Positions 1-64,000 of a stretch of DNA of 64,000 nucleotides are shown in pieces. Below the pieces are notes generated by a model. That model was not told the origin of the DNA, did no database searches, and was given only the letters and a program-made list of their open reading frames with translations. Within the stretch, counting starts at the first letter, position 1, and each line of letters opens with the position of its first letter. Made by a program: the position numbers and the translations under genes. Source of the DNA: Sinomonas atrocyanea (GTDB lineage Bacteria > Actinomycetota > Actinomycetes > Actinomycetales > Micrococcaceae); the NCBI RefSeq assembly GCF_030812675.1, contig NZ_JAUSTE010000006.1:62001-126000 (forward strand), given 5' to 3'.

Positions 1-263
1 TTGCGCTCGTGGTCGATGTGGAGACGGAGGAAGAGCTCGGACAGCCGCGAGCGCAGCACGTCCTCGTGGTCCAGCAGCGTGGTCCACGCCTTCTCGTCCC
101 GGCCGCCGTCGAGGTACGGGCCCTTCAGGAGGCGGACCAGGACGTGGCGGACCCGCAGCGGGAGGACGCCGGTGTCGCCGTCGTACAGGGCCGTGCCGGG
201 CACGAACGGCTCCTCCGGGGCGACCTCGGAGTCCAAGGGGGCGACCTCGGCAGCAGTTTCCAT
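1..263 (-). CDS. jetB: JetB (DUF4194), Wadjet anti-plasmid system, partial at left edge
   Basis: Only the first 87 codons are inside the window; the gene runs leftward past position 1. The start ATG (261-263) overlaps the jetA stop as ATGA, the usual coupling in jetABCD operons. After a variable head the protein reads [14 protein letters not shown], then ALLDHE-like and [14 protein letters not shown] blocks typical of the N-terminus of DUF4194, the MukE/kleisin-associated (KITE-like) subunit of the Wadjet SMC complex. By family knowledge, JetABC forms an SMC loop-extrusion complex and JetD cleaves circular plasmid DNA. The residue 6-17 region contains a 7-residue repeat (EVAP...EVAP) encoded by a 21-bp DNA repeat described separately. 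jetC and jetD should lie to the left, outside this window. Confidence 0.85.
217..250 (+). repeat. 21-bp phased repeat at start of jetB
   Basis: GGGGCGACCTCGG occurs at 217-229 and 238-250, exactly 21 bases apart. On the coding (minus) strand it reads GAGGTCGCCCC twice and encodes EVAPLDS then EVAPEEP. It matches the repeat in the gene at 11963. Confidence 0.8.
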
Positions 264-1777
264 CAGTTCTCCTCCCGGGAGGTCGCAGGGGCCATGGTGC
301 TCCGGACGCCTGCCGGCGCCCCCGCCGGTCCCACGGTCACCGTCGTGTTGGGGACGAAGGCGGTGCGCCGCGTCCCGTCGACCTGTTCGAATTCCAGCGG
401 CGCCCACGCGTCCCGGCCGAAGCCCACGCCCCGGTTGAGCAGGTGCCCGAGGAGCGCGCGGATCGAGTTGATGTGCTGCTCATCGGCGGGCAGCTGGGCC
501 CAGATATCGGGCAGCTCGGCGCGGCCGCCACCTGCCTCGAGGGCCACATCCACGGCTTCCCGCAGCGCCGCGGCCTTGGCCTTCCCCGTGCGGGCGGAGC
601 GGACGCGGTCCTCCCGGCCGAAGGAGATGGGGTCGGCGAGCCGGGGCGGCGGCGCGAGTTCGTCCGGGTCGAAGAGCTTGACCATGGACAGGGACTCGAA
701 CTCTGCGCCGAACAGCTCGGGGGCCGGCGCGAACCCCGACTCCTCGCGGACGTACGGGAGGTGGCGGACGGCCTGCTCCGCCCGCCGGATCGCGTCGCGG
801 AGCCGGACGGACTGGCGGTAGTCGTCGCTCTGGACATAGGTGTTCAGGCTCTCCGAGAGCTTGCCGTAGATGCGCTGGATCTGGGCGTTGGCCTCGCGCA
901 GCTCCGCTACGAGGTGCCGGAGGGTCTCGCGCTCCTCGTGCCCGAGGCCGTCGGCGAAGTCCCGGGAGAGGACCTCGGAGATGGCGCCCCGGAAGCGCAT
1001 CTGCTGCTCGGGGTCATCCAGGAACGCCGTGAACGAGCGGAAGGTGCGGCCCTCGCTGGAGGCGCGCAGCCGGCGGTCCGCCTCGAGGACCTGGGCCATC
1101 GTGGCGCCCTTCGTCAGCGACTCCTCGATGATCTGGTTGCGCAGCTGGCCCACCGAGTCCTCGATGCGGTCCCGCATGCGCTTGAAGTCGGCCGGGACGC
1201 CGGCGGCAAGGTCGAGGATGTTCTCGGCGGCCTCGAGGGCCGTCTCGTCGTCGAGGCTCCCGGTCTGCTCCCCGGCGCGCATGGCCCGCACGAGCTCGAG
1301 CCGCTCCTCGATCTCGGCCTCGAGGGCCTCGATCCTCGCGGTCGTGTCCGGGTTGGTCTCGCGCGCGAGCCTCTCCACGTCGCCGAGGAGTGTGCCGAGG
1401 CGCGATCCGGTCAGCGTGGACCGCTCGGAGGAGAGCGAGTCGAGGAACGCGAGCACGCGCGCCGTCGCCTCGGTGAGCTCGTACACGATCCGGCCGCCGT
1501 GCGCGCGGCGGGCGAGGAACCGGCGGCGGGTCCAGTCGTCGGCCACGGCGCGGCCGGTCGCGGCGCCGGCGGTGGGCGCGGCCCCGGAGGCGGCGTCGTG
1601 GGCGCGGAGGTCCTCGAGGAAGGCGTCGAGCTCCTCGTGGAACTGTTCGAGCTCCACCTGCGGGCGGTTGCGCGAGAACGCGGTCTGCAGCGCGGCGATG
1701 GTCCACGGGGCCGAGCGGGTGAGCGCCCACGCCGGCCCGCGGTGGAGCGACTCGAGCTCGGCGAGGCGGACCAGCAT
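263..1777 (-). CDS. jetA: JetA (DUF3375), Wadjet kleisin-like subunit
   Basis: This 504-residue protein matches the DUF3375 family, the MukF-like JetA/MksF subunit of Wadjet (MksBEFG) condensin-type plasmid defence. The N-terminus ([18 protein letters not shown]) resembles the family's winged-helix start. The middle carries the characteristic coiled-coil segment ([20 protein letters not shown], about residues 150-170), followed by the [14 protein letters not shown] and [18 protein letters not shown] blocks. I chose the ATG at 1777 because the homology begins there and the length fits the family. An upstream GTG at 1876 adds a low-complexity Pro/Ala stretch. No clear ribosome site precedes either start. 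The gene ends in a 4-base overlap with jetB, so the two are translationally coupled. It diverges from the Ter cluster across about 330 bases. Confidence 0.88.
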
Positions 1778-2110
1778 GGCGGACGACGGCGACCCCGCCG
1801 GCGCGGGTCCCTCGCCGCGCGCCGGGGTACGTGCAAGCGAGGGGGCCGGCAGCGGTCGCGGAGAGGGTTCTGGCACGGCTGACCACTCTACCGGGCGTCC
1901 ACCGGGCGTCCACCGGCACGGCAGGAACCCGTCCGGCCGTTCCCCCGTTGGAACACGAGAGAGACTGCTCGGACCGTGGGGATACAGAACTGTCGGCGCC
2001 CCGGGACATAATGGGCCTTGGCTGGTCTGGGGGGAACCGCTCCTCGGCTCGTGCAGCCTACTGATTGCCGCCCGGCACCCCGGGCCTGAACGAGGAGCTC
2101 TGCGCCCTAC
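1778..2110. other. Divergent intergenic region, jetA versus Ter cluster
   Basis: No gene is supported in these 333 bases; the long open frames here are antisense shadows. A direct repeat of ACCGGGCGTCCACC type sits near 1890-1915. A CATAAT hexamer at 2007-2012 could be a -10 box for the rightward DUF475 gene, about 100 bases upstream of its start, but no good -35 partner is visible. This gap must hold the promoters of both the Wadjet operon and the first Ter operon. Confidence 0.4.
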
Positions 2111-3211
2111 GTGTTTCTGAAGACGTTCGGTTGGTCCTTCGGCGTGAGCGCCGTAGCGCTCGTCGTGGCCTTCGTCTACGGGGGCCCGCAGGCCCTCTTC
2201 CTCGCGCTGGTCCTGGGCATCCTCGAGGTGAGCCTGAGCTTCGACAACGCAGTGGTCAATGCCCGCATCCTCGAGCGCATGAACCCGTTCTGGCAGCGGA
2301 TGTTCCTCACCGTCGGCGTCATCATCGCCGTGTTCGGCATGCGGGTGCTGTTCCCGCTGCTCATCGTCGGCGTCACCGCGAAGCTCAACCCGGTCGAGGC
2401 GGTCCAGCTCGCCCTGGCCAAGGGCCCCATCGAGGAGCCGGGCACCTACGCCTACGTCCTCCACCACGCCCACCCGCAGATCGCCGCGTTCGGCGGCATC
2501 TTCCTGCTCATGATCTTCCTCGACTTCATGTTCGAGGACCGCGAACTCAAGTGGCTGCACTGGTTCGAGGCGCCGCTGGCGAGGATCGGCCGGATGAACG
2601 GGGCCTCGCTCGTGGTCGGGCTCTTCGCCCTCGGCCTCATCGGCCAGCTCTCGGGCCCCGAGCTCCAGGGCAGCGTCCTGATGGCCGGCATCTTCGGCAT
2701 GGTGACGTACTTCCTGGTCCAGGGCCTCGGCGAGCTCTTCGACACCGGAGACGAGGACGAGGACGCCGAGCCCTCCGAGCCGGCGGCCGCGGCCGGGACG
2801 CGCCCCAACAAGGCGATCCAGGTGGCCGGCAAGGCCGCGTTCATGCTGTTCCTCTACCTCGAGGTCATCGACGCCTCGTTCTCGTTCGACGGCGTCATCG
2901 GCGCGTTCGCCATCACGTCGGACCCGATCATCATCGCGCTCGGCCTCGGCCTGATCGGCGCGATGTTCGTCCGCTCGCTCACGGTCTACCTCGTCCGCCA
3001 GGGCACCCTCGACGAATTCGAGTACCTCGACCACGGCGCGCACTGGGCCATCGGCGCCCTCGCGGTGATCCTCCTGATCACGATCGGCGTCGAGGTCAGC
3101 GAGGTCATCACCGGCCTCATCGGCGTGGTCTTCATCGGGGCCGCCTTCGTCGCCTCCGTGATGCGCAACCGGCGCAAGGCCCTCGAACCCGAGCACGCCG
3201 CCACCGCCTGA
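2111..3211 (+). CDS. DUF475 family integral membrane protein (TerC-like)
   Basis: This 366-residue polytopic membrane protein belongs to DUF475, a relative of TerC. Two acidic membrane signatures stand out: LSFDNAVVNA (about residues 40-50) and DASFSFDGVIGAFA (about 255-270). This duplicated S-F-D-N/G pattern, with aspartates buried in helices, is what TerC-like proteins use for metal-linked transport. A hydrophilic acidic loop (DTGDEDEDAEPSEP, about 215-230) separates the halves, and the tail is basic. The start is GTG at 2111, without a strong ribosome site. It opens the Ter operon, with terD1 44 bases downstream. Family knowledge links TerC-type proteins with TerD at the membrane in metal stress responses and manganese export. 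The substrate of this copy is unknown. Confidence 0.85.
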   Translation: MFLKTFGWSFGVSAVALVVAFVYGGPQALFLALVLGILEVSLSFDNAVVNARILERMNPFWQRMFLTVGVIIAVFGMRVLFPLLIVGVTAKLNPVEAVQLALAKGPIEEPGTYAYVLHHAHPQIAAFGGIFLLMIFLDFMFEDRELKWLHWFEAPLARIGRMNGASLVVGLFALGLIGQLSGPELQGSVLMAGIFGMVTYFLVQGLGELFDTGDEDEDAEPSEPAAAAGTRPNKAIQVAGKAAFMLFLYLEVIDASFSFDGVIGAFAITSDPIIIALGLGLIGAMFVRSLTVYLVRQGTLDEFEYLDHGAHWAIGALAVILLITIGVEVSEVITGLIGVVFIGAAFVASVMRNRRKALEPEHAATA

Positions 3212-3254
3212 GAAGGACATCCGCACCCTGTAGGGACAACGTAAGGAGCACACC

Positions 3255-3854
3255 GTGGGACTGAGCTTGCAGAAGGGGCAGGGCCTCTCGCTGACCAAGA
3301 AGGACGGCTCTGGCATGACCCAGGTCCGCCTCGGACTGGGATGGGATGCTGTCGAACAGCCCCGCAAGGGACTCTTCGGCAGCCTCTTCGGCGGCGGCGC
3401 CACGGAGATCGACCTGGATGCCTCAGCCATCCTCTACAACGCCGGCCGCCAGCCGCTCGACACGGTCTTCTTCAACCAGCTCACGAGCAAGGACGGCTCG
3501 ATCCGGCACACGGGCGACAACCTCACCGGTGCCGGCGAGGGCGACGACGAGACCATCATGGTCAACCTGCCGTCCGTCAACGGCGCGGTCGAGCACATCG
3601 TCTTCGTCATCACCAGCTACTCGCAGCAGACGTTCAACGAGGTCCGCAATGCGTTCTGCCGGATCGTGGACGACTCCGCCGCCGGCAGCCCCGAGGTGGC
3701 CCGCTACACGCTCACCGAGCAGGGGCCCACCACGGGCATGATCATGGCCAAGCTCTCCCGCGAGGGTGCAGGCTGGAAGTTCACGGCCATCGGGCAGCCT
3801 GCGAACGGCCGCACGGTGGGCGACCTCGTCGGCCCGTCGGCCGCCGTCCTGTAG
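3255..3854 (+). CDS. TerD family stress protein 1
   Basis: This 199-residue protein has the TerD fold, a cytoplasmic Ca2+-binding beta-sandwich found in tellurite/phage/colicin resistance loci. The start GTG is 7 bases after AAGGAG. The N-terminus LQKGQGLSLTKK is the standard TerD opening. The metal-binding region shows EIDLDASA (about residue 55) and GDNLTGAGEGDDE (about 90-103), with the acidic residues that coordinate calcium intact. Compared with its two neighbours it carries a short insertion, QPRKGLFGSLFGGG (about 35-48). Interestingly, a GSLFGG string also begins the unrelated gene at 8819. It is first of three tandem terD genes upstream of telA. Confidence 0.92.
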   Translation: MGLSLQKGQGLSLTKKDGSGMTQVRLGLGWDAVEQPRKGLFGSLFGGGATEIDLDASAILYNAGRQPLDTVFFNQLTSKDGSIRHTGDNLTGAGEGDDETIMVNLPSVNGAVEHIVFVITSYSQQTFNEVRNAFCRIVDDSAAGSPEVARYTLTEQGPTTGMIMAKLSREGAGWKFTAIGQPANGRTVGDLVGPSAAVL

Positions 3855-3887
3855 ACCACCGAACCACCGCACATCACAAGGAGCACC

Positions 3888-4469
3888 GTGGCAAGCCTCA
3901 CCCTCAGCAAGGGCAGCAACCTCTCCCTGACCAAGGCCGATCCCGGCCTCACCCGCGCCATGGTGGGCCTCGGCTGGGACCCGCGCACCACCGCGGGCGA
4001 GATGTTCGACCTCGACGCGAGCGCCCTGCTCGTCTCGGCCCGCGGCAAGGTCCGCAACAACGACGACTTCATCTTCTATAACCAGCTCGAGGCCAAGGAC
4101 GGCTCGGTGGTCCACCAGGGCGACAACCGCACCGGCGAGGGCGAGGGCGACGACGAGCAGATCCTCATCGACCTGACGAAGGTGGCTGGCGACGTCGACA
4201 AGGTCGTCATCGTGGTCTCGATCGACCAGGCGGAGGCGCGGCGCCAGAACTTCGGCATGGTCAGGGGCGCGTTCTGCCGGGTCGTCAACGACGTCACCGG
4301 CCAGGAGGTGGTCCGCTACGACCTCACCGAGGACGCCGCGAGCGAGACCTGCATGATCTTCGCCGAGATCTACCGGCACGGCGGCGAATGGAAGTTCCGC
4401 GCGGTCGGCCAGGGCTACGCGAGCGGCCTGGCCGGGCTGGCCACCGACTTCGGCGTCGTCCTCGACTGA
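3888..4469 (+). CDS. TerD family stress protein 2
   Basis: This 193-residue TerD protein begins with GTG right after ACAAGGAGCACC, the leader shared by all genes in this stretch. It opens with [13 protein letters not shown] and has a complete calcium-site pattern: DLDASALL, then NDDFIFYNQ, then [14 protein letters not shown]. It is very similar to the copy immediately downstream (4504), differing mainly in surface positions, so the two look like a tandem duplication. By family knowledge TerD proteins bind Ca2+ and associate with TerC-like membrane partners. A role in tolerance of tellurite or other oxyanion or envelope stress is inferred from that and from the telA neighbour. Confidence 0.93.
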
Positions 4470-4503
4470 CACCGCATCCGAGACAGAAGAAGGAGCACTT
4501 CAC

Positions 4504-5085
4504 ATGGCGGGACTGACCCTGACCAAGGGCGGCAATCTCTCTCTGACCAAGACCGATCCCGGCCTCACCAAGGCGATCGTGGGGCTCGGCTGGGATCCGC
4601 GGACGACGACGGGCGACGCCTTCGACCTCGACGCGTCGGCGCTGCTCGTGGGAGCCAGCGGCAAGGTCCGCTCCGACGCGGACTTCATCTTCTACAACCA
4701 GAAGCAGTCCCCCGACGGCGCGGTGACCCATCTGGGCGACAACCGCACGGGCGAGGGCGAGGGCGACGACGAGCAGATCCAGGTCGACCTGACCAAGGTG
4801 GCGGCGGACGTCGAGCGCATCGTCGTGGTGGTGAGCATCGACCAGGCCGAGGGCCGCCGGCAGAACTTCGGCATGGTCCGCTCGGCGTACTGCCGGATCG
4901 TCAACGAGGGCACGAACGCCGAGGTGGTCCGCTACGACCTCTCCGAGGACGCCGCGAGCGAGACCTGCATGATCTTCGCCGAGCTCTACCGCAACGCCGG
5001 CGAATGGAAGTTCAAGGCTGTCGGCCAGGGCTACGCGAGCGGCCTCGCCGGCGTCGCGACCGACTTCGGCGTGAACCTCGGCTGA
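4504..5085 (+). CDS. TerD family stress protein 3
   Basis: This 193-residue TerD paralogue starts with ATG after AAGGAGCACTTCAC. Key features are [13 protein letters not shown] at the start, [21 protein letters not shown] and [14 protein letters not shown], so the calcium-binding acidic residues are all present. It ends [17 protein letters not shown], nearly identical to the end of the preceding copy. It is third of the tandem terD genes and lies 38 bases before telA. The repeated leader and tight spacing suggest one transcript from DUF475 through telA. Confidence 0.93.
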
Positions 5086-5123
5086 CGCAGCCCTCCCACC
5101 CACCTTCTGCAAGGAGCACCTCG

Positions 5124-6326
5124 ATGTCCATCTCCCTGACCCCGCCGGATCCCACCGAGTCCGAGAACGCCCTCGTGCTGCAGGCGCCGGAGCCCGCCCC
5201 CGTCATCCAGGAGGAGCAGGCCCCCGGCATGGTCCCGGTCCCCACCGAGCGCCAGACCGAGATCGCCAGCCAGGCGAAGGCCTACGTGGCCGAGATCGCC
5301 GCGATGGACTCGCGCAGCCCGGAGTTCCAGCAGAAGGTCGAGGGCCTCAACCGGTTCGCCGGGCGGGAGATGGTCGCGTCCTCGGACGCCTCGAGCAGGA
5401 TGCTCGACCGCTCGAGCACCTCCCTCGCGAGTGCCAAGAAGTCGAACAACAGTGCGCAGATGTACGTCGCGTCCACGCTCGGCGAGCTGCGCTCCACCGT
5501 CGAGGACCTCACCCCGGGCCAGGAGCTCAGTGCGGGCCGGAAGATCCTGGGCTTCGTGCCGGGCGGGAACAAGCTGGCCCGCTACTTCCAGCGCTACGAG
5601 TCGGCCCAGACCCAGCTGGACAAGATCATCAAGTCGCTCATGGCCGGCCAGGACGCCCTCATGAAGGACAACGCCTCGCTTGCCCAGGAGAAGACGAACC
5701 TCTGGGAGACGATGAAGCAGCTGTCGGAGTACGCGGTCTTCGCCCAGGAGCTGGACAGGGCCACGGTCGAGAAGATCGAGGAGGTCCGCCGCAGCGGCCA
5801 GACCGAGCACGCGCAGCAGCTCGAGTCGGACGTGCTGTTCCCGGTGCGCCAGCGCCGCCAGGACATCCTCACCCAGCTCGCCGTCTCGGTGCAGGGCTAC
5901 CTCGCGATCGACATGATCCGGAAGAACAACACCGAGCTCATCAAGGGCGTGGACCGCGCCCGCACCACCACGATCAGCGCCCTCCGCACTGCCGTGATCG
6001 TCGCGCAGGCGCTCGCCAACCAGAAGCTCGTCCTGGACCAGATCGACGCGATCAACACGACGACGAACAACATGATCCTGCGCACCTCGGAGATGCTGAA
6101 GGACCAGACCGCGCGCATCCACCAGCAGGCCTCCTCCTCGGGCGTCTCGGTCCAGACGCTCGAGAAGGCGTTCGCGAACATCTACCAGACGATGGATGCC
6201 ATCGACACGTTCCGCTCGCAGGCGGCCAAGAGCATGGAGAGCACGGTCCAGGCGCTCGAGACGGGCCTCGAGAAGTCGCGCCCGTACATCGAGCGCGTGC
6301 GCCGGCAGGAGGGCAACGCGGGCTAG
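5124..6326 (+). CDS. TelA-type toxic anion resistance protein
   Basis: This 400-residue, mostly helical cytoplasmic protein belongs to the TelA/KlaA family linked to tellurite and other toxic-anion resistance. Its start ATG at 5124 follows AAGGAGCACCTCG. Family blocks visible are SLGELRSTVEDLTPG-like text (about 115-130), GRKILGFVPGGNKLARYFQRY (about 140-160), KTNLWETMKQLSEY (about 190) and IRKNNTELIKGVDRARTTT (about 270-290), which is the most conserved TelA segment. Residues 300-400 are predicted coiled coil. The biochemical function of TelA is not established in the literature I know. It ends the first Ter operon, and its stop codon shares the CTAG tetramer at 6323-6326 with the stop of the opposing gene. 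Confidence 0.92.
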   Translation: MSISLTPPDPTESENALVLQAPEPAPVIQEEQAPGMVPVPTERQTEIASQAKAYVAEIAAMDSRSPEFQQKVEGLNRFAGREMVASSDASSRMLDRSSTSLASAKKSNNSAQMYVASTLGELRSTVEDLTPGQELSAGRKILGFVPGGNKLARYFQRYESAQTQLDKIIKSLMAGQDALMKDNASLAQEKTNLWETMKQLSEYAVFAQELDRATVEKIEEVRRSGQTEHAQQLESDVLFPVRQRRQDILTQLAVSVQGYLAIDMIRKNNTELIKGVDRARTTTISALRTAVIVAQALANQKLVLDQIDAINTTTNNMILRTSEMLKDQTARIHQQASSSGVSVQTLEKAFANIYQTMDAIDTFRSQAAKSMESTVQALETGLEKSRPYIERVRRQEGNAG

Positions 6327-7540
6327 GCCTGGTCGCCGGCCTCGTCCTCGTCGTCGAAGCCCTCCTCGAACTCGTCCTCGTCCCCGGCCTCCTCCTCGTA
6401 GTCCACGACCGCGTCGTACACGGCGTCGAGGGCGGGGACGGGCACGTTGACCATGCCGTCCGAGGTGTCGGCGAGGCCGAGGGCCTCGAGCTCGCGGATC
6501 TCGCGCAGCAGGGCCTCCGAGAGGCCCTGGAGCTGCTGGGCGGCCCCGGGGCCGAGCTCATCCTCGTCCTCCTCGGCCTCGCCGTCCTCGGCGAGGCCGG
6601 TGCCCAGGGACGCGACGTCCTCGAGGGGGAACGGCTGCTGGTGGACCGCGGCGGTGAGGATCGTCGTGAGCACGGCGGCGGTCTCGCCGTCCGGAGTCCC
6701 GGGAGCACCGTCGGTGCACGCGGCGACCACGATCTCCGTGCCGAGGAACTGGGCCTCGAGCCGCCCGAGCCCGTCGGTGCCGCCCAGATCCGCGGCGCCC
6801 TCGCCGGCGCGGGCCACGCCGCCGGCGGTGTCCACGAGCTCGGCGTTGACCATGGCCTCCCAGAGCCTCTGGGCGCGGGCCTCGGAGCCGACCACCTCGG
6901 CGGCGGACGCCAGCGCGTCGGCCGGGAGGGTCGCGTCCGGGGTGACCTCGCGGCCGGTGCCGAGCCAGTCGAGCAGTGCCCGGGCGTGCTGCACGAACGG
7001 GGCACCGGAGGCGAAGGCTGCGGCCTCCTCCTCGCTGGCCTGGGGCAGGTTGGCCCGGGGCCCCTCGTCGACGATCCCGCCGAGCGCCTCGGCCTGCGCG
7101 TCGAGCACCTCGGCGACGGCCTCGAGCTCCTCGGCGGTCCCCTCCCAGCGGCCGGTCTCCTCGAGGAAGGTGAGCCAGTCGATCAGGGTGCCGATCACGT
7201 AGCGCTGGTCGTCGATCGACTGGTCCTCGTTGTCCGCGGCGGCGGCGACGTCCTCGAGGAACGGCGGGAGGAAGCCGGCCACGTGGTCGGGGTCGAGCCG
7301 GAGGGACGGCGTGCCCTTGGCGAGGCTCGAGACGATCGTGACGAACATCTTCACGACGGTAAGCTGGCCGGCCGCGAAGCCCGCGAGGTCGGCCTCCTCC
7401 CGCGAGGCCCAGGCGACGTACTCGGGGGTGAGGCCGTCGATCATGAGGTCGATGCTGCGGCGCCGCCGCTCGTAGTCGTTCCTCGAGGTCGTGGTGCGCG
7501 GGCGGGTGTTCTTCGGCTTGCGTGTGCGGCTCTTCGGCAT
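6323..7540 (-). CDS. Conserved hypothetical protein with acidic C-terminal tail
   Basis: I do not recognise a named family in this 405-residue protein. It opens with a strongly basic stretch (MPKSRTRKPKNTRPRTTTSR) followed by DYERRRRSIDLMIDGLTPEYVAWASREEADL, which looks like a conserved helical module. The middle is helical and acidic. The last 35 residues are almost all Asp and Glu (YEEEAGDEDEFEEGFDDEDE), a charge polarity that could suit binding a basic partner or divalent metal. It is not secreted: there is no signal peptide or membrane helix. It lies between the two Ter operons but on the opposite strand, converging on telA with overlapping stops. Whether it belongs to the Ter system is unknown. 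Confidence 0.75.
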   Translation of the reverse strand: MPKSRTRKPKNTRPRTTTSRNDYERRRRSIDLMIDGLTPEYVAWASREEADLAGFAAGQLTVVKMFVTIVSSLAKGTPSLRLDPDHVAGFLPPFLEDVAAAADNEDQSIDDQRYVIGTLIDWLTFLEETGRWEGTAEELEAVAEVLDAQAEALGGIVDEGPRANLPQASEEEAAAFASGAPFVQHARALLDWLGTGREVTPDATLPADALASAAEVVGSEARAQRLWEAMVNAELVDTAGGVARAGEGAADLGGTDGLGRLEAQFLGTEIVVAACTDGAPGTPDGETAAVLTTILTAAVHQQPFPLEDVASLGTGLAEDGEAEEDEDELGPGAAQQLQGLSEALLREIRELEALGLADTSDGMVNVPVPALDAVYDAVVDYEEEAGDEDEFEEGFDDEDEAGDQA

Positions 7541-7636
7541 GAGAAGAGCCTACGCCGCCCGCAACACGGCGGCGGTCCCCTGCCTGCGCCGGCGGGGGCC
7601 TCGGCAGTGCGGGGGGCGACGCCAGCGGCGCAGGGG

Positions 7637-8236
7637 TCAGGGCGCCGTCGGCTTGCCGGTCCGCTGCCGGGCGGCGAGCAGATCGAGGACGTCCTGGGCG
7701 GTCCCGGTCTCCCCCAGACGCGGGAACACGGCCGAGACGGCGTACTCGTGCGCGCCGGGGCTGAAGTCGGTCATGGCATCGACCGCGAGTGCCACCGAGT
7801 AGCCGAGGTCGTGGGCGGCGCGGGCCGTGGACTCGACGCCCATGCTCGTGGAGATCCCGGCCAGGACGATCTGGGTCACGCCGAGCCCGCGCAGGACCGC
7901 GTCGAGGTCCGTGGTCGCGAAGGCGCCCACGCTGCGCTTGGTGAGCAGCACGTCGTCGTCGGCGGTGTGCAGGCCCTCGACGAGGGCCGCGAAGTCCTCG
8001 GGCAGCTCCGCCGGCAGCCGCCGTCCCAGTTCGGTCCGGCCGGCCGGGGCGCCGGCGACGTTGACGAGGACCACGGGCAGGCTGGCGGCCCGGAACGCAT
8101 CGGCGAGACGCGTCGACGCGGCGACGACGTCCGGGATGCGTGGCGTCCCCGAGGGCTCCTGGGGCCGGCCCGTGATCCCCTTCTGCAGGTCGATGACCAC
8201 GAGGGCGGTCCTAGGGTCGAGGGCAGTGAGGGCCAT
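7637..8236 (-). CDS. Isochorismatase-fold hydrolase lacking the catalytic cysteine
   Basis: This 199-residue protein has the isochorismatase/cysteine-hydrolase fold. VVIDLQ supplies the conserved Asp16 and LLTKRS supplies Lys100. Where amidohydrolase members (nicotinamidase, N-carbamoylsarcosine hydrolase type) have Cys in a C-V-x-S-T motif, this protein reads GISTSMGVEST, with Gly133. True isochorismatases such as PhzD also lack the cysteine, so it may hydrolyse an enol ether rather than an amide, or be non-catalytic. No phenazine, siderophore or isochorismate synthase gene is nearby. It lies 42 bases downstream of the marR-like gene on the same strand, so it is probably co-transcribed with, and controlled by, that regulator. 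Confidence 0.85.
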   Translation of the reverse strand: MALTALDPRTALVVIDLQKGITGRPQEPSGTPRIPDVVAASTRLADAFRAASLPVVLVNVAGAPAGRTELGRRLPAELPEDFAALVEGLHTADDDVLLTKRSVGAFATTDLDAVLRGLGVTQIVLAGISTSMGVESTARAAHDLGYSVALAVDAMTDFSPGAHEYAVSAVFPRLGETGTAQDVLDLLAARQRTGKPTAP

Positions 8237-8278
8237 GGCTGGACTCCTTGGGGGGTCGGGGTTCGGTCCGGACCGGGC

Positions 8279-8728
8279 TCAGCCGGCGTCGGCGATGCGG
8301 GCCAGGAGGGCGAGGGCGTCGCGGAGCCGGGCGAGCTCGTCCGCGTCCAGCTCGCGGGCCAGGGTGCGCTGCAGCCAGTCCTCCTTGGCGAGCCGGTGGG
8401 CGGCGAACTGCTCTCGGGCCTCCGGGGTGAGGGACAGGGGCGCCTTGCGCCCGTCGGCGGGGTCGGGATCGCGGCGCAGCAGCCCGGCAACCTCGAGCGC
8501 CGCGACGGTGGCGCCCATGGACTGCGGGCGCACCCCTTCAGCGCGGGCGAGCCCGCTCACGGTGGCCGGGCCGTCCCGCTCGAGCCGGACGAGGACGTTG
8601 ATCTGGGACCCGGTGAGGTCCACGGGGTCCGCCTGCTGGCGCAGCCGGCGGCTGAGGCGGGCGAGCACCGGCCGGAGCTCGCCGGCGAGGGCTGCAGCCT
8701 CGGGGCCGGCCGCGCGGTCTGTCTCCAT
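8279..8728 (-). CDS. MarR family transcriptional regulator
   Basis: The protein is a winged-helix MarR regulator of about 149 residues. The DNA-binding core reads LTGSQINVLVRLERDGPATVSGLARAEG followed by the recognition helix and the wing DPADGRKAPLSLT, where the D-x-R-x-x motif is typical. The ATG at 8728 starts METDRAAG; a second ATG at 8746 would add six residues, and neither has a good ribosome site. It precedes the isochorismatase-fold gene by 42 bases in the same direction and diverges from the second Ter operon, with 90 bases between. It likely represses its own two-gene operon in response to a small aromatic ligand, as many MarR proteins do; the ligand is unknown. Confidence 0.88.
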   Translation of the reverse strand: METDRAAGPEAAALAGELRPVLARLSRRLRQQADPVDLTGSQINVLVRLERDGPATVSGLARAEGVRPQSMGATVAALEVAGLLRRDPDPADGRKAPLSLTPEAREQFAAHRLAKEDWLQRTLARELDADELARLRDALALLARIADAG

Positions 8729-8818
8729 CCGCCCATTCCAGCACATGCGAAGGAACCTGCACAGCCTCCTTCAGGGTTTCCCGGCGCCGATCACAGCGCG
8801 AGCGGCTAAGGTGAATCC

Positions 8819-9355
8819 ATGGTCGGGAAGTTCTTCGGATCGCTGTTCGGCGGGGCCGGGCGCGAGCCCGAGCATGGCCTCGACGAGCAGCTGCCCCTCA
8901 CCCAGGCCCAGGAGCTCGAGCAGACGCGCGGGGCCCTCGGGACGCTGCGCAGCGCCATCCGCCGCGCGGGTTCCGTGCTGCCCACGCTCGCGTCCTCGCG
9001 GGTCCGGCAGACCGACGACCTCCTGGCAGGACTCATCGACTACATCGCCGAGCACGGCGCCTCCACCGAGCAGCGGGTCCTGCTCAACGCGATCGTCACC
9101 GACTACCTCCCCACGTCGCTGCGCGTCTACCGCGCCCTGCCGCCCTCCACCCACACGGACTCGAGCCCCGAGTCGGAGAAGCTGCTCGAGCAGCTGGACA
9201 TCCTGCACTCGACTGCCCTCGACCTGGACAACCAGGTCCGCACCGGGGCCCTCGCCGAGCTCAGCGTCCATGGGCGCTTCCTGCAGGACAAGTTCGACGT
9301 CGGCGGCATCCGCCTCACCTCAGCTCCGCAATCCCGAGAAGGAGACGCACTCTGA
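8819..9355 (+). CDS. Unknown protein, first gene of second Ter operon
   Basis: This 178-residue soluble protein has no family I can name. It starts MVGKFFGSLFGGAG, and the GSLFGG piece also appears as an insertion in terD1 at 3255. The body is predicted helical (LTQAQELEQTRGALGTLRSAIRRAGSVLP, then SRVRQTDDLLAGLIDYIAEHG), with a heptad-like region near LLEQLDILHSTALDLDNQV. Its stop overlaps the ATG of the TerD gene at 9355 (TGATG), so translation is coupled and a role with TerD is likely. The start ATG is about 90 bases from the divergent marR start. Confidence 0.75.
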   Translation: MVGKFFGSLFGGAGREPEHGLDEQLPLTQAQELEQTRGALGTLRSAIRRAGSVLPTLASSRVRQTDDLLAGLIDYIAEHGASTEQRVLLNAIVTDYLPTSLRVYRALPPSTHTDSSPESEKLLEQLDILHSTALDLDNQVRTGALAELSVHGRFLQDKFDVGGIRLTSAPQSREGDAL

Positions 9356-9930
9356 TGGCCACGATGGTCGCAGGCAGCAATGCCGCCCTCACCGCGGAGA
9401 ACCCCGGGCTCGGCGGGGTGATGGTGGCGATGGGCTGGCAGACCGTGCCGAGCAACGGCCCCCAGTCCGAGCTCACCTCGCTCGCGATCATCTGCGGTGA
9501 GGACGGGCACGCCCTCTCTCCCGAGCACCTCGTCTTCTTCAATCAGCTCACGACGGCGGGCGGCGGCGTCCGCTTCACCGGCGGCGAGGACGGCGCGCAC
9601 GGCGCGACGCACGACCAGGAGCAGATCGACGTCGAGTTCGGGCTCATCCCGGCCGAGGTCGCCAAGATCGCGTTCCTCGCCTACGTGGACCCGGAGGTGC
9701 GCGGCCCGGGGACCTTCGGCGCCGTGCGCAGCGCCTACATCCGGCTCGCCCGGCCCGACGGCTCGGAGCTCCTGCGCTTCGACGTCCCGGAGCTGCACGG
9801 GGACCGGATCAAGGCCATGATGTTCGGCGAGCTCTACCGGCACCGCGACGACTGGAAGTTCCGGGCCCTCGGCCAGGGCTACGAGAACGGCCTCGCCGGC
9901 GTCTCCCGCGACTTCGGGCTCGACCTCTGA
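9355..9930 (+). CDS. Divergent TerD family protein with altered calcium site
   Basis: This 191-residue protein is recognisably TerD (GLGGVMVAMGWQT, LVFFNQLT, LYRHRDDWKFRALGQGYENGLAG), but its metal site is changed. The D-L-D-A-S-A segment of the other copies is ELTSLAIIC here, and the G-D-N-x-T-G-x-G-E-G-D-D-E loop is GGEDGAHGATHDQEQ. Several calcium-coordinating aspartates are therefore missing, so it may bind calcium weakly or act as a non-binding partner. It lacks the usual L-x-K-G-x-N-L-S-L opening, having AGSNAALTAENPG instead. It overlaps the genes on both sides by one base (TGATG), the tightest coupling in the cluster. Confidence 0.88.
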   Translation: MATMVAGSNAALTAENPGLGGVMVAMGWQTVPSNGPQSELTSLAIICGEDGHALSPEHLVFFNQLTTAGGGVRFTGGEDGAHGATHDQEQIDVEFGLIPAEVAKIAFLAYVDPEVRGPGTFGAVRSAYIRLARPDGSELLRFDVPELHGDRIKAMMFGELYRHRDDWKFRALGQGYENGLAGVSRDFGLDL

Positions 9931-10697
9931 TGAAGGGCCTGGCTGGCTCCGATGTGCCGTTCATGACCCGGCGGGTCAAGGCGCCCGCGCCGGTGGCTGA
10001 GCCCCGGCGAAACCCCGAACCGGTGGCTGAGCGCAGCCGAAACCCCCTCGAGCTCGGCGAACCCACGGTCCCCGCCCCACCTCCCTCCGCCGGCGTGCCG
10101 TCCGCCGGCCTCGACCTCTCCCCCGCCCCGGCCGCCGGGGGCCAGTCCGCCGTCGCGGCGCGCCACCCCGGCCCGGCCACGCTCGAGTCCCGCCTGTACC
10201 CGGCACCGGCGTTCGGCGAGCTCCACCAGCTCGCGGAGGGCGCCGCCGTCGTGCGCCTGAACCCGCGCCAGTCCGGGATCGGGTCCCTCTTCGTCACCGG
10301 CGCGCGCGGCACGGCCTGGGAGGGCGAGGACCGCACCACGGGGGCACAGAGCGTGCACCGGGAGCAGATCGGCACCCCCATCCCGACCCCCGGGAACCGG
10401 CCGCTCGTGGGCTTCGTTAATCGGGACGCCGTCGTGGTGCTGCGCCATGTGCGCAGGCTCCGCCGGGCCCTGTTCATCGGGGCCGGCGGGACCATGACGG
10501 TCCAGACCTTCGACGGCTCGGCCATCGCGGTCCAGGGCACCCTGGGCCCGGGCCAGCGCACGGTCCTGACCGCGACCCGCATCGGCGCGCTCCTCGAGCT
10601 GCGCGCCGAATCGGTCCCCGAGGACTGGGACGACGGCGAGATCTGGCGCGAGTTCGCCTTCACGATGACCGTGGGACTGGGAGGCCTGCGGCGCTAG
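9930..10697 (+). CDS. Unknown protein of Ter operon with inserted 30-bp repeat
   Basis: This 255-residue protein starts at an ATG that overlaps the upstream terD stop. Residues 1-100 are low-complexity and Pro/Ala-rich, including PVAEPRRNPE followed by PVAERSRNPL, an in-frame decapeptide repeat from two 30-bp DNA repeats. Residues 105-255 form a compact domain (RLNPRQSGIGSLFVTGARG, QSVHREQIG, FVNRDAVVVLRHVRRLRRALFIG, then beta-rich text ending AFTMTVGLGGLRR). The last half resembles a TerD-like beta-sandwich in pattern, but I cannot assign it firmly. There is no signal peptide. The next gene follows after a 90-base gap, so it may end a three-gene unit. Confidence 0.7.
   Translation: MKGLAGSDVPFMTRRVKAPAPVAEPRRNPEPVAERSRNPLELGEPTVPAPPPSAGVPSAGLDLSPAPAAGGQSAVAARHPGPATLESRLYPAPAFGELHQLAEGAAVVRLNPRQSGIGSLFVTGARGTAWEGEDRTTGAQSVHREQIGTPIPTPGNRPLVGFVNRDAVVVLRHVRRLRRALFIGAGGTMTVQTFDGSAIAVQGTLGPGQRTVLTATRIGALLELRAESVPEDWDDGEIWREFAFTMTVGLGGLRR
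9991..10050 (+). repeat. Two tandem 30-bp repeats inside coding sequence
   Basis: Two units begin at 9991 and 10021. Each starts CGGTGGCTGAGC and continues with GAAACCCC after a variable 6-base core. They lie in frame in the variable N-terminal region of the gene at 9930. Motifs of the type GGTTGAGC...GAAACC are widespread intergenic repeats in actinobacteria as far as I recall, so this looks like a REP-type element that entered a tolerant linker. Confidence 0.75.
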
Positions 10698-10787
10698 CCC
10701 GGCCGCGCACCCGGCGGTCCCGACCACTCGGCCCCGCGACTCGCGGAGCCGCCCTGTTCCTGCACGCACCGACACCTGGGGGACCCC

Positions 10788-11966
10788 GTGCTGCACTACT
10801 CGTACCTGACCGCGAGCACCCGTGAGCGGCTCTTCGCCCGGCGGCCGCGGGAGCTGGGTCCCGACAGCGGCGCGGAGGCGCTCGCCGTCGGCCTCGGTGC
10901 CACGCTCTACACGCCGGGCACCCGGCCGGGCCTCGCCGAGGGGATCCTCCGCCGAGCCCGCTCCGGCTGCACGAGCACCGTGCTGTGCCTCGAGGACGCC
11001 GTCCCCGACTCGGCGGTGGAGAGCGCCGAGGACAACGTGGCCGGGGCCCTGGCCGAGCTTGCGGGGCTCGAGGCGCCGGCCCGGGCGCGGACGCTGCCGC
11101 TGCTGTTTGTGCGGCCCCGCTCGCCCGAGCAGCTGCTCGCCCTCGGCCGCCGGCTCGGGGACGCCGCAGAGATCCTCACGGGCTTCGTGCTCCCCAAATT
11201 CGAGAACTCCTCGGGCCGCGCCGAGCGGTTCCTCGAGGCCCTCGGGCAGCTCAACGCCGAGCTCTCGCCGCGGGTGCCGCTGCGGGCCATGCCCATCATC
11301 GAGCACCCGGTGACCACGCACCGGGAGAGTCGGCCGGAGGCCCTGCTCGCCGTCCGCGACCTGCTCGAGGCCCACCGCGAGCTCATCCTGTCGGTGCGGA
11401 TCGGGGCCACGGACATCGCCTCCGCCTACGGCCTGCGGCGCTCGCGCGACCTGACCATCTACCACGTGGCCGTGGTCGCAGAGGTGATCGCGGACGTGGT
11501 GGGCATCCTCGGCCGGGCCGACGGCGGGTGGGTCGTCTCCGGTCCCGTCTGGGAGCACTACACGAACACCGAGCGGATCCTGCGGCCCCTCCTGCGCGCC
11601 ACACCGTTCGATGCCGCGAACTCGGGCGTGCTGCGCGAGCAGCTGCTCGGTGCGAACCTCGACGGGCTCCTGCGCGAGATCGAGCTCGACCTGGCCAACG
11701 GCCTGCTCGGCAAGACGGTGATCCACCCCTCCCACGTCCCGCTCGTGCACGCGCTCCACGTCGTGGCGCACGACGAGTACGTCGACGCCGTGGACATCAT
11801 GGCGGCCGAGGGCGGCGGGGCGGTCGCGTCCCGCTCCGGCGTGCGGATGAACGAGGCCAAGCCCCACCGGGCGTGGGCCCGCCGCACCCTCCTGCGCGCC
11901 GACGCCTTCGGCGTCGCCCGGCCGGACGTGACCTTCGTGGACCTGCTGGAAGCGAGCATGAAGTGA
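10788..11966 (+). CDS. HpcH/HpaI aldolase / citrate-lyase-beta-like protein of Ter module
   Basis: This 392-residue protein has the CitE/HpcH TIM-barrel fold. Visible family elements are ATLYTPGTRPGLAEGI near the start, the acidic metal/CoA-site strand STVLCLEDAVPDS (about residues 63-75), LFVRPRSPEQ, FVLPKFENS, MPIIEHP, SVRIGATDIASAYGLRR and GKTVIHPSHV near the end. It probably makes or breaks a C-C bond beside a carboxylate. In Ter gene clusters a CitE-like enzyme accompanies phosphoribosyltransferase and HAD genes in a predicted nucleoside-like biosynthetic pathway (Anantharaman, Iyer and Aravind). The start is GTG at 10788. Its stop overlaps the start of the next gene (GTGA), so the two are coupled. 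Confidence 0.88.
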   Translation: MLHYSYLTASTRERLFARRPRELGPDSGAEALAVGLGATLYTPGTRPGLAEGILRRARSGCTSTVLCLEDAVPDSAVESAEDNVAGALAELAGLEAPARARTLPLLFVRPRSPEQLLALGRRLGDAAEILTGFVLPKFENSSGRAERFLEALGQLNAELSPRVPLRAMPIIEHPVTTHRESRPEALLAVRDLLEAHRELILSVRIGATDIASAYGLRRSRDLTIYHVAVVAEVIADVVGILGRADGGWVVSGPVWEHYTNTERILRPLLRATPFDAANSGVLREQLLGANLDGLLREIELDLANGLLGKTVIHPSHVPLVHALHVVAHDEYVDAVDIMAAEGGGAVASRSGVRMNEAKPHRAWARRTLLRADAFGVARPDVTFVDLLEASMK

Positions 11967-14677
11967 CAAGCACCGCCGAGGTCACCCCGTGGGACCGCGA
12001 GGTCACCCCGCCGGAGGACGAGTGGCCCGGCACGGTGGTCCGCGACCGCCTGGGGATCACGCTCGCGACGGCGCCGGGCAGCCTCCTGCCCGTCGCCGCC
12101 CTCGTGGGCTTCGCGGTGCGGCGCAACCCGAAGCGGGCCCAGCTGCTCGTCTCGCGCGTCCTCGCCAAGCACGTGCCCACCTCGCCGGCGCTCGCCCTCG
12201 GCGCCGCCCGGCTCCTCGGCGCGGCCGTGGCCCGCGAGCTGGGGCTCACTCCCGCAGACCACACGGCCCCGGGGCCCCCGCTGGAGGAGGCCGCCCGGGC
12301 GCTCCTGGCCCGCCTCGCCGGGGACGCGCCGTCGGACGCGCCGCCCCTCCCCCTGCCGGCGCCGCCCGCCGGCGGCGAGCAGATCGCGACCCTCGGCTAT
12401 GCCGAGACCGCCACGGGCCTCGGCCATGTAGTCGCCGAGTACCTCGGCTCGTACTACCTCCACTCGACGCGGCTGAGCACGCCCGTGCGTCCCTTCGGCG
12501 GCTTCGAGGAGGAGCACTCGCATGCGACGGGGCACGCCCTCGTGCCGAGCGACCCCACGCGCCTCGCCCGAGCCGCCACCGTGGTGCTGGTCGACGACGA
12601 GCTCTCTACCGGCCGCACCGTCCTCAACACGGTGCGCGAGCTGCACGCCGCCTGGCTCCCGGAGGCCGCGCACGACGCCGGCCCCTCCGCCGGCACCCCG
12701 CCTCGCCGGCGGTACGTGGTCGCCACCCTGGTTGACCTTCGCTCGGCCGAGGACCGCGCCGAGTTCGAGCGGCTCGCCGACGAGCTCGGGTGCGCCCTGA
12801 CGGTGGTGGCGCTCGGGGAGGGATCGGTGGGCCTGCCCGCCGGTGTCCTCGAGCGGGCCGCACACTGGCTGGCCGAGTCCCCCGGCCCCGCGGTCCCATC
12901 GGGCGACCTCGCGCCCCCACCGGGCGACCTCGCGCACCTACGGGGTGACCTCGGCACGGTCCGGAGCGCGCGGTTCGGCGTCGACACCGCCGGTCCCCAC
13001 GGGGTCCGGCTCGCGGAACTCGCCGCCCCCGCAGCGCGCGCCGCGTCCGCGGCCCTCGCCCGGGCCGGGGTCCCGCGGGACGGCCGGGTCCTCGTGCTCG
13101 GCGCGGAGGAGCACCTCGCGCTGCCCCTCGCCATCGCCGACGCCCTCGCCGCCGACGTCCCCGGCGTCCTCGTCTCCTCGACCACCCGCTCGCCCGTGCA
13201 CGTCCACGACGAGCCCGGCTACGCGGTTCGCTCCGCGCTGACGTTCGCCTCCCACGACCACGCCCTCGACGGCGCGCCGGGCACCGGCCGCCGGCACGCC
13301 TACAACGTCCTGCCCCCCGGGGAGCGCTTCGACGCCATCGTCTATGTGCCCGAGCCCGGCACCGAGCCTGAGGACCTCGCCTCCCCGGGCAGCCCGGGAA
13401 CGGAGGCCCACGGCGAGCCCGGCGTCAACGAGGCGCTCGCCCGGGCGGCGCGCACCGTCGTCGTGCTCCACCTCGGCGCCGAGCCGCCGTACGCCGAGCC
13501 GCTGCGCGGCGGCGCCCATTCCGGGGGCTTCGGCTCCTACCCGCCCGAGGACGTCGGCTGGCTGCTCAAGGACCTCTCGGGCGCGCGCCTCGAGGCGCCG
13601 GCCCACGAGCGCGAGGCCGCGATCCAGTCCGGCCGGGCGAGCTACGCCGAGTCGCTGCCGCAGGAGTACGAGCCGAGCCCCGAGTACCAGGCGCTGTTCC
13701 ACGAGGCCCTCGCGGCATCCGGGCAGCCCATCGCGCAGGCCGTCGCGGACGTCACCGAGCAGGTCCTCGCCCTGCGCGGGCGGGAGCCGGTGCTCGTCTC
13801 GCTCGCCCGGGCAGGGACTCCCGTCGGGGTGCTCATGCGCCGCTGGGCCGCGCACGCCCACGGGCTCGACGTGCCGCACTACACGATGAGCATCGTGCGC
13901 GGCCTCGGGATCGACGCCAACGCGCTGCGCTGGCTGCTCACCCGCCACCGGCCCGAGCAGATCATGTTCGTGGACGGCTGGACCGGCAAGGGCGCGATCG
14001 CGCGGGAGCTCGCCGCGGCGCTCGGGGACTTCGCCGCCTCCGACGGGGTGCGCCTCTCCTCCGAGCTCGCCGTCCTGGCGGACCCGGGGCGCTGCGTGCG
14101 GGTGTTCGGCACCCGGGACGACTTCCTCATCCCCTCGGCCTGCCTCAACTCGACCGTCTCGGGGCTCGTGTCCCGCACGGTGTTCAACCGCGCGCTGGTC
14201 GGCCCGCACGAGACGCACGGGGCCAAGTTCTACCGCGAGCTCGCCCCCCGGGACGTCTCGAACGAGTTCGTCGACGCGGTGGCCGCGCACTTCCCCGGCG
14301 TCCGTCCGCGGCTGCCCGGGCCCCTCGCCGAGCCCACGTGGGCCGGCTGGGCGGCCGTCGAGCGGATTGCCGCGGAGCAGGGCCTCGGCCCACTCGAGCA
14401 CGCGGTCAACCTCGTCAAGCCCGGCGTCGGGGAGACCACCCGCGTGCTGCTGCGCCGGGTCCCCTGGAAGGTGCTCGCGCGCCCGGAGCTGCTGGCCACG
14501 GACGACGCCGGCCGCCTCCTGCACGGCGACCTCGCCCACGTGCTCCTGCTCGCCGCCCAGCGGGGCGTTCCGGTGGAGCCGTCGGACGGCCTGCCGTACA
14601 GCTGCGTGGGGATCATCCATCCGCGCTTCACCCCCGGCGCGACCGGGGCCGACGGCAGGGCGGTGCGCGATGTCTAG
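11963..14677 (+). CDS. Multidomain PRTase-TRSP-StiP-PELOTA protein of Ter biosynthetic module
   Basis: This 904-residue protein joins modules usually described separately in Ter clusters. Residues about 30-300 are a phosphoribosyltransferase domain with the PRPP loop VVLVDDELSTGRT (about 207-219). A repeat-coded linker (SGDLAPPPGDLAHLRGDL, about 313-330) follows. Residues about 338-500 look like a TRSP domain (GVRLAEL, VLVLGAEEHLALPLAIA, VSSTTRSPVHVHDEPGY). From about 525 a StiP-type domain begins (PEDVGWLLKDLSG, REAAIQSGRASYAESLP, PVLVSLARAGTPVGVLMRR, IMFVDGWTGKGAI). The last 75 residues resemble the PELOTA RNA-binding domain (LLHGDLAHVLLLAAQRGVPVE). The start GTG at 11963 overlaps the upstream stop. 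The catalytic product is unknown; a modified nucleoside-like compound has been predicted for this gene set. Confidence 0.88.
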   Translation: MTSTAEVTPWDREVTPPEDEWPGTVVRDRLGITLATAPGSLLPVAALVGFAVRRNPKRAQLLVSRVLAKHVPTSPALALGAARLLGAAVARELGLTPADHTAPGPPLEEAARALLARLAGDAPSDAPPLPLPAPPAGGEQIATLGYAETATGLGHVVAEYLGSYYLHSTRLSTPVRPFGGFEEEHSHATGHALVPSDPTRLARAATVVLVDDELSTGRTVLNTVRELHAAWLPEAAHDAGPSAGTPPRRRYVVATLVDLRSAEDRAEFERLADELGCALTVVALGEGSVGLPAGVLERAAHWLAESPGPAVPSGDLAPPPGDLAHLRGDLGTVRSARFGVDTAGPHGVRLAELAAPAARAASAALARAGVPRDGRVLVLGAEEHLALPLAIADALAADVPGVLVSSTTRSPVHVHDEPGYAVRSALTFASHDHALDGAPGTGRRHAYNVLPPGERFDAIVYVPEPGTEPEDLASPGSPGTEAHGEPGVNEALARAARTVVVLHLGAEPPYAEPLRGGAHSGGFGSYPPEDVGWLLKDLSGARLEAPAHEREAAIQSGRASYAESLPQEYEPSPEYQALFHEALAASGQPIAQAVADVTEQVLALRGREPVLVSLARAGTPVGVLMRRWAAHAHGLDVPHYTMSIVRGLGIDANALRWLLTRHRPEQIMFVDGWTGKGAIARELAAALGDFAASDGVRLSSELAVLADPGRCVRVFGTRDDFLIPSACLNSTVSGLVSRTVFNRALVGPHETHGAKFYRELAPRDVSNEFVDAVAAHFPGVRPRLPGPLAEPTWAGWAAVERIAAEQGLGPLEHAVNLVKPGVGETTRVLLRRVPWKVLARPELLATDDAGRLLHGDLAHVLLLAAQRGVPVEPSDGLPYSCVGIIHPRFTPGATGADGRAVRDV
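11978..12009 (+). repeat. 21-bp phased repeat at N-terminus of PRTase fusion gene
   Basis: GAGGTCACCCC occurs at 11978 and again at 11999, exactly 21 bases apart, coding EVTPWDR then EVTPPED. The same core and spacing occur in reverse in this gene's linker (12901-12953) and at the start of jetB (217-250). Confidence 0.8.
12901..12953 (+). repeat. Three 21-bp phased repeats in interdomain linker
   Basis: GGGYGACCTCG begins at 12901, 12922 and 12943, an exact 21-base period. The array codes a proline-rich linker between the phosphoribosyltransferase and TRSP domains, where extra residues would be tolerated. Confidence 0.8.
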
Positions 14678-15542
14678 GCCGCTCGTGGCGTGCGACCTCG
14701 ACCGCACCCTCATCTACTCCGCGAAGGCGCTCCACCTCGACGGCCCCGACCAGGACGCTCCGCGGCTCGTGGTGAGCGAGGTGTACGAGAACGCCCCGCT
14801 GAGCTACATGACCCGCGTGGCGGAGGACCTCCTGCACGAGCTGGACGGCCACGCCGTTTTGGTCCCGGTGACCACCCGGACCCAGGCCCAGTTCGCCCGC
14901 GTCCAGCTCCCCGCCACCCCGTACGCGATCACCACCAACGGAGGCGTCCTCCTGCACCACGGGACGCCCGACGGCGCGTGGTCCGCGCGGGTGCGCGGCG
15001 CCGTCGGGCGCGGCTCGGCACCCATCGGCGAGGTTCTGGCACGCCTGTGCGAGAACGATCCGCCGTGGGTGGAGCGGGTCCGGACGGCCGAGGACCTGTT
15101 CGCCTACGCGATCGTCAACCGGGCAGCGTTGCCGGACGAGTGGCTCGCCGAGCTCACGGACTGGTGCGCCGGGCGCGGCTGGATCGTCTCGCTCCAGGGG
15201 CGCAAGCTCTACTGCGTCCCGGCGGCAGTGACCAAGGAGGCCGCCGTTGCCGAGGTGATGGACCGGACGGGGTCAGCGCGGCTCATCGCCGCCGGCGACT
15301 CGCTGCTCGACCGGGGGCTCCTCGAGCTGGCCGACGTGGCCCTGCGCCCCCGCCATGGCGAGCTCGAGGCCGTGTGCTACACCCACCCCGGGCTGCAGGT
15401 GACGGATAGCGCGGGGGTCCTGGCGGGCGAGGAAATCCTCCGCGCGGCGCTGGAGGCCGCGCGCGTCCTGCCTGCCCGCGCTCAGCCGACGGCGGCGGAC
15501 GCGGAGGCGTCCTTGGCCCATTCCTCGGCCATGAGGCGGTAG
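14670..15542 (+). CDS. HAD family hydrolase of Ter module
   Basis: This 290-residue protein has HAD motif I in [12 protein letters not shown], with nucleophile Asp9 and Asp11, a Thr-rich motif II strand ([11 protein letters not shown], about residues 62-72), a Cof-type cap, and motif IV as [14 protein letters not shown] (about 210). It is probably a phosphatase acting on a phosphorylated intermediate of the upstream phosphoribosyltransferase pathway. The ATG at 14670 overlaps the end of the fusion gene by 8 bases, so it is translationally coupled. Its last 61 bases overlap the end of the convergent LLM oxidoreductase gene, and the extra C-terminal residues ([15 protein letters not shown]) look unconserved. 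Confidence 0.88.
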
Positions 15543-16522
15543 GAGCGCTCGCGCATCGCGGGATCGTGGGCGTAGCCGGTGAGGATGATCTCGTCGATGC
15601 CGTACGAGGCCGCGAAGACCCGCAGGAACTCGGCCGCCTCTCCGGGGGTGCCGACGGCGGAGAAGCGCAGCGCCGAGGTGGCCATCTGCTCCTCGTGGGG
15701 GGCCCAGTCCATCTCGCGGACCGGCGGACGGAGCGGCCCCCGGGCGCCGCGGCGGATCGCCACGAACATCTGCTGGTGGGTGGTGAAGAGGAACTCCGCC
15801 TCCTCGCGCGTCGGGGCGACCATGAGGTTGGCGCCGGCCATGACGTACGGCTCGGAGATCTGCGCGGTCGGCGCGGACGGGTTGAACATCTGCCGGTAGG
15901 TCCAGATCGCCTCCGAAAGCTGGAACGGGGCGAAGTGGCTCGCGGCCGCGTACGGCAGACCGAGCTGGCCCGCGATCGCTGCGCCGGCCGTCGAGCTCCC
16001 GAGGATCCACAGCGGGACCTCGGTCCCGCGGGCCACGGCGGCGTGGACCCCCTGGGAGAGCTGGACGCTCTCGGCGTCGTCCTCCTGCTCGCCGAAGAAC
16101 CACGCGAGGAGCCGGATGTTCGCAGCGAAGGCGGCCTCGCCGTCGTCGCGCGCCCCGCGGCGCAGGAGGGCAGCGGTGCGCGGATCGGTCCCGGGGGCGC
16201 GCCCCAGGCCGAGGTCGATGCGGTCGCCGTAGAGGTTGGCGAGCGTGCCGAACGCCTCGGCGACGGCGAGCGGCGCGTGGTTCGGGAGCATGATCCCGCC
16301 CGAGCCGACGCGCAGCCTGGACGTGTTCGCTGCCGCATTGGCGATCAGGAGCGCCGTGGCGCTCGAGGCGAGCGCGTCCGTGTTGTGGTGCTCGGCGTAC
16401 CAGAGCCGCCGGTAGCCGGCTTCGTCCGCGAGGCGCGCGAGGCGGGTCGAGGCAGCCAGCGCGCCGGCCACGTCGGAGCCTTCCACGATGGGGGCGAGGT
16501 CAAGGATCGAAAGTGCGGTCAC
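15482..16522 (-). CDS. LLM class flavin-dependent oxidoreductase
   Basis: This 346-residue protein belongs to the luciferase-like monooxygenase superfamily, the MsnO8-type group. The start [19 protein letters not shown], then [41 protein letters not shown] and [23 protein letters not shown] are standard landmarks of this group. Such enzymes use FMN (or F420 in some branches) on small organic substrates, which cannot be told from sequence. The start is GTG at 16522. It is single, converges on the HAD gene and overlaps it by 61 bases. There is no sign that it belongs to the Ter pathway beyond position. Confidence 0.9.
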
Positions 16523-16712
16523 AAGGGCGGCAACCGGTGCCCGGGCCGAGATGTTCCCGAGACAAGTGTGAGCCCGATGTCACGTTGGATAACAGCTCCA
16601 TTGCGTTTCAGCAACGTCCTCGATTCCGGGTGTTACAAGCGTGGCCAGCGGGAAAGAATGAAGGCGTTGTGGCCGGCCGGGGGAACATCCCGAGCTCGTG
16701 GGAGGAGCTGCT

Positions 16713-17306
16713 GTGGACGATGCGTTGATGGTGACGAACCTTGTGTACTTCGGGACGCTCATGATCGGGGGCGCGCTCCTGCTGTTCCTCGCGGTGGCCA
16801 CCGTCATCACGCTCGTGATCGCCGGCGCTGGCCAGGGAGTCGCGTCGGCCGCCATGGCCGCTCTGCGGGCAGCGCGCGGACTGGTCCAGCGGGCGCTCGC
16901 CCGGCGCGAGGCCGCAGCCCAGGGGCCCGCGGTCGAGACCGAGGAGGCCCGTGCCGAGTACGCCCGCCGGGCCGTGATTGCCAAGGCGGATGCCCTCCTC
17001 GCCGCCAAGCGGGCCTCTGCCACCGCCGCCTCGGCCGCCGCGGACTCGCGCGCCCCGCGGTCCGTCGACGCCGAGGACGCGCAGCCTGCCGACGAGGAGG
17101 TCGCGATACCGGTCCTGCTGCCCGCCCTGAGTTCCGCCGCGGCCCCCGCCCCGGCTCCTGCCCCGTCGTCCGAAGACCACGCGGCGCCGGCGCGCCCGAG
17201 CGAGCCCGCCGCCGTCGCCCGCATGCGCCCTGCCCGGCCGATGCCCGCCCGACCCGGCCCGCACACCGGGACGCAGCCGATCCTGGTGGTCAGCCGGGCC
17301 AGCTGA
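16713..17306 (+). CDS. Small single-helix membrane protein, unknown function
   Basis: This 197-residue protein has one N-terminal membrane helix (LVYFGTLMIGGALLLFLAVATVITLVIAG, residues about 9-37). A long Ala/Arg-rich cytoplasmic region (RAARGLVQRALARREAAAQ, EEARAEYARRAVIAKADALLAAKRAS) and a Pro/Ala-rich tail follow. I chose GTG at 16713 because GGAGGAG lies at 16701-16707, five bases before it; an upstream in-frame GTG at 16698 overlaps that site. No family is recognised. It is followed by a terminator and then an orphan WXG100 gene, so any link with secretion is only positional. Confidence 0.65.
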   Translation: MDDALMVTNLVYFGTLMIGGALLLFLAVATVITLVIAGAGQGVASAAMAALRAARGLVQRALARREAAAQGPAVETEEARAEYARRAVIAKADALLAAKRASATAASAAADSRAPRSVDAEDAQPADEEVAIPVLLPALSSAAAPAPAPAPSSEDHAAPARPSEPAAVARMRPARPMPARPGPHTGTQPILVVSRAS

Positions 17307-17322
17307 CAGGACGGCACGCCAC

Positions 17323-17359
17323 GGGGCCCGACGCCGCGCCAGCCGCGGTGTTGGGCCCC
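17323..17359 (+). terminator. Rho-independent-type terminator after membrane protein gene
   Basis: A 16-base stem (17323-17338 with 17344-17359, two mismatches) and a 5-base loop lie 17 bases after the gene at 16713, followed by TTCCCTGTG. Confidence 0.7.
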
Positions 17360-17464
17360 TTCCCTGTGTGGAGAGTTCTCCCCATCGCGCCGGGTGCGGG
17401 GCGGCGTATAGCGTGGAGCCAAGTCCACGGGGGAAGCCCGAGGGGCAGGACGGAAGGGAAGACC

Positions 17465-17749
17465 ATGGCTATTCAGCAGGGTGCCAACGTTGCCGAGCTC
17501 CGCGGTGTCGCGAAGCAGTTCGACGCGAAGGCCAACGAGGTGGACCAGATCAAGAACAACCTCAATGCGCTGATCAACAACAACATCCCGGCGAACTGGG
17601 CCGGCCGCGACGCCGAGCAGTTCAAGGGCGAGTGGCAGTCCACGGGCATGAAGTCCCTGGCCAAGCTCGTCGAGCAGCTGCGCGACGCCTCGCGCACCAT
17701 GAACACCAACGCCACGGCGCAGGAGCAGACCTCCAGCAGCCTGCATTAG
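17465..17749 (+). CDS. WXG100 family (ESAT-6-like) protein, orphan
   Basis: This 94-residue all-helical protein has the W-x-G turn in PANWAGRDAEQF (about residues 44-55), between two helices, as expected of WXG100 proteins exported by type VII secretion. The length is exactly that of the family. It starts at ATG 17465, after GGAAGACC. No EccC, EccD, second WXG100 partner or polymorphic toxin is in the window, and terminators lie on both sides, so it is transcribed alone. It could be a secreted homodimer using a secretion system elsewhere in the genome. Confidence 0.9.
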   Translation: MAIQQGANVAELRGVAKQFDAKANEVDQIKNNLNALINNNIPANWAGRDAEQFKGEWQSTGMKSLAKLVEQLRDASRTMNTNATAQEQTSSSLH

Positions 17750-17790
17750 CACCCGCGCGGCCACCGCGCCGCCCGCGCTGACCCGCGCAC

Positions 17791-17828
17791 GCGAGAGGCC
17801 CCACGGCATCTGCCGTGGGGCCTCTCGC
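17791..17828 (+). terminator. Strong hairpin terminator after WXG100 gene
   Basis: A perfect 17-base stem (17791-17807 with 17812-17828) closes a 4-base loop, 42 bases after the WXG100 stop. It is the strongest stem-loop near any gene end in this part of the window. Confidence 0.85.
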
Positions 17829-18058
17829 CGCGTTCCGGCTCCCTTGCTGGAGTCCCGGACATCCTGCTGCGGCCGGGTCTGGTGGGACCGCTCGGGCCGG
17901 GGCGGTGGGTGTCCCGCGCTGGCCGTCGCCGCGCCGTCCGGGCCGGTGGGCTCGTCGGGCTGACTGCTACCATCAGAGCAAGTCACGGGCACCAGCGACA
18001 ACTGTCCCGCTGATCGATGGTCAATCTGACCAAGAGAACCCGCTTTGAGCCGTGGAGA

Positions 18059-18598
18059 GTGATCAGAACGCAGCAGCTTGACCGCACCGACCGCCGGATC
18101 CTCCTCGCGCTCGACGAGGACCCGCGCGCGCCCATCATGGTCCTCGCGCAGCGCCTGGGCCTCGCACGGGGCACCGTGCAGTCCCGCCTCGAGCGCATGG
18201 GCGCGAGCGGCGTGCTGCGCGCCAGCAGTACCCGCGTGCACCCCGAGGGGCTGGGCCGCGGCGTCCTGGCCGAGGTCAGCGCCGAGCTGGACCAGAGCCA
18301 CATCAACGAGGCCGTGGCCGCGCTGGGCCGCATCCCCGAGGTCCTTGAGTGCCTGGCCCCGGCCGGGGACACCGACCTCCTCATCCGGGCGGTCGCCACG
18401 AGCCCGGATGACCTCTACCGCGTGTCCGAGGAGATCCGCCTATGCCCAGGCATCCGGCGCACGTCGACCCGGATGATCCTGCGCACGGTCATCCCGTACC
18501 GGACCACGGCGCTCCTCGAGGCCGACGACGGCGGCACCCCCGCGCCGTCGTCCGCGGCCCCGCCCCCGGCGACCCGGCCCAGGTCCCGCCGCCCCTGA
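18059..18598 (+). CDS. Lrp/AsnC family transcriptional regulator
   Basis: This protein of about 179 residues has an N-terminal helix-turn-helix (LDRTDRRILLALDEDPRAPI, VLAQRLGLARGTVQSRLERM) and a C-terminal RAM/AsnC ligand domain (VLECLAPAGDTDLLIRAVATSPDDLYRV, RTSTRMILRTVIPYRT). I place the start at GTG 18059, so that the protein opens IRTQQLDRTDRR as in typical Lrp proteins. An ATG at 18017 in frame adds 14 residues and cannot be excluded. The Ala/Pro-rich tail is unconserved. It probably senses an amino acid; no obvious target gene lies beside it. Confidence 0.88.
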   Translation: MIRTQQLDRTDRRILLALDEDPRAPIMVLAQRLGLARGTVQSRLERMGASGVLRASSTRVHPEGLGRGVLAEVSAELDQSHINEAVAALGRIPEVLECLAPAGDTDLLIRAVATSPDDLYRVSEEIRLCPGIRRTSTRMILRTVIPYRTTALLEADDGGTPAPSSAAPPPATRPRSRRP

Positions 18599-18604
18599 CC
18601 GTTT

Positions 18605-18677
18605 CGGGTACGCATCTCGTCGCCCTTTCGCCGTTCCGGGTACGCATCTCGTCGCCCTTTCGCCGTTCCGGGTACGC
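18605..18677 (+). repeat. 32-bp phased repeat array (three units)
   Basis: The core GGGTACGCATCTCGTCG recurs so that GTAC falls at 18608, 18640 and 18672, exactly 32 bases apart. The second and third units are nearly identical to the first. The array lies between two convergent genes. Matching arrays lie near 19717, 19887 and 44458. Confidence 0.9.
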
Positions 18678-18717
18678 CAGGCGCGCCCCCGCCGTCGTCC
18701 GCAGGCGGGACGCCCGG

Positions 18718-19677
18718 CTACTCCCCTGACCGGCGCTCGAGGTCCTCGAAGTCCTTCAGCCACAGCTCGCGGGCCTCAGTGTCCCGCGCGCGCCGGGCCT
18801 GCGTGAGCGCGCGCAACTCCTCGAACGCCGAGGAGGGGGCGGAGGCTGCGGCGCCGCGCCGGCGTCTGGACACGCCCAGCATGAGCAGCGCCCGCTCGGT
18901 GGCCGCGGAGTTCTTGACCGCGAACGCGGTGCGGCGGCGCCGGAGGGCCTCGCGGACGGCGGTGTGGGCGTCGGCGCGGCGGCCGAGCTCGCGCAGGGCC
19001 CGGGCACGGAGCACGAGGAGGGCCGCGGCGAGGTCGCTCGCGTTGGCCAGGCCCTCGGTCCAGGCCACGATGTCGTGCGGGCGCCCTAGCACCTCGGCGA
19101 GGCGGCACGAGGCGAGGGCGGTGGGCATCGAGGGCGGCAGCGGGGCGAGGACGGCGAGCGCCTCATCCGGCCGGCCGACCTCCCGGAGGCTGTGGGCGAG
19201 CGCGAGGCACACGGCCTCCTCGCTGAAGAGGACCTCGACCTCGACCCCTTCGGAGACCTCGATCCAGTGCCGCACTCCCCCGAGGTACTCGGTGGCGAAC
19301 GCGGCGGCGGCCGGCTCGCTCGTGCCCGCGAGTCCGCGGGCCAGGAGCTCGGCGGCCTGGGCGTGGTGGTGGGACCGGTAGGCCTGGAGGCCTGCCATGA
19401 CGTAGCAGAGTCCGGACCAGCTGGGGTGGGCGCGGGCGATCACCACGAGCCGCTCCGGCTCCGCGTGGGCGAACACGGCCGCGTGGACCTGCTTCTCCAC
19501 CTTGGACGCGAACGGCCGCAAGCGCGGAGCCCTGGTCCGGCCAGTGACCCGCTGGGCGAGGCGGCGTCTGATGCCGCGGACAGGGGCATAGACCTGCGCG
19601 CCGCGGAAGGGAGTGAGGTCGCGCGGGTCGTGGAACGGGGGGCGGCCGCCCAATTCGCGGGAAGGCATGCCCACCAT
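18718..19677 (-). CDS. Hypothetical TPR-like helical repeat protein
   Basis: This 319-residue protein is mostly helical. It has repeated pairs of the TPR type, for instance LCYVMAGLQAYRSHHHAQAAELLARGL, then AVCLALAHSLREVGRPDEALAVLAPLP, then ALLVLRARALRELGRRADAHTAVREALRRR. The N-terminal 65 residues are basic (GIRRRLAQRVTGRTRAPRLRP). There is no signal peptide or catalytic motif. The start is ATG 19677, with an alternative at 19668. It stands alone, with 32-bp repeat arrays on both sides. TPR modules bind other proteins; the partner cannot be named. Confidence 0.7.
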   Translation of the reverse strand: MVGMPSRELGGRPPFHDPRDLTPFRGAQVYAPVRGIRRRLAQRVTGRTRAPRLRPFASKVEKQVHAAVFAHAEPERLVVIARAHPSWSGLCYVMAGLQAYRSHHHAQAAELLARGLAGTSEPAAAAFATEYLGGVRHWIEVSEGVEVEVLFSEEAVCLALAHSLREVGRPDEALAVLAPLPPSMPTALASCRLAEVLGRPHDIVAWTEGLANASDLAAALLVLRARALRELGRRADAHTAVREALRRRRTAFAVKNSAATERALLMLGVSRRRRGAAASAPSSAFEELRALTQARRARDTEARELWLKDFEDLERRSGE

Positions 19678-19716
19678 GCTAGCGACGCGGCCCCGCCCAC
19701 CCCCAGGCGGGCTTTC

Positions 19717-19755
19717 GGGTACGCATCTCGCTGGGGAAACGGCATTCCGGGTACA
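19717..19755 (+). repeat. 32-bp phased repeat array (two units)
   Basis: GGGTACGCATCTCG at 19717 is followed by GGGTACACC at 19749, giving GTAC at 19719 and 19751, 32 bases apart. It is the same core as at 18605 with a different spacer. Confidence 0.8.
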
Positions 19756-19886
19756 CCACCGGCCCGGCCGTTCCTTCCCCGAGGGGAAGCCCCGGCGAGA
19801 CGGCCGACGGCGGCGCTGCGCGTCGTCGTGCGCCGAGGGCCGCCAGAGGGGCGGCGCGGGGCAGCCGCGGGCGCGCAGGGGCAGCC

Positions 19887-19966
19887 GTACCCGTAAGCCC
19901 TCAGAGGCGACTAGATGCGTACCCGGAACGGGAAAGAGGCGACTAGATGCGTACCCGGAACGGGAG
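19887..19966 (-). repeat. 32-bp phased repeat array, inverted (three units)
   Basis: GTAC falls at 19887, 19919 and 19951, exactly 32 bases apart. The units read GAGGCGACTAGATGCGTACC on the plus strand, the reverse of the arrays at 18605 and 44458. Together with the array at 19717 it flanks a gene-free 297-base gap (19678-19974). Confidence 0.9.
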
Positions 19967-19974
19967 ACAGGGGG

Positions 19975-20478
19975 TCAGCGGGTCGCGAAGTGCACCCATG
20001 CCCCGATGACCCAGACGGTCGCAGCCGCGGCGGCGAACGCGAATTCGGCGAGGCGCCCCAGCCCCAAGGCCTTGAGCGCAGCCCACGAGGACGCCCCGGC
20101 CGCCCGCAGATCGCGGGTCCTCACCCATTCGCTCCCGAGCAGCCCCACTGCGAAGCCCAGGAACAGCCCGACGACTGGCACCGCGAACATGCCGATGACG
20201 GCGACAACGGTGGCGGCGAGAATGGAGCCGTTGGGGACCTGGCGGGCAGCGAGCCTTCGCCCCGTGAGCACATAGGAAGCACCCATGCCGGCGGTGAACA
20301 GCACCGTGCCGATGGCGAACACCGTCCATCCGCCGGCCCCGGCCCCGCCGAAGAGCGCCCACTCGAGCAGGGCGAGAGTCCCGAGGACACTGCCCGGGAG
20401 CACCGGCAGGATCGTGCCGAGCACTGAGACGGCGAGGGCGATCGCGCACAGGAAGGCCGCGAGGAGGCTGGTATCCAC
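19975..20478 (-). CDS. DUF456 family membrane protein
   Basis: This 167-residue protein matches DUF456: four or five membrane helices with the family pattern LPVLPGSVLGTLALLEWALF near the start and GMFAVPVVGLFLGFAVGLLGSEWVRTR in the second half, which contains the glycine-rich repeated helices seen in the family. I chose GTG 20478 because GGGGGAGGA lies just upstream with a 7-base gap; an ATG at 20496 overlaps that site. The function is unknown. The downstream neighbour in the same orientation is only the TPR-like gene, separated by repeats. Confidence 0.85.
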   Translation of the reverse strand: MDTSLLAAFLCAIALAVSVLGTILPVLPGSVLGTLALLEWALFGGAGAGGWTVFAIGTVLFTAGMGASYVLTGRRLAARQVPNGSILAATVVAVIGMFAVPVVGLFLGFAVGLLGSEWVRTRDLRAAGASSWAALKALGLGRLAEFAFAAAAATVWVIGAWVHFATR

Positions 20479-20524
20479 GCGGCCATCCTCCCCCATGCGA
20501 ACGCCGGGAGCGGGGAGGGAGCGC

Positions 20525-21721
20525 CTACTCGCCCGGGACGACGGCGGCGGCCACCGCGGCGGTGACGGCGGGGGCGACGCGGGGGTCGAGGGGGCTCGGG
20601 ACGATGTAGTCCGCGGAAAGCCCGTCGTGGGCGAGCCCGGCGATGGCCCTGGCGGCGGCGATCTTCATCGCCGGGGTGATCCGCCGTGCCCCGGCGTCCA
20701 GGGCCCCGCGGAAGATCCCCGGGAAGGCCAGGACGTTGTTGATCTGGTTCGGGAAGTCGCTGCGCCCCGTCGCCACGACGGCCGCATGCCGGGCAGCGAC
20801 CTCAGGGGCCACCTCGGGGTCGGGGTTGGACAGGGCGAACACGATCGCGCCCTCGGCCATCCCGGCCAGGCGCTCCTCCGGCACGGTCGAGGAGGAGACG
20901 CCGATGAAGACGTCCGCCCCGGCGAGGGCCTCGGCCGTTCCGCCTTCGACCCCGCGCGGGTTGGTCCGGGCAGCGTACTCGGCCTTGAGCCCGGACAGGC
21001 CGGGCCGCCCAGCGTGGATGGCGCCCTTGGAGTCGAGCAGGACCACGTCCGTCAGCCCGGAGGCCAGGAGGATCTCCGCGATGGCGATCCCCGCGGCCCC
21101 GGCACCGGCGATCACGGCCCGCAGCGAGGACAGCTCCTTGCCCACCACGGCGGCGGCGTTCGTCAGCGCGGCCAGGACCACCACGGCGGTGCCGTGCTGG
21201 TCGTCGTGCATCACGGGCATGTCCAGGGCCTCGATCAGCCGGGCCTCGAGCTCGAAGCAGCGCGGCGCGGCGACGTCCTCGAGGTTCACCGCCCCGAACG
21301 AGGGCGCGATCCGCACCAGGGTCTGAACGATCTCGTCCACGTCCGTCGTGTCCAGCACGATCGGGATCGAGTCCAGCCCTCCGAAGGTCTTGAACAGGGC
21401 GCTCTTGCCCTCCATCACGGGCAGCGAGGCGGACGGGCCGATGTCCCCCAGCCCCAGGACCGCGGTCCCGTCCGAGACCACGGCCACGAGCCGCGAGGCC
21501 CACGTGTGCGTGCGGGCCAGGGCCGGGTCCGCGGCGATCACACGGCTCACCTGCGCGACCCCGGGCGTGTAGGCGATCGAGAGGTCGCGCTTGGTCACGA
21601 GCGGGCGCTCCACCGCGACGGAGAGCTTCCCGCCCTCGTGCGCGGCGAAGATCTCCTCGGTGCTGATCGGCTCGGCGAGCGAGTCAGAAGATGGGGCAAA
21701 GGTGTCGATGGGAGCAGTCAC
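20525..21721 (-). CDS. NAD(P)-dependent malic enzyme (malate to pyruvate)
   Basis: This 398-residue protein is a short-form malic enzyme that oxidatively decarboxylates malate to pyruvate and CO2. Family signatures are RPLVTKRDLSIAYTPGVA (with the catalytic Tyr and upstream Lys), VSDGTAVLGLGDIGP (metal and malate site), MPVMHDDQHGTA (metal-binding Asp pair) and the Rossmann loop AGAGAAGIAIAE. LSNPDPE and RSDFPNQINNVLAFPGIFRGAL complete the active site. I start it at GTG 21721, preceded by CCAGGAGAC. Longer open sequence upstream lacks homology. It works in the cytoplasm, supplying pyruvate and NAD(P)H. Confidence 0.95.
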   Translation of the reverse strand: MTAPIDTFAPSSDSLAEPISTEEIFAAHEGGKLSVAVERPLVTKRDLSIAYTPGVAQVSRVIAADPALARTHTWASRLVAVVSDGTAVLGLGDIGPSASLPVMEGKSALFKTFGGLDSIPIVLDTTDVDEIVQTLVRIAPSFGAVNLEDVAAPRCFELEARLIEALDMPVMHDDQHGTAVVVLAALTNAAAVVGKELSSLRAVIAGAGAAGIAIAEILLASGLTDVVLLDSKGAIHAGRPGLSGLKAEYAARTNPRGVEGGTAEALAGADVFIGVSSSTVPEERLAGMAEGAIVFALSNPDPEVAPEVAARHAAVVATGRSDFPNQINNVLAFPGIFRGALDAGARRITPAMKIAAARAIAGLAHDGLSADYIVPSPLDPRVAPAVTAAVAAAVVPGE

Positions 21722-22165
21722 GGCAGTGTCTCCTGGGTCAGGTGCCGCCGCGCTCGCGGCTCGGGCCGCGGGTAGTGAGGGGCGCACGACGGCGTGGCGG
21801 GCCTCGCGCGGGAAGACGGCCGACCGCTGTGTCGGCGCGGGTCTCCCGTGCTCAGCCTGGTGGGATCCGGGGTGATTGCCGGGTTCGGCACTTCCGGGAG
21901 CCGGCTCATGCGCGGGGATGACCGCGCGGGCACCGGCCTCGGGAAAGAGGTAAGGACATCATAGGTGGATGGAGCCCGCCTTCCGCAAGGCGGAAGACGC
22001 AGGGTCGTCACCCGACCGACGGGCCGGGCCAGCGCCCGCACCGCGCCGTCCCGGGCGGTCCCGGGCGGTCCGCGGCCGCTGGCGTATAGTTGGACAGTCC
22101 CCCGGTCCCCCTCTCTGTCCGCGTGCCGAACGGCCCCCCAGCGTCCGGAATGAGGTTGCTTCGCA
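21722..22165. other. Divergent intergenic region, malic enzyme versus TetR gene
   Basis: No gene is supported in these 444 bases. A TATAGT hexamer at 22085-22090 is a good -10 candidate for the rightward TetR gene, about 75 bases before its start. Near 21970-22000 a GCAAGGCGGAAGACGC segment and short GC-rich inverted pieces are seen but nothing firm. Confidence 0.4.
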
Positions 22166-22774
22166 GTGCTCGAATTGCCCCACGATCTGGTGACCCCTGC
22201 TCCACCGCCGGCGACGCCCCGCATGGCTGCCCGGTACGAGCAGCTGCTGGACACGGCGGCGCAGTTCGCGACCCGCGAGTACCCCGAGGTGGACGTTACC
22301 GAGGTGGCGCACGAGGCCGGGGTCTCCTCGAGCACTGCCTACCGGTACTTCCCCTCGTCCGCGCACCTGCTCCTGGGCCTGCACCGGCGCCAGCTCCTCG
22401 AGCTGAGGAACCGTGTCGAAGACCGCGTGGCCGCCTCCCGGACGGACGCGCAGCGGGCGAGCGCCCTCGCCGGCGCCGCCGGAGAGCTGTTCGCCATGCG
22501 GCTGGCCCAGCCCGCCGTCAACTCGTGCCTCGACGAGCTCGTGGTCCCGGCCGACCATGAGCTCGCCGCGCTCATCGGCGAGGTGGACGAGCTGTCCTGG
22601 TCGGTGCTGGGGCGCCTGGCCGGGGACGCGGAACGGGGACGGAGCATCGTGCTCGTCATCTCGGGGCTCGTGTCCGGGGTGCGGACCGGCCGCCTCATGC
22701 CCTACGAGGCTGAGCAGCAGCTCAAGGCTGCGTGCGAGATCGTCGCACGACGGCGCGTGGCCCGCGCCCGCTGA
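22166..22774 (+). CDS. TetR family transcriptional regulator
   Basis: This 202-residue protein has the TetR helix-turn-helix at residues about 20-62 (ARYEQLLDTAAQFATREY, then VTEVAHEAGVSSSTAYRYFPSSAHLL). The remainder is the helical ligand and dimer domain with no informative motif. The start is GTG 22166. Downstream on the opposite strand is an MFS gene, so the usual divergent TetR-exporter arrangement is absent; the gene itself diverges from the malic enzyme across 444 bases. The target is unknown. Confidence 0.9.
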   Translation: MLELPHDLVTPAPPPATPRMAARYEQLLDTAAQFATREYPEVDVTEVAHEAGVSSSTAYRYFPSSAHLLLGLHRRQLLELRNRVEDRVAASRTDAQRASALAGAAGELFAMRLAQPAVNSCLDELVVPADHELAALIGEVDELSWSVLGRLAGDAERGRSIVLVISGLVSGVRTGRLMPYEAEQQLKAACEIVARRRVARAR

Positions 22775-22804
22775 CCCCTCCCCTTCCCCTGCTCTCCCCT
22801 CCCG

Positions 22805-22858
22805 CGGAGGAGCCACGTCCGCGACCTCGAGGAGCCGCGTCCGGGACGTCCAGGGGGG
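22805..22858 (+). repeat. 22-bp direct repeat between convergent genes
   Basis: GAGGAGCC(A/G)CGTCCG starts twice, 22 bases apart, in the 84-base gap between the tetR and MFS stops. The gap is bounded by CTGACCCCT at the left and AGGGGGGTCAG at the right, which can pair. It may serve as a bidirectional terminator. Confidence 0.6.
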
Positions 22859-24142
22859 TCAGGCGACGCTGCGGATGCGGGTGACGAACACGGCCCCGAG
22901 CAGGCCGATCACGGCGGCGGCGATGTAGAGCGAGACGTACCCGCCGAGGAACGCCACGAAGGGGTACGCGATCGCCGGGGCGATGACCTGCGGCAGCGAG
23001 TTGGCGATGTTGATGACCCCGAGGTCCTTGCCGCGGTCCTCGGCGCGCGGGAGGACCTGGGTCACGAGCGCGAAGTCGACCGCCTGGTAGGCGCCGTACC
23101 CGATGCCGAGCACGCTCGCGCCCGCGATCGCCCCGGCCCAGGTCGGAAACAGCCCAATGGTCAGGGAGGCCACGGCGATGACGCACGAGGAGATGATCAC
23201 GAGCGGCTTCCGCCGGCCCATGCGGTCGCTGAGTCGGCCGCCCACCACGCTGGTCACGATGACGAGCACCGCGTAGATGCCGGTGAGGATGAGCACGCCG
23301 GTGGCCGGGGCGATCCCGGTGGTCTGCTCGATCCGCACCTCGTCCGTGAGGAAGTACACGAGGTAGAGCAGGATCATGTGGTTTCCCACGTTGACGAGCA
23401 GCTTGGTGAACCACGCCCACCCGAAGTCCGGGTAGCGCCGGGGGCTGATCCAGAACGAGGCGAGGAATCTGCGGAGCGAGAAGCCCCCGAACGCGCCGCG
23501 CGGCAGGGCGGCGTCCCCCGCGGTGACGAGGTAGACGACGGTCCCGAGGACGAGCACTGCCCCGCAGACCACGTAGCCGAGGGAGAAGCTGCCGGCCACG
23601 GCGGCGGCCACCACGGCGCCGAGGAGGATGCCCACGGTGATCCCCATCGCGGCCAGGCCGCCGACGGTGCCGCGCTGCGCCACCGGCACCTTGTCCGGGA
23701 TGGCCGCAGTGATGGCCGCATAGGCGGCATTGCAGCCAGCCTGCACGAGGCACCACAGCGCCGCCATGACGGCAACGTTCGGCGCGCCGGCGAGGGCCAC
23801 GAGGCCGAGCGCCCCTGCCACGGCCCCGAGGAGCACCCAGGGCCGCCGCCGGCCGAACCGGCCAGGGGTCCGGTCCGAGAGGGCCCCGGCCAGCGGGTTC
23901 CCGAACGTGGAGACCGCCGCCCCCGCGCCCGTCACCAGCGCGAAGATAGCCTCCTTCGCGCCCGGGTCGAACGCGGCCGCCTGCTGGGCCAGGAGCACCT
24001 GGAGCGGGCCGAAGAACGCGACATTGATCCCCACGTTGACCAGGACCACGCCCAGGATCCAGGGCAATCGGACCGGGACCGTGGGTTCGGCGGCGACGGC
24101 CGTGCCGGGCTGGGCGGCGGCGGGGCGGTGGGGCACGGCCAC
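22859..24142 (-). CDS. MFS transporter
   Basis: This 427-residue protein has twelve predicted membrane helices. Between helices 2 and 3 it has [23 protein letters not shown], and in the second half [17 protein letters not shown], the duplicated MFS loop motif. The D-R-T-x-G-R-x-G-R-R-R-P form resembles sugar/cation symporter-like MFS (GPH/SLC45-type) members. The start is GTG 24142 with GGAGG five bases upstream. It diverges from the GntR gene, so that regulator probably controls it. The substrate is unknown. Confidence 0.9.
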
Positions 24143-24262
24143 GGGGACCTCCGGCTGAGCTGGACTGGTGCCCTCAGGGTACGGCAGAACGGCCCGTCTG
24201 GGCCCTCCATGACGCCCCGGAGGCGCGCGGGTGCGGCCCGGACAGCGGGTATCGTCGCCTCC

Positions 24263-24979
24263 GTGGAGAACGTGGAGAACGCGGCGAACGCGGCCAACGC
24301 AGAGAGCCCGGCGACAGCGCCGGACGAGGCGATGGCGGCTCAGGTGTACCAGCAGATCATCAACTCGATCGTGTCCGGCCAGCTCCAGCCGGGCCAGCGG
24401 CTGCGCGAGCGCGAGCTCTCGGAGCAGTACGGCGTCTCCCGCATCCCGGTCCGCGAGGCCATCCACCGGCTCGAGCAGGACGGCTTCCTGGTCACGGCCC
24501 CGCGCCGCGGCGCAGTGGTGCGGAAGCTGACGCTCAAGGACGTGGACGAGCTGTTCGACCTGCGGGTGCTGCTCGAGTCGTTCGCCGCGGCCCGGGCCGC
24601 GGAACGGGTGGCCGACGGCCGCGCGGACGCCTCGGTCCTCAGGGACACGCTCGCCGCCGCGCACGCGGCGCTGGCGGCCGGGGACACCGAGCTCGCCTCC
24701 GACCTCAACGCGTCCTTCCACGACCAGATCGTCGCGCTCACGGACAACGCGCTCCTCGAGCGGTCCATCCGGCCGCTGCGGGGCCTGAACCGCTGGGTCT
24801 TCGGCCTGTCCGTCAACCGGCCGCTCGAGGTCAGCGCCCGCGAGCACGAGGGGCTCGCCGACGCCATCATCACCGGCCAGCCCCACCTCGCCCAGGCGCT
24901 GTCCGAGGCCCACGTCGAGGCGGGCCGCCGACCCGTGCAGGAAGGGCTCGCGGAACAGCTGGGCGAGCCGGTCCGGTAG
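24263..24979 (+). CDS. GntR family regulator, FadR/FCD subgroup
   Basis: This protein of about 238 residues has a winged helix near the N-terminus ([49 protein letters not shown]) and an all-helical FCD domain. That domain carries the metal/ligand pattern [28 protein letters not shown] and [12 protein letters not shown], with Asp and His residues that usually bind a metal and a carboxylate effector. The GTG at 24263 follows TATCGT closely, so the mRNA may be leaderless. An asparagine-rich head ([14 protein letters not shown]) precedes the domain. It diverges from the MFS gene (120 bases) and likely regulates it. Confidence 0.9.
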
Positions 24980-25016
24980 CGCCGTCCGGGACCAGCAGTC
25001 CCGGTAGGCTCGTCCC

Positions 25017-26681
25017 ATGGCCGCGAGTCCCTGGACCACCCATGCACGGCGCTACCGCGAGATCGCGGACGTGCTGGCCCGGCACGGGCTGAGCCAGGTG
25101 CTCTCCCGGGCAGGCTTCGGCCGGCTGGTCCCCCGCGGGCGCGGCGGCGCGGCGCTGCCGGGGAGCCCCGTGGGCGGTCCCGTGCACGTGCGCCTTGCCC
25201 TCGAGGAGCTCGGCCCCACCTTCATGAAGCTCGGCCAGATCCTCTCGACCCGGCCGGACCTGATTCCCGAGGCCTACCAGGCGGAGCTGGCGAAGCTGCA
25301 GGACGCGGCGCCGCCCGTCCCCGCGGAGGCGATCCGCGCCGTCGTGCGCGAGGAACTCGGCGAGGACGCCTTCGCGGCGTTCTCCGCGTTCGACGACGCT
25401 CCGCTCGCGAGCGCGTCGATCGGCCAGGTCCACGCCGCGCGCCTCGCGGACGGGACGAAGGTGGTGGTCAAGGTCCGCAAGCCGGGCGCGGTCGAGCGGA
25501 TCCGGGAGGACCTCGAGATCCTCCACAACGTCGCGGTCCGGGCCAGCCGGGCGTGGCCGGTGCTGGAGTCGTACAACGTGGTGGCGCTCGTGGGCGAGTT
25601 CTCGCGCACGCTCACCAAGGAGCTGGACTACCTCGAGGAGGGGCGCAACGCCGAGCGGTTCGCGGCGAACTTCGCCGGGGACGGCCGCTACCGCTTCCCG
25701 CGGGTCTTCTGGCAGACGACGACGTCCCGCGTGCTCACCCTCGAGTTCATGGAGGGCCTGAAGATCAACGACGTCCAGGCGCTCGACGCGGCAGGGCTGG
25801 ACCGGCGCGCCCTCGCGGACCACTCGGCGGCGGCCCTCGCGCAGATGATCTTCGAGGACGGGTTCTTCCACGCCGACCCGCATCCCGGGAACATGTTCGT
25901 GGAGCCGGACGGGCGGATCTCCATCATCGACTTCGGCATGGTCGGGGAGATCGACGACAAGCTGCGCGGGGACCTCGGGCACCTCCTCATCGCGCTCGCC
26001 CGCAAGGACGCCCGCCGGCTCGCGCGGGCGCTCGAGGGCATGTCGCTGACCGGCCCCGTCGCCGACCGGGCCCGCCTCGCGGCGGACGTGGCCGAATTCA
26101 TCCAGCTGTACGACGGCGTGGACCTCGCGGACGTGAACATCGCCCGCATGGCCCAGAAGCTCCTGGGAGTGGTGCGGCGCCACCGCCTGCTCATGCCCGC
26201 CGAGGCGGCGATCGTCATCAAGATGATGGTCATGGCCGAGGGCCTGGGCCGGGTCCTGGACCCGGGGTTCCGGCTCTCCCGCGTCCTCGAGCCCCACGTG
26301 CGCCGGCTGCTGATCGAGCAGTACTCCCCCGCGGCGCTCCTGCGGGGCCTCCGCGCCGCCGGCCTCTCGGCGCTGGACCTCGCCTCGGACGTCCCCGACC
26401 TCGTGGACAGCCTCAACCGCGTCCTGGACTCGGGCGGCTTCGAGGTGCACCTGCGGGCCTCGGAGCTCGAGCCCCTCGTGGCGCGGGCGGAGAGGATCGG
26501 GAACAAGGTGCTCGCCGGCGTCATCGCGGCGGCATTCATCCGCGGCGTGGGCGAGGTCGTCGCCTCCGACAAGCGCTGGCGCGGGTGGCGCGAGCCACTC
26601 GTGCGGACGGGGCTCGCAGGGATCGCGGGCCTGACGGGGTACCTCGCCGTGACCACGCTCGGTCGCCGCCGGCGGCGGTAG
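25017..26681 (+). CDS. ABC1/UbiB (AarF) atypical kinase-like protein
   Basis: This 554-residue protein is an ABC1/UbiB family member. The family-defining KxGQ motif appears as FMKLGQILSTRPDLIP (about residues 65-80), with the Ala-rich loop ASIGQVHAARLADG (about 137-150), the VVVKVRKPG lysine strand, the catalytic loop FFHADPHPGNMF (about 282-293) and the metal motif IIDFGMVGEID. Two C-terminal hydrophobic segments (KVLAGVIAAAFIRG; GLAGIAGLTGYLAVTTL) suggest a membrane anchor. In other bacteria the family supports quinone biosynthesis or lipid handling. In menaquinone-using actinobacteria the exact role is unclear. It begins 37 bases after the GntR gene on the same strand. Confidence 0.93.
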   Translation: MAASPWTTHARRYREIADVLARHGLSQVLSRAGFGRLVPRGRGGAALPGSPVGGPVHVRLALEELGPTFMKLGQILSTRPDLIPEAYQAELAKLQDAAPPVPAEAIRAVVREELGEDAFAAFSAFDDAPLASASIGQVHAARLADGTKVVVKVRKPGAVERIREDLEILHNVAVRASRAWPVLESYNVVALVGEFSRTLTKELDYLEEGRNAERFAANFAGDGRYRFPRVFWQTTTSRVLTLEFMEGLKINDVQALDAAGLDRRALADHSAAALAQMIFEDGFFHADPHPGNMFVEPDGRISIIDFGMVGEIDDKLRGDLGHLLIALARKDARRLARALEGMSLTGPVADRARLAADVAEFIQLYDGVDLADVNIARMAQKLLGVVRRHRLLMPAEAAIVIKMMVMAEGLGRVLDPGFRLSRVLEPHVRRLLIEQYSPAALLRGLRAAGLSALDLASDVPDLVDSLNRVLDSGGFEVHLRASELEPLVARAERIGNKVLAGVIAAAFIRGVGEVVASDKRWRGWREPLVRTGLAGIAGLTGYLAVTTLGRRRRR

Positions 26682-26693
26682 GGCGAGCCGGCC

Positions 26694-27248
26694 TCAGGTG
26701 ACCGTGAGCTCGGCGTACATCCCGGCGAGGTAGTGGCCGGGGACGTTGCACAGGAGTTCGTAGTGGCCAGCGGGAAGGTCGAGGGTGACCCAGGAGGCAG
26801 CCCCCGGGGCGATCCCCTCCCCCTTGCCCGCGCCGCACGACGCCGAGGCCTCGCCCAGGCTGCCGGCCTCGCTTGCGGTCCCGTCGGCCCCCACCGCCCG
26901 GGCGCCGAGAGCCTGCCCCTCGGGCAGGGGCAGGACCAGCAGCTCGTGCGGGACGCTGCCCAGGTTGGTGACCGCGAAGGACACCTGCCCCCGTGGGACC
27001 GAGGTCCTGTCCGCGGCCAACCGCATGCCCCGGCCCCTCATGCCCCGCCCCCTCATGCCGGCGCCCATGTCCGTCTCGGTCACCCTGACCGTGGTGCCGG
27101 GCAGGCTGGGGGCGGCGCATGCGGGCGCTCGTTCCATCACGGCCCCGGGCGGCGGACCGAGCAGGGCCACGGCGAGCAGGGACGCCGCCGTCATCAGCAC
27201 GGCCGCGAGGGCGGCGATGAGGACTGTGGACGGGCCCCTTGTGGTCAC
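26694..27248 (-). CDS. Membrane-anchored blue-copper (cupredoxin) protein
   Basis: This 184-residue protein has an N-terminal membrane helix (VLIAALAAVLMTAASLLAVALL, residues 9-30) and an extracellular cupredoxin domain. The type-1 copper ligands are visible: His101 (SVPHELL), then Cys167, His172 and Met177 in LLCNVPGHYLAGM, the plastocyanin/sulfocyanin spacing. Residues 61-76 contain the tandem GMRGRGMRGRGMR, a Met/Arg repeat that may bind copper(I). The start GTG overlaps the stop of the SHOCT gene (GTGA). It lies at the end of the metal-resistance island and may carry or buffer copper at the outer face of the membrane. Confidence 0.88.
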   Translation of the reverse strand: MTTRGPSTVLIAALAAVLMTAASLLAVALLGPPPGAVMERAPACAAPSLPGTTVRVTETDMGAGMRGRGMRGRGMRLAADRTSVPRGQVSFAVTNLGSVPHELLVLPLPEGQALGARAVGADGTASEAGSLGEASASCGAGKGEGIAPGAASWVTLDLPAGHYELLCNVPGHYLAGMYAELTVT

Positions 27249-27499
27249 GGCCTGCGCCTGAGGGCGTCGAGGCGGGCCCTGTACTCCGTCTCATCGATCT
27301 CGCCGCGCGCGAACCGCTGGGCTAGGATCCGCTCGGGGTCATCGGGGGGCGCCCCGGGCGGGTAGTGGCCTGCCCCGCCGCGGGAGCCGCGGATCAGGAG
27401 CACGACGACGGCCGCCACGCCTCCCCAGAACAGGAGCATGACGACGCCCATCACCACCCAGCCCCAGATGCCGCCGCCGCCGTACCAGCCGTACATCAT
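27245..27499 (-). CDS. SHOCT domain membrane protein
   Basis: This small protein of about 84 residues has one membrane helix (GWVVMGVVMLLFWGGVAAVVVLLI) and a C-terminal SHOCT motif (ERILAQRFARGEIDETEYRARLDAL). The start is ATG 27499, with GGGAGG six bases upstream; an ATG at 27520 is possible. Its stop overlaps the cupredoxin start. SHOCT proteins of this layout (MYGWY...W helix, then SHOCT) often sit beside copper-handling genes in actinobacteria. The molecular role is unknown. Confidence 0.88.
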   Translation of the reverse strand: MMYGWYGGGGIWGWVVMGVVMLLFWGGVAAVVVLLIRGSRGGAGHYPPGAPPDDPERILAQRFARGEIDETEYRARLDALRRRP

Positions 27500-27586
27500 C
27501 GCGTCCTCCCTCGACGTCACCGAGCATGGTCCCTGCCGGCCGTGGGCGACAGGGCCGTCAGGCCCGGAACCGCGGGGGTGAGGGCC

Positions 27587-28675
27587 CTACCCCGCGCCCT
27601 GTGCCGTGACGGCGATCGTGACGTCCTCGAGGTTGGGCAGGGCATGCCCGAGCCGGTGGGCGCCAGCAGATCGCAGCTCATCCGCCTGGGCGGCGGTGGT
27701 GAGGGCGTCGACGCGCACGGTGGCGGAGCCGTGGAGACGATGGCCGATCCAGCGCAGCTGGACGCGTTCTACCCCGATCACCCCGGGGGTGTGCGCCAGA
27801 GCGTGCTCGGCGCGGTCGACGAGGTCGGGTTCGATGCCGTCGAGCAGCCGGCGCCCCAGGCTGCGGACGGTGCCCCACAGCAGCACGAAGATCGCGACGC
27901 TGATCAGGAGGCCGACGATCGGATCCGCCAGCGGGAAGCCGAGCATGACGCCGACCGCCCCGACGACCACGGCGAGCGAGGTGAATCCGTCGGTGCGGGC
28001 GTGGACGCCGTCGGCCACCAGGGCGGCCGAGCCGATCTTGCGGCCCACGCGGATGCGGTAGACGGCCACGGCCTCGTTGCCGGCGAAGCCGATGACTCCG
28101 GCTGCGGCGACCCACCAGAGGTTCTCGAGGGGCTGGGGGTGGAAGAGCCGGTCGATGGACTGCCAGCCGGCCACGATGGCTGAGAGGGCGACGACCGCGA
28201 TGATGAACAGGCCGGAGAGGTCCTCGGCCTTGCCGAGGCCGTAGGTGTAGCGGCGGGTCGCGGGACGGCGGGCCAGGAGGAAGGCCACCCAGAGGGGGAC
28301 GGCCGTGAGCGCGTCCGAGAAGTTGTGCACGGTGTCGGCAAGGAGCGCCACCGAGCCGCTGATGAGCACCACGAGGAACTGCAGGACCGTGGTGCCCAGG
28401 AGGACGAAGAGGCTGATCTTGAGTGCTCGGACGCCCTCGGTGCTCGCCTCGAGCGCGTCGTCGATCGAATCCGAGGAGTCATGGGTGTGCGGGACGAAGA
28501 ATTCCTTGAGCGTGCCGAGGAAGCCGTGGTGGTGGTCGTGCCCGTGATCATGACCGTGCCCGTGATCATGACCGTGGGCGTGGGCGTGGGCGTGATCATG
28601 GTCATGCGCGTGCCCGTGGTCGTGATCGTGGTGCTGGTCCGCTCCGGTGGAGTGCGGGGCGTGCTCGGCGCTCAT
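27587..28675 (-). CDS. Cation diffusion facilitator with His-rich N-terminus (Zn/Co/Cd export)
   Basis: This 362-residue CDF/CzcD-type exporter begins with about 35 residues of alternating His, Asp, Gly and Ala, a metal-collecting tail. Six membrane helices follow. The transport site is H-x-x-x-D type: ADTVHNFSDALTAVP in helix 2 and VADGVHARTDGFTS in helix 5. The cytoplasmic C-terminal domain starts near GIEPDLVDRAEHALAHTPGV. It overlaps the arsR-type regulator by 4 bases (ATGA), so expression is metal-controlled by that regulator. It moves divalent metals out using the proton gradient; the metal could be Zn, Co, Ni or Cd. Confidence 0.94.
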   Translation of the reverse strand: MSAEHAPHSTGADQHHDHDHGHAHDHDHAHAHAHGHDHGHGHDHGHDHHHGFLGTLKEFFVPHTHDSSDSIDDALEASTEGVRALKISLFVLLGTTVLQFLVVLISGSVALLADTVHNFSDALTAVPLWVAFLLARRPATRRYTYGLGKAEDLSGLFIIAVVALSAIVAGWQSIDRLFHPQPLENLWWVAAAGVIGFAGNEAVAVYRIRVGRKIGSAALVADGVHARTDGFTSLAVVVGAVGVMLGFPLADPIVGLLISVAIFVLLWGTVRSLGRRLLDGIEPDLVDRAEHALAHTPGVIGVERVQLRWIGHRLHGSATVRVDALTTAAQADELRSAGAHRLGHALPNLEDVTIAVTAQGAG

Positions 28676-29052
28676 GCGCTCTCCTTCTGGCCGATGTCGA
28701 CCTGGGCATGGTGATGGCGGGGGACCCCGTCGAGGGAGTGCTCAGCCTGGAAGATCGCGTCGGAGACCATCTGCGAGGCATGCTCGTTGGCCAGTCGGTA
28801 GAAGGCCCGCGTCCCCTCCTGGCGGGCGGTGACGATGCGGGCGAGGCGCAGCTTGGCCAGGTGCTGTGACACCCCGGCCGGCGCCTTGCCGACGGATTCG
28901 GCGAGGTCGTTCACGGAGAGCTCCCCTTGGGCGCGCAGCGCCAGGATGATCCTGACACGGGTCGCGTCGGCGAGCATCGAGAACACCTCGACCGCGAGGT
29001 CCACGTACTGCGAATCGGGGTCGAGCCCGCAGACCTTCTTATCTGCATTCAT
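28672..29052 (-). CDS. ArsR/SmtB family metalloregulator
   Basis: This 126-residue winged-helix repressor shows the ArsR core VFSMLADATRVRIILALRA, LSVNDLAESVGKAPAGVSQHLAKLRLARIV and REGTRAFYRL. The recognition helix lacks the ArsR C-V-C arsenic motif. Instead, metal ligands probably come from the C-terminal helix and tail (EHSLDGVPRHHHAQVD) and the N-terminal Cys8/Asp, like the Ni/Co or Zn sensors NmtR, KmtR and CzrA. Its start codon lies inside a perfect inverted repeat at 29039-29062, indicating autoregulation. It is followed by the CDF gene in an overlapping operon. Confidence 0.93.
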   Translation of the reverse strand: MNADKKVCGLDPDSQYVDLAVEVFSMLADATRVRIILALRAQGELSVNDLAESVGKAPAGVSQHLAKLRLARIVTARQEGTRAFYRLANEHASQMVSDAIFQAEHSLDGVPRHHHAQVDIGQKESA

Positions 29053-29062
29053 ACGCAGATAA
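29039..29062 (-). promoter_or_regulatory. ArsR/SmtB operator overlapping start codon
   Basis: TTATCTGC and GCAGATAA form a perfect 8-base inverted repeat with an 8-base centre. The regulator's ATG (29050-29052) lies in that centre. The layout matches 12-2-12 type ArsR/SmtB operators. Bound repressor would cover the start of the message, which is likely short-leader or leaderless. Confidence 0.85.
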
Positions 29063-29094
29063 TGACACCCCGCGTCCCGGGAGGCAAAGCCGGG

Positions 29095-30009
29095 CTAGTG
29101 GTGCAGGTGCTCCCGGTCCCGGTGCGCGGCGTTCTCGAGCTGGAAGGTGGAGTGCTCGACGGGGACGTCGAAGTGCTCGGCCACGCATTCCTGGAGCTGC
29201 ACGAGGATCTGCTGCGAGTGGCCGTTGACGAGGCATTCGTCCTTGAGGGTCACGTGCCCGGTGATGACCGGTGTGCCGGTGCCGATCAGCGTGGCGTGGA
29301 GGTCGTGGACGTCGAGGACGTGGGGCAGGGCGAGCATGTGCTCCCGCACGGCCCGCAGGTCGAGGCCCTTCGGGGTGGAGGCGAGGAGGACGTCGGTGGT
29401 CTCCTTCAGCAGCCGCAGGGTCCGGGGCACGATGAGGGCGCCGATGAGGAGCGAGACCAGGGCATCCGCGCGGGTGAACCCGGTCGCGGCGATCACGATC
29501 GCCGCGATGATGACGGCGGCCGAGCCGAGCGCGTCGTTGAGCACCTCGAGGAACGCCGCGCGGAGGTTGAAGCTGCTGTGCCGTCCACCGGCGAGGACCA
29601 GCAGGGCGATCGCGTTGCCGCAGAGCCCGATCACGCCGAACCAGAGCATGGCGGACGAGCCGACCTCGGGCGGTTCGATCAGGCGGCGGATCGCCTCGAT
29701 GAGGACGAGGGTGCCGACCACGAGCAGGAGGCCGGCCTGCAGGGCGGCGGCCAGGACCTCGGCGCGCCGGTAGCCCCACGTGCGCTCGGGGGTGCGGGGC
29801 CGCAGCGCCAGCGATGCGGCGATCAGCGCGATGACGAGCCCGGAGGCGTCGGTGAACATGTGCCCGGCGTCCGCGAGGAGGGCGAGTGACCCGGACACGG
29901 CCGCCCCGACGATCTCGGCGGCCAGGATCAGCACCGTCACGCACAGCGCGGCGAGGAGGCGCCGGCGGTCCTGCGTCGCGCCGGCGTGGGAATGGTCGTG
30001 CCCGTTCAT
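29095..30009 (-). CDS. Cation diffusion facilitator family transporter (second copy)
   Basis: This 304-residue CDF protein opens with a brief His motif (MNGHDHSHAG) and has six membrane helices. The metal site reads LLADAGHMFTDASGL in helix 2 and FLEVLNDALGSAAVI in helix 5, the HxxxD/NxxxD arrangement of the Zn-CDF group. The C-terminal cytoplasmic domain includes PHVLDVHDLHATLIG and ends with His-rich REHLHH. ATG 30009 is preceded by GGAGGAGCC. It differs from the neighbouring CDF, so the island has two exporters of different specificity. It lies upstream of, and in the same direction as, the ArsR gene. Confidence 0.93.
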   Translation of the reverse strand: MNGHDHSHAGATQDRRRLLAALCVTVLILAAEIVGAAVSGSLALLADAGHMFTDASGLVIALIAASLALRPRTPERTWGYRRAEVLAAALQAGLLLVVGTLVLIEAIRRLIEPPEVGSSAMLWFGVIGLCGNAIALLVLAGGRHSSFNLRAAFLEVLNDALGSAAVIIAAIVIAATGFTRADALVSLLIGALIVPRTLRLLKETTDVLLASTPKGLDLRAVREHMLALPHVLDVHDLHATLIGTGTPVITGHVTLKDECLVNGHSQQILVQLQECVAEHFDVPVEHSTFQLENAAHRDREHLHH

Positions 30010-30110
30010 CACCGGCTCCTCCGCTTCGTCGGGCTCGTGGCGGACTCGCCGGCCCCATGTCCACGGAACAACGTTACAGAAGATCGAGCAGCGGCGGGAC
30101 CGTGCGCTGC

Positions 30111-30521
30111 CTAGTCCCCCGCCACGGCGGCGAGGGCCGCGCGGAGCCGGGTGCCGGCGTCGTCCGCCACCTCGCGGACCTGCTCGCTCGAGCTGAGCTG
30201 GACCATGGTCTGCGGATCGATAGCCTCGACGGTCGTGGAGTCCGCGCCCGCGCCGCGGCGCACCACCACGTTGCAGGGCAGCAGCGCCCCCATCTCGGGC
30301 TCGGCAGCCAGCGCGCGGCTGGCGAGGTTCGGGTTGCAGGCGCCGAGGATCACGTAGTCGCCCACCGCGTTGGCGGCGTCGGGGCCGAGCTTCGCGGCGA
30401 AGGTGGTCCGGATGTCGACCTCGGTCAGGACGCCGAAACCCTGGTCCTTGAGGGCGGCGCGCACCGCCTCGACCGCTTCTGCGTACGGGAGCTGGACGTG
30501 GGTGGTGAGCGTGTAGGCCAT
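30111..30521 (-). CDS. DUF302 domain protein
   Basis: This 136-residue protein is a single DUF302 domain: YTLTTHVQLPYAEAVEAVRAALKDQGFGVLTEVDIR at the start, then DYVILGACNPNLASRALAAEPEMGALLPCNVVV, where the A-C-N-P and L-P-C-N-V-V-V strings are typical. It is cytoplasmic, with no signal peptide. DUF302 proteins are frequent in copper and redox-stress loci. The two cysteines suggest metal or heme contact, but the function is not established. Confidence 0.9.
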   Translation of the reverse strand: MAYTLTTHVQLPYAEAVEAVRAALKDQGFGVLTEVDIRTTFAAKLGPDAANAVGDYVILGACNPNLASRALAAEPEMGALLPCNVVVRRGAGADSTTVEAIDPQTMVQLSSSEQVREVADDAGTRLRAALAAVAGD

Positions 30522-30611
30522 GCACCTACGCTCCCAGCCCCGCCGCCCGGGATCAAGGGACCGGGGCGGGCACCGCCGGGCGCGCCGGGCGGCCGGGCGG
30601 TGCCCGCCCGC

Positions 30612-31217
30612 TCAGAGGGTGTTCAGAAGGGACTTCATGGACTCGATCTCGGCGGACTGGGAGTCCACGATCGAGCTGGCCATGGCGACGGCATCACGGT
30701 GCGAGCCGCCGGCCCTCTCGGTCTGGGCCATCGCGACGGCGCCCTCGTGATGGGCGATCATCTGGCTCAGGAACAGCCGGGAGGCCTGGCGGCCGTCGGC
30801 GGCCCGCAGCTTCCCCAGGTCCTCTCCGCTGAGCATGCCGTCCATGCCGTGGCCAGCGTCGCCGGGCATGGCGCCGGGCTGATTCCACGCACCCAGCCAG
30901 CCCTTGAGTGTGGCGATCTCGGGCGCCTGGGCGCCCTTGATCTTCTGGGCGAGGGCACTGACACGGCCGTCGAGGCCGGGCTTGGCCAGCATGATGTCGC
31001 TCATCTCCACCGCCTGCTCGTGGTGGGGGATCATCATCTGCGCGAACATCACGTCCTGGGCGTTGAAGGCCGTTCCGGACGTGCTGGCGGCCGAGGCCAT
31101 GGGCATCGCGTGGCCGTCATGGGGGCCGCTGGCGGCCGGGGTGGGCTGGGCTGCGGTCCCGCATCCGGCGAGGGCGAGGAGGGCGGCAGCAGGCAGGGCA
31201 AGGGTCTTGGTGTTCAC
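30612..31217 (-). CDS. DUF305 lipoprotein
   Basis: This 201-residue protein has a lipoprotein signal (ALLALAGCGTAAQ, with lipobox Cys19) and a DUF305 domain. The domain has two related H-H-E motifs: AQMMIPHHEQAVEMSDIML (about 59-77) and SQMIAHHEGAVAMAQTE (about 150-166). The ferritin-like four-helix fold and the His/Glu/Met pattern suggest metal binding. Met- and His-rich pieces (DGHAMPMA; AGHGMDGM) point to copper. It acts outside the cell membrane and fits the adjacent copper genes. Confidence 0.93.
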   Translation of the reverse strand: MNTKTLALPAAALLALAGCGTAAQPTPAASGPHDGHAMPMASAASTSGTAFNAQDVMFAQMMIPHHEQAVEMSDIMLAKPGLDGRVSALAQKIKGAQAPEIATLKGWLGAWNQPGAMPGDAGHGMDGMLSGEDLGKLRAADGRQASRLFLSQMIAHHEGAVAMAQTERAGGSHRDAVAMASSIVDSQSAEIESMKSLLNTL

Positions 31218-31269
31218 AGTGTCTTCCGATCAGTGGGCATGCAAGGGGAACGGGCGCTGGGGCCCGCCG

Positions 31270-31713
31270 TCACGTCCTGCTGATCGAGAGTTCCGCGAGG
31301 TCTGGCGTGGGCGCCCGCGGCTGCACGGCGGCCGGCACCGCGGCGCGGGCCGGCCGCTGGAGTGCGTCCGGCCGACCAAGCACGACGGCGGCGGGAGGTG
31401 CAGGGGGCAGCACGCCGGGCGCCGGAGTGCAGTGGACCATCGCCCCGGCCGGGGCCGGCGACTCAGGGTTGCAGGCGGCGGCCCCGGGGTGCTGGGCGTG
31501 CCCCACGGCGGGCAGGGCCGCGGCTGCCGTCGGGGCCGAGGACCCCGGCATGGGCATGGTGTGGTCCACCCCGAGCACGTGCATGCCCAGCAGCCCGGCC
31601 ATCACCGCGGCCACGAGGAGCACCGCGCGGGCAGATCGCCACGACTCGGGGCCCGGAAGCCGCCTGAAGACCCCGGTGGCGGCCCCAGCTGTGTCGATCT
31701 GCACGCCCCCCAT
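31270..31713 (-). CDS. DUF6153-like small membrane protein
   Basis: This 147-residue protein has one membrane helix (SARAVLLVAAVMAGLLGMHVLGVDH, about residues 27-50), followed by MPMPG and a Pro/Ala-rich extracellular segment with His and two Cys (GHAQHPGAAACNPES, MVHCTPAP). The helix-H-V-L-G-V-D-H pattern matches actinobacterial proteins found with DUF305 and copper ATPases; the DUF6153 name is from memory. The start is ATG 31713, four bases from the CopB stop, so they are co-transcribed. Function unknown. Confidence 0.78.
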   Translation of the reverse strand: MGGVQIDTAGAATGVFRRLPGPESWRSARAVLLVAAVMAGLLGMHVLGVDHTMPMPGSSAPTAAAALPAVGHAQHPGAAACNPESPAPAGAMVHCTPAPGVLPPAPPAAVVLGRPDALQRPARAAVPAAVQPRAPTPDLAELSISRT

Positions 31714-31717
31714 CGTG

Positions 31718-33865
31718 CTAGGCAACGCGCCGGGGGTCCAAGTCGAGGCGTCGCAGCAGCTGCGCGTTGAGCGCCACGACGATCGTGGAGAGGGACATGA
31801 GCACGGCGCCGACCGCGGGCGAGAGCACAACCCCGGCGAAGGCGAGGACGCCCGCGGCGAGGGGCACCGTGATCAGGTTGTAGCCGGTGGCCCACACGAG
31901 GTTCTGCCACATCTTGCGGTAGCTCGCCCGAGAGAGCTCGACGACGGAGACCACCGAGCGGGGGTCGTTGCCGGCCAGGACCACGCCGGCGGACTCGATC
32001 GCCACGTCGGTCCCGGCGCCGATCGCGATGCCCACGTCCGCGCGGGCGAGGGCGGGAGCGTCGTTGACGCCGTCGCCGACCATGGCGACCTTCAGCCCGC
32101 GGCCCTGGAGCTCGGCGACCTTGCGGTCCTTGTCCTGCGGAAGGACCTGGGCGAAGACCTCGTCGATTCCGAGGTCCTGGGCCACCGCGTCGGCGACCTG
32201 CTGGGCATCGCCGGTGATCATCGCCACCCGGATCCCGCGGCCCTGGAGCGCGCTGACCGCAGCACGGGACTCCTCGCGGACGGCATCCTCCAGCGCGAGC
32301 GCGCCGACAATCCGGCCGTCGCGGACCACGTGGAGCACGGAGGCGCCGCGCGCGGTCCACGACTCGACCTCCCCGGAGAGCCCCGCTGGGCTCGTGAGCC
32401 CCAGCTCGGTGAGCAGCGCCGGGCCGCCCACCTGCACCAGGGCCTCGCCGCCCGCATCGGTGACGCGCGCTTGGACTCCGCGGCCGGAGCTGGACTGGAA
32501 GCCGGCTGCAGCGGGAACGTCCAGGCGCCGATCCCGGGCCGCGCGGACTATGGCGCGGGCCACGGGGTGCTCGCTGTCCGACTCGGCAGCGGCAGCGAGA
32601 GCGAGGAGCGCGCCCTCGCCCGCACTGCTGTCCGCGCCCGCTGCGCCCGGCACCGCCGCGGCGGCGACCACGTCCGGCGCGCCCTGGGTGAGGGTGCCGG
32701 TCTTGTCGAACAGGACGGCGGTGACCGTGCGCATGCGCTCGAGGGCCAGCCGGTCCTTCACGAGGACGCCGCCCTTGGCTGCGCGCTCGGTCGAGATGGC
32801 GATGACGAGGGGGATCGCGAGTCCGAGGGCGTGGGGGCACGCGATGACGAGGACCGTGACGGTGGCGGTCACTGCCGTAGGAAGCTCACCGAGGAGGGCC
32901 CATGCGGCGAACGTGAGGATGCCGGCGCCGGCGGCGAAGTAGAACAGGAAGGCCGCAGCGCGGTCGGCCAGGGCCTGGGCCCGGCTCGAGGAGGACTGCG
33001 CATCGGCGACCATGCGCTGGATGCCGGCGAGCGCCGTCGACTCCCCGACCGCCTCGACCCGGACCCGCAGGCTCGTGTCGGTCGCGACGGTGCCGGCCAC
33101 CACGGAGTCGCCGGGGCTCCGGCTGACCGTCTTGGACTCGCCGGTGATCATGGACTCGTCCAGCTCGGCGGTGCCGGATTCGATGCGGCCGTCGGCCGGG
33201 AGCCGGCCGCCGGCGCGCACGAGGACCAGATCGCCGGGTGCCAGATCGGCCGCTGGGACCGTCTCCGTCGCGCCCGAGCCGAGCACCCGTTCCGCCTCGT
33301 CGGGGAGCAGGGCGGCGAGCGCCGCGAGGGCCCCCTGGGACGCGCCGAGGGCGCGCATCTCGAGCCAGTGCCCGAGCAGCATGATGGTGACCAGGAGCGC
33401 GAGCTCCCACCAGAAGTCGAGGTCGAATCCGCCGATCCGCAGGCTCGTGGCCCAGGAGGCGAGGAACGCGACGGTGATGGCCATCGCGATGAGCAGCATC
33501 ATGCCGGGCTGGCGGGAGCGTGCCTCGCCGAGGCCGCCCTTGAGGAAGGGCATGCCGCCGTAGACGAAGATCACCGTGCCGAGCACGGGGCCGATCCACT
33601 CGCTGCCGGGGAACATGGGCGGCATGGCGCCGAAGAGGTGCCAGAACATGGGGCTGAAGAACACGACGACGACGGACAGTCCCAGGGTGAGCCAGAATCT
33701 GTCGCGGAACATCGCCACGGAGTGCCCGGCATGCTCGCCGTGCGTGTGCATCGTGTGGGCGTCGCCGTGGCCCGCGTGGAGCTGGGCCGTCATGTCGTGG
33801 GAGTGCCGCTCGTGGGCGTGCTGCAGGGTTGCGCCCTGCTGGTGCTCGTGGCCGTGCTGGTTCAC
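31718..33865 (-). CDS. copB: CopB-type heavy-metal P1B ATPase (copper export)
   Basis: This ATPase of about 715 residues opens with a His/Met-rich metal tail (HGHEHQQG, HERHSHDM, HTMHTHGEHAGH). It then shows the P1B plan: TGES actuator loop (MITGESKTVSRSPGD), the CPH transmembrane motif (VIACPHALGLAIP), phosphorylation site FDKTGTLTQG, the HP motif DSEHPVARA and MVGDGVNDAPALARADVG. CPH rather than CPC marks the CopB (P1B-3) group, associated with copper export. I place the start at GTG 33865; an ATG at 33949 adds 28 residues without homology. A CsoR-like operator lies upstream at 33971-33987. Confidence 0.94.
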   Translation of the reverse strand: MNQHGHEHQQGATLQHAHERHSHDMTAQLHAGHGDAHTMHTHGEHAGHSVAMFRDRFWLTLGLSVVVVFFSPMFWHLFGAMPPMFPGSEWIGPVLGTVIFVYGGMPFLKGGLGEARSRQPGMMLLIAMAITVAFLASWATSLRIGGFDLDFWWELALLVTIMLLGHWLEMRALGASQGALAALAALLPDEAERVLGSGATETVPAADLAPGDLVLVRAGGRLPADGRIESGTAELDESMITGESKTVSRSPGDSVVAGTVATDTSLRVRVEAVGESTALAGIQRMVADAQSSSSRAQALADRAAAFLFYFAAGAGILTFAAWALLGELPTAVTATVTVLVIACPHALGLAIPLVIAISTERAAKGGVLVKDRLALERMRTVTAVLFDKTGTLTQGAPDVVAAAAVPGAAGADSSAGEGALLALAAAAESDSEHPVARAIVRAARDRRLDVPAAAGFQSSSGRGVQARVTDAGGEALVQVGGPALLTELGLTSPAGLSGEVESWTARGASVLHVVRDGRIVGALALEDAVREESRAAVSALQGRGIRVAMITGDAQQVADAVAQDLGIDEVFAQVLPQDKDRKVAELQGRGLKVAMVGDGVNDAPALARADVGIAIGAGTDVAIESAGVVLAGNDPRSVVSVVELSRASYRKMWQNLVWATGYNLITVPLAAGVLAFAGVVLSPAVGAVLMSLSTIVVALNAQLLRRLDLDPRRVA

Positions 33866-33970
33866 CGTTCTACCCGTTCTTTCCGCATCTGGGGTCAGTT
33901 CGGGCTGTGGGGCGATCGGCGGTAGCGGGCTGCCCCGGACCGCGTCCATCGCTGACAGCGCACTGCAAAC

Positions 33971-33987
33971 ATACCCCGGAGGGGTAT
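33971..33987 (-). promoter_or_regulatory. CsoR-type copper operator upstream of copB
   Basis: ATACCCC and GGGGTAT form a perfect 7-base inverted repeat around GGA, matching the TACCC...GGGTA consensus of CsoR-family copper sensors. It lies just upstream of the copB starts. No csoR gene is in the window, so the regulator must be elsewhere. Confidence 0.82.
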
Positions 33988-34000
33988 TTTGGTCAAGCCG

Positions 34001-34906
34001 TCAGGGGACGGCGGGAACGAGGACGCCGGCCAGCGCCTCGGGCGCGAGCTCGCCGAGCACGTCGCGGACATGGCGCTCCGCGAGGGGTGCGGTCTGCGTG
34101 AAGACCGCCACGAACGACTCGCGCGCACGCAGGAGCGGCCAGTCGCCCGGAAGGAGCTCGTAGGGCATCCCCGGATCGTCCCACGGGAAGGCGCGCCACT
34201 CGTCCAGGACCTCGACGCGCACGCGGAACCCCTCGGCCGGACTGGCCTCCCCGGCGCGCAGCCTCTCGAGGCGGACCCGGTTGGCGTCCGCGAACTCGGC
34301 GTACCTGCGGGGTGGTTCGGCAGTGTTGACGATGGAGGGCCGGCGCCCCTCGAACGCGCTGTCCTCGACACGGAACGCCATGTAGTCCTCGACCCCGTAC
34401 GCCTCGGCGATCTCGTGCACCTGCGCCATCCGCTCTCTGGGCGAGAACCAGAGGGCGCCGTAGACGGGGGCGAATCCCAACCACTTCAGCCGGGCCCGGA
34501 AGGCTTCGCGGATCTCCCGTTCGGACTCGGGCACCGAGAAGGCCACGGCAGTCCACCTCCGGTCCCAGCTCAGGCCTGGATCGCCGAACTGGCCCACCTC
34601 CCGTGTCCCGATGGCGAGCCGGGCGCGCGCCGCGGCAGTGAAGCGGTACCGCGAGGCCCGCCCGGCGCCGTCGTTCTCGAGGACCCCGCGGGCAGCGAGC
34701 CGGCTCAACGCAGTGGTGACGGCGGACCGGCTCAGCCCAACGTCCTCGGCGAGCCGGACGATCGCCCGGGCGGGGAGCCACAGGTCGGTGTGCCGCCAGA
34801 ACTCGCCCAGCATGGTCACGAGGAGGTGCTGGCTCGTGCCCCCTCGTTGGGGCCGAGGGAAGTCGACGATGGCAGCACCAGGCCGCCCCTGTCCGTCATA
34901 GCGCAC
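34001..34906 (-). CDS. PaaX family transcriptional regulator
   Basis: This 301-residue protein has the PaaX layout. An N-terminal winged helix (QHLLVTMLGEFW, ARAIVRLAEDVGLSRSAVTTALSRLAARGVLE) comes first, then a central domain (WTAVAFSVPESEREIREAFRARLKWLGFAPVYGALWFSP) and a C-terminal domain (RVRVEVLDEWRAFPWDDPGMPYELLPGDWP). In E. coli PaaX represses phenylacetate genes in response to phenylacetyl-CoA. Here the divergent targets are an MHS transporter, a CocE hydrolase and a DUF3237 gene, not paa genes, so the ligand may be another aryl-CoA or acid. The start is GTG 34906. Confidence 0.92.
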   Translation of the reverse strand: MRYDGQGRPGAAIVDFPRPQRGGTSQHLLVTMLGEFWRHTDLWLPARAIVRLAEDVGLSRSAVTTALSRLAARGVLENDGAGRASRYRFTAAARARLAIGTREVGQFGDPGLSWDRRWTAVAFSVPESEREIREAFRARLKWLGFAPVYGALWFSPRERMAQVHEIAEAYGVEDYMAFRVEDSAFEGRRPSIVNTAEPPRRYAEFADANRVRLERLRAGEASPAEGFRVRVEVLDEWRAFPWDDPGMPYELLPGDWPLLRARESFVAVFTQTAPLAERHVRDVLGELAPEALAGVLVPAVP

Positions 34907-34935
34907 CCTCTCATCCTTGCAGCCGGAAAGTAACT

Positions 34936-34971
34936 TTGCAGTTTTATTGACGCTCGCGAGTTTTAACGCAA
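34936..34971. promoter_or_regulatory. Divergent promoter/operator between PaaX gene and MHS transporter
   Basis: An unusually AT-rich 36 bases contain a direct GTTTTA repeat (34941 and 34960), a central CTCGCGAG palindrome and outer TTGC/GCAA ends. TTGACG at 34947-34952 is a possible -35 box for the rightward transporter gene. It is the best candidate PaaX operator. Confidence 0.5.
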
Positions 34972-35032
34972 CGATTGGCTTTCAGGTGACGCGCACCACA
35001 TCCTTGACACCGTCGTCCTCCAGGAGATCCGC

Positions 35033-36376
35033 ATGACCGCCGGACCAACCTCCCCCGCCAGCGCCGTAGCCGCCCGAGTCCCCGGGCAGCACGCGCGCAA
35101 AGCCGCCGTGGCGAGCTTCGCCGGAAGCACGCTCGAGTACTACGACTTCTTCATCTACGGCTCCGCCTCGGCCCTGATCTTCAACAAGATCTTCTTCCCC
35201 GGGATCGACCCGCTCCTCGGGCAGTTCCTCTCGATGGCCACCTTGGGCATCGGTTACGTGGTCCGCCCGCTCGCAGCGGCCTTCATCGGCCACTTCGGCG
35301 ACCGGATCGGCCGCAAGCAGATGCTCGTCTTCACGCTCGTCTCGATGGGCCTGGCGACCTTCCTCATCGGCTGCCTCCCGTCCACCGCCGCGATCGGCGC
35401 CGCCGCCCCGGTCCTGCTCGTGCTCCTGCGCGTGGTCCAGGGCATCTCGGCCGCGGGGGAGTCTGTCGGCGCCGTCACGCTCTCCCTCGAGCACGCCCCG
35501 GCCGGCCGGCGCGCGTTCTTCGCCAGCTGGGTCAACACCGGCGCCGCGGCAGGGATCATGCTCGCCTCGCTCGCCTTCCTCGCCGTCTCCTTCATGCCGC
35601 AGGCGGACCTCATCGCGTGGGGCTGGCGCCTGCCCTTCCTCGCGAGCATCGTCGTCGCCGTGGCCGGATTCGTGATCCGCCGCCGCATCCCCGAGGCCGA
35701 GGTGTTCGAGGAGGTGCGGGAGGCCGGGGAGACCGAGCGGGAACTGCCCCTCAAGGTCGTGCTGCGCGACTACTGGCCCACGGTCATCAAGGTCATCCTC
35801 TTCGGTGTCTGGGCCGTCGTGTCCACGATCGTCTCGGCCTTCGGCCTCTCCTACGCCACGAACGGCCACTTCGTCCCGAGCAGCGTCATGCTCACCACCA
35901 CCATCGTGACGGCGGCCCTCGGCATCATCGCCCAGCCCCTGTTCGGCATCCTCGCCGACCGGATCGGCCGCAAGCCCGTCTTCATCACCGGCAACCTGAT
36001 CTGCGCGGCCTCGATCTTCGCCTTCTTCTGGTCGATCTCGCAGAAGGACGTCCTGCTCGTGTTCGCCACCTCGATCCTCGTCATGGTGGTCGGCTACGGC
36101 ATGGTGAACCCGCTCGGCCCTGCGGTCGTCGCGGAGATGTTCCCCACCCGCATCCGCTACTCCGGCGCCGCGATCTCCTCGCAGCTCGGGCTGATCGTCA
36201 CCGGCTTCGCGCCCACGATCGCCGCCGCCGTGGTGCGGCCCGGCCCCGACGGCTGGATCCCGGTCGCGGTCTTCACGGCCATCTGCTGCTGCCTCTCGGC
36301 CCTCGTGACCCTGGTGTGGGTGCGGGAGACGTACAAGGTGGACACCCACGAGCTCGGCGCGCGGGCGGGTGCCTGA
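35033..36376 (+). CDS. MHS family MFS transporter
   Basis: This 447-residue protein has twelve membrane helices and metabolite:H+ symporter signatures: FAGSTLEYYDFFIYGSASAL in helix 1, FGDRIGRKQMLVFTL in the first loop, LLRVVQGISAAGESVGA in helix 4, ILADRIGRKPVFITG in the second loop and MFPTRIRYSGAAISSQLG in helix 10. These proteins take up organic acids, osmolytes or aromatic acids. The substrate is likely released by, or fed to, the CocE hydrolase three bases downstream. The start is ATG 35033. Confidence 0.93.
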   Translation: MTAGPTSPASAVAARVPGQHARKAAVASFAGSTLEYYDFFIYGSASALIFNKIFFPGIDPLLGQFLSMATLGIGYVVRPLAAAFIGHFGDRIGRKQMLVFTLVSMGLATFLIGCLPSTAAIGAAAPVLLVLLRVVQGISAAGESVGAVTLSLEHAPAGRRAFFASWVNTGAAAGIMLASLAFLAVSFMPQADLIAWGWRLPFLASIVVAVAGFVIRRRIPEAEVFEEVREAGETERELPLKVVLRDYWPTVIKVILFGVWAVVSTIVSAFGLSYATNGHFVPSSVMLTTTIVTAALGIIAQPLFGILADRIGRKPVFITGNLICAASIFAFFWSISQKDVLLVFATSILVMVVGYGMVNPLGPAVVAEMFPTRIRYSGAAISSQLGLIVTGFAPTIAAAVVRPGPDGWIPVAVFTAICCCLSALVTLVWVRETYKVDTHELGARAGA

Positions 36377-36379
36377 GGC

Positions 36380-38122
36380 ATGGCCTACAACGTCCTCGTC
36401 GAGAACGACGTCGAGACCCCCCTCAGCGACGGCGCCGTCCTCCGCTCCACGGTCTACCGGCCGGCCGCCGATGGCGAGCGCTTCCCCGTCCTCCTGACCC
36501 GCACCCCCTACGGGCGCGACCTGTCCGTCAACTCCGCCTACTTCAACCCCGCCACCGTGGCCGCGGAGGGCTTCGTGGTGGTCCTCCAGGACGTGCGCGG
36601 GCGGTTCGGCTCGGACGGCGACTTCGCCCCGAGCGAGCAGGAGGCGGACGACGGCGCCGAGACGGTCGCCTGGGCATCGCGCCTCCCGTACTCCTCGGGG
36701 AAGGTCGGGATGTGGGGCCGCTCGTACTTCGCCGAATCCCAGTGGCGCGCCGCCCGGCGCACCCCGCGGGGCCTCGCTGCGCTGGCCTCTGGCGTCTGCG
36801 CCGCGGGCAACGCGGACCACGGCGCCCTCTTCCGCGGCGGTGCGTTCGAGCTCGGTTCACGCCTGAGCTGGGGCCACGGCTCCATCTCGCTCGAGACGAT
36901 CCGCCGCGAGTTCGCCGCCGACGCTGCCCGTCTGGGCCGCGAGACCGCCGCCTGGCGGGAGCTGGACGCAGCGTTCGCCGACGGCTCGGCGTACGGCACC
37001 CTGCCCCTGAACGGGCTCAAGTCCGGCGCGTGCACCTTCATGCAGTCGTTCATCGTCCCCTCTGCCGGCGGGGATCCCGGCGGCGAGGCGTCGGAGGCAT
37101 GGAACTGGCCGGCGTCCGAGCCCGTGCCGCTGGCCACGCTCCACATCGGCGGCTGGTTCGACATCTTCCTGCCGAACACGCTCGACCAGTACCGCCTCCA
37201 GCTGGAGGCCTCCCGCCGAGATCCCACTGTGCCCCGGCCGCGCCTGGTCCTCGGCCCGTGGAGCCACGCGAGCTTCACCGGGCTGTTCCCGGACGCCGCG
37301 TTCCCGGGCGGGTCCGCTGCCGCACTCGGCCCCTACGGGGACCTCTCCGCCCTCCACGCCCGGTGGTTCCGCCACGTCCTCGCCGGCGGCCCCGAGCCGG
37401 AGATGCCCCCCGTGCTTGTCTACGTCCTCGGCGAGAACCGGTGGCGCGGCTTCGAGGAGCTGCCCGAACCCAGGGGGCAGCGCGAGCTCTTCCTCGGAGC
37501 CGGCGGGAAACTCTCCGACACGCCGGGCGAGGAGGCAGCGGAGGACTACGACTACGACCCGCTCGACCCCGTCCCCTCAACGGGCGGTGCCACGATGCAC
37601 CTCGGGGCCGACTTCCCTGGGCCCGCCGAGCAGTCGCGGGTCGAGGACCGCGCGGACGTCCTCACGTTCACCACGGACCCCCTCGCGGAGCCGCTCACCG
37701 TCTTCGGCGAGGTGACGGCGCGACTGTTCGCGTCGTCGTCGGCCGTCGACACCGACTTCGTCGTGCGGCTGTGCCGCGTGGCCCAGGACGGGCGCTCACT
37801 GGCGGTGGCAGACGGGATCGTGCGCGCCTCCTGGCGGGACGCGTGCGCGGAGGACGGCGCCTTCCGCGCCGGGGTGCCGCGGCGTCCCCTCACGCCGGGG
37901 GCGGCCGAGGAGTTCACCATCAGCCTGTGGAGCACCGCCTGCACCTTCGCCGCGGGCGAGCGGATCCGGATCCAGGTCACCTCGAGCTGCCATCCGCGGT
38001 GGGACAGGAACCTCAACACCGGGGCGAGGGCGCTCGACTCCTCGGACACGGCGGTGGCCCACCAGCGCGTGCACCTCGGGGCGGGCACGCCGAGCCGGAT
38101 CACGTTCGGGGTCCTCGGGTGA
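36380..38122 (+). CDS. CocE/NonD family hydrolase
   Basis: This 580-residue protein is a serine hydrolase of the CocE/X-Pro dipeptidyl peptidase C-terminal superfamily. Its alpha/beta-hydrolase core starts LRSTVYRP and RTPYGRDLSV. The nucleophile is Ser115 in MWGRSYFAE, with the Asp near 261 (GGWFDIFLPNTL) and His near 295 (LGPWSHASF) completing the triad. The jelly-roll C-terminal domain runs from about residue 350 (LGADFPG...LTFTTDPLAEPLTVFGEV). It acts on an ester or amide, probably cytoplasmic since no signal peptide is present. It is co-transcribed with the MHS transporter (3-base gap). Confidence 0.92.
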   Translation: MAYNVLVENDVETPLSDGAVLRSTVYRPAADGERFPVLLTRTPYGRDLSVNSAYFNPATVAAEGFVVVLQDVRGRFGSDGDFAPSEQEADDGAETVAWASRLPYSSGKVGMWGRSYFAESQWRAARRTPRGLAALASGVCAAGNADHGALFRGGAFELGSRLSWGHGSISLETIRREFAADAARLGRETAAWRELDAAFADGSAYGTLPLNGLKSGACTFMQSFIVPSAGGDPGGEASEAWNWPASEPVPLATLHIGGWFDIFLPNTLDQYRLQLEASRRDPTVPRPRLVLGPWSHASFTGLFPDAAFPGGSAAALGPYGDLSALHARWFRHVLAGGPEPEMPPVLVYVLGENRWRGFEELPEPRGQRELFLGAGGKLSDTPGEEAAEDYDYDPLDPVPSTGGATMHLGADFPGPAEQSRVEDRADVLTFTTDPLAEPLTVFGEVTARLFASSSAVDTDFVVRLCRVAQDGRSLAVADGIVRASWRDACAEDGAFRAGVPRRPLTPGAAEEFTISLWSTACTFAAGERIRIQVTSSCHPRWDRNLNTGARALDSSDTAVAHQRVHLGAGTPSRITFGVLG

Positions 38123-38141
38123 GAGGGGTACTGTCCCAGCC

Positions 38142-38612
38142 ATGACGCAGACGCCGCAGCCGCCCGCCCTGGTGCACGCCGGGACCCTCTCGGTCCTCAT
38201 CGGCGACCCGATCGACGTGGGCCCGACGCCGGAGGGCCACCGCCGGATCATCCCCATCACCGGTGGCACCGTGTCCGGCCCCCGTCTGAACGGGCGCGTG
38301 CTCCCGGGCGGGGCGGACTTCCAGATCCTCCACACCCCGGAGCTCTCCCAGCTCGACGCCCGCTACGCTGTCGAGACCGAGGACGGCGCCATCATCTCCG
38401 TGGACAACGCCGCGATCCGCTCCGGCTCCGCCGAGGCGCTGGGCCGGATCGCGCGCGGAGAACCGGTGGACCCGGGCGAGATCTACTTCCGCTGCGCCCC
38501 TCGCCTGCGCTCCTCGGCGCCGCAGTGGGACTGGGTGAACCGCACCCTGTTCGTGGGCACCGGCGAGCGCCATCCGGACCGCGTCGTCGTGCACGTCTTC
38601 GCGGTCGGCTGA
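38142..38612 (+). CDS. DUF3237 family protein
   Basis: This 156-residue protein is a DUF3237 beta-barrel: PIDVGPTPEGHRRIIPITGGTVSGPRLNGRVLPGGADFQI, then LDARYAVETEDGAIISVDNAAIR, RCAPRLRSSAPQWDWVNRTLFVGTGERHPDRV. These are the family's hallmarks at full length. The function is unknown; members often sit with aromatic or ester catabolism genes. It follows the CocE gene by 19 bases, so the three genes form one PaaX-facing operon. Confidence 0.9.
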   Translation: MTQTPQPPALVHAGTLSVLIGDPIDVGPTPEGHRRIIPITGGTVSGPRLNGRVLPGGADFQILHTPELSQLDARYAVETEDGAIISVDNAAIRSGSAEALGRIARGEPVDPGEIYFRCAPRLRSSAPQWDWVNRTLFVGTGERHPDRVVVHVFAVG

Positions 38613-38676
38613 CATCCGGCGCGCGCGGGGCGGCCGGCACCCTTGCCCTGCCGCCCCGCACGCATAGGGTGAAGGC

Positions 38677-40851
38677 ATGGCTGATGCAGTGGGGCTCCTG
38701 CGCGAGCTGGCCGAACGGCACCAGGTGGCGACCTCCTACGCGGGCTGGGACGGTACCCGGCGGGAGGTCTCGGCGGAGACACTCAGGGCGGTGCTCGGTG
38801 CCCTCGGGGTGCCAACGGACTCAGCGGAGGCGATGCGCGCGGCCCTCGAGGAGATGGAGGCCGCGCCCTGGCGCCGGCTGCTGCCGCCCGTCGCTGTGGT
38901 CCGCCAGGGCGCCGGCGCGACCGTCGACGCGCACGTCCCGCACGGCAGCGCCGTCACCGTGTGGGTCACGGCCGAGGACGGCACGGAGTACGCGGCGGAG
39001 CAGGCCGAGAACTGGGCCGAGCCGCGCAGGGTCGACGGCGTCCTGATGGGCCGCGCCTCCTTCCTCCTCCCGCCGGACCTCCCCCTCGGGTGGCACACCC
39101 TCCATGCCCGCAACGAGGACCGGAGCGCCGAGGCCACCCTCGTGGTCACTCCGGACCGGCTCGCCACCACGGCCCGGCTCTCGGACCGCCAGCGGTGGGG
39201 GCTCATGGCCCAGCTCTACTCCGTGCGGTCCCGGCGCTCCTGGGGCATCGGCGACTTCGCCGACCTCGCCGACCTCGCCGCCGTGGGCGCCGGGCAGGAC
39301 GCGAGCTTCGTGCTCGTCAATCCCCTGCACGCGTCGGCGCCGGTGCCGCCCCTCGAGGACTCCCCGTACCTGCCCTCGACGCGGCGCTTCGTGAACCCGC
39401 TGTACGTGCGCGTCGAGGCCATCCCCGAGTACGGCTATCTCGCTCCGGAGGACCGCGCCCGCATCGAGGAGCTCGCCCAGGGCCCGAAGTCGGCCAACGG
39501 CTCCGCCGCGCTGCTCGACCGCGACGCCTCCTACGCCGCGAAGCTCGCCGCCCTCGACCTGGTGTGGCACGTGCCCCGCAGCCCCGCCCGCGAGGAGGCC
39601 TATGCCCGGTTCTGCGCGGGCGCCGGGCAGGGCCTCGCCGACTTCGCACTGTGGTCCGCGCTCGCCGAGGGCCGCGCCGCGGGGGCTGCGGCGGACGACG
39701 GCGGGTCCCCGGCTCCGGCGCTTCCCACGCCTCAGGAGGCCGCCGGCCTGCGCGAGGAATACGCCGACCGGGTCGAGTTCTACCGCTGGCTCCAGTGGGT
39801 CTGCGACGAGCAGCTCGAGGCCGCCCAGAGCACCGCGCTCGCCGCGGGCATGGAGATCGGGCTGCTCCACGACCTCGCCGTGGGCGTGCGTCCGGACGGC
39901 GCGGACGCGTGGACGCTCTCCGACGTCCTCGCCGGCGGCGTGTCGGTGGGGGCCCCGCCGGACGTCTTCAACCAGCAGGGTCAGAACTGGAGCCAGCCGC
40001 CGTGGCACCCCACCCGGCTCGCCGAGTCGGGCTACGCGGCCTACCGGGACATGCTCCGCACCATCCTCCGGCACGCCGGCGGCATCCGCGTGGACCACAT
40101 CCTGGGCCTGTTCCGGCTCTGGTGGATCCCCGAGGGCTCCTCCTCCCCCGCCGAGGGCACGTACGTGCACTACGACCACGAGGCCCTCGTGGGCATCCTC
40201 GCGCTCGAGGCCCAGCGGGCGGACGCGATCGTGATCGGCGAGGACCTCGGCGTCTTCGAGCCATGGGTGCGGGACTACCTCGCCGAGCGGGGCGTGTTCG
40301 GCACCTCGATCCTGTGGTTCGAGCGCGAGGCCGGCGTCCCCCTTCCGCCGGAGAGGTACCGGCAGGCGTGCCTCACGAGCGTGAACACCCATGACCTCCC
40401 GCCGACCGCGGGCTACCTCGCAGGCGAGCACGTGCGGCTGCGCGAGTCCCTCGGCCTTCTCGAGCGGCCCGTCGAGGAGGAGCTCGAGGCGGCCAGCGCC
40501 GAGATCGCCGGCGTCCTGGACCTCGCCCGCGATCGCGGGCTCCTGCCTGCTCCGCCCGCGGACGGGTCGGAGGACGGCGCTGATGAGCAGCACATCATCG
40601 AGGCGCTCTACGAGCTCACGGCGCTCACGCCGTCGAGCCTGCTCGGCGTCGCGCTCGTCGACGCGGTCGGGGACCGCCGCACCCAGAACCAGCCCGGCAC
40701 GAACCGCGAGTACCCCAACTGGTGCATCCCGCTCACGGGACCCGACGGCGCCGCGGTCCTGCTCGAAGACCTTCCGGCCACCGCCAGGTTCGCCTCCCTG
40801 CTCGCCGCGATGCGCGAGGCGGTGGACGGCGGCGACGGGGCCGGAGGATGA
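38677..40851 (+). CDS. malQ: 4-alpha-glucanotransferase (amylomaltase)
   Basis: This 724-residue protein is MalQ, GH77, which transfers maltodextrin segments between glucans. It has the long actinobacterial form with an N-terminal all-beta extension (residues 1-170). The GH77 core carries RRSWGIGDFADLADLA, VNPLHASAP, PPDVFNQQGQNWSQPPWHP, the nucleophile Asp in GGIRVDHILGLFRLWWIP, the acid/base Glu in VIGEDLGVF and the third Asp in SVNTHDLPPTAGY. It ends with NQPGTNREYPNW. ATG 38677 lies 64 bases after the DUF3237 gene and is probably transcribed on its own. Confidence 0.96.
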   Translation: MADAVGLLRELAERHQVATSYAGWDGTRREVSAETLRAVLGALGVPTDSAEAMRAALEEMEAAPWRRLLPPVAVVRQGAGATVDAHVPHGSAVTVWVTAEDGTEYAAEQAENWAEPRRVDGVLMGRASFLLPPDLPLGWHTLHARNEDRSAEATLVVTPDRLATTARLSDRQRWGLMAQLYSVRSRRSWGIGDFADLADLAAVGAGQDASFVLVNPLHASAPVPPLEDSPYLPSTRRFVNPLYVRVEAIPEYGYLAPEDRARIEELAQGPKSANGSAALLDRDASYAAKLAALDLVWHVPRSPAREEAYARFCAGAGQGLADFALWSALAEGRAAGAAADDGGSPAPALPTPQEAAGLREEYADRVEFYRWLQWVCDEQLEAAQSTALAAGMEIGLLHDLAVGVRPDGADAWTLSDVLAGGVSVGAPPDVFNQQGQNWSQPPWHPTRLAESGYAAYRDMLRTILRHAGGIRVDHILGLFRLWWIPEGSSSPAEGTYVHYDHEALVGILALEAQRADAIVIGEDLGVFEPWVRDYLAERGVFGTSILWFEREAGVPLPPERYRQACLTSVNTHDLPPTAGYLAGEHVRLRESLGLLERPVEEELEAASAEIAGVLDLARDRGLLPAPPADGSEDGADEQHIIEALYELTALTPSSLLGVALVDAVGDRRTQNQPGTNREYPNWCIPLTGPDGAAVLLEDLPATARFASLLAAMREAVDGGDGAGG

Positions 40852-40990
40852 TGAGCATCACGGCGGCAGCGGGCTGAGCTGGCGCGTCGGCCTTGGGAAC
40901 AGCGGCCGGACGGTGCCAGACTGGGCGGCGCTCGCGGGGCCCACCGGCGCCAGGGGCCATTCCTCATCCGACACAGAAGCAGGAGCCACC

Positions 40991-42466
40991 GTGGCGAACA
41001 ACCCAGCCAGAACCCCGGACGACCCCCAGCCCCCGCAGAGGAAGTCCGCGGCGAAGGTCGCCGGCCTGGCCGTCGCGGCGGCCGTGGGCGGGTTCCTCTT
41101 CGGATTCGACTCCTCGGTGGTCAACGGAGCCGTCGACTCGATCCAGGGCGCCCTCGGCCTCTCCCACGCCGTGACCGGGCTCGCCGTGGCGATCGCCCTC
41201 ATCGGCTGTGCCATCGGCGCGTGGCTCGCCGGGGCCCTCGCCGACCGCTACGGCCGCATCCCCGCGATGAAGCTCGGCGCCCTGCTGTTCCTGGTGAGCG
41301 CCATCGGGGCAGGGTTCGCCGTGGGCCTGTGGGACCTCATCCTGTGGCGGCTCGTGGGCGGGCTCGGGATCGGCCTCGCCTCCGTCGTCGCCCCCGCGTA
41401 CATCGCCGAGATCTCCCCGCGCAGGATCCGCGGCCGCCTCGCGTCCTTCCAGCAGCTCGCCATCACCCTGGGCATCTTCGCCGCGCTCCTCAGCGACGCG
41501 GCGCTGGCCTCGATCGCCGGCGGCGCGAGCCACGCGCTGTTCTTCGGCGTGGAGGCGTGGCGCTGGATGTTCATCGCCGGCGCAATCCCCGCGGCCGTGT
41601 ACGGGTGGATCGCCTTCACGCTCCCCGAGTCGCCGCGCTTCCTGGTCCTCAAGGGGGACGAGGCCGGCGCACGCCGGATCTTCGAGACCACGGCACCCTA
41701 CGAGAGCATCGACCGGGCGCTCAAGGAGATCCACGAGGCGATCGAGGCGGACAAGCTCTCCGAGCGCAAGGGCGCCCTCCGCGGCAGCGCGCTCGGCCTC
41801 AAGCCCGTCCTGTGGATCGGCATCGCACTGTCCGTGTTCCAGCAGTTCGTGGGCATCAACGTGATCTTCTACTACTCGACCACCCTGTGGAAGTCGGTCG
41901 GCTTCGGCGAGCAGTTCTCGCTCCAGATCTCCGTCATCACCTCGGTGACCAACGTCCTCGTCACGCTCATCGCCATTGCCCTCGTGGACAGGGTCGGCCG
42001 CAAGCCGATCCTGCTCGTGGGCTCGGCGGGCATGGCCGTGTCGCTGGCCGCGATGGCGGTGGCGTTCTCCACCGCCACGCTCGTGAACGGCGAGCCGTCC
42101 CTCAGCGGCGTGTGGGGCCCGGTCGCACTCGTCGCGGCGAACGTCTTCGTGGTCTGCTTCGGCGCCTCGTGGGGCCCGGTCGTGTGGGTCCTGCTCGGCG
42201 AGATCTTCCCGCCCTCCATCCGCGCGCGGGGGCTGGGCATCGCGGCCGCAGCGCAGTGGATCGCGAACTTCCTGATCACGGTCTCGTTCCCGCCGATGGC
42301 GGCCTGGTCGCTGACCCTCACGTACGGGATGTACGCCGCGTTCGCGGTGCTCTCCTTCGTGTTCGTGCTCGCGAAGGTCCCCGAGACCAACGGGATGTCC
42401 CTCGAGCAGGCGGAGACCCTGTTCGTCCGTCCCGCGAAGGGCGCCTCGAAAGGGGCCAAGCGCTAG
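40991..42466 (+). CDS. Sugar porter family MFS transporter
   Basis: This 491-residue protein has the sugar porter (SP) signatures: GGFLFGFDSSVVNGAVDSI in helix 1, GALADRYGRIPAMK in loop 2-3, YIAEISPRRIRGRL after helix 4, LPESPRFLVLKGDEAGAR at the central loop, QQFVGINVIFYYSTTLW in helix 7, LVDRVGRKPILL and VPETNG near the end. It is therefore a proton-linked uptake system for a monosaccharide or polyol. GTG 40991 follows AGGAGCCACC. It is downstream of malQ by 139 bases, and the two may serve glucose and maltodextrin use. Confidence 0.94.
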   Translation: MANNPARTPDDPQPPQRKSAAKVAGLAVAAAVGGFLFGFDSSVVNGAVDSIQGALGLSHAVTGLAVAIALIGCAIGAWLAGALADRYGRIPAMKLGALLFLVSAIGAGFAVGLWDLILWRLVGGLGIGLASVVAPAYIAEISPRRIRGRLASFQQLAITLGIFAALLSDAALASIAGGASHALFFGVEAWRWMFIAGAIPAAVYGWIAFTLPESPRFLVLKGDEAGARRIFETTAPYESIDRALKEIHEAIEADKLSERKGALRGSALGLKPVLWIGIALSVFQQFVGINVIFYYSTTLWKSVGFGEQFSLQISVITSVTNVLVTLIAIALVDRVGRKPILLVGSAGMAVSLAAMAVAFSTATLVNGEPSLSGVWGPVALVAANVFVVCFGASWGPVVWVLLGEIFPPSIRARGLGIAAAAQWIANFLITVSFPPMAAWSLTLTYGMYAAFAVLSFVFVLAKVPETNGMSLEQAETLFVRPAKGASKGAKR

Positions 42467-42534
42467 TCGGCCAGCCCGCGGGGGCGGTCGGCGTCGTACG
42501 CCAGAGTGCCGCCGCCGGGGCGGTCAGGCGCCGA

Positions 42535-42753
42535 TCAGGCGCAGCGCTGCTGCGTGACGCCGAAGGGGACGCTCTCGTCGACGGCGACGCGGTACTCCCC
42601 CGCCGCCTCACGGGTGACGAGGATGCCGCAGCACGGGTTGGCGACGGCGTGCTGCTGCAGGGTGCCGATCGCGCTGCTGAGTGCGGAATCGAGCTCGCGC
42701 GCAGAGTCGACGTGGACGGTCAGCGACCGGTGGGCGTGGTTGCCGTGAAACAT
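42535..42753 (-). CDS. Small conserved hypothetical protein
   Basis: This 72-residue protein starts at ATG 42753 after a clear AGGAG (CGCCAGGAGATCCC). The sequence (SLTVHVDSARELDSALSSAIGTLQQHA, then NPCCGILVTREAAGEYRVAVD) looks like a compact alpha/beta fold with a Cys-Cys pair and a final Cys. There is no signal peptide. The good ribosome site and frame support a real gene. I know no function for it. It converges with the sugar porter gene. Confidence 0.7.
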   Translation of the reverse strand: MFHGNHAHRSLTVHVDSARELDSALSSAIGTLQQHAVANPCCGILVTREAAGEYRVAVDESVPFGVTQQRCA

Positions 42754-42983
42754 GGGATCTCCTGGCGAAACGGTGGAAACGACAGGATCTTAGGGCCCGA
42801 GAGTTTGACTGGACAAAACGGCAGATCTCTGCACCCATGCCCGGTGACGCGACATCTGTCGCATGTCTGATGTGATCATCGAGACACTGTGTATGGTCGG
42901 GACCACATCTAGTGCGCGGTAGGCTGGAAAGGCCCTGTTGCAGGGGTCACATTTGAAGCCATTACTGCGAAGGTCTGCGCATT

Positions 42984-44438
42984 ATGACAACGCCCAATCC
43001 CTCGGGCTCAGCGTCGAGCCACATCGAGGAGCCGCACCTCTCCCGCGGCCTGTCCAACCGCCACATCCAGCTCCTGGCCATCGGCGGCGCCATCGGCACC
43101 GGTCTGTTCATGGGCTCCGGCAAGACGATCTCCGTAGCCGGCCCCTCGGTGATCTTCGTCTACATGATCATCGGCTTCATGCTCTTCTTCGTGATGCGCG
43201 CCATGGGCGAGCTGCTGCTGAGCAACCTCAACTACAAGTCCTTCTCCGACTTCGCCGGGGACCTCCTAGGCCCGTGGGCCGGCTTCTTCACCGGCTGGAC
43301 CTACTGGTTCTGCTGGGTCGTCACGGGCGTCGCGGACGTCGTGGCGATCGCCGGGTACTCGAACGAACTCTGGCCCGGCATCCCGCTGTGGATCCCCGGC
43401 ATCGCCACGATCCTGATCCTGCTGGCCCTCAACCTGCCCACCGTGAAGGCGTTCGGCGAGGTCGAGTTCTGGTTCGCCCTCATCAAGATCGTGGCGATCC
43501 TGGCCCTCATCATCACCGGCCTGTACATGATCTTCACCGGCTTCTCCTCGAGCGCCGGCACCGCCTCGTTCGCGAACCTGTGGCAGTTCGGCGGGTTCTT
43601 CCCCAAGGAGTTCATGGGCTTCGTGGCGGGCTTCCAGATCGCGGTGTTCGCGTTCGTGGGCATCGAGCTGGTGGGCACCGCCGCCGCCGAGACGAAGAGC
43701 CCGGAGCACAACCTGCCCCGCGCCATCAACGCGATCCCCGTGCGCGTCGGCCTGTTCTACGTGGGCGCCCTCGTGATCCTCATGTCCGTCACGCCGTGGA
43801 TGGAGTTCAAGGCGGGCCACTCGCCGTTCATCGGGATGTTCTCGCTCGCCGGGCTCGGCGCGGCGGCGACCCTGGTCAACCTCGTGGTCCTCACCTCCGC
43901 CATGTCGAGCGCCAACTCGGGCATCTACTCGACCTCGCGCATGGTCTTCGGCCTGGCGATCGAGGGCGACGCCCCGAAGGCCTTCGGCAAGCTCTCCTCC
44001 CGCAAGGTCCCGCAGAACGCGCTGTTCCTCTCGTGCGTGCTGCTGCTCTCCGGCGTGGTGCTGCTCTACTCGGGCAAGAGCATCGGCGCGGCCTTCGACA
44101 TGGTCACCACGGTCTCGGCCGTGTGCTTCATGTTCGTCTGGTCGATCATCCTCGCCAGCTACCTCGTGTTCCTCAAGCGCCGCCCCGAGCTCCACGCGGC
44201 CTCGAAGTACAAGATGCCCGGCGGCCGCGCGATGGTCTGGGTCGTGTACGCCTTCTTCGCCTTCCTCGTCTGGGCGCTGACCACCCAGCTGGACACGCTC
44301 ATGGCCCTGTGCGTGACGCCGATCTGGTTCGTGGTCCTGTTCGTGGCGTGGCAGTTCGTGAAGAAGTCCCCGGTCCACCAGGCCCGGATCGCGAACCACC
44401 AGGAGACCCTCCGCGAAGAGGCCAAGGTCAACGCCTAG
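42984..44438 (+). CDS. CycA-like amino acid permease (D-Ala/D-Ser/Gly/L-Ala uptake)
   Basis: This 484-residue APC-superfamily permease has twelve helices. LSNRHIQLLAIGGAIGTGLFMGSGKTIS at the N-terminus is the amino acid transporter signature, and MRAMGELLLSNLNYKSFSDFAGDLLGPWAGFFTGWTYWFCWVVTG matches the CycA (D-serine/D-alanine/glycine) subgroup closely. It imports small neutral amino acids with protons. The alanine dehydrogenase and its regulator lie 2 kb downstream, which supports alanine as a substrate. ATG 42984 has no strong ribosome site. A 230-base upstream gap holds TTGACT at 42807 and other promoter-like text. Confidence 0.9.
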   Translation: MTTPNPSGSASSHIEEPHLSRGLSNRHIQLLAIGGAIGTGLFMGSGKTISVAGPSVIFVYMIIGFMLFFVMRAMGELLLSNLNYKSFSDFAGDLLGPWAGFFTGWTYWFCWVVTGVADVVAIAGYSNELWPGIPLWIPGIATILILLALNLPTVKAFGEVEFWFALIKIVAILALIITGLYMIFTGFSSSAGTASFANLWQFGGFFPKEFMGFVAGFQIAVFAFVGIELVGTAAAETKSPEHNLPRAINAIPVRVGLFYVGALVILMSVTPWMEFKAGHSPFIGMFSLAGLGAAATLVNLVVLTSAMSSANSGIYSTSRMVFGLAIEGDAPKAFGKLSSRKVPQNALFLSCVLLLSGVVLLYSGKSIGAAFDMVTTVSAVCFMFVWSIILASYLVFLKRRPELHAASKYKMPGGRAMVWVVYAFFAFLVWALTTQLDTLMALCVTPIWFVVLFVAWQFVKKSPVHQARIANHQETLREEAKVNA

Positions 44439-44454
44439 CCCCCCGACTCCGTTT

Positions 44455-44528
44455 CGGGTACACATCTCGCCGCGTTATCGCGCTTCCTGGTACGCATCTC
44501 GTCGCGCTTTCCGGGTTTCGGGTACGCA
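44455..44528 (+). repeat. 32-bp phased repeat array (three units)
   Basis: GTAC falls at 44458, 44490 and 44522, exactly 32 bases apart, within GGGTACACATCTCG, TGGTACGCATCTCG and GGGTACGCACG. The spacers differ from the arrays near 18.6 and 19.9 kb, but the period and core are the same. The array lies just after the permease stop. Confidence 0.9.
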
Positions 44529-44620
44529 CGACGGCGGGTGGCCGGCTCACACGAGCCGGCCACCCGCCGTCGTGGTTAAGACCCTGAGCCAGGCCGCCGG
44601 GACCCCGCTACGCTGGGCCC

Positions 44621-45010
44621 ATGAGCCGCTACGCCCCGCGCACCACGCCCGCACCCGAGCCGGCGGAAGCGGAAGCCCTCGGCAGGGCGCTCGCGGCCAA
44701 GGACGTCTCCCTGTTCGTCGACGGGACGGCACACCGGCTCTCGGGTGCTGTCGACGAGGCCGTCCGGGACCTGCTCGCCCGTCTGTCCCGCGGCGAGGCA
44801 GTCACCGTCACCAGCGCGGAGGAGGTCCTGACCGTCGCGCAGGCCGCCGAGCTCGCGGGCATCAGCCACTCGTACGTGCGCAAGCTGACCGATGCCGGGA
44901 CGTGGCCGGTCCAGTACCGGGGCACGCACCGGCGCATCCGCCGCGAGGACGTGCTCGCCTGGGTCTCGGCGCAGAAGAAGGGCGCGCCGGGAGCTGACCC
45001 CTCAACCTAG
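44621..45010 (+). CDS. Excisionase-type helix-turn-helix protein (orphan antitoxin-like)
   Basis: This 129-residue protein ends in an excisionase/MerR-type helix-turn-helix: EEVLTVAQAAELAGISHSYVRKLTDAGTWPVQYRGTHRRIRREDVLAWV (about 68-117). The N-terminal half (AVDEAVRDLLARLSRGEAVTVTS) is typical of the antitoxins that usually precede a PIN-domain toxin. Here no toxin follows; the next gene is on the other strand 30 bases on. TACGCT at 44610-44615 sits five bases before the ATG, so the message is probably leaderless. The C-terminal end and stop lie in a 21-bp repeat (44995-45027). Confidence 0.85.
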   Translation: MSRYAPRTTPAPEPAEAEALGRALAAKDVSLFVDGTAHRLSGAVDEAVRDLLARLSRGEAVTVTSAEEVLTVAQAAELAGISHSYVRKLTDAGTWPVQYRGTHRRIRREDVLAWVSAQKKGAPGADPST

Positions 45011-45027
45011 GGACATGACCCCTCAAC
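44995..45027 (+). repeat. 21-bp phased repeat over a stop codon
   Basis: TGACCCCTCAAC occurs at 44995 and 45016, 21 bases apart. The first copy covers the end of the excisionase-type gene. The core is related to, but not the same as, the TGACCTCG repeat in the Ter/Wadjet genes. Confidence 0.65.
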
Positions 45028-45039
45028 GCGGGGAGCGCC

Positions 45040-46248
45040 TCAGATCCGGGGGCGCCCCGCCCACCGCCTGGCCTTGATCGCCAGGTGGAGCTCCTGCCGC
45101 ACCCGCCCGGAGAGCGGCTCGGCGCGGATCACCTTCCGCACGCGCGCGAGCCGGTGGTACACCGTGGAGCGGTGCACGTGGAGCCTGTCCGCCACGGCCT
45201 GGACGGCGCCGTCGGAGTCGTAGAGCATCTCGAGCACCGGCAGGAGCTCGCCGTTGCGGTCCTCGGCCTCGAGTGCGGCGAAGAACACACTCGTCGGCTC
45301 GGCCGCGAGGGCCCCCATGAGCTGGTAGGCGCCCACGGAGCGCACGTCGACCAGCTCGCCCAGCTCGGGGTCGACCGCCGCGGCCTGCGCTGCGACCTTG
45401 GCCTGGCTGTACGCCGCGCCGAGGTCCCGCAGCGCCGAGAACGGCTCGGAGATCCCCACGAGCACGCGGCCGGCGGGGCGGCCCGAGCGCTTGGCGAGCT
45501 CCCGCTCGTAATGGGTCAGGACGGCGGCGTGGCTCGCGCGCGCGGTGGTCCCGGCGAAGAGGGCCACGGCGTGCGTCTCGGTCCCGGCGGTGAAGAGGGC
45601 GGGGTCGATGCCCGCGGTCGCCTGCATCGCCGCGGTGCTCGTGGCCACGACCGCCGCCTGGGGGTCCCGCGGGGTGACGCCGTCGGGGTCCAGCAGCACC
45701 ACGACCTGCCACGGGGCGTGCCCGTGCACCTCGCGCCACCCGGCGATCGCCGCGAGCGCGGACCTGTCCCCGGCCGCAGCGGCGAGGAACTCGGCCTCCC
45801 GGCGCCGGCGGTGTTCGGACTCGGCGGTGTTGGACTCCAGGAGGAGCTGGCCGATGAGGTCCAGCTCGAGGCGGATGCCGGGCAGCGCGGCGAGGACGTC
45901 CGCGGAGCTCTCCTCGTCGGCCGCCTGCTGCACCCACAGGTATCCGACCCGGAAGCCGCGCACGAGCAGCGGGACGCACACCCGCCCGTACATGCCGAGG
46001 TCGGCATTGGCCGGGACCGTGACCGGGCGCACCGCGGTGGCGATCCCGTGCGAGAGCTGCCACGCCTGCACATCGGGTGGGAGCCGCTTGGAGAGCAGGA
46101 AGTTCACGCGCACGGGGTCGGCCTGCGCCTGGTTGGACGAGTAGGCGATCAGCAGCCCGTCGAGGTCCTCGACGCTGAGCCCCCGGCCCAGCTTGGCCGC
46201 CGCCGCTTCCACCAGATCTTCGACGCCGTGCCGCATACGCCACAGCAT
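45040..46248 (-). CDS. PucR/AdeR-type transcriptional regulator
   Basis: This protein of about 402 residues belongs to the PucR/CdaR family. A central GGDEF-like regulatory domain (RVLVGISEPFSALRDLGAAYSQAKVAAQAA) is followed by the C-terminal helix-turn-helix (LPVLEMLYDSDGAVQAVADRLHVHRSTVYHRLARVRKV). I start at ATG 46248; two later Met codons are possible, and longer upstream frame is antisense to the ald leader. It diverges from alanine dehydrogenase across 227 bases. In Bacillus, AdeR, a PucR-type activator beside ald, switches on alanine dehydrogenase, so the same role is inferred here. Confidence 0.9.
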   Translation of the reverse strand: MLWRMRHGVEDLVEAAAAKLGRGLSVEDLDGLLIAYSSNQAQADPVRVNFLLSKRLPPDVQAWQLSHGIATAVRPVTVPANADLGMYGRVCVPLLVRGFRVGYLWVQQAADEESSADVLAALPGIRLELDLIGQLLLESNTAESEHRRRREAEFLAAAAGDRSALAAIAGWREVHGHAPWQVVVLLDPDGVTPRDPQAAVVATSTAAMQATAGIDPALFTAGTETHAVALFAGTTARASHAAVLTHYERELAKRSGRPAGRVLVGISEPFSALRDLGAAYSQAKVAAQAAAVDPELGELVDVRSVGAYQLMGALAAEPTSVFFAALEAEDRNGELLPVLEMLYDSDGAVQAVADRLHVHRSTVYHRLARVRKVIRAEPLSGRVRQELHLAIKARRWAGRPRI

Positions 46249-46475
46249 ACGTCCCCGCGTGAACCACGCGGAGACAACTGACGGCCCATCCTGCGACATC
46301 TGTAGAACGCGAACCGGCGCGATCCCCGGAATGACGCGGTTCTCGCCAGCGGCAGCCTCCAGTTCCATGTAATGCGCCTCACAACCGGGCCTACGCTGGA
46401 GACACCACCGAAAGCTCCCCGCCACCGGGGAACCCCGAGGGCCCACCGGCCCCGCCGAACACAATGGAGACGAAA

Positions 46476-47594
46476 GTGATCATCGGAGTCCCCAAGGAGA
46501 TCAAGAACAACGAGTTCCGCGTGGCCATCACGGCAGCGGGCGTGCACGAGTTCGTGTCGCACGGCCACACGGTGCTGATCGAGCGCGGCGCCGGCGTGGC
46601 CTCCGGCATCACCGACGACGAGTACCACGTGGCCGGCGCCGAGCTCGTCACGGAGGCCGCGGACGTCTGGGCCCGCGCCGAGATGGTCATGAAGGTGAAG
46701 GAGCCGATTGCCTCGGAGTACCGGCACTTCCGCACGGGCCTGATCCTGTTCACGTACCTCCACCTCGCCGCCGAGCCGGAGCTCACCCGCGCCCTGCTCG
46801 ACGCCGGCGTCACTGCGATCGCCTACGAGACGGTCCAGGACGGCCGCAGCCTGCCACTGCTGGCCCCGATGTCCGAGGTGGCCGGCCGCCTCTCGGTCCA
46901 GGTGGGCGCGCAGGCCCTCACCGCCCCGACGGGCGGGAAGGGCATCCTCCTCGGCGGCGTCCCGGGCGTGCGTCCGGCGAAGGTCGTGGTCCTGGGCGCC
47001 GGCGTGGCCGGCACCAACGCCGCGGTCGTCGCGATGGGCCTCGGCGCCGATGTGACCATCCTGGACATCAACATCGCGCGCCTCACCGAGCTGGACGCCC
47101 TCTACGGCGGCCGGCTGAAGACGGTCGCGTCGAACAAGTACGAGATCGAGAAGTCCCTCGTCGAGGCGGACCTCGTGGTCGGCTCGGTCCTGATCCCGGG
47201 GGCGAAGGCCCCCAAGCTGGTGCCCAACGAGCTGGTGGCCCGGATGAAGCCCGGCAGCGTGCTCGTGGACATCGCGATCGACCAGGGCGGCTGCTTCGAG
47301 GACTCGCACCCGACCACGCACCAGGACCCGACGTTCCGCGTCCACAACTCGATCTTCTACTGCGTGGCCAACATGCCCGGCGCCGTGCCGAACACCTCGA
47401 CCTACGCGCTCACCAACGTGACGCTGCGGTACGGGATCCTGCTCGCCGACCTCGGCGTGAAGGGCGCCCTCGAGAAGGACGCGGTCCTCGCCGGCGGGCT
47501 CAACGTCGCCGCGGGCCGGGTCACGCACCGCTCGGTGTCCGAGGCGCTGGGCCTGCCGCTGGTCGCCGACTGGCGCGAGGCCGTCGCCGCCTAG
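46476..47594 (+). CDS. ald: Alanine dehydrogenase
   Basis: This 372-residue enzyme converts L-alanine to pyruvate and ammonia with NAD+. Family landmarks are [79 protein letters not shown] (dinucleotide loop) and [19 protein letters not shown]. The length is exactly that of the family if GTG 46476 is used; GGAG lies six bases upstream, inside the sequence of an alternative ATG at 46464. It diverges from the AdeR-type activator and shares the neighbourhood with a CycA-type permease: together, alanine uptake and catabolism. Confidence 0.96.
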
Positions 47595-47646
47595 CACTCC
47601 GACGCGCGGCCCGGCAGCCGCCAGCCGGCAGCCGAGTCGGAACCGA

Positions 47647-47694
47647 CGCACGACGCCGGGCCGGTCACCTTGGGGGCCGGCCCGCCGTCGTGCG
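47647..47694 (+). terminator. Terminator hairpin after ald
   Basis: An 18-base stem with one mismatch (47647-47664 with 47677-47694) and a 12-base loop lies 52 bases after the ald stop. Confidence 0.75.
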
Positions 47695-47822
47695 GCGTTC
47701 CGCCGGAGGAAGTGTGGTGAAGGGCACTCCGGATTCGTGGAATGCGCGGGGCGACAAGGTAGTTGACGCATCACAGAAGCCCCGCTCCCCCGCGGGGACC
47801 GCGCTACCCCAAGGAGCCCCCC

Positions 47823-48407
47823 ATGGCAGAGATCCTCACCCTCGTCGGCAGCCTCCGCACCGAGTCCGTCAACAGCAAGTTCGCCCAGGTCGCCGCCGCG
47901 TCCGCCCCGGAGGGCACCGCCGTCACCACGTTCGAGGGCCTCGAGGAGATCCCCTTCTACAACGAGGACCTCGACGTCGAGGGCAAGGTCCCCGCCAAGG
48001 CGGCCGAGCTCCGCGCCGCCGTCGCCGCCGCGGACGGCCTCCTGCTCGTCACCCCCGAGTACAACGGGACCATGCCCGCGGTCATCAACAACGCGATCGA
48101 CTGGATCTCCCGGCCCTTCGGCGCCTCCTCCGCGACCGGCACGAAGGCGGCCGTGATCGGCACCTCCGCAGGCCAGTACGGCGGCGTCTGGGCGCATGAC
48201 GACGTGCGCAAGTCGCTCAAGGTCGCCGGCGCCGAGGTCGTCGAGGACGCCACACTCGCGATCGGCGCCTCCTACTCGCGCTTCGCCGAGGTCGAGCCCC
48301 AGGACGATGCCGAGGTCGTCGAGGGCATCGCCAAGGTCGTCGCAGCGCTTGCCGGGACCACGGGCGCCACCGCCCCGGCCGAGCTCGCCGAGGCTGCCGC
48401 CCGCTGA
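47823..48407 (+). CDS. NADPH-dependent FMN reductase family protein
   Basis: This 194-residue flavodoxin-fold protein has the phosphate loop GSLRTESVNSKFA near the N-terminus, IPFYNEDLD, LLVTPEYNGTMPAVINNAIDWISRP (the family signature) and GTSAGQYGGVWA. It likely binds FMN and reduces quinones, azo compounds or chromate with NAD(P)H. ATG 47823 follows AAGGAGCCCCCC. It is transcribed alone, between the ald terminator and a large inverted repeat. The Ala/Thr-rich tail is unconserved. Confidence 0.93.
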   Translation: MAEILTLVGSLRTESVNSKFAQVAAASAPEGTAVTTFEGLEEIPFYNEDLDVEGKVPAKAAELRAAVAAADGLLLVTPEYNGTMPAVINNAIDWISRPFGASSATGTKAAVIGTSAGQYGGVWAHDDVRKSLKVAGAEVVEDATLAIGASYSRFAEVEPQDDAEVVEGIAKVVAALAGTTGATAPAELAEAAAR

Positions 48408-48449
48408 TCTCGCCCCCCCGTCTGGGAGTCACCTCCTGGAGGCCACCTC

Positions 48450-48504
48450 CTGAGGGTCATGTTCTGGAGGTCACATCAGGTGACTTCCAGAACATGACCC
48501 TCAG
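48450..48504. repeat. Large inverted repeat with 14-bp phased units
   Basis: A 24-base arm (48450-48473) pairs with 48481-48504 with a single mismatch around a 7-base loop. Upstream units of GGAGNNCACCTCCT at 48424 and 48438, and the arm itself, repeat with a 14-base period. It may end transcription of the FMN reductase gene, but no T-run follows. Confidence 0.8.
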
Positions 48505-48565
48505 AAGTCTCTAGGGGGGCACAAAGCCCGTAGCCGCCGCGCCCCGCTGCTCCTACGCTTCCGCC

Positions 48566-49958
48566 ATGAGGGACGACGGCGGGACGCACCTGAGCTTCTT
48601 CGGTGCCACGGACTCTGTCACCGGCTCCCGCTACCTCCTCGAGCACGGGGGCCGGCGGATCCTCGTGGACTGCGGGCTGTTCCAGGGGTACAAGAAGCTG
48701 CGCGAGCGCAACCCTCCCGGTGCGGCCCGAGGCGATCGACGCGGTGGTCCTGACCCACGCCCACCTCGACCACTCGGGCTACATCCCGGCCCTCGTCAAG
48801 CGCGGGTTCCGCGGCCCCGTCTACGCGACCCCGGGGACCACGGACCTGTGCACGCTCCTGCTGCCGGACAGCGGCCACCTCCAGGAGGAGGAGGCCGAGA
48901 CCGCCCGGGCCCGCGGGTCGTCGCGGCACAGCATGCCGCAGCCCCTCTACACGGCCCGGGACGCCGTCGAGTCCCTCGGGAGCTTCAGTCCCCGGCCGTT
49001 CCGGGAGCCGCTGGACCTCGGGGCCGGGATCGAGGCGCGCTTCGTCCCGGCCGGGCACATCCTCGGCGCCGCCCAGGTCCGCGTCCGCCTCGACGGCGGC
49101 GGGGCCTCCGGGACCACCCTGCACTTCACCGGCGATCTGGGGCGCGAGGACGATCCGCTGATGAACCCGCCTGCGCCCCTGGAGCCCACGGACGTCCTCA
49201 TCACCGAGTCCACCTACGGCGACCGCGCCCATCCCCGCGACGACCCGACCGAGGCGCTCGGCGACGTGGTGCGCCGGGTGGCGAAGCGCAATGGGGTGGT
49301 GGTCATCGCGGCCTTCGCCGTGGGCCGCGCCGAGACGCTCATGCTGCACCTCGCCCGCCTGCGACGGCGGGACCGGATCCCGGACATTCCGGTCTACCTC
49401 AACAGCCCCATGGCGGTGGACGCCACGGAGCTCTACCGGAGGTACCCCGAGGAGCACAGGATCAGCGACCGGGAGTTCCGCGAGATGTACGCCCTCCCGA
49501 CGATGGTGCGCGACCCGGACGAATCGCGGCTGCTGAACCTGCGCGGTGGGCCGATGGTCGTCATCTCCGCGTCCGGCATGCTCACGGGCGGCCGGGTGCT
49601 GCACCACGTCGAGGCCTACGGCCCCGATCCGCGCAACGCGATCGTCCTCAGCGGCTACCAGGCCGGGGGCACCCGCGGCGCCCTGCTCCTCGACGGGGCC
49701 ACGAGCCTGCGCATCTACGGCCGCGACGTCCCGGTCCGCGCCGAGGTGGTCAGCCTCGACAACCTCTCCGCGCACGCGGACGCCGACGCCATCCTCCAGT
49801 GGATGCGGACCTGCCCGCGGCCGCCGCGGATGGTCTACGTGACCCACGGGGAGATCGGGGCCTCGGACACCCTGCGCCGGCGGATCCAGCACGAGCTCGG
49901 CTGGCGCGCCAGGGTCCCGGAGCACCTCGAGCGGGTGGACCTCACCGCCCCACGCTGA
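48566..49958 (+). pseudogene. Beta-CASP metallo-beta-lactamase RNase, interrupted by a frameshift
   Basis: Two frames together give a complete MBL/beta-CASP nuclease of about 464 residues. Frame one (ATG 48566) encodes [20 protein letters not shown] and [18 protein letters not shown]. From about 48712 the homology continues one base later as [28 protein letters not shown] (the HxHxDH zinc motif), then [35 protein letters not shown], the beta-[16 protein letters not shown] and [15 protein letters not shown] +1 shift at AACCCTCCCGG explains it: one inserted base or a two-base loss. All later catalytic motifs are intact, so this is either a recent mutation, a sequencing error or a recoding site. 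Confidence 0.85.
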
Positions 49959-49984
49959 CCAGCCGAACCCACGAGGAGGATGCC

Positions 49985-50689
49985 ATGAAGCCCATCCGAC
50001 CGGCCTTGGGGGCCGCCGCCCTCGCGGCGGTGCTCACCCTCGCAGCCTGCTTCGGGCCGCCGTCGCCGGCGCCGTCCCCGAGCACGACGGCGAGCAGCGC
50101 GCCCGCGTCCACCTCGCCCCCCGCTTCGGCGGGCACGACGGCGAGCGGCACCCCCGCGCCGTCGTCCTCCTCCGCCTCGCCCCCGGCGCCGACCACCCCG
50201 CCGGCCGCCCCGCCGCAGCCCACCACGGCACCGGCGCCCCCCTCCTCCTCGGCCCCCGCCGCCGAAGGGCAGCTGCCCGAGCAGACGGCACCGCTGACCC
50301 TCTACTACATCGCCATCGAGGACGGCGGCGTGTCCGGCCCGAAGGTCGGATGCGGCGACTCCGCCGTGGCCACCTACACCGAGCCGGTGACCTTCCGGGA
50401 CCAGGTCGGGCCGAGCCTCACGCGGCTGTTCGCCAACCGCAGCCGCGAGATCGGCGAGTCCGGCCTCGTCAACGTGCTCTACCAGTCGACCCTGAAGTAC
50501 CTGGGGAGTTCCTTCGACGGCACGACCATCACGGTCTACCTCTCCGGCTCGTTCTTCCTGGGCGGTGTGTGCGACATCCCGCGGGCCGAGGCGCAGATCA
50601 ACCTCACGGCCATCGCCGCGGCAGGGGCGAAGCGGGCTGAGGTGTTCGTCAACGGCCGGCCGATGGCCGACGTGCTGAGCCTCAAGTAG
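49985..50689 (+). CDS. Lipoprotein with GerMN-like domain
   Basis: This 234-residue protein has a signal peptide with lipobox ([15 protein letters not shown], Cys22) and a long Ser/Thr/Pro/Ala linker (residues 25-95). A C-terminal domain follows: [12 protein letters not shown], then [16 protein letters not shown] and [41 protein letters not shown]. The last pattern, with G-x-C-x-x-x-R and F-V-N-G, resembles the GerMN domain found in cell-surface lipoproteins. It starts 26 bases after the beta-CASP stop behind GAGGAGGATGCC. It is anchored outside the membrane; the ligand is unknown. Confidence 0.82.
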
Positions 50690-50810
50690 CGGCAGAACGC
50701 GCGGCGGAACCCGTCGCCATCTCGGCCCGGCGGACCTACGCTGGAGGTGGGGCCGGTGGCGTTCCCGCCGCCCGCGGGGCAGGCCCCCTTCCCGAACCGA
50801 GGCGGACGAC

Positions 50811-50942
50811 ATGGCTGGAATCGAGCCTGAGGACGACGAGCGCGTGCATACCGAGGCACCGGCCGAGGGCGACACCGAACTCGAGGGCGGCGGAGTCCGC
50901 GCCCATTCCGAGGACGCAGCGGAGGGGCCCGACGAGGACTGA
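50811..50942 (+). CDS. Small acidic protein (43 residues)
   Basis: An open frame from ATG 50811 to TGA 50942 encodes 43 residues, about one third Asp or Glu, with no Lys. No ribosome site better than GGCGGACGAC precedes it. The composition (EPEDDERVHTEAPAEGD, EDAAEGPDED) resembles short unstructured acidic proteins of other Micrococcaceae. It ends 33 bases before the MOSC gene. A chance frame is possible but the bias is strong. Confidence 0.5.
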   Translation: MAGIEPEDDERVHTEAPAEGDTELEGGGVRAHSEDAAEGPDED

Positions 50943-50975
50943 GCGCGCCTGCTGCCCTCCAGTACTGTGGAGGCC

Positions 50976-51542
50976 ATGGACTACCCGTACCAGGTCGAGG
51001 TGCTCCACCTCTTCGTCTCGCCTGCGCACGCCTACTTCGGCAGGGCGCGCGACGGCGCCGCGGCGGTGCCGTCGGAGGATGCCCACGCCATCGAGGTCGT
51101 GGCCGGCAAGGGGATCGTGGGAGACCGGTTCTTCGGCAAGGCCGCACATGTGGACGCTGCCCTGACCGTACTGGCCGTCGAGGGGCTCGAGGCGATGGCC
51201 GCCGAGCTGGGTGTGGCGCCGTTCGATCCGCTCCTCACCCGCCGGAATGTGGTCCTGAGCGGGGCGGAGCTGCCGCCCCTCGTGGGCAGCTCCTTCTCGC
51301 TCTGCCAGGGCGATACCACCGTCCGACTCCATGCCGGCCGACAGGCCCACCCCTGCGTCTGGATGGACCGCGTGCTGGCCCCGGGGGCACATGCCGCGAT
51401 GCGAGGACGCGGCGGACTCCGGTGCCGCCCGGTCACCGGTGGGACGCTCCGACGCGGTCCCGCGGTACTGCTCAGCCCGGTGGAGCTTGATGCCTCGGCT
51501 GCGGGAGCGGCGCGGGTCCTGCGTCCGTGGAGGCTGCCGTAG
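50976..51542 (+). CDS. MOSC domain protein
   Basis: This protein of about 188 residues is a MOSC domain: VEVLHLFVSPAHAYFGR at the start, GKGIVGDRFFGKAAH (the G-D-R-x-F motif) and LLTRRNVVLSGAELPPLVGSSF (the T-R-R-N motif). It ends near QAHPCVWMDRVLAPGAHAAM with the conserved Cys that may hold sulfur or molybdenum cofactor. MOSC domains transfer sulfur or bind molybdopterin. TACTGT at 50963-50968 is seven bases before ATG 50976, so the message may be leaderless; a GTG at 50967 adds three residues. Confidence 0.9.
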   Translation: MDYPYQVEVLHLFVSPAHAYFGRARDGAAAVPSEDAHAIEVVAGKGIVGDRFFGKAAHVDAALTVLAVEGLEAMAAELGVAPFDPLLTRRNVVLSGAELPPLVGSSFSLCQGDTTVRLHAGRQAHPCVWMDRVLAPGAHAAMRGRGGLRCRPVTGGTLRRGPAVLLSPVELDASAAGAARVLRPWRLP

Positions 51543-51548
51543 CCCGGC

Positions 51549-52013
51549 TCACCGGCTCGCCGCGACCACGTGGGCGAGGTTCGCCAGACCCTTCTCGAAG
51601 TCCTTGCCCACCATGCTGTCGAGGTTCATGAGCTTCGCGAACACGCCAGCGATGCCCTTGTTCTCGCCCTTCATCACCCAGGTCACGCGGGTCCCCCCGC
51701 GATCCGGCTCGAACGTGAAGCCGGTGGGATTGACGGCCTTGAACGGCTTGACGAACACGAGGCGCAGCCGGATGCTCCTGGGCTCCTCGGCCTCGAGGAT
51801 CTGCATCGAGCCAGCCCCCGCCCGGCGGTTTCCGCGCCAGGAGTACTGGGCGCCGGTCCCGGCGGCCGGACCGCTGAAGGTCCGTTCCATCGCCGGATCG
51901 AGCGCCTCCCACGGCGACCAGTCCGCCCACTTGTGGAAGTCCACCACATGCGGGTAGACAGCCTCGGGCGGGGCGGGGATGAAGGCGCTGCGGGAGATCG
52001 TGTAGGCGGCCAT
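51549..52013 (-). CDS. SRPBCC family protein
   Basis: This 154-residue protein is a START/Bet v1-like SRPBCC fold of the polyketide-cyclase type. It shows the opening TISRSAFIPAPPEAVYPHVVDFHKWADWSPWEALDPAM, the strand QYSWRGNRRAGAGSMQILEAEEP and the C-terminal helix NLDSMVGKDFEKGLANLAHVV. The deep pocket of this fold binds hydrophobic ligands; none can be named. It converges on the MOSC gene with six bases between the stops. Confidence 0.9.
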   Translation of the reverse strand: MAAYTISRSAFIPAPPEAVYPHVVDFHKWADWSPWEALDPAMERTFSGPAAGTGAQYSWRGNRRAGAGSMQILEAEEPRSIRLRLVFVKPFKAVNPTGFTFEPDRGGTRVTWVMKGENKGIAGVFAKLMNLDSMVGKDFEKGLANLAHVVAASR

Positions 52014-52137
52014 GGGGCCATGCTAGGCGGCACGGCCGCCCTCGCGGCAGAGGCGGGCGCGGTGTTCGGGCGCGCCCCCGCCCGAGGAGAGGGCGCGCAC
52101 ACGCCCGACGAGCGCGGAGGCTGACGGGGCCGGCTAG

Positions 52138-52299
52138 CTAGCGCCTGCCGCTCCGCGAACGGCCGAGGATGTACCCGATGAGCGCCAGGATGAGCAGGAT
52201 GATGCCCACCCAGAGCAGGAAGTTGACCGCCTTCACGAAGCCGCCGACGAACAGCAGGATGATGGCGATGATGCCCACGATCACCAAGAGAGTGTTCAT
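52138..52299 (-). CDS. Small two-helix membrane protein (53 residues)
   Basis: The frame from ATG 52299 to TAG at 52138-52140 encodes 53 residues with two close hydrophobic helices (LLVIVGIIAIILLFVGGFV and FLLWVGIILLILALIGYILG) and a basic end (RSRSGRR). It is like the small hydrophobic proteins often seen in actinobacterial stress regulons. No good ribosome site is visible. It is near a sigma factor gene and other stress proteins. Confidence 0.75.
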   Translation of the reverse strand: MNTLLVIVGIIAIILLFVGGFVKAVNFLLWVGIILLILALIGYILGRSRSGRR

Positions 52300-52513
52300 G
52301 CCGCTCAGTTTCCCGGTTCGCGCAGGATGAAACACGCGGCACCGCGTCGGTAACGCGCGGCTGCGCGGCCACGGGCCGTGCCGGGTGCTGTGGTCCGGTG
52401 AGCTGCCCCGCTGTGTGGGGTCCAGCGCCCGGTGTGGAGCCTCCGGCAAGTCCCGGGTGCGACCGTGGGGCAAGCGTCGGTTGTTGTCAGGCCGTTCTCG
52501 GGTTGGTCGGGTG

Positions 52514-53341
52514 TCAGGCGGCCATCTTGCGGCGCATGCGGTCCAGGAGCCGGCGCAGCAGGCGCGAGACCTGCATCTGGGACACCCCCAGCTCCGCGGC
52601 GATCTCCGACTGGCTCATCTCCTCCACGAACCGCAGCCGCACCAGCCGCCGCTCCTGCTCGCTCGCCCCCTCCAGCGCGCACGCGACCATCTGCCGCAGC
52701 TCCACCTGCTCGAACCCCGCATCGACCACCGGCACCAGATGCGCCGTCCGCTCCCCCTCCGCATCCGAGGAAGCATCCAGCGGCTCGATCGCCGCCGCCG
52801 TCATCGCCGACTCCACCGACCGAGCCTCCGCGACCTGCTCGGCCGTGGCGCCGGTCGCCTCGGCCAGCTCCGCCAGCGACGGCTCCCGGCCCAGCTCCTG
52901 CACCAGCCGCCCCCGGGCCTCCTTCACCCCCAGCCGCAGCTCCTGCAGCGACCGCGGCGGACGCACCACCCACGACTGGTCCCGCAGGTACCGCTTGATC
53001 GTCCCCGAGATCGTCGGCACCGCGAACTGCACGAACCCGTGCCCGGCACCCTCCCGGTACCGCTGCGCCGCCATCACCAGCCCCAGCCGCGCCACCTGCC
53101 GCAGATCCTCGAAATCATGCCCCGGCACCCGGTGCCGACGCGCCAGCGCATCCGCCAGCCCCAGATGCTCCACCACCAGAGCCCCCGCCCCAGCATCCAC
53201 AGCACCCCCAGCAGAACCGGCAGCGCCAGCAGAAGCGCCGGCGGCAGCACCGCCGTCGGCCTCCACGCCCGGCTCCCCGGCCCGGCCCCCGGCCACGACC
53301 GCCAACCGGCTCTCCCGCTCCATCACAGCTGACTCGCCCAC
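52514..53341 (-). CDS. SigB/SigF/SigG-type RNA polymerase sigma factor
   Basis: This 275-residue protein has sigma-70 regions. Region 2 is ALARRHRVPGHDFEDLRQVARLGLVMAAQRYREGAGHGFVQFAVPTISGTIKRYLRD, region 3 is LQELRLGVKEARGRLVQELGREPSLAELAEATG and region 4 is ALEGASEQERRLVRLRFVEEMSQSEIAAELGVSQMQVSRLLRRLLDRM. The order, and F-A-V-P-T-I-x-G-x-I-K-R-Y in region 2, place it with stress/sporulation sigma factors of the SigB/F/G type. The first 65 residues are Ala/Gly-rich. No anti-sigma factor or anti-anti-sigma gene adjoins it. GTG 53341 follows GGGAGGG. It faces a TetR gene across twin operators. Confidence 0.93.
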   Translation of the reverse strand: MGESAVMERESRLAVVAGGRAGEPGVEADGGAAAGASAGAAGSAGGAVDAGAGALVVEHLGLADALARRHRVPGHDFEDLRQVARLGLVMAAQRYREGAGHGFVQFAVPTISGTIKRYLRDQSWVVRPPRSLQELRLGVKEARGRLVQELGREPSLAELAEATGATAEQVAEARSVESAMTAAAIEPLDASSDAEGERTAHLVPVVDAGFEQVELRQMVACALEGASEQERRLVRLRFVEEMSQSEIAAELGVSQMQVSRLLRRLLDRMRRKMAA

Positions 53342-53413
53342 AGCGACCTACCCTCCCTGCACCGCCAGGCGGTGCCCGGTGTTGATGCCGGCTACCTCGA
53401 AGTCTTCAACGAG

Positions 53414-53427
53414 ACAGACCTGTCTGT
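53414..53427. promoter_or_regulatory. TetR operator copy 1
   Basis: ACAGAC and GTCTGT form a perfect inverted repeat around CT. It covers the likely -35 region of the TetR promoter, 17 bases before TATATA at 53443-53448, and lies 73 bases before the sigma factor start on the other strand. Confidence 0.8.
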
Positions 53428-53453
53428 TCCGTCTACAACGTTTATATAGGTAG

Positions 53454-53467
53454 ACAGACCTGTCTGT
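53454..53467. promoter_or_regulatory. TetR operator copy 2
   Basis: This is identical to copy 1 (ACAGACCTGTCTGT) and begins exactly 40 bases later, at the predicted transcription start and 14 bases before the TetR ATG. The pair flank the TATATA box, so a bound dimer would block the promoter. Confidence 0.8.
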
Positions 53468-53480
53468 CCAGAGTGCTACC

Positions 53481-54224
53481 ATGGACGGCATGAACGGTCG
53501 AGACAACGGCCGGGCCCCCGAGGCCGCGGCACGCAAACCTGCCCGCGAGCGGATCCTGGAGACCGCCTACGGGCTCTTCGCCAAGCGCGGCGTGAGGGAC
53601 GTGGGGATCGACGAGATCATTGCCCGGTCGGGGGTCGCCAAGGCGACGTTCTACCGGCACTTCCCCTCGAAGGAAGCGCTCGTCCTCGCGTACATGGAGC
53701 GCTGGTACCAAGCGCGCCACGATGCGATCGAGGAGGCCATCGCCCACGCGCACAACCCCGACGACGCCCTGCTCGCCGCATTCACCGTGCTGGACGAGTG
53801 GTTCAGCCGCGGCGCGGCCGAGGTCAACACCTTCCTCCACGTGATGATTGAATTCGGCGCCGAGCACCCCCTCGGTCAGGCCGCCATGGCACATCTGGCG
53901 GCAATCCGCGAGCGCCTCGCCGCCCTCGCCGAGGCCGCGGGGCTCAATGACCCCGAAGGGTTCGCCTGGTCCTTCCACATCCTCACCAAGGGCGCGATGG
54001 TCGCCTCCATCGAAGGGGACCAGCGCGCGGCCCTCCGCGCCCGCAACCTGGCCCGGGTGCTGATCGACCTCCACAGGCCGGACCGCCGCCCGGCCGCCCG
54101 CCCCGTGGTGAAGACGACGGGCAGCGCATCGGCCCAGCACAAGGCCGGAAGCAGGGAACCGGCACCCGTCCGGGAGCTCGGGGAGTCCGCCTCGGTGCGG
54201 AGACTCGACAACGCCCGAGGCTGA
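53481..54224 (+). CDS. TetR family regulator facing sigma factor gene
   Basis: This 247-residue protein has a TetR helix-turn-helix (RERILETAYGLFAKRGVRDVGIDEIIARSGVAKATFYRHFPSKEALVLAYMERW, about residues 16-70), the group that often controls stress or efflux genes. A helical domain follows (ALLAAFTVLDEWFSRGAAEV, GQAAMAHLAAIRERLAALAEAAG), then a basic unstructured tail from about residue 195. ATG 53481 is directly downstream of two identical palindromes, so it almost certainly regulates itself and perhaps the divergent sigma factor. Confidence 0.92.
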   Translation: MDGMNGRDNGRAPEAAARKPARERILETAYGLFAKRGVRDVGIDEIIARSGVAKATFYRHFPSKEALVLAYMERWYQARHDAIEEAIAHAHNPDDALLAAFTVLDEWFSRGAAEVNTFLHVMIEFGAEHPLGQAAMAHLAAIRERLAALAEAAGLNDPEGFAWSFHILTKGAMVASIEGDQRAALRARNLARVLIDLHRPDRRPAARPVVKTTGSASAQHKAGSREPAPVRELGESASVRRLDNARG

Positions 54225-54228
54225 TCCT

Positions 54229-54543
54229 CTACGGCTGACGCGAGTCAGGGGGCACGGGGCCGCCGGGAGGGAAGGGCTCCCCCGGGGCAGGCCGCCCCGG
54301 GGACGGAAGGCCGGGTTCCGGCGCGCCATCCGGGTCGAAGGGCGGGAACGTGTCCGGCCCGGGGTCCGGCGGGATGCTCGGTCCGGGAGGGACGCCCGGC
54401 TCCGGCGGCCGGTGTGGCGGGGCCGGCTCGGGCGGCATCGTCTCGAGTGCGGGGGCGCACGAGGAGAGCACAGAGCTGTCGGCGACCGCGCTGACCTCGA
54501 CGGCACAGACGGTGGAATCGATGGTGGCCTCGATGGTCTTCAT
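54229..54543 (-). CDS. Small Pro/Gly-rich protein
   Basis: From ATG 54543, behind a very strong GGAAGGAGGGAGGG, the frame gives 104 residues. The first 35 (KTIEATIDSTVCAVEVSAVADSSVLSSCAP) look folded and carry two Cys. The rest is Pro/Gly/Asp-rich (PPEPGVPPGPSIPPDPGPD), likely extended. No signal peptide is visible. The strong ribosome site supports a real gene. It converges with the TetR gene with four bases between the stops. Function unknown. Confidence 0.65.
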   Translation of the reverse strand: MKTIEATIDSTVCAVEVSAVADSSVLSSCAPALETMPPEPAPPHRPPEPGVPPGPSIPPDPGPDTFPPFDPDGAPEPGLPSPGRPAPGEPFPPGGPVPPDSRQP

Positions 54544-54736
54544 CCCTCCCTCCTTCCCCGTGCAGCCGCCCTCACACAGTCCGGGTCGGGAGACTTCTCC
54601 ATGAGCCGATGTTTGACCAGCGGGGCCCAGGGGAAACGGGAGGGCATGCGGCTCGGGGGCACTCCCCGCAGCCCGCGGCAAGGACCGGAGGGAAGGGGCA
54701 CTCCAGCCCCCTCTCGCTTCCCAGAAGGAGAAAGCC

Positions 54737-54922
54737 ATGGGTATCGGAGACAAGTTCGAGAACAAGGCCGAAGAGCTCAAGGGCAAGGCCAAGGAAGGCG
54801 CCGGCGAGGCCACGGACAACCCGGACCTCCAGGCCGAGGGCAAGGGCGACCAGGCGAAGGCCGGCGTCAAGCAGGCCGGCGAGCACATCAAGGATGCCGC
54901 CAAGGACATCACCGGCCACTGA
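54737..54922 (+). CDS. CsbD family stress protein
   Basis: This 61-residue hydrophilic protein matches CsbD: GIGDKFENKAEELKGKAKEGAGEATDNPDLQAEGKGDQAKAGVKQAGEHIKDA, lacking hydrophobic core residues. CsbD-like proteins accumulate in general stress under SigB control. AGAAGGAG precedes ATG 54737. About 100 bases upstream, GTTT (54611) and GGGAAA (54631), 16 bases apart, resemble a SigB/F-type promoter, but the -10 match is weak. Confidence 0.92.
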   Translation: MGIGDKFENKAEELKGKAKEGAGEATDNPDLQAEGKGDQAKAGVKQAGEHIKDAAKDITGH

Positions 54923-55013
54923 GGCCCGCCCCACCGCCGAACGGTTCACCTCGCCCGACCGATCCGATGATCGGTCCAGAGAACATCGAGTCCCCCTCAG
55001 AAGGAGCTAATCC

Positions 55014-55274
55014 ATGGGCATCATCGCGTTCCTCATCCTCGGCCTGATCGCCGGGGCGATCGCGAAGGCCATCCTCCCCGGCCGTCAGGGCGGGGGCATC
55101 CTCATCACCATGCTCTTGGGAGTCGTGGGTGCCCTCCTCGGAGGATGGATTGGAAGCGCGATCTTCGGCGTCGGGCTCGCCAACTTCTGGAGCCTGCAGA
55201 CGTGGATCGTCGCGATCATCGGCTCGCTGGTCGTCCTGGGCATCTACGGCGCCATCACGCGCCGCAGGGCTTGA
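55014..55274 (+). CDS. GlsB/YeaQ/YmgE family membrane stress protein
   Basis: This 86-residue protein has three membrane helices with the family's glycine pattern: GIIAFLILGLIAGAIAKAILPGRQGGG, ITMLLGVVGALLGGWIGSAIFG and VAIIGSLVVLGIYGAITRR. GRQGGG between helices 1 and 2 is the hallmark. It starts after CAGAAGGAGCTAATCC, the same leader style as the CsbD gene 91 bases upstream. The two are probably in one general-stress unit with the nearby sigma factor as a candidate regulator. Confidence 0.93.
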   Translation: MGIIAFLILGLIAGAIAKAILPGRQGGGILITMLLGVVGALLGGWIGSAIFGVGLANFWSLQTWIVAIIGSLVVLGIYGAITRRRA

Positions 55275-55410
55275 GGTCCAGTAGCCGACCCTCGACGGCG
55301 GCGGCTCGCCCATCCGGGCGGGCCGCCGCCGTCGTGCGTGCTGGGGCCACAGGACGCGATGAAAACAACATTGGGTGCATATTGGGCAACTTTCGGGCTA
55401 GGATGTGGGC

Positions 55411-56691
55411 GTGACACCCCACGAGACTGAGCTGACCGCAGAGACCCAGACCGCCCTCGAGCGCGCGGACGCCGCGCACCGGCACGAGGCGCTCTTCTCC
55501 GAACGGGCGCACAACATCCGGCAGTCGGCGGTGCGGGACGTCTTCGACATCTCGATCCGCCCGGGCCTCGTCTCCCTCGCGGGCGGATCCCCGAGCCTGA
55601 CGCGCCTCCCGCTCGGCCTCGTCGCCGAGACCGCCCAGCGGGTCATCATGGACCACGGCATGGAGGCGCTGCACTACGGCGGCGGCAAGGGCACCCTCGC
55701 GCTGCGCGAGCTCATCTGCGAGATCATGGCCGAGGAGGGCATCCTCGGCGCCTCGCCCGAGGACGTCGTCGTGACCACGGGGTCGCAGTCCGCGCAGGAC
55801 ATCGCGGCGAAGGTGTTCTGCAACCCGGGAGACGTGGTGCTCGCCGAGGACCCCACCTACGTGGGGGCGCTGAACACCTTCGAGGCCTACCAGGTGCGCG
55901 TCGAGCCGGTCGGGATGGACGAGGACGGGCTCGTGCCCGAGCTCCTCGAGGCGCGCATCGCCGAGCTCGAGGCCGCCGGGGACACCATCAAGCTCCTCTA
56001 CACGATCCCGAGCTTCAACAACCCCTCGGGCATCACCCTGGCCGCCGAGCGGCGCCAGCGGATCGTGGACATCTGCCGCGAGCACAACATCCTGGTCCTC
56101 GAGGACAACCCCTACGGCATGCTCCGCTTCGACGGGCGGCCGCTCGCCCCCCTGCGGGCCGACAACCCCGACGACGTCATCTACTGCGGCTCGTTCTCCA
56201 AGATCTTCTCCCCCGGGGTGCGGCTCGGCTGGGCGCTCGTCCCCAAGCACCTCTACCGGCGCTTCTACCTCGCCGCCGAGGCGGTGGTGCTGTGCCCGTC
56301 CATGCTCAACCAGATGCTCGTCACCGAGTTCTTCCGCAGCTTCGACTGGCGCGCCTACCTCGCCGAATCCCGCGCCGTCTACGCCGAGCGGTGCGCGGCC
56401 ATGCTGCATGCGCTCGGCGAGCACTTCCCGTCCGAGGCGACGTGGACGACGCCGAGCGGCGGCTTCTTCGTCTGGGTGACCCTCCCCGAGGGGGTCGACA
56501 CCTACCCCCTCCTCCACGAGGCGATCGACGCGGGCGTGGTATTCATCCCCGGCGCCGCGTTCACACCGTCGGACGCGCCGAGCAGCAGGCTCCGGCTCGC
56601 GTTCTCCGGCGTGGCACCGGAGCAGATCCGCGAGGGCGTGCGGCGCCTGGCCCCGGTGGTGCGGGCCGCCGTCGAGGCGAGCGCCCCGTAG
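55411..56691 (+). CDS. PLP-dependent aminotransferase, class I/II
   Basis: This protein of about 426 residues is a fold-type I aminotransferase of the 2-aminoadipate/LysN-like group without a MocR DNA-binding domain. FDISIRPGLVSLAGGSPSLTRLPL starts the fold, then TTGSQSAQDIAAKVFCNPGDVV, YTIPSFNNPSGITLAAERRQ and CGSFSKIFSPGVRLGWALVP with the PLP lysine in S-F-S-K. The start is GTG 55411; TAGGAT at 55400-55405 lies six bases upstream, so it is probably leaderless. A second in-frame GTG at 55405 is part of that box. Substrate likely an aromatic or branched amino acid; not certain. Confidence 0.92.
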   Translation: MTPHETELTAETQTALERADAAHRHEALFSERAHNIRQSAVRDVFDISIRPGLVSLAGGSPSLTRLPLGLVAETAQRVIMDHGMEALHYGGGKGTLALRELICEIMAEEGILGASPEDVVVTTGSQSAQDIAAKVFCNPGDVVLAEDPTYVGALNTFEAYQVRVEPVGMDEDGLVPELLEARIAELEAAGDTIKLLYTIPSFNNPSGITLAAERRQRIVDICREHNILVLEDNPYGMLRFDGRPLAPLRADNPDDVIYCGSFSKIFSPGVRLGWALVPKHLYRRFYLAAEAVVLCPSMLNQMLVTEFFRSFDWRAYLAESRAVYAERCAAMLHALGEHFPSEATWTTPSGGFFVWVTLPEGVDTYPLLHEAIDAGVVFIPGAAFTPSDAPSSRLRLAFSGVAPEQIREGVRRLAPVVRAAVEASAP

Positions 56692-56730
56692 CCTGCCCTC
56701 GCCGGGGCTCAGACCGCCGCGGGGAGAGGA

Positions 56731-58296
56731 CTACCCGCCGATCGCGCGGAGGGCGTTCACCTGGCCCTTCCCGTAGAACGAGGTGGCTCCCGCGCCCCCC
56801 TGGCACACCTGGGGAGCGCCGCCGTCGAACGCGGGGAACGCGGCGTAGACCGACATGTCCGCCGGACACGGTGTGGAGTCCGCAGTGTTGGCGATCCTCG
56901 CCGCAACCGCTCCGGGGCTCGTCACGCCCGAGCTCACGATGAGCGCGGCGAGCCCAGCCACATGCGGCGAGGCCATCGAGGTCCCCTGCAGGTAGCAGTA
57001 CGTCGCCCCCGAAGGGTCGACGACCGGGCGCAGGCATCCGCCCATGAGGGCCTTCGGCCACGTCGACAGCACCCGCCCGTTCGGGGCCGCGGCCGTGCGC
57101 TGCAGGATGGAGTCCCCGCCGGGGGCCGCGACGTCGACAACTCCGACGCCGTAGTTCGAGAAGAACGACTTGAGGCCGAGGCTGCCCGTGGCCGAGACCG
57201 TCACGACGCCAGGGACCTCGGCCGGCACGACGGCGCAGGCGTTGGTGATGTCGCGCGTCACGGGCGTGGTGTCATCCGGGCTCGTGGCGTCCTGGGTCGG
57301 ATGGGCGAGGTCGTCGGACTGGTTGTCCGCGGCCGCGACCACCGTGACTCCCTGCTGCTCGGCGTAGCGGATGGCGCGCCGCTCGGCCTCCCAAATGGCC
57401 CTCTCGCCCGGATCGTTCTTGCAGTTGAAGAGCCACGGGTCAGCGAAGTAGCTGTTGTTCGTGACCTGGATGCCATGGTCAGCCGCCCACATGAACGCGC
57501 AGACGATCGCCTCCGGATAGAAGAGGCCCGCCGCGTTGCCGGCCTTGATGCCCGCGAGCTTCACGTTCGGGGCCATGCCCACAATGCCGATGCCGTTCCT
57601 GGCTGCCGCGAGCGTGCCGGCCGTATGGGTCCCGTGGCCGTTGTCGTCCAACCATGCGCTCGGCGCCGTGTTCTCGACGCCGCCCACGCACGAGGTTGAG
57701 CGCGAGAAGTCGACGTTCGGCGCGAGGTCCGGATGCGACCAGTCGAGTCCGGTGTCGATGTCGCCGACCACGACCGATGGGCTGCCGCCGTTGACCGCCC
57801 GCGCCTCGGGAGCATGGATCTGGTCCATGTCCCATTGCAGGGCGGAGAGGCTGTCCGACCCCGGTGCAGGGACCGGAGGAGCAACAGGGCCGGCCGCATC
57901 CCCGGCGGCCTCGGCCTGGAGCGCCACGCCGAACGCCGACGTGCCGGCGGCCGCGTCGACACTCGGGTCCACCGCCCGGAGCCTCGCAGGGAAGTCCGGC
58001 GCCGCCGAGCTCACCACGGCGACGCCGATGGCGCGGTAGTCCTTGACGAGCGTGCCGCCGGCCGATGCAATCGCGCTGAGGGAGGTGCCGGCGGCCTTCC
58101 CTCCGGCGGCGTAGAGCACGAGGTAGTTCTGGCCCCTCTGCGCCTGCTGGGTGGCGGGAGCCGTGGTCGCCGACTGGGCGGCCGCTGAGGCAGGGGAGGT
58201 GCCCGCGGCGAGGGCTGCGGGGACTGCCGCCGCGACCGAGAGCCCTACAGCGAGGCCCGCACAGGCCAGAGACCGTGCGAAGGTACGTGATCGCAT
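56731..58296 (-). CDS. Secreted S8 (subtilisin-like) serine peptidase
   Basis: This 521-residue protein has a Sec signal peptide (SLACAGLAVGLSVAAAVPAALAAG), an inhibitor-like prosegment (about 55-115) and the S8 catalytic domain. Asp is in VVVGDIDTGLDWSHPDL, His in DDNGHGTHTAGTLA and Ser in YLQGTSMASPHVAGLAAL. Asn of the oxyanion hole is in VTNNSYF. Cysteine pairs (CVGG, CKND, CAVV, CLRP/CYLQ, CPADM/CQGG) suggest disulfides in the exported form. There is no membrane anchor or cell-wall sorting signal. It is transcribed alone. Confidence 0.94.
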   Translation of the reverse strand: MRSRTFARSLACAGLAVGLSVAAAVPAALAAGTSPASAAAQSATTAPATQQAQRGQNYLVLYAAGGKAAGTSLSAIASAGGTLVKDYRAIGVAVVSSAAPDFPARLRAVDPSVDAAAGTSAFGVALQAEAAGDAAGPVAPPVPAPGSDSLSALQWDMDQIHAPEARAVNGGSPSVVVGDIDTGLDWSHPDLAPNVDFSRSTSCVGGVENTAPSAWLDDNGHGTHTAGTLAAARNGIGIVGMAPNVKLAGIKAGNAAGLFYPEAIVCAFMWAADHGIQVTNNSYFADPWLFNCKNDPGERAIWEAERRAIRYAEQQGVTVVAAADNQSDDLAHPTQDATSPDDTTPVTRDITNACAVVPAEVPGVVTVSATGSLGLKSFFSNYGVGVVDVAAPGGDSILQRTAAAPNGRVLSTWPKALMGGCLRPVVDPSGATYCYLQGTSMASPHVAGLAALIVSSGVTSPGAVAARIANTADSTPCPADMSVYAAFPAFDGGAPQVCQGGAGATSFYGKGQVNALRAIGG

Positions 58297-58435
58297 CGTG
58301 TGCCTTTCGTCCCGCTGGAACGCCTGGGTGCGGGCGACGCTTCAGCCTGAACCTCCGCGACGAAGACTAGCGACGGGAGCTTCCGCAAGGGAAGAGTCCG
58401 CTGCCACTAGCGCACGTTATGCAGTCATGCCCCCG

Positions 58436-59137
58436 TCATGTCCGTTCATAGACCCACGGCAGGCGTGAGATCGTGAGCCGGTGGCGCCCGCTTCCGGCCG
58501 CCCGGGGGTCCCCGTACTGCGCGTCACCGGCCCAGAGGACCGCCTCGATCCTCCCCTCGCCGTCCACGAGCTGGTAGCTCGCGAACCGTGCCGCTGGCCG
58601 CGGCACACCCCCCAGGGCATCCTCGACCGAGCCGGCCCGGGCCAGGCCGTGCAGCGTGAGCCACGTCGGCGGGAACAGCACCATCTCCCCCGCCGCGTGC
58701 CGCTCGAGGGCCACGGCCGGCCGGAGCCACGCGGAGTCCACGTGCTCGTCGGCACTCAGCAGCATCTCCCCGCCCGGGTCGCGGGCGAGGAAGAACCATG
58801 TGGTGAGCCTCTTGGGCGCGCGGGCCGGCGGCACCCACCGGGAGAGCTCCACGAGGTGCGACTCCGCCAGGACCAGCCCGGTCTCCTCCCGGGTCTCCCG
58901 TACCGCGGCCCGACGTACGGCGGCCGGCGCGGCCGTGGAGGGGTCGTCGTCGTGCGCGGAGGGCTCCTCGGGATCGTCCGGGCGGGAATCCTCCGGGTCG
59001 ACGCGGCCGCCGGGGAACGCCCAGGCGCCGCCGAAGGATCCGGCCACCGGCCTCTCGAGGAGCAGCACCTCCAGCCCCGCGTCCGCATCCCGCACCACGA
59101 CGACGGTGGCCGCGCGCCCCACGATCGGTGAATCCAT
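58436..59137 (-). CDS. Nudix hydrolase with insertion in the Nudix box
   Basis: This 233-residue protein starts SPIVGRAATVVVVRDADAGLEVLLLERP, then WAFPGGRVDPEDSRPD. The Nudix box G-x5-E-x7-R-E-x-x-E-E-x-G is split: GGRVDPED is followed by about 25 acidic and polar residues before AAVRETREETGLVL. Long insertions of this kind occur in NUDT19-like acyl-CoA or nucleotide diphosphatases. The helical C-terminal domain (WLTLHGLARAGSVEDALGG) also fits that group. The ATG at 59137 follows TACAGT by six bases (leaderless) and diverges from the multicopper oxidase. Confidence 0.9.
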   Translation of the reverse strand: MDSPIVGRAATVVVVRDADAGLEVLLLERPVAGSFGGAWAFPGGRVDPEDSRPDDPEEPSAHDDDPSTAAPAAVRRAAVRETREETGLVLAESHLVELSRWVPPARAPKRLTTWFFLARDPGGEMLLSADEHVDSAWLRPAVALERHAAGEMVLFPPTWLTLHGLARAGSVEDALGGVPRPAARFASYQLVDGEGRIEAVLWAGDAQYGDPRAAGSGRHRLTISRLPWVYERT

Positions 59138-59143
59138 ACCGCC

Positions 59144-59159
59144 ACTGTAGGCCTACGCT
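59144..59159. promoter_or_regulatory. Back-to-back leaderless promoters, Nudix versus multicopper oxidase
   Basis: Only 29 bases separate two divergent starts. TACGCT (59154-59159, plus strand) lies seven bases before GTG 59167, and TACAGT (59149-59144, minus strand) six bases before ATG 59137. The two -10 boxes are four bases apart, around the palindrome TAGGCCTA, so polymerase cannot occupy both. Confidence 0.65.
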
Positions 59160-59166
59160 GGAAGAC

Positions 59167-60627
59167 GTGCCCCTCACCCGCCGTGCCTTCCTCCGCGCCT
59201 TCTCCGCCGCTGCCGTGCTCGCCCCCGCCGCCCCCGCGCTGGCAGGCTGCGCAGGGACCGAGGACGTGCCCGCGGTCCCGTTCGGTGCGAGGCTGCCCAT
59301 CCCTCCGCTCGACCGGGGCACCGTGGAGACCTCGGGCGGCATCCCCGTGCGCACCTTCCGGCTCGCCCCGCAGGCGGGCACGCACGAGTACGTCCCCGGC
59401 AAGGCCGCCGAGTCGATGGGCTACAACGGCGCCCTCCTCGGCCCGACCCTGCGCGCGGCCCGCGGCGAGAAGGTCCGGGTCAGCATCGAGAACCGGCTCG
59501 CGGAGGCGACCACCGTGCACTTCCACGGGATGATGCTGCCCGCGGCGGCGGACGGGGGCCCGCACGCCATGATCGATCCGGGCGGTTCCGCGGCGCCGGA
59601 GTGGACCATCGACCAGCCCGCCGCCACCCTCTGGTACCACCCTCACCCGCACGGGAGCACCGAGAAGCAGGTGGGGCTCGGGCTGGCGGGCCTGTTCCTC
59701 CTCGACGAGGCGCAGGACGGCCCGGGCGCCTCGCTGCCGCACGAGTACGGCGTGGACGACATTCCGCTCATCGTCCAGGACCGACGCCTGGACGGCAGCG
59801 GCAAGGTCGCGTTCGACCCCTCGGGCAACTCGCTCGGCACGCTCGGCAACTCGATCGCCGCGAACGGCACCCTGGGGGCGGTGCTGCCCGCGACCACCCA
59901 GCGCGTGCGGCTGCGGATCCTCAACGCGAGCGCCGGCCGGTGGTTCAAGTTCGGCTTCGCGGACCACCGCCGCTTCCACATGGTGGCGTCCGACGGCGGG
60001 CTGCTCGCCGCGCCGCTCGAGCTCGACGCCGTGCAGCTCTCCCCCGCCGAACGGGCCGAGATCGTGGTGGAGCTCAGGCCCGGCGAGTCAGTGATGCTGC
60101 GCTCGTTCGCCCCGGACCTGGGCCGGGTGAGCCCGCCGGACGCGTTCGGCGGCGGCAGGGACTTCGATGTGGTGAGGCTCGACGCCGCGGCCAGCCTCGC
60201 GCCGTCGTCCCCCCTGCCAGCCGCGTTCGGCGCGCTGCCGGAGCCCGTGGACGCCCGCACCGCGACGTCGCGCTCGTTCACGTTCAGCGGGCGGCAGATC
60301 AACGGCCGGACCATGGACATGGAGCGGATCGACTTCACCGCTGCGCCGGGCGCGCCGGAGGTGTGGTTCGTGGACAACGTCAATCCCTACCAGCACAACG
60401 TCCATGTCCACGGGGTCCAGTTCCGGCTCCTGGACATCAACGGCGCGCCGCCGCCGCCCGAGCGGGCGGGGTGGAAGGACACCATCCCGCTGCTGCCCCG
60501 GGAGCGGAACCGGATCGCGTTCCGCATGCCCCGCTACGCGGACGCCGAGCACCCGTACATGTACCACTGCCACCTGCTCACCCACGAGGACCAGGGCATG
60601 ATGGGGCAGTTCACGGTCGCGTCCTAG
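59167..60627 (+). CDS. Tat-exported multicopper oxidase lipoprotein
   Basis: This 486-residue three-domain oxidase has a twin-arginine lipoprotein signal (LTRRAFLRAFSAAAVLAPAAPALAGC, with the lipobox Cys at about 28). The copper ligands are complete: TTVHFHGMM, LWYHPHPHGSTEKQ, NVHVHGVQF and the type-1 site MYHCHLLTHEDQGMM. It resembles CueO/bilirubin-oxidase-like enzymes that oxidise Cu(I), phenols or bilirubin-type compounds at the outer face. No CueO Met-rich insert is visible. It is 25 kb from the copper island and transcribed from a leaderless GTG. Confidence 0.94.
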   Translation: MPLTRRAFLRAFSAAAVLAPAAPALAGCAGTEDVPAVPFGARLPIPPLDRGTVETSGGIPVRTFRLAPQAGTHEYVPGKAAESMGYNGALLGPTLRAARGEKVRVSIENRLAEATTVHFHGMMLPAAADGGPHAMIDPGGSAAPEWTIDQPAATLWYHPHPHGSTEKQVGLGLAGLFLLDEAQDGPGASLPHEYGVDDIPLIVQDRRLDGSGKVAFDPSGNSLGTLGNSIAANGTLGAVLPATTQRVRLRILNASAGRWFKFGFADHRRFHMVASDGGLLAAPLELDAVQLSPAERAEIVVELRPGESVMLRSFAPDLGRVSPPDAFGGGRDFDVVRLDAAASLAPSSPLPAAFGALPEPVDARTATSRSFTFSGRQINGRTMDMERIDFTAAPGAPEVWFVDNVNPYQHNVHVHGVQFRLLDINGAPPPPERAGWKDTIPLLPRERNRIAFRMPRYADAEHPYMYHCHLLTHEDQGMMGQFTVAS

Positions 60628-60644
60628 CGCGCGGCCCCCGCGTC

Positions 60645-62369
60645 CTAGCCTGCGGCGCCGCCCTCGACGGGCCGGGTACCCTCCGGGCCGGGTCCGGCCT
60701 CGGCGGCCTCGGCGGCCTCGGCGGCCTCAGAAGAGTCGATCGTGGCGAACTCGAACTCGTCCTCGCCGACCGCGGCGGCGATGTCCTCGGGCTTCATGGC
60801 GAGGCTCACCGCGTAGTAGAAGATCACGAGGCTGAAGCCGACCACGAAGAGGATGTCGACCCACTCTGGGAGGACGCTCAGCGACCCGGTCCCGTAGCGT
60901 CCCAGCAGTCCCAGGACGACGAGGCCGATCAGCCAGGGCCAGATCCACGAGGCCGCTCGCCAGTCGAGGTCCCGGCGGAAGCGCAGCGACTTGGAGCGGT
61001 GCAGCGCGATCTCGAAGATCACGCGGCCGATCAGGATCGCCGTGAGGATCTTCCAGATCGCCTCGAACCCGGACCAGTAGATGATGAGATTGGCCGAGAC
61101 GAACCCAAACGGGGTCAGGACCTGCGGCCACGGCACCCGGTAGGGGTGCTCGCGGCCGGCGTGCTGGCGGATGAGCGCCTCGAGGGAGACCGGGGCGAAG
61201 GCATACATGATGGCCGTGGCGTCCGTGACGAGGCCCACGAGGGACTGCCAGCTCGGGAACGGCAGGAGGGCGATGAGGCCGATGACGAACGCGAGCAGGA
61301 TCGATCCGAACGGCACCCCGCGCTTGCTGACGGATGTGAGCCAGGGCGGCAGGGCGTCGTCCTCCCCCAGCGCGTAGGAGATGCGGGCCGAGGTGCCGAT
61401 GTACACGAGCCCGGTCCCGAACGGGGAGATGACCGCGTCGATCAGGAGCACGGTGGCGAGCCAGCCCGCGCCCGCGGCGAGCGCGAGGTCGTAGTACGGG
61501 CCGAAGGCGCCGGCGCCCAGCGGGTTGTCCCAGTTCGCGGCGACGTTGGCCGGGTTGATCGCGCCGATGAACGCTACCTCGAGCAGGATGTAGACCGCAG
61601 CCCCGATCAGCATGGCCGTGATGATGGCCCGGGCGACGTCCTTCTTCGGGTTCCTCGCCTCGCCCGCCATCTGCGCGGCCTGCTCGAAGCCCTGCAGGGC
61701 GAAGACGACACCGAGCGGGAGCGCGGCGAAGATCCCGTGGACCCCATGGGGCGCGAAGCCGCCCGCGCCCTGGCTGAAGTTCTGCGGGTGGAAGGTCAGG
61801 GCGATGATCACGACGATCGTCAGCACGGGCACGGCGGCCTTCCAGATGACCACGGCGATGTTGCTGTCGGAGAGCCACTTGGCCCCGAGCAGGTTCACCA
61901 CCGTGAACACGGCCAGCGCCAGCACCGCGATGAGGAGGCCGACCGGGGTGAGCGTCGAGTCGGCGTTGACCAGATCGATGCCCTTCGCCCACGGTGCGCT
62001 CTCGAGGTAGGTGATCGCGCCCTCGACCTCGATCGGCGCGATGGTCACGGCCTGCAGGTAGCCCACCCAGCCTGCGGAGAACCCGGCGAGCGCACCGAAG
62101 GCGTAGAGGGGGTACCGCGCCGTCCCGCCGGCCACCGGGTAGGCGGCCCCGAGGTCCGCGTGGATCAGGGCGAGCACGATCAGCATGATTGCGGCGATGA
62201 GCCACGAGATGATCGAGGCCGGGCCCGCCGACTTCGCGGCGCCCAGGGCCCCGAGCAGCCAGCCCGAACCGATGATGGAGCCGAGCGAGACGAACATGAG
62301 TCCCCAGAAGCCGACCACGCGCTTGAGGGGATGCCCGCCGTGGGTAGGGGTGACGACGTCCTGAGCCAT
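60645..62369 (-). CDS. APC family amino acid permease
   Basis: This 574-residue transporter has about twelve membrane helices and the APC opening GFWGLMFVSLGSIIGSGWLLGALGAAKSAGPASIISWLIA. EAAQMAGEARNPKKDVARAI in helix 6-7 is another marker. The group resembles aspartate/proton symporter (YveA)-like permeases. A long acidic tail with Glu-Ala repeats (EAAEAAEAAEAGPGPEG) ends the protein; the DNA there is a short GGCCTCGGC tandem. It converges on the multicopper oxidase with 17 bases between the stops. The ATG at 62369 has GGAAAGGGCGGCC upstream. Confidence 0.92.
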   Translation of the reverse strand: MAQDVVTPTHGGHPLKRVVGFWGLMFVSLGSIIGSGWLLGALGAAKSAGPASIISWLIAAIMLIVLALIHADLGAAYPVAGGTARYPLYAFGALAGFSAGWVGYLQAVTIAPIEVEGAITYLESAPWAKGIDLVNADSTLTPVGLLIAVLALAVFTVVNLLGAKWLSDSNIAVVIWKAAVPVLTIVVIIALTFHPQNFSQGAGGFAPHGVHGIFAALPLGVVFALQGFEQAAQMAGEARNPKKDVARAIITAMLIGAAVYILLEVAFIGAINPANVAANWDNPLGAGAFGPYYDLALAAGAGWLATVLLIDAVISPFGTGLVYIGTSARISYALGEDDALPPWLTSVSKRGVPFGSILLAFVIGLIALLPFPSWQSLVGLVTDATAIMYAFAPVSLEALIRQHAGREHPYRVPWPQVLTPFGFVSANLIIYWSGFEAIWKILTAILIGRVIFEIALHRSKSLRFRRDLDWRAASWIWPWLIGLVVLGLLGRYGTGSLSVLPEWVDILFVVGFSLVIFYYAVSLAMKPEDIAAAVGEDEFEFATIDSSEAAEAAEAAEAGPGPEGTRPVEGGAAG

Positions 62370-62532
62370 GGTGGCCGCCCTTTCCGGGTTGAAGCCTGCC
62401 GGGCCCTTCGGACCCGCCCCCAATGACTCCTAGAAGATAAGCCCGGCCGTGATCCGCGCGGAAGGGCTGATCCGCGCGCAATCGGCGATGTGCCCCGGGA
62501 CCCGCCGCGAGCGCGTGGGGTAGGTTCGCTGC

Positions 62533-63501
62533 ATGAGCCGCGTCGTCGTCATCGGTGCCACCGGGCACATCGGGTCCTACCTCGTGCCGCGCCTGGTGCG
62601 CGCGGGGCACGACGTCGTGGCGGTGAGCCGCGGAAGCCGGGAGCCCTACGTCGCCACCGCGGAGTGGGCGCTGGTGGAACGGGTCGCCGCGGACCGGGAC
62701 GCCGAGGAGGCCGCCGGCACGTTCGGCCGCCGGATCGCCGAGCTGGGGGCAGATGCGGTGGTGGACCTCCTCTGCTTCACCCCCGACTCGGCGCAGCACC
62801 TCGTCGACGCCCTCCGTCCCGCCCGGCCCCTCCTGCTCCACTGCGGGAGCATCTGGGTCCACGGGCGCGCGCTTCGCGTCCCGGTCACCGAGGACGAGCC
62901 CCGCACGCCGTTCGGCCCCTACGGGACGGGCAAGGCCAACATCGAGGAGCTGCTGCACCGCGAGACGCGCATCGGCGGGGTGCCCGCGGTCGTGCTCCAT
63001 CCCGGTCACATCTCCGGGCCCGGGTGGCCGGTCATCACGCCCGCCGGCAACCTCGACCCCGAGGTGTGGCGGCGTCTGGCCACCGGCGAGCCGCAGGCGC
63101 TGCCGGACCGGGGCCTCGGCATCCTGCACCACGTCCACGCCGACGACGTGGCGCAGGCCTTCGAGCTCGCGCTGCGCCGGCCCGGCGCGGTCGGCTCGAG
63201 CTTCCACGTGGTCTCCGCGCAGGCGATGACGCTGCACGGGCTCGCCGCCGGGGTTGCGGCCTGGTTCGGGCGCGAGCCCGTGCTCGAGTTCGTGGACCCC
63301 GCTGAGTTCGAGCGGCGGTACGGGGCCGAGCATGCCCGGGCCACGTACGAGCACACCGAGCGGAGCATCGCCGCGAGCACCGCCCGCGCCCGCGAGGTGC
63401 TCGGCTACGCGCCCCGCTATTCGTCGCTCGAGGCGCTCAAGGAGTCGCTGCGGTGGCTCGTGGACCACGGCCAGGTCGATGTGGGCGGCCAGTCGTTCTG
63501 A
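62533..63501 (+). CDS. NAD-dependent epimerase/dehydratase family protein
   Basis: This 322-residue short-chain dehydrogenase-type protein starts with the Rossmann loop VVVIGATGHIGSYLVPRL. It has LLLHCGSIWVHG (Ser/Tyr region) and the GPYGTGKANIEELL triad element, in which Tyr and Lys are four residues apart. VVLHPGHISGPGWPV and HHVHADDVAQAFELAL follow. Substrate unknown, probably a sugar nucleotide or similar. TAGGTT ends seven bases before the ATG, so the message is likely leaderless. Its stop lies in a 17-bp tandem duplication (63486-63518). Confidence 0.9.
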   Translation: MSRVVVIGATGHIGSYLVPRLVRAGHDVVAVSRGSREPYVATAEWALVERVAADRDAEEAAGTFGRRIAELGADAVVDLLCFTPDSAQHLVDALRPARPLLLHCGSIWVHGRALRVPVTEDEPRTPFGPYGTGKANIEELLHRETRIGGVPAVVLHPGHISGPGWPVITPAGNLDPEVWRRLATGEPQALPDRGLGILHHVHADDVAQAFELALRRPGAVGSSFHVVSAQAMTLHGLAAGVAAWFGREPVLEFVDPAEFERRYGAEHARATYEHTERSIAASTARAREVLGYAPRYSSLEALKESLRWLVDHGQVDVGGQSF

Positions 63502-63518
63502 CCGGCCAGTCGTTCTGA
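63486..63518 (+). repeat. 17-bp tandem duplication at a stop codon
   Basis: CGGCCAGTCGTTCTGA occurs at 63486-63501 and 63503-63518. The first copy contains the epimerase stop codon. A 14-bp repeat (GGCCTGCGCCG) follows at once. Confidence 0.85.
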
Positions 63519-63558
63519 GGCCTGCGCCGGCAGGCCTGCGCCGTCGGGCCGTGCGCCG

Positions 63559-64000
63559 TCAGCGGCCCCACTGCGTGGGCGGCCCGACGACGAGCAGCGC
63601 GGAGACGATCGCGGCGACGGCCACGACCATGCCGGCACCGAGCGCGACGGGGTGGGCGAGGAGCATCCGCAGGGCCCGGCTCGAGAGCGTGTGGTCGCGG
63701 GGATCCTCGGTGGGCTCGCGGCGCCACGCGCCCTCGAGGTGGCCGCGGCGCTCGAGCCGGCGGTCGAACGGGTAGGTCGCGTACGGCACCACGGCTGTGG
63801 CGACCGCGGTCGCGATGCGGGCCAGCGGCCAGCGCTGGTTGACGCCCACGAGCGCGGCCGTCACTGCGTAGGAGACGAACACGATGCCGTGCACCATGCC
63901 CGCCACCTGCACGGGCCAGTCGCCGAGGGCGACGGCATACTTGAGCACCATCCCGAGGATCAGCAGGGTCCAGGTGGCCATCTCGGCCAGGGCGAGCGCC
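63559..64000 (-). CDS. DUF3817 family membrane protein, partial at right edge
   Basis: The reading frame continues past position 64000, so the N-terminus is cut; the ATG at 63981 is internal to the homology, because ALALAEMATWTLLILGMVLKY is the typical DUF3817 start. Visible here are helices around WTLLILGMVLKYAVALG and VHGIVFVSYAVTAALVG, then RWPLARIATAVATAVVPYATYPFDRRLERR, all family marks. A tail helix (HPVALGAGMVVAVAAIVSALLVVG) ends the protein. It is an integral membrane protein of unknown role, convergent with the epimerase gene. Confidence 0.85.
   Translation of the reverse strand, partial: ALALAEMATWTLLILGMVLKYAVALGDWPVQVAGMVHGIVFVSYAVTAALVGVNQRWPLARIATAVATAVVPYATYPFDRRLERRGHLEGAWRREPTEDPRDHTLSSRALRMLLAHPVALGAGMVVAVAAIVSALLVVGPPTQWGR

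What the first reader, a model, noticed from the sequence alone, without database searches (positions are those of the whole stretch)
8819..15542. Ter-associated biosynthetic operon with a four-module fusion
The CitE-like, PRTase/TRSP, StiP/PELOTA and HAD genes are the enzymes predicted to make a nucleoside-like metabolite in Ter systems. Here PRTase, TRSP, StiP-like and PELOTA parts form one 904-residue protein, and every junction from 10788 on is an overlapping start/stop. The usual ATP-grasp partner is absent from the window. The product and purpose are not established experimentally as far as I know, so this is a good candidate for an uncharacterised pathway.
Basis: partly seen in the sequence, partly recalled or inferred. 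Interest (0 to 1): 0.75.

Follow-up and report, generated by a model that had tools for sequence, protein, structure and literature searches.

The report
Ter-linked nucleoside operon, fused enzyme
A soil bacterium carries a small set of genes, linked to stress-resistance genes, that looks built to make an unidentified nucleoside-like molecule; the fused enzyme at its centre turns out to be the usual form in its relatives, including what is almost surely Streptomyces, so the unknown product could be hunted in ordinary laboratory strains.

Summary
One 904-residue protein (11963-14677) carries PRTase_2, TRSP, StiP and PELOTA_1, all over Pfam cut-off, between a CitE-like lyase gene and a HAD phosphatase gene with overlapping junctions, in a TerC/TerD/TelA island of a Sinomonas genome. 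The pathway is known as a 2012 prediction (seen here only through later papers); no held paper that my searches found names its product. The fusion is not special: 14 of 16 TRSP-bearing genomes in an actinobacterial draw have it in one frame. It joins two genes that are two-module genes elsewhere. New here: (1) no dedicated ATP-grasp over cut-off in this genome, and none in the actinomycete ter loci scanned, so this is an ATP-grasp-less variant; (2) TRSP is in 118 of 121 genomes of a large genus, inferred to be Streptomyces, while the ATP-grasp is in 47 and never seen beside it; (3) StiP, named a cysteine protease, models as a PyrR-like phosphoribosyltransferase and has no invariant cysteine in 21 rows; (4) its PELOTA tail matches archaeal L7Ae. 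Best reading: PRPP-dependent synthesis of a nucleoside-like compound, the second PRTase tied to RNA. Product and role stay unknown. A new variant of a known kind.

The parts
2111..3211 (+). TerC (DUF475/TerC) membrane protein, first gene of the same ter island
   Evidence: Pfam DUF475 3.5e-127, TerC 1.1e-18
3255..5085 (+). three TerD-family genes (3255-3854, 3888-4469, 4504-5085)
   Evidence: Pfam TerD 1.3e-49, 4.5e-81, 1.2e-82
5124..6326 (+). TelA (start estimated at the internal MSISL methionine; the ORF opens at 5004)
   Evidence: Pfam TelA 7.6e-87; ORF
8819..9355 (+). 178-aa protein of unknown family, first gene of the biosynthetic half; homologues in all ten Sinomonas and Arthrobacter loci L032-L041
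   Evidence: no Pfam, NCBIfam or PADLOC hit at E 0.01; tblastn
9355..9930 (+). TerD-family protein
   Evidence: Pfam TerD 1.9e-45
9930..10697 (+). 255-aa protein of unknown family; among L018-L051 its homologues were seen only in L032-L041 (Sinomonas, Arthrobacter); linker holds two copies of a 23-bp repeat, one with 3 mismatches
   Evidence: no Pfam hit; tblastn; alignment A2; repeats
10788..11966 (+). CitE-like TIM-barrel C-C bond lyase, 392 aa
   Evidence: PF15617 1.3e-107; E69 D70 R109 E172 R204 D209 H313 invariant in 20 rows
11963..14677 (+). 904-aa four-module fusion PRTase_2-TRSP-StiP-PELOTA_1
12101..12823 (+). module PRTase_2 (aa 47-287) with PRPP loop VLVDDELSTGRT
   Evidence: Pfam 1.3e-55; loop invariant in the 15 rows of A1 except positions 214 and 218
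12992..13378 (+). module TRSP (aa 344-472)
   Evidence: Pfam 9.5e-23
13532..14281 (+). module StiP (aa 524-773), models as a PyrR-like PRTase; loop FVDGWTGKGAI
   Evidence: Pfam 9.1e-103; AlphaFold2 plus Foldseek
14339..14620 (+). module PELOTA_1 (aa 793-886), L7Ae-like domain
   Evidence: Pfam 8.4e-25; profile hits archaeal L7Ae at 1.7e-4
14670..15542 (+). HAD-fold phosphatase, 290 aa
   Evidence: D9 D11 T13 T68 K189 D210 D214 invariant in 20 rows; TIGR01486 0.004, far below its cut-off
11977..12008 (-). two copies of the dispersed repeat GGGYGACCTCG, 21 bp apart, in the N-terminal extension of the fusion
12901..12953 (+). three copies of the same repeat in the PRTase_2-TRSP linker

Best explanation
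This is an ATP-grasp-less, actinomycete form of the Ter-linked biosynthetic module. SHOWN by sequence or predicted model: two PRPP-type phosphoribosyltransferase modules (PRTase_2 and the PyrR-like StiP), a CitE-like C-C lyase and a HAD phosphatase that keep their conserved motifs, and an L7Ae-like tail. INFERRED: PRTase_2-TRSP couples a base-like compound to PRPP to give a nucleotide; the CitE-like enzyme makes or breaks a C-C bond on it or on its precursor; HAD removes the 5'-phosphate, giving a nucleoside-like small molecule; TerD-type proteins bind the product near the membrane with TerC and TelA as a stress response. The StiP-PELOTA half would be a second PRTase whose action is tied to, or gated by, a structured RNA. 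In actinomycetes the two PRTase genes mostly became one protein, fixing the enzymes at 1:1 and perhaps channelling the intermediate. The ATP-grasp step (perhaps an amide or peptide-like decoration) is dispensable, so the actinomycete product may be a shorter version.
For: Modules and neighbours. Conserved motif residues in CitE and HAD over 20 chosen rows each, reaching Klebsiella, Pseudomonas and two viral-collection contigs. PRPP-type loops in both PRTase modules. The separate StiP-PELOTA model (pLDDT 77, pTM 0.82) matches PyrR with probability 1.00, 3.8-4.3 A over about 145 columns in its best chains, and a phage PRTase in the viral library (probability 1.00). The full-length model (pLDDT 66) has PRTases as its first seven hits. 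PELOTA profile matches L7Ae, 1.7e-4. L080 (host unknown) has the order CitE, PRTase_2-TRSP, StiP-PELOTA, HAD as separate overlapping genes, then a small ORF and an ATP-grasp. A profile made from the ATP-grasps of L053, L055, L080, L081 finds none in the actinomycete ter loci among L032-L075 or in the window. TRSP in 118 of 121 genomes of genus g9, strong ATP-grasp in 47 of 121.
Against: No substrate or product is known, and no solved structure matches the fusion by sequence (best E 0.03, PyrR). Foldseek E-values are weak: none under 0.001 for the full-length model, where a Rab GTPase ranks at place 8 and more follow; for StiP-PELOTA the first-ranked hit is a PLP enzyme (selenocysteine lyase, probability 0.69, 18 A), and other PLP enzymes and a capsule polymerase also appear. 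The PRPP-loop pattern was not found in PRTase_2 of the Clostridiaceae MAG L048. PRTase folds can be regulators without catalysis. Loss of the ATP-grasp is not confined to actinomycetes: L048 and the Rhizobium locus L054 show none either. That Ter proteins use the product is guilt by association.
Confidence: 0.6

Rival explanations
1. StiP is a stress-induced cysteine protease, as Pfam and public annotation name it, and the operon is a protein-quality or stress-protease system rather than a small-molecule pathway.
For: Family name PF11202 'Tellurite-like stress resistance cysteine protease StiP'; public plasmid annotations use it.
Against: In 21 chosen StiP rows no cysteine is invariant or all-but-one: Cys727 is I, M, I in the Klebsiella, Rhizobium and Pseudomonas rows, and Cys711 is V in the Clostridiaceae row and R in the Pseudomonas row. 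The model matches PRTases, and no cysteine protease is among the 50 PDB hits listed of 1399.
Confidence: 0.07
2. The PRTase modules are mainly sensors or regulators: like PyrR, StiP-PELOTA binds an RNA and switches on PRPP or a nucleotide, controlling the ter genes rather than making a metabolite.
For: Closest fold PyrR (weakly by sequence, on PRTase_2); L7Ae-like tail.
Against: The neighbouring CitE-like lyase and HAD keep their motif residues across phyla, which points to chemistry; PyrR itself is described as bifunctional in entry titles.
Confidence: 0.15
3. A salvage or degradative pathway: the PRTases run backwards to strip a damaged or foreign nucleotide, CitE cleaves the released adduct, HAD clears phosphorylated debris.
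For: Same enzyme set; CitE-like enzymes include cleaving lyases (recalled); no ATP-grasp step in this form.
Against: The ATP-grasp ligase of the loci L053, L055, L080 and L081 suits building better than breaking; an inference.
Confidence: 0.15

Closest known systems
Ter-associated biosynthetic module (Anantharaman, Iyer and Aravind 2012; known here through passages and citations in PMC8115787 and PMC7824862 and through Pfam family descriptions, the paper itself not held)
   Same: CitE-like lyase, PRTase_2-TRSP, StiP-PELOTA and HAD beside TerC, TerD, TelA
   Different: No ATP-grasp in the locus and none over cut-off in the genome; the two PRTase genes fused into one protein
Klebsiella variicola pKP187 ter locus (NC_011282.1, L053)
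   Same: All four modules plus CitE and HAD
   Different: ATP-grasp, PRTase_2-TRSP, HAD, StiP-PELOTA, CitE as separate genes in another order
Tsukamurella tyrosinosolvens plasmid 14 (NZ_LR134456.1, L052)
   Same: Same order CitE, PRTase, StiP, HAD with overlapping genes, Ter genes beside
   Different: PRTase_2-TRSP and StiP-PELOTA are two genes
PyrR family
   Same: Closest solved fold for the StiP module; both link a PRTase fold with RNA (PyrR recalled)
   Different: Separate L7Ae-like domain; loop FVDGWTGKGA instead of LVDDVLYTGRT
L7Ae/eL8 kink-turn proteins
   Same: K-x-G-x-x-E-x-T-[KR] core and profile match
   Different: The Asn before the Glu is Gly or Ala in the rows used (input); joined to a PRTase

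Membership tests
Ter-associated biosynthetic module | PRTase_2-TRSP | tested here: met
Ter-associated biosynthetic module | StiP (PRTase_1, recalled name) with PELOTA | tested here: met
Ter-associated biosynthetic module | CitE-like C-C bond lyase PF15617 | tested here: met
Ter-associated biosynthetic module | HAD phosphatase | tested here: met
   no Pfam hit, but weak homology to the HADs of classical ter loci and all HAD motif residues
Ter-associated biosynthetic module | ATP-grasp PF15632 | tested here: not met
   filed therefore as an ATP-grasp-less variant, not as a full member
Ter-associated biosynthetic module | linkage to TerC, TerD, TelA | tested here: met
Ter-associated biosynthetic module | makes a nucleoside-like metabolite | not testable with these tools
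   prediction only
Type I phosphoribosyltransferases (StiP module) | PRTase fold | tested here: met
   PyrR matches with Foldseek probability 1.00, TMt 0.46-0.54; a predicted model only, E-values near 1e-3, first-ranked hit a PLP enzyme
Type I phosphoribosyltransferases (StiP module) | PRPP loop with two acidic residues (motif recalled) | tested here: inconclusive
   IMFVDGWTGKGAI has one acidic residue
Cysteine proteases (name StiP) | conserved catalytic cysteine | tested here: not met
   no Cys column invariant or all-but-one in 21 rows
L7Ae-like RNA-binding domain (PELOTA module) | sequence similarity and RNA-contact motif (contact role recalled) | tested here: met
   the Asn of the classical N-E pair is Gly or Ala
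L7Ae-like RNA-binding domain (PELOTA module) | binds RNA | not testable with these tools
   -

The most novel reading that the evidence does not exclude
The StiP-PELOTA half is an RNA-acting phosphoribosyltransferase: a PyrR-like catalytic fold held on a kink-turn RNA by its L7Ae-like tail, which exchanges or installs the pathway's unusual base in that RNA (or is switched on by it). The end product of the Ter biosynthetic module would then be a modified RNA, not a free metabolite, and the fusion would pass the new nucleotide from the first PRTase straight to the RNA-bound one.
Probability: 0.1. Interest if true: 0.85.

Novelty: new variant of a known kind. Interest (0 to 1): 0.5.

Why it matters
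Ter loci are widespread and linked to tellurite, stress, phage and colicin resistance (passages), yet in the papers I could see what their biosynthetic half makes is still a prediction. Three results make that question easier to test. TRSP is in 118 of 121 genomes of a genus that is almost surely Streptomyces, which is tractable and easily profiled by mass spectrometry. The set here is three proteins (lyase, fusion, HAD) with no ATP-grasp, so the pathway might be rebuilt in vitro. And the name 'cysteine protease StiP', which stands on many plasmid genes, is probably wrong and hides a PyrR-like PRTase with an L7Ae-like tail.

Tried and rejected
TRSP as a degenerate second PRTase domain: profile comparison of PRTase_2 with TRSP aligns the expected strands but is not significant (P 0.012, probability 3.5%), so it stays a conjecture. 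The same comparison also failed to link PRTase_2 with StiP (probability 0.4%), so it is too weak here to argue either way.

ATP-grasp supplied from elsewhere in the genome: PF15632 is unspecific at its cut-off (12 of 14 control genomes over it; only 1 of 14 at E 1e-20). In the 9 Sinomonas, 2 family and 2 order genomes searched the matches are 24.8-30 bits, some just over the 29.1 cut-off, and lie in frames over 1000 aa, carbamoyl-phosphate-synthase-like by length (recalled), except one of 27.4 bits in a 352-aa frame of G397. In genus g9, 47 of 121 genomes have a match at E 1e-20: in 20 it shares a contig with TRSP and lies 0.41 Mb or more away (distances), in 26 it is on another contig, so linkage is not formally excluded there, and 1 (G582) has no TRSP. 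Four such stretches (L076-L079) were fetched; my ATP-grasp profile finds the gene and a crude gene map shows no obvious operon, but the neighbours were not identified.

A known defence system: PADLOC found none in five genes of the biosynthetic half nor in TelA; the TerD 9355-9930 was not given. Chance or artefact: excluded by the E-values and by orthologues in one frame. Frameshifted StiP in Sinomonas sp. ASV486 (L037; L030, L031 and L074 are from G409, whose contig has the same length, 436,047) was noted as broken and left so. A Bacillota-wide survey and a second structural aligner were not possible.

Full report
WHAT IS THERE. The window is G000:C6:62001-126000 of a 4.12-Mb genome in 32 contigs. 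The nearest named relative of the fusion protein is Sinomonas atrocyanea, 87% in the best segment. That the genome's genus is Sinomonas is inferred: G409 of the same genus has a contig of the same length, 436,047, as the named Sinomonas sp. ASV486 record. The biosynthetic genes are a CitE-like lyase (10788-11966), the 904-aa fusion (11963-14677) and a HAD phosphatase (14670-15542), preceded by a 178-aa protein, a TerD and a 255-aa protein. Pfam places PRTase_2, TRSP, StiP and PELOTA_1 along the fusion, each over its cut-off. TerC, three TerD and TelA lie upstream at 2111-6326 on the same strand, separated by three minus-strand genes, an unknown 405-aa protein, an isochorismatase-like and a MarR-like protein. 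The finding is therefore one half of a larger ter island.

THE FUSION IS ORDINARY IN THIS LINEAGE. TRSP was found in 16 of 396 genomes drawn across the phylum, own genome included. Read directly, 14 of those 16 have all four modules in one open frame, and 2 are split between TRSP and StiP (L066, L068). Of 13 StiP-bearing genomes among 98 relatives (9 of 15 in the genus), 8 are in one frame, 3 split, 1 frameshifted inside StiP, and 1 lacks the upstream modules because the contig ends. Of 20 loci from named genomes, 16 are in one frame; a Streptomyces (L051) and a Clostridiaceae MAG (L048) are split, 1 is frameshifted, 1 is cut by the contig end. These counts are, recounted; the three sets overlap in genomes. 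In genus g9, TRSP is in 118 of 121 genomes, the three misses being drafts in 810 to 1420 contigs. In 112 of the 118 the TRSP frame is 814 aa or longer, which suggests but does not prove the fusion; the 11 g9 genomes of the phylum draw were read directly and all are fused. Outside actinomycetes the modules come as two genes: Klebsiella and Rhizobium PRTase_2-TRSP plus StiP-PELOTA; in Pseudomonas, and in L048 at the stricter limit, the TRSP part was not recovered by BLAST (L048 was at E 9e-5). Tsukamurella, an actinomycete, has the window's order still as two genes. A quick tree of the StiP-PELOTA region (42 rows, 41 labelled) needs at least 5 changes between fused and split (shuffled mean 9.9, none of 500 as low), with all plasmid, viral and Clostridiaceae rows split. 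That fits one or a few fusions with later splits. So the four-module fusion is a junction of two two-module genes.

THE ATP-GRASP. PF15632 finds the ATP-grasp in the ter loci of Klebsiella, Pseudomonas and two viral-collection contigs. A profile built from those four was run over six-frame translations of L032-L081 and the window; at E 1 it finds those four and the separate stretches L076-L079 that were fetched because they carry one, nothing else. The short loci L001-L031 were not scanned. Loci reach at most about 9 kb on either side, several much less, so more distant genes would be missed. Two loci outside actinomycetes, the Clostridiaceae MAG L048 and Rhizobium L054, also show none, so absence is not a mark of actinomycetes alone. 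The own genome has no match over the cut-off. In genus g9 a match at E 1e-20 is present in 47 of 121 genomes, 46 of which also have TRSP; the 20 on a shared contig are 0.41 Mb or more apart and 26 are on other contigs. L080, of unknown host, is the informative comparison: CitE, PRTase_2-TRSP, StiP-PELOTA and HAD in the window's order as separate overlapping genes, then a 188-aa ORF and an ATP-grasp. I infer that the ATP-grasp step is a late, dispensable one.

WHAT THE MODULES DO. Motif residues of CitE and HAD are invariant in 20 chosen rows each that reach Klebsiella, Pseudomonas and viral contigs (their catalytic roles are recalled from the superfamilies). PRTase_2 keeps a PRPP loop of the usual kind in every locus checked except L048, where the pattern was not found. 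StiP keeps FVDGWTGKGAI with small changes (VDSWTGKG in L054, VDGWIGKG in L048, VDAWTGKG in L075). No solved structure matches the fusion by sequence; the best, weak, is PyrR on PRTase_2 (E 0.03). The full-length model is mediocre (pLDDT 66, pTM 0.57) with PRTases as its first seven Foldseek hits, none under E 0.001, and Rab GTPases from place 8. The separate StiP-PELOTA model is better (pLDDT 77, pTM 0.82). Its PDB hits include PyrR at probability 1.00, orotate and hypoxanthine PRTases at lower probability or larger deviation, but also PLP enzymes, one of them first by E-value (probability 0.69, 18 A), and a capsule polymerase; no cysteine protease is among the 50 shown of 1399. In the viral library a phage PRTase is second (probability 1.00). 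No cysteine is invariant over 21 StiP rows. The name 'cysteine protease StiP' is therefore probably wrong. I did not find its experimental source. The PELOTA profile matches archaeal L7Ae (1.7e-4) over the K-x-G-x-x-E-x-T-[KR] core; that 1rlg and 4bw0 among the hits hold RNA is recalled.

WHAT IS KNOWN. The 2012 paper that predicted the pathway is not held. [quoted passage not shown] it also reports that terZ-F in trans is enough for tellurite resistance in E. coli. PMC7824862 (passages and one section) describes the Ter system as nucleotide-signal synthesis plus TerB/TerD ligand binding, a proposal. PMC9933665 and PMC10318531 were seen in passages only. Searches of the held library (listings only unless named above) showed me no paper naming the product or describing the actinomycete form; most listed papers were not opened, and the library lacks most subscription journals.

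VERDICT. A real, well-conserved operon of a predicted but uncharacterised pathway, in an actinomycete variant: two PRTase genes fused and no ATP-grasp. Interest lies in the tractability and in the StiP re-reading, not in the fusion itself.

Noticed in passing
window 11977-12008 and 12901-12953 (also 218-249, 3818, 6940): GGGYGACCTCG occurs 9 times in the window (0.48 expected, 0 of 100 shuffles as many), 5 of them inside the fusion gene, in linkers of EVTP/GDLAP type whose copy number differs between Sinomonas species. Pairs spaced 21 bp are found in 6 of 15 Sinomonas genomes, 9 in this one (3 of them in this gene) and 86 in G399, none for the reversed control pattern. Other genera were not searched. 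It looks like a dispersed repeat that enters protein linkers.
   Followed up: partly
window 9992-10044: Two copies of another 23-bp repeat (GGTGGCTGAGCGCAGCCGAAACC, and one with 3 mismatches) sit in the linker of the 255-aa gene; none in 100 shuffles.
   Followed up: no
window 263-1900 (minus) and L082 (G000:C6:54001-63900): JetA, JetB and JetC (Wadjet or MksBEF-like condensin) genes lie just upstream of the ter island; JetD was not found in four neighbouring ORFs tested. JetA is in 14 of 15 Sinomonas genomes, also in six without StiP; in 7 of the 8 genomes that have both it lies within about 20 kb of StiP.
   Followed up: partly
window 6323-7540 (minus): A 405-aa protein without Pfam match at E 1 between the two ter halves, found again in other Sinomonas loci (L032, L033, L034, L036; pieces in L037, L073).
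   Followed up: no
L037, L030, L031, L074: The fusion gene is frameshifted inside StiP in Sinomonas sp. ASV486 and in G409, whose contig has the same length, so probably the same strain: a sequencing error or a dead gene.
   Followed up: no
L052 6420-7619; similar stretches in 24 other loci: A 399-aa protein without Pfam match at E 1 lies between TerC and CitE in Tsukamurella and recurs, whole or as its C-terminal half, near the loci of Streptomyces and other actinomycetes, but not in the Sinomonas and Arthrobacter loci L032-L041.
   Followed up: no
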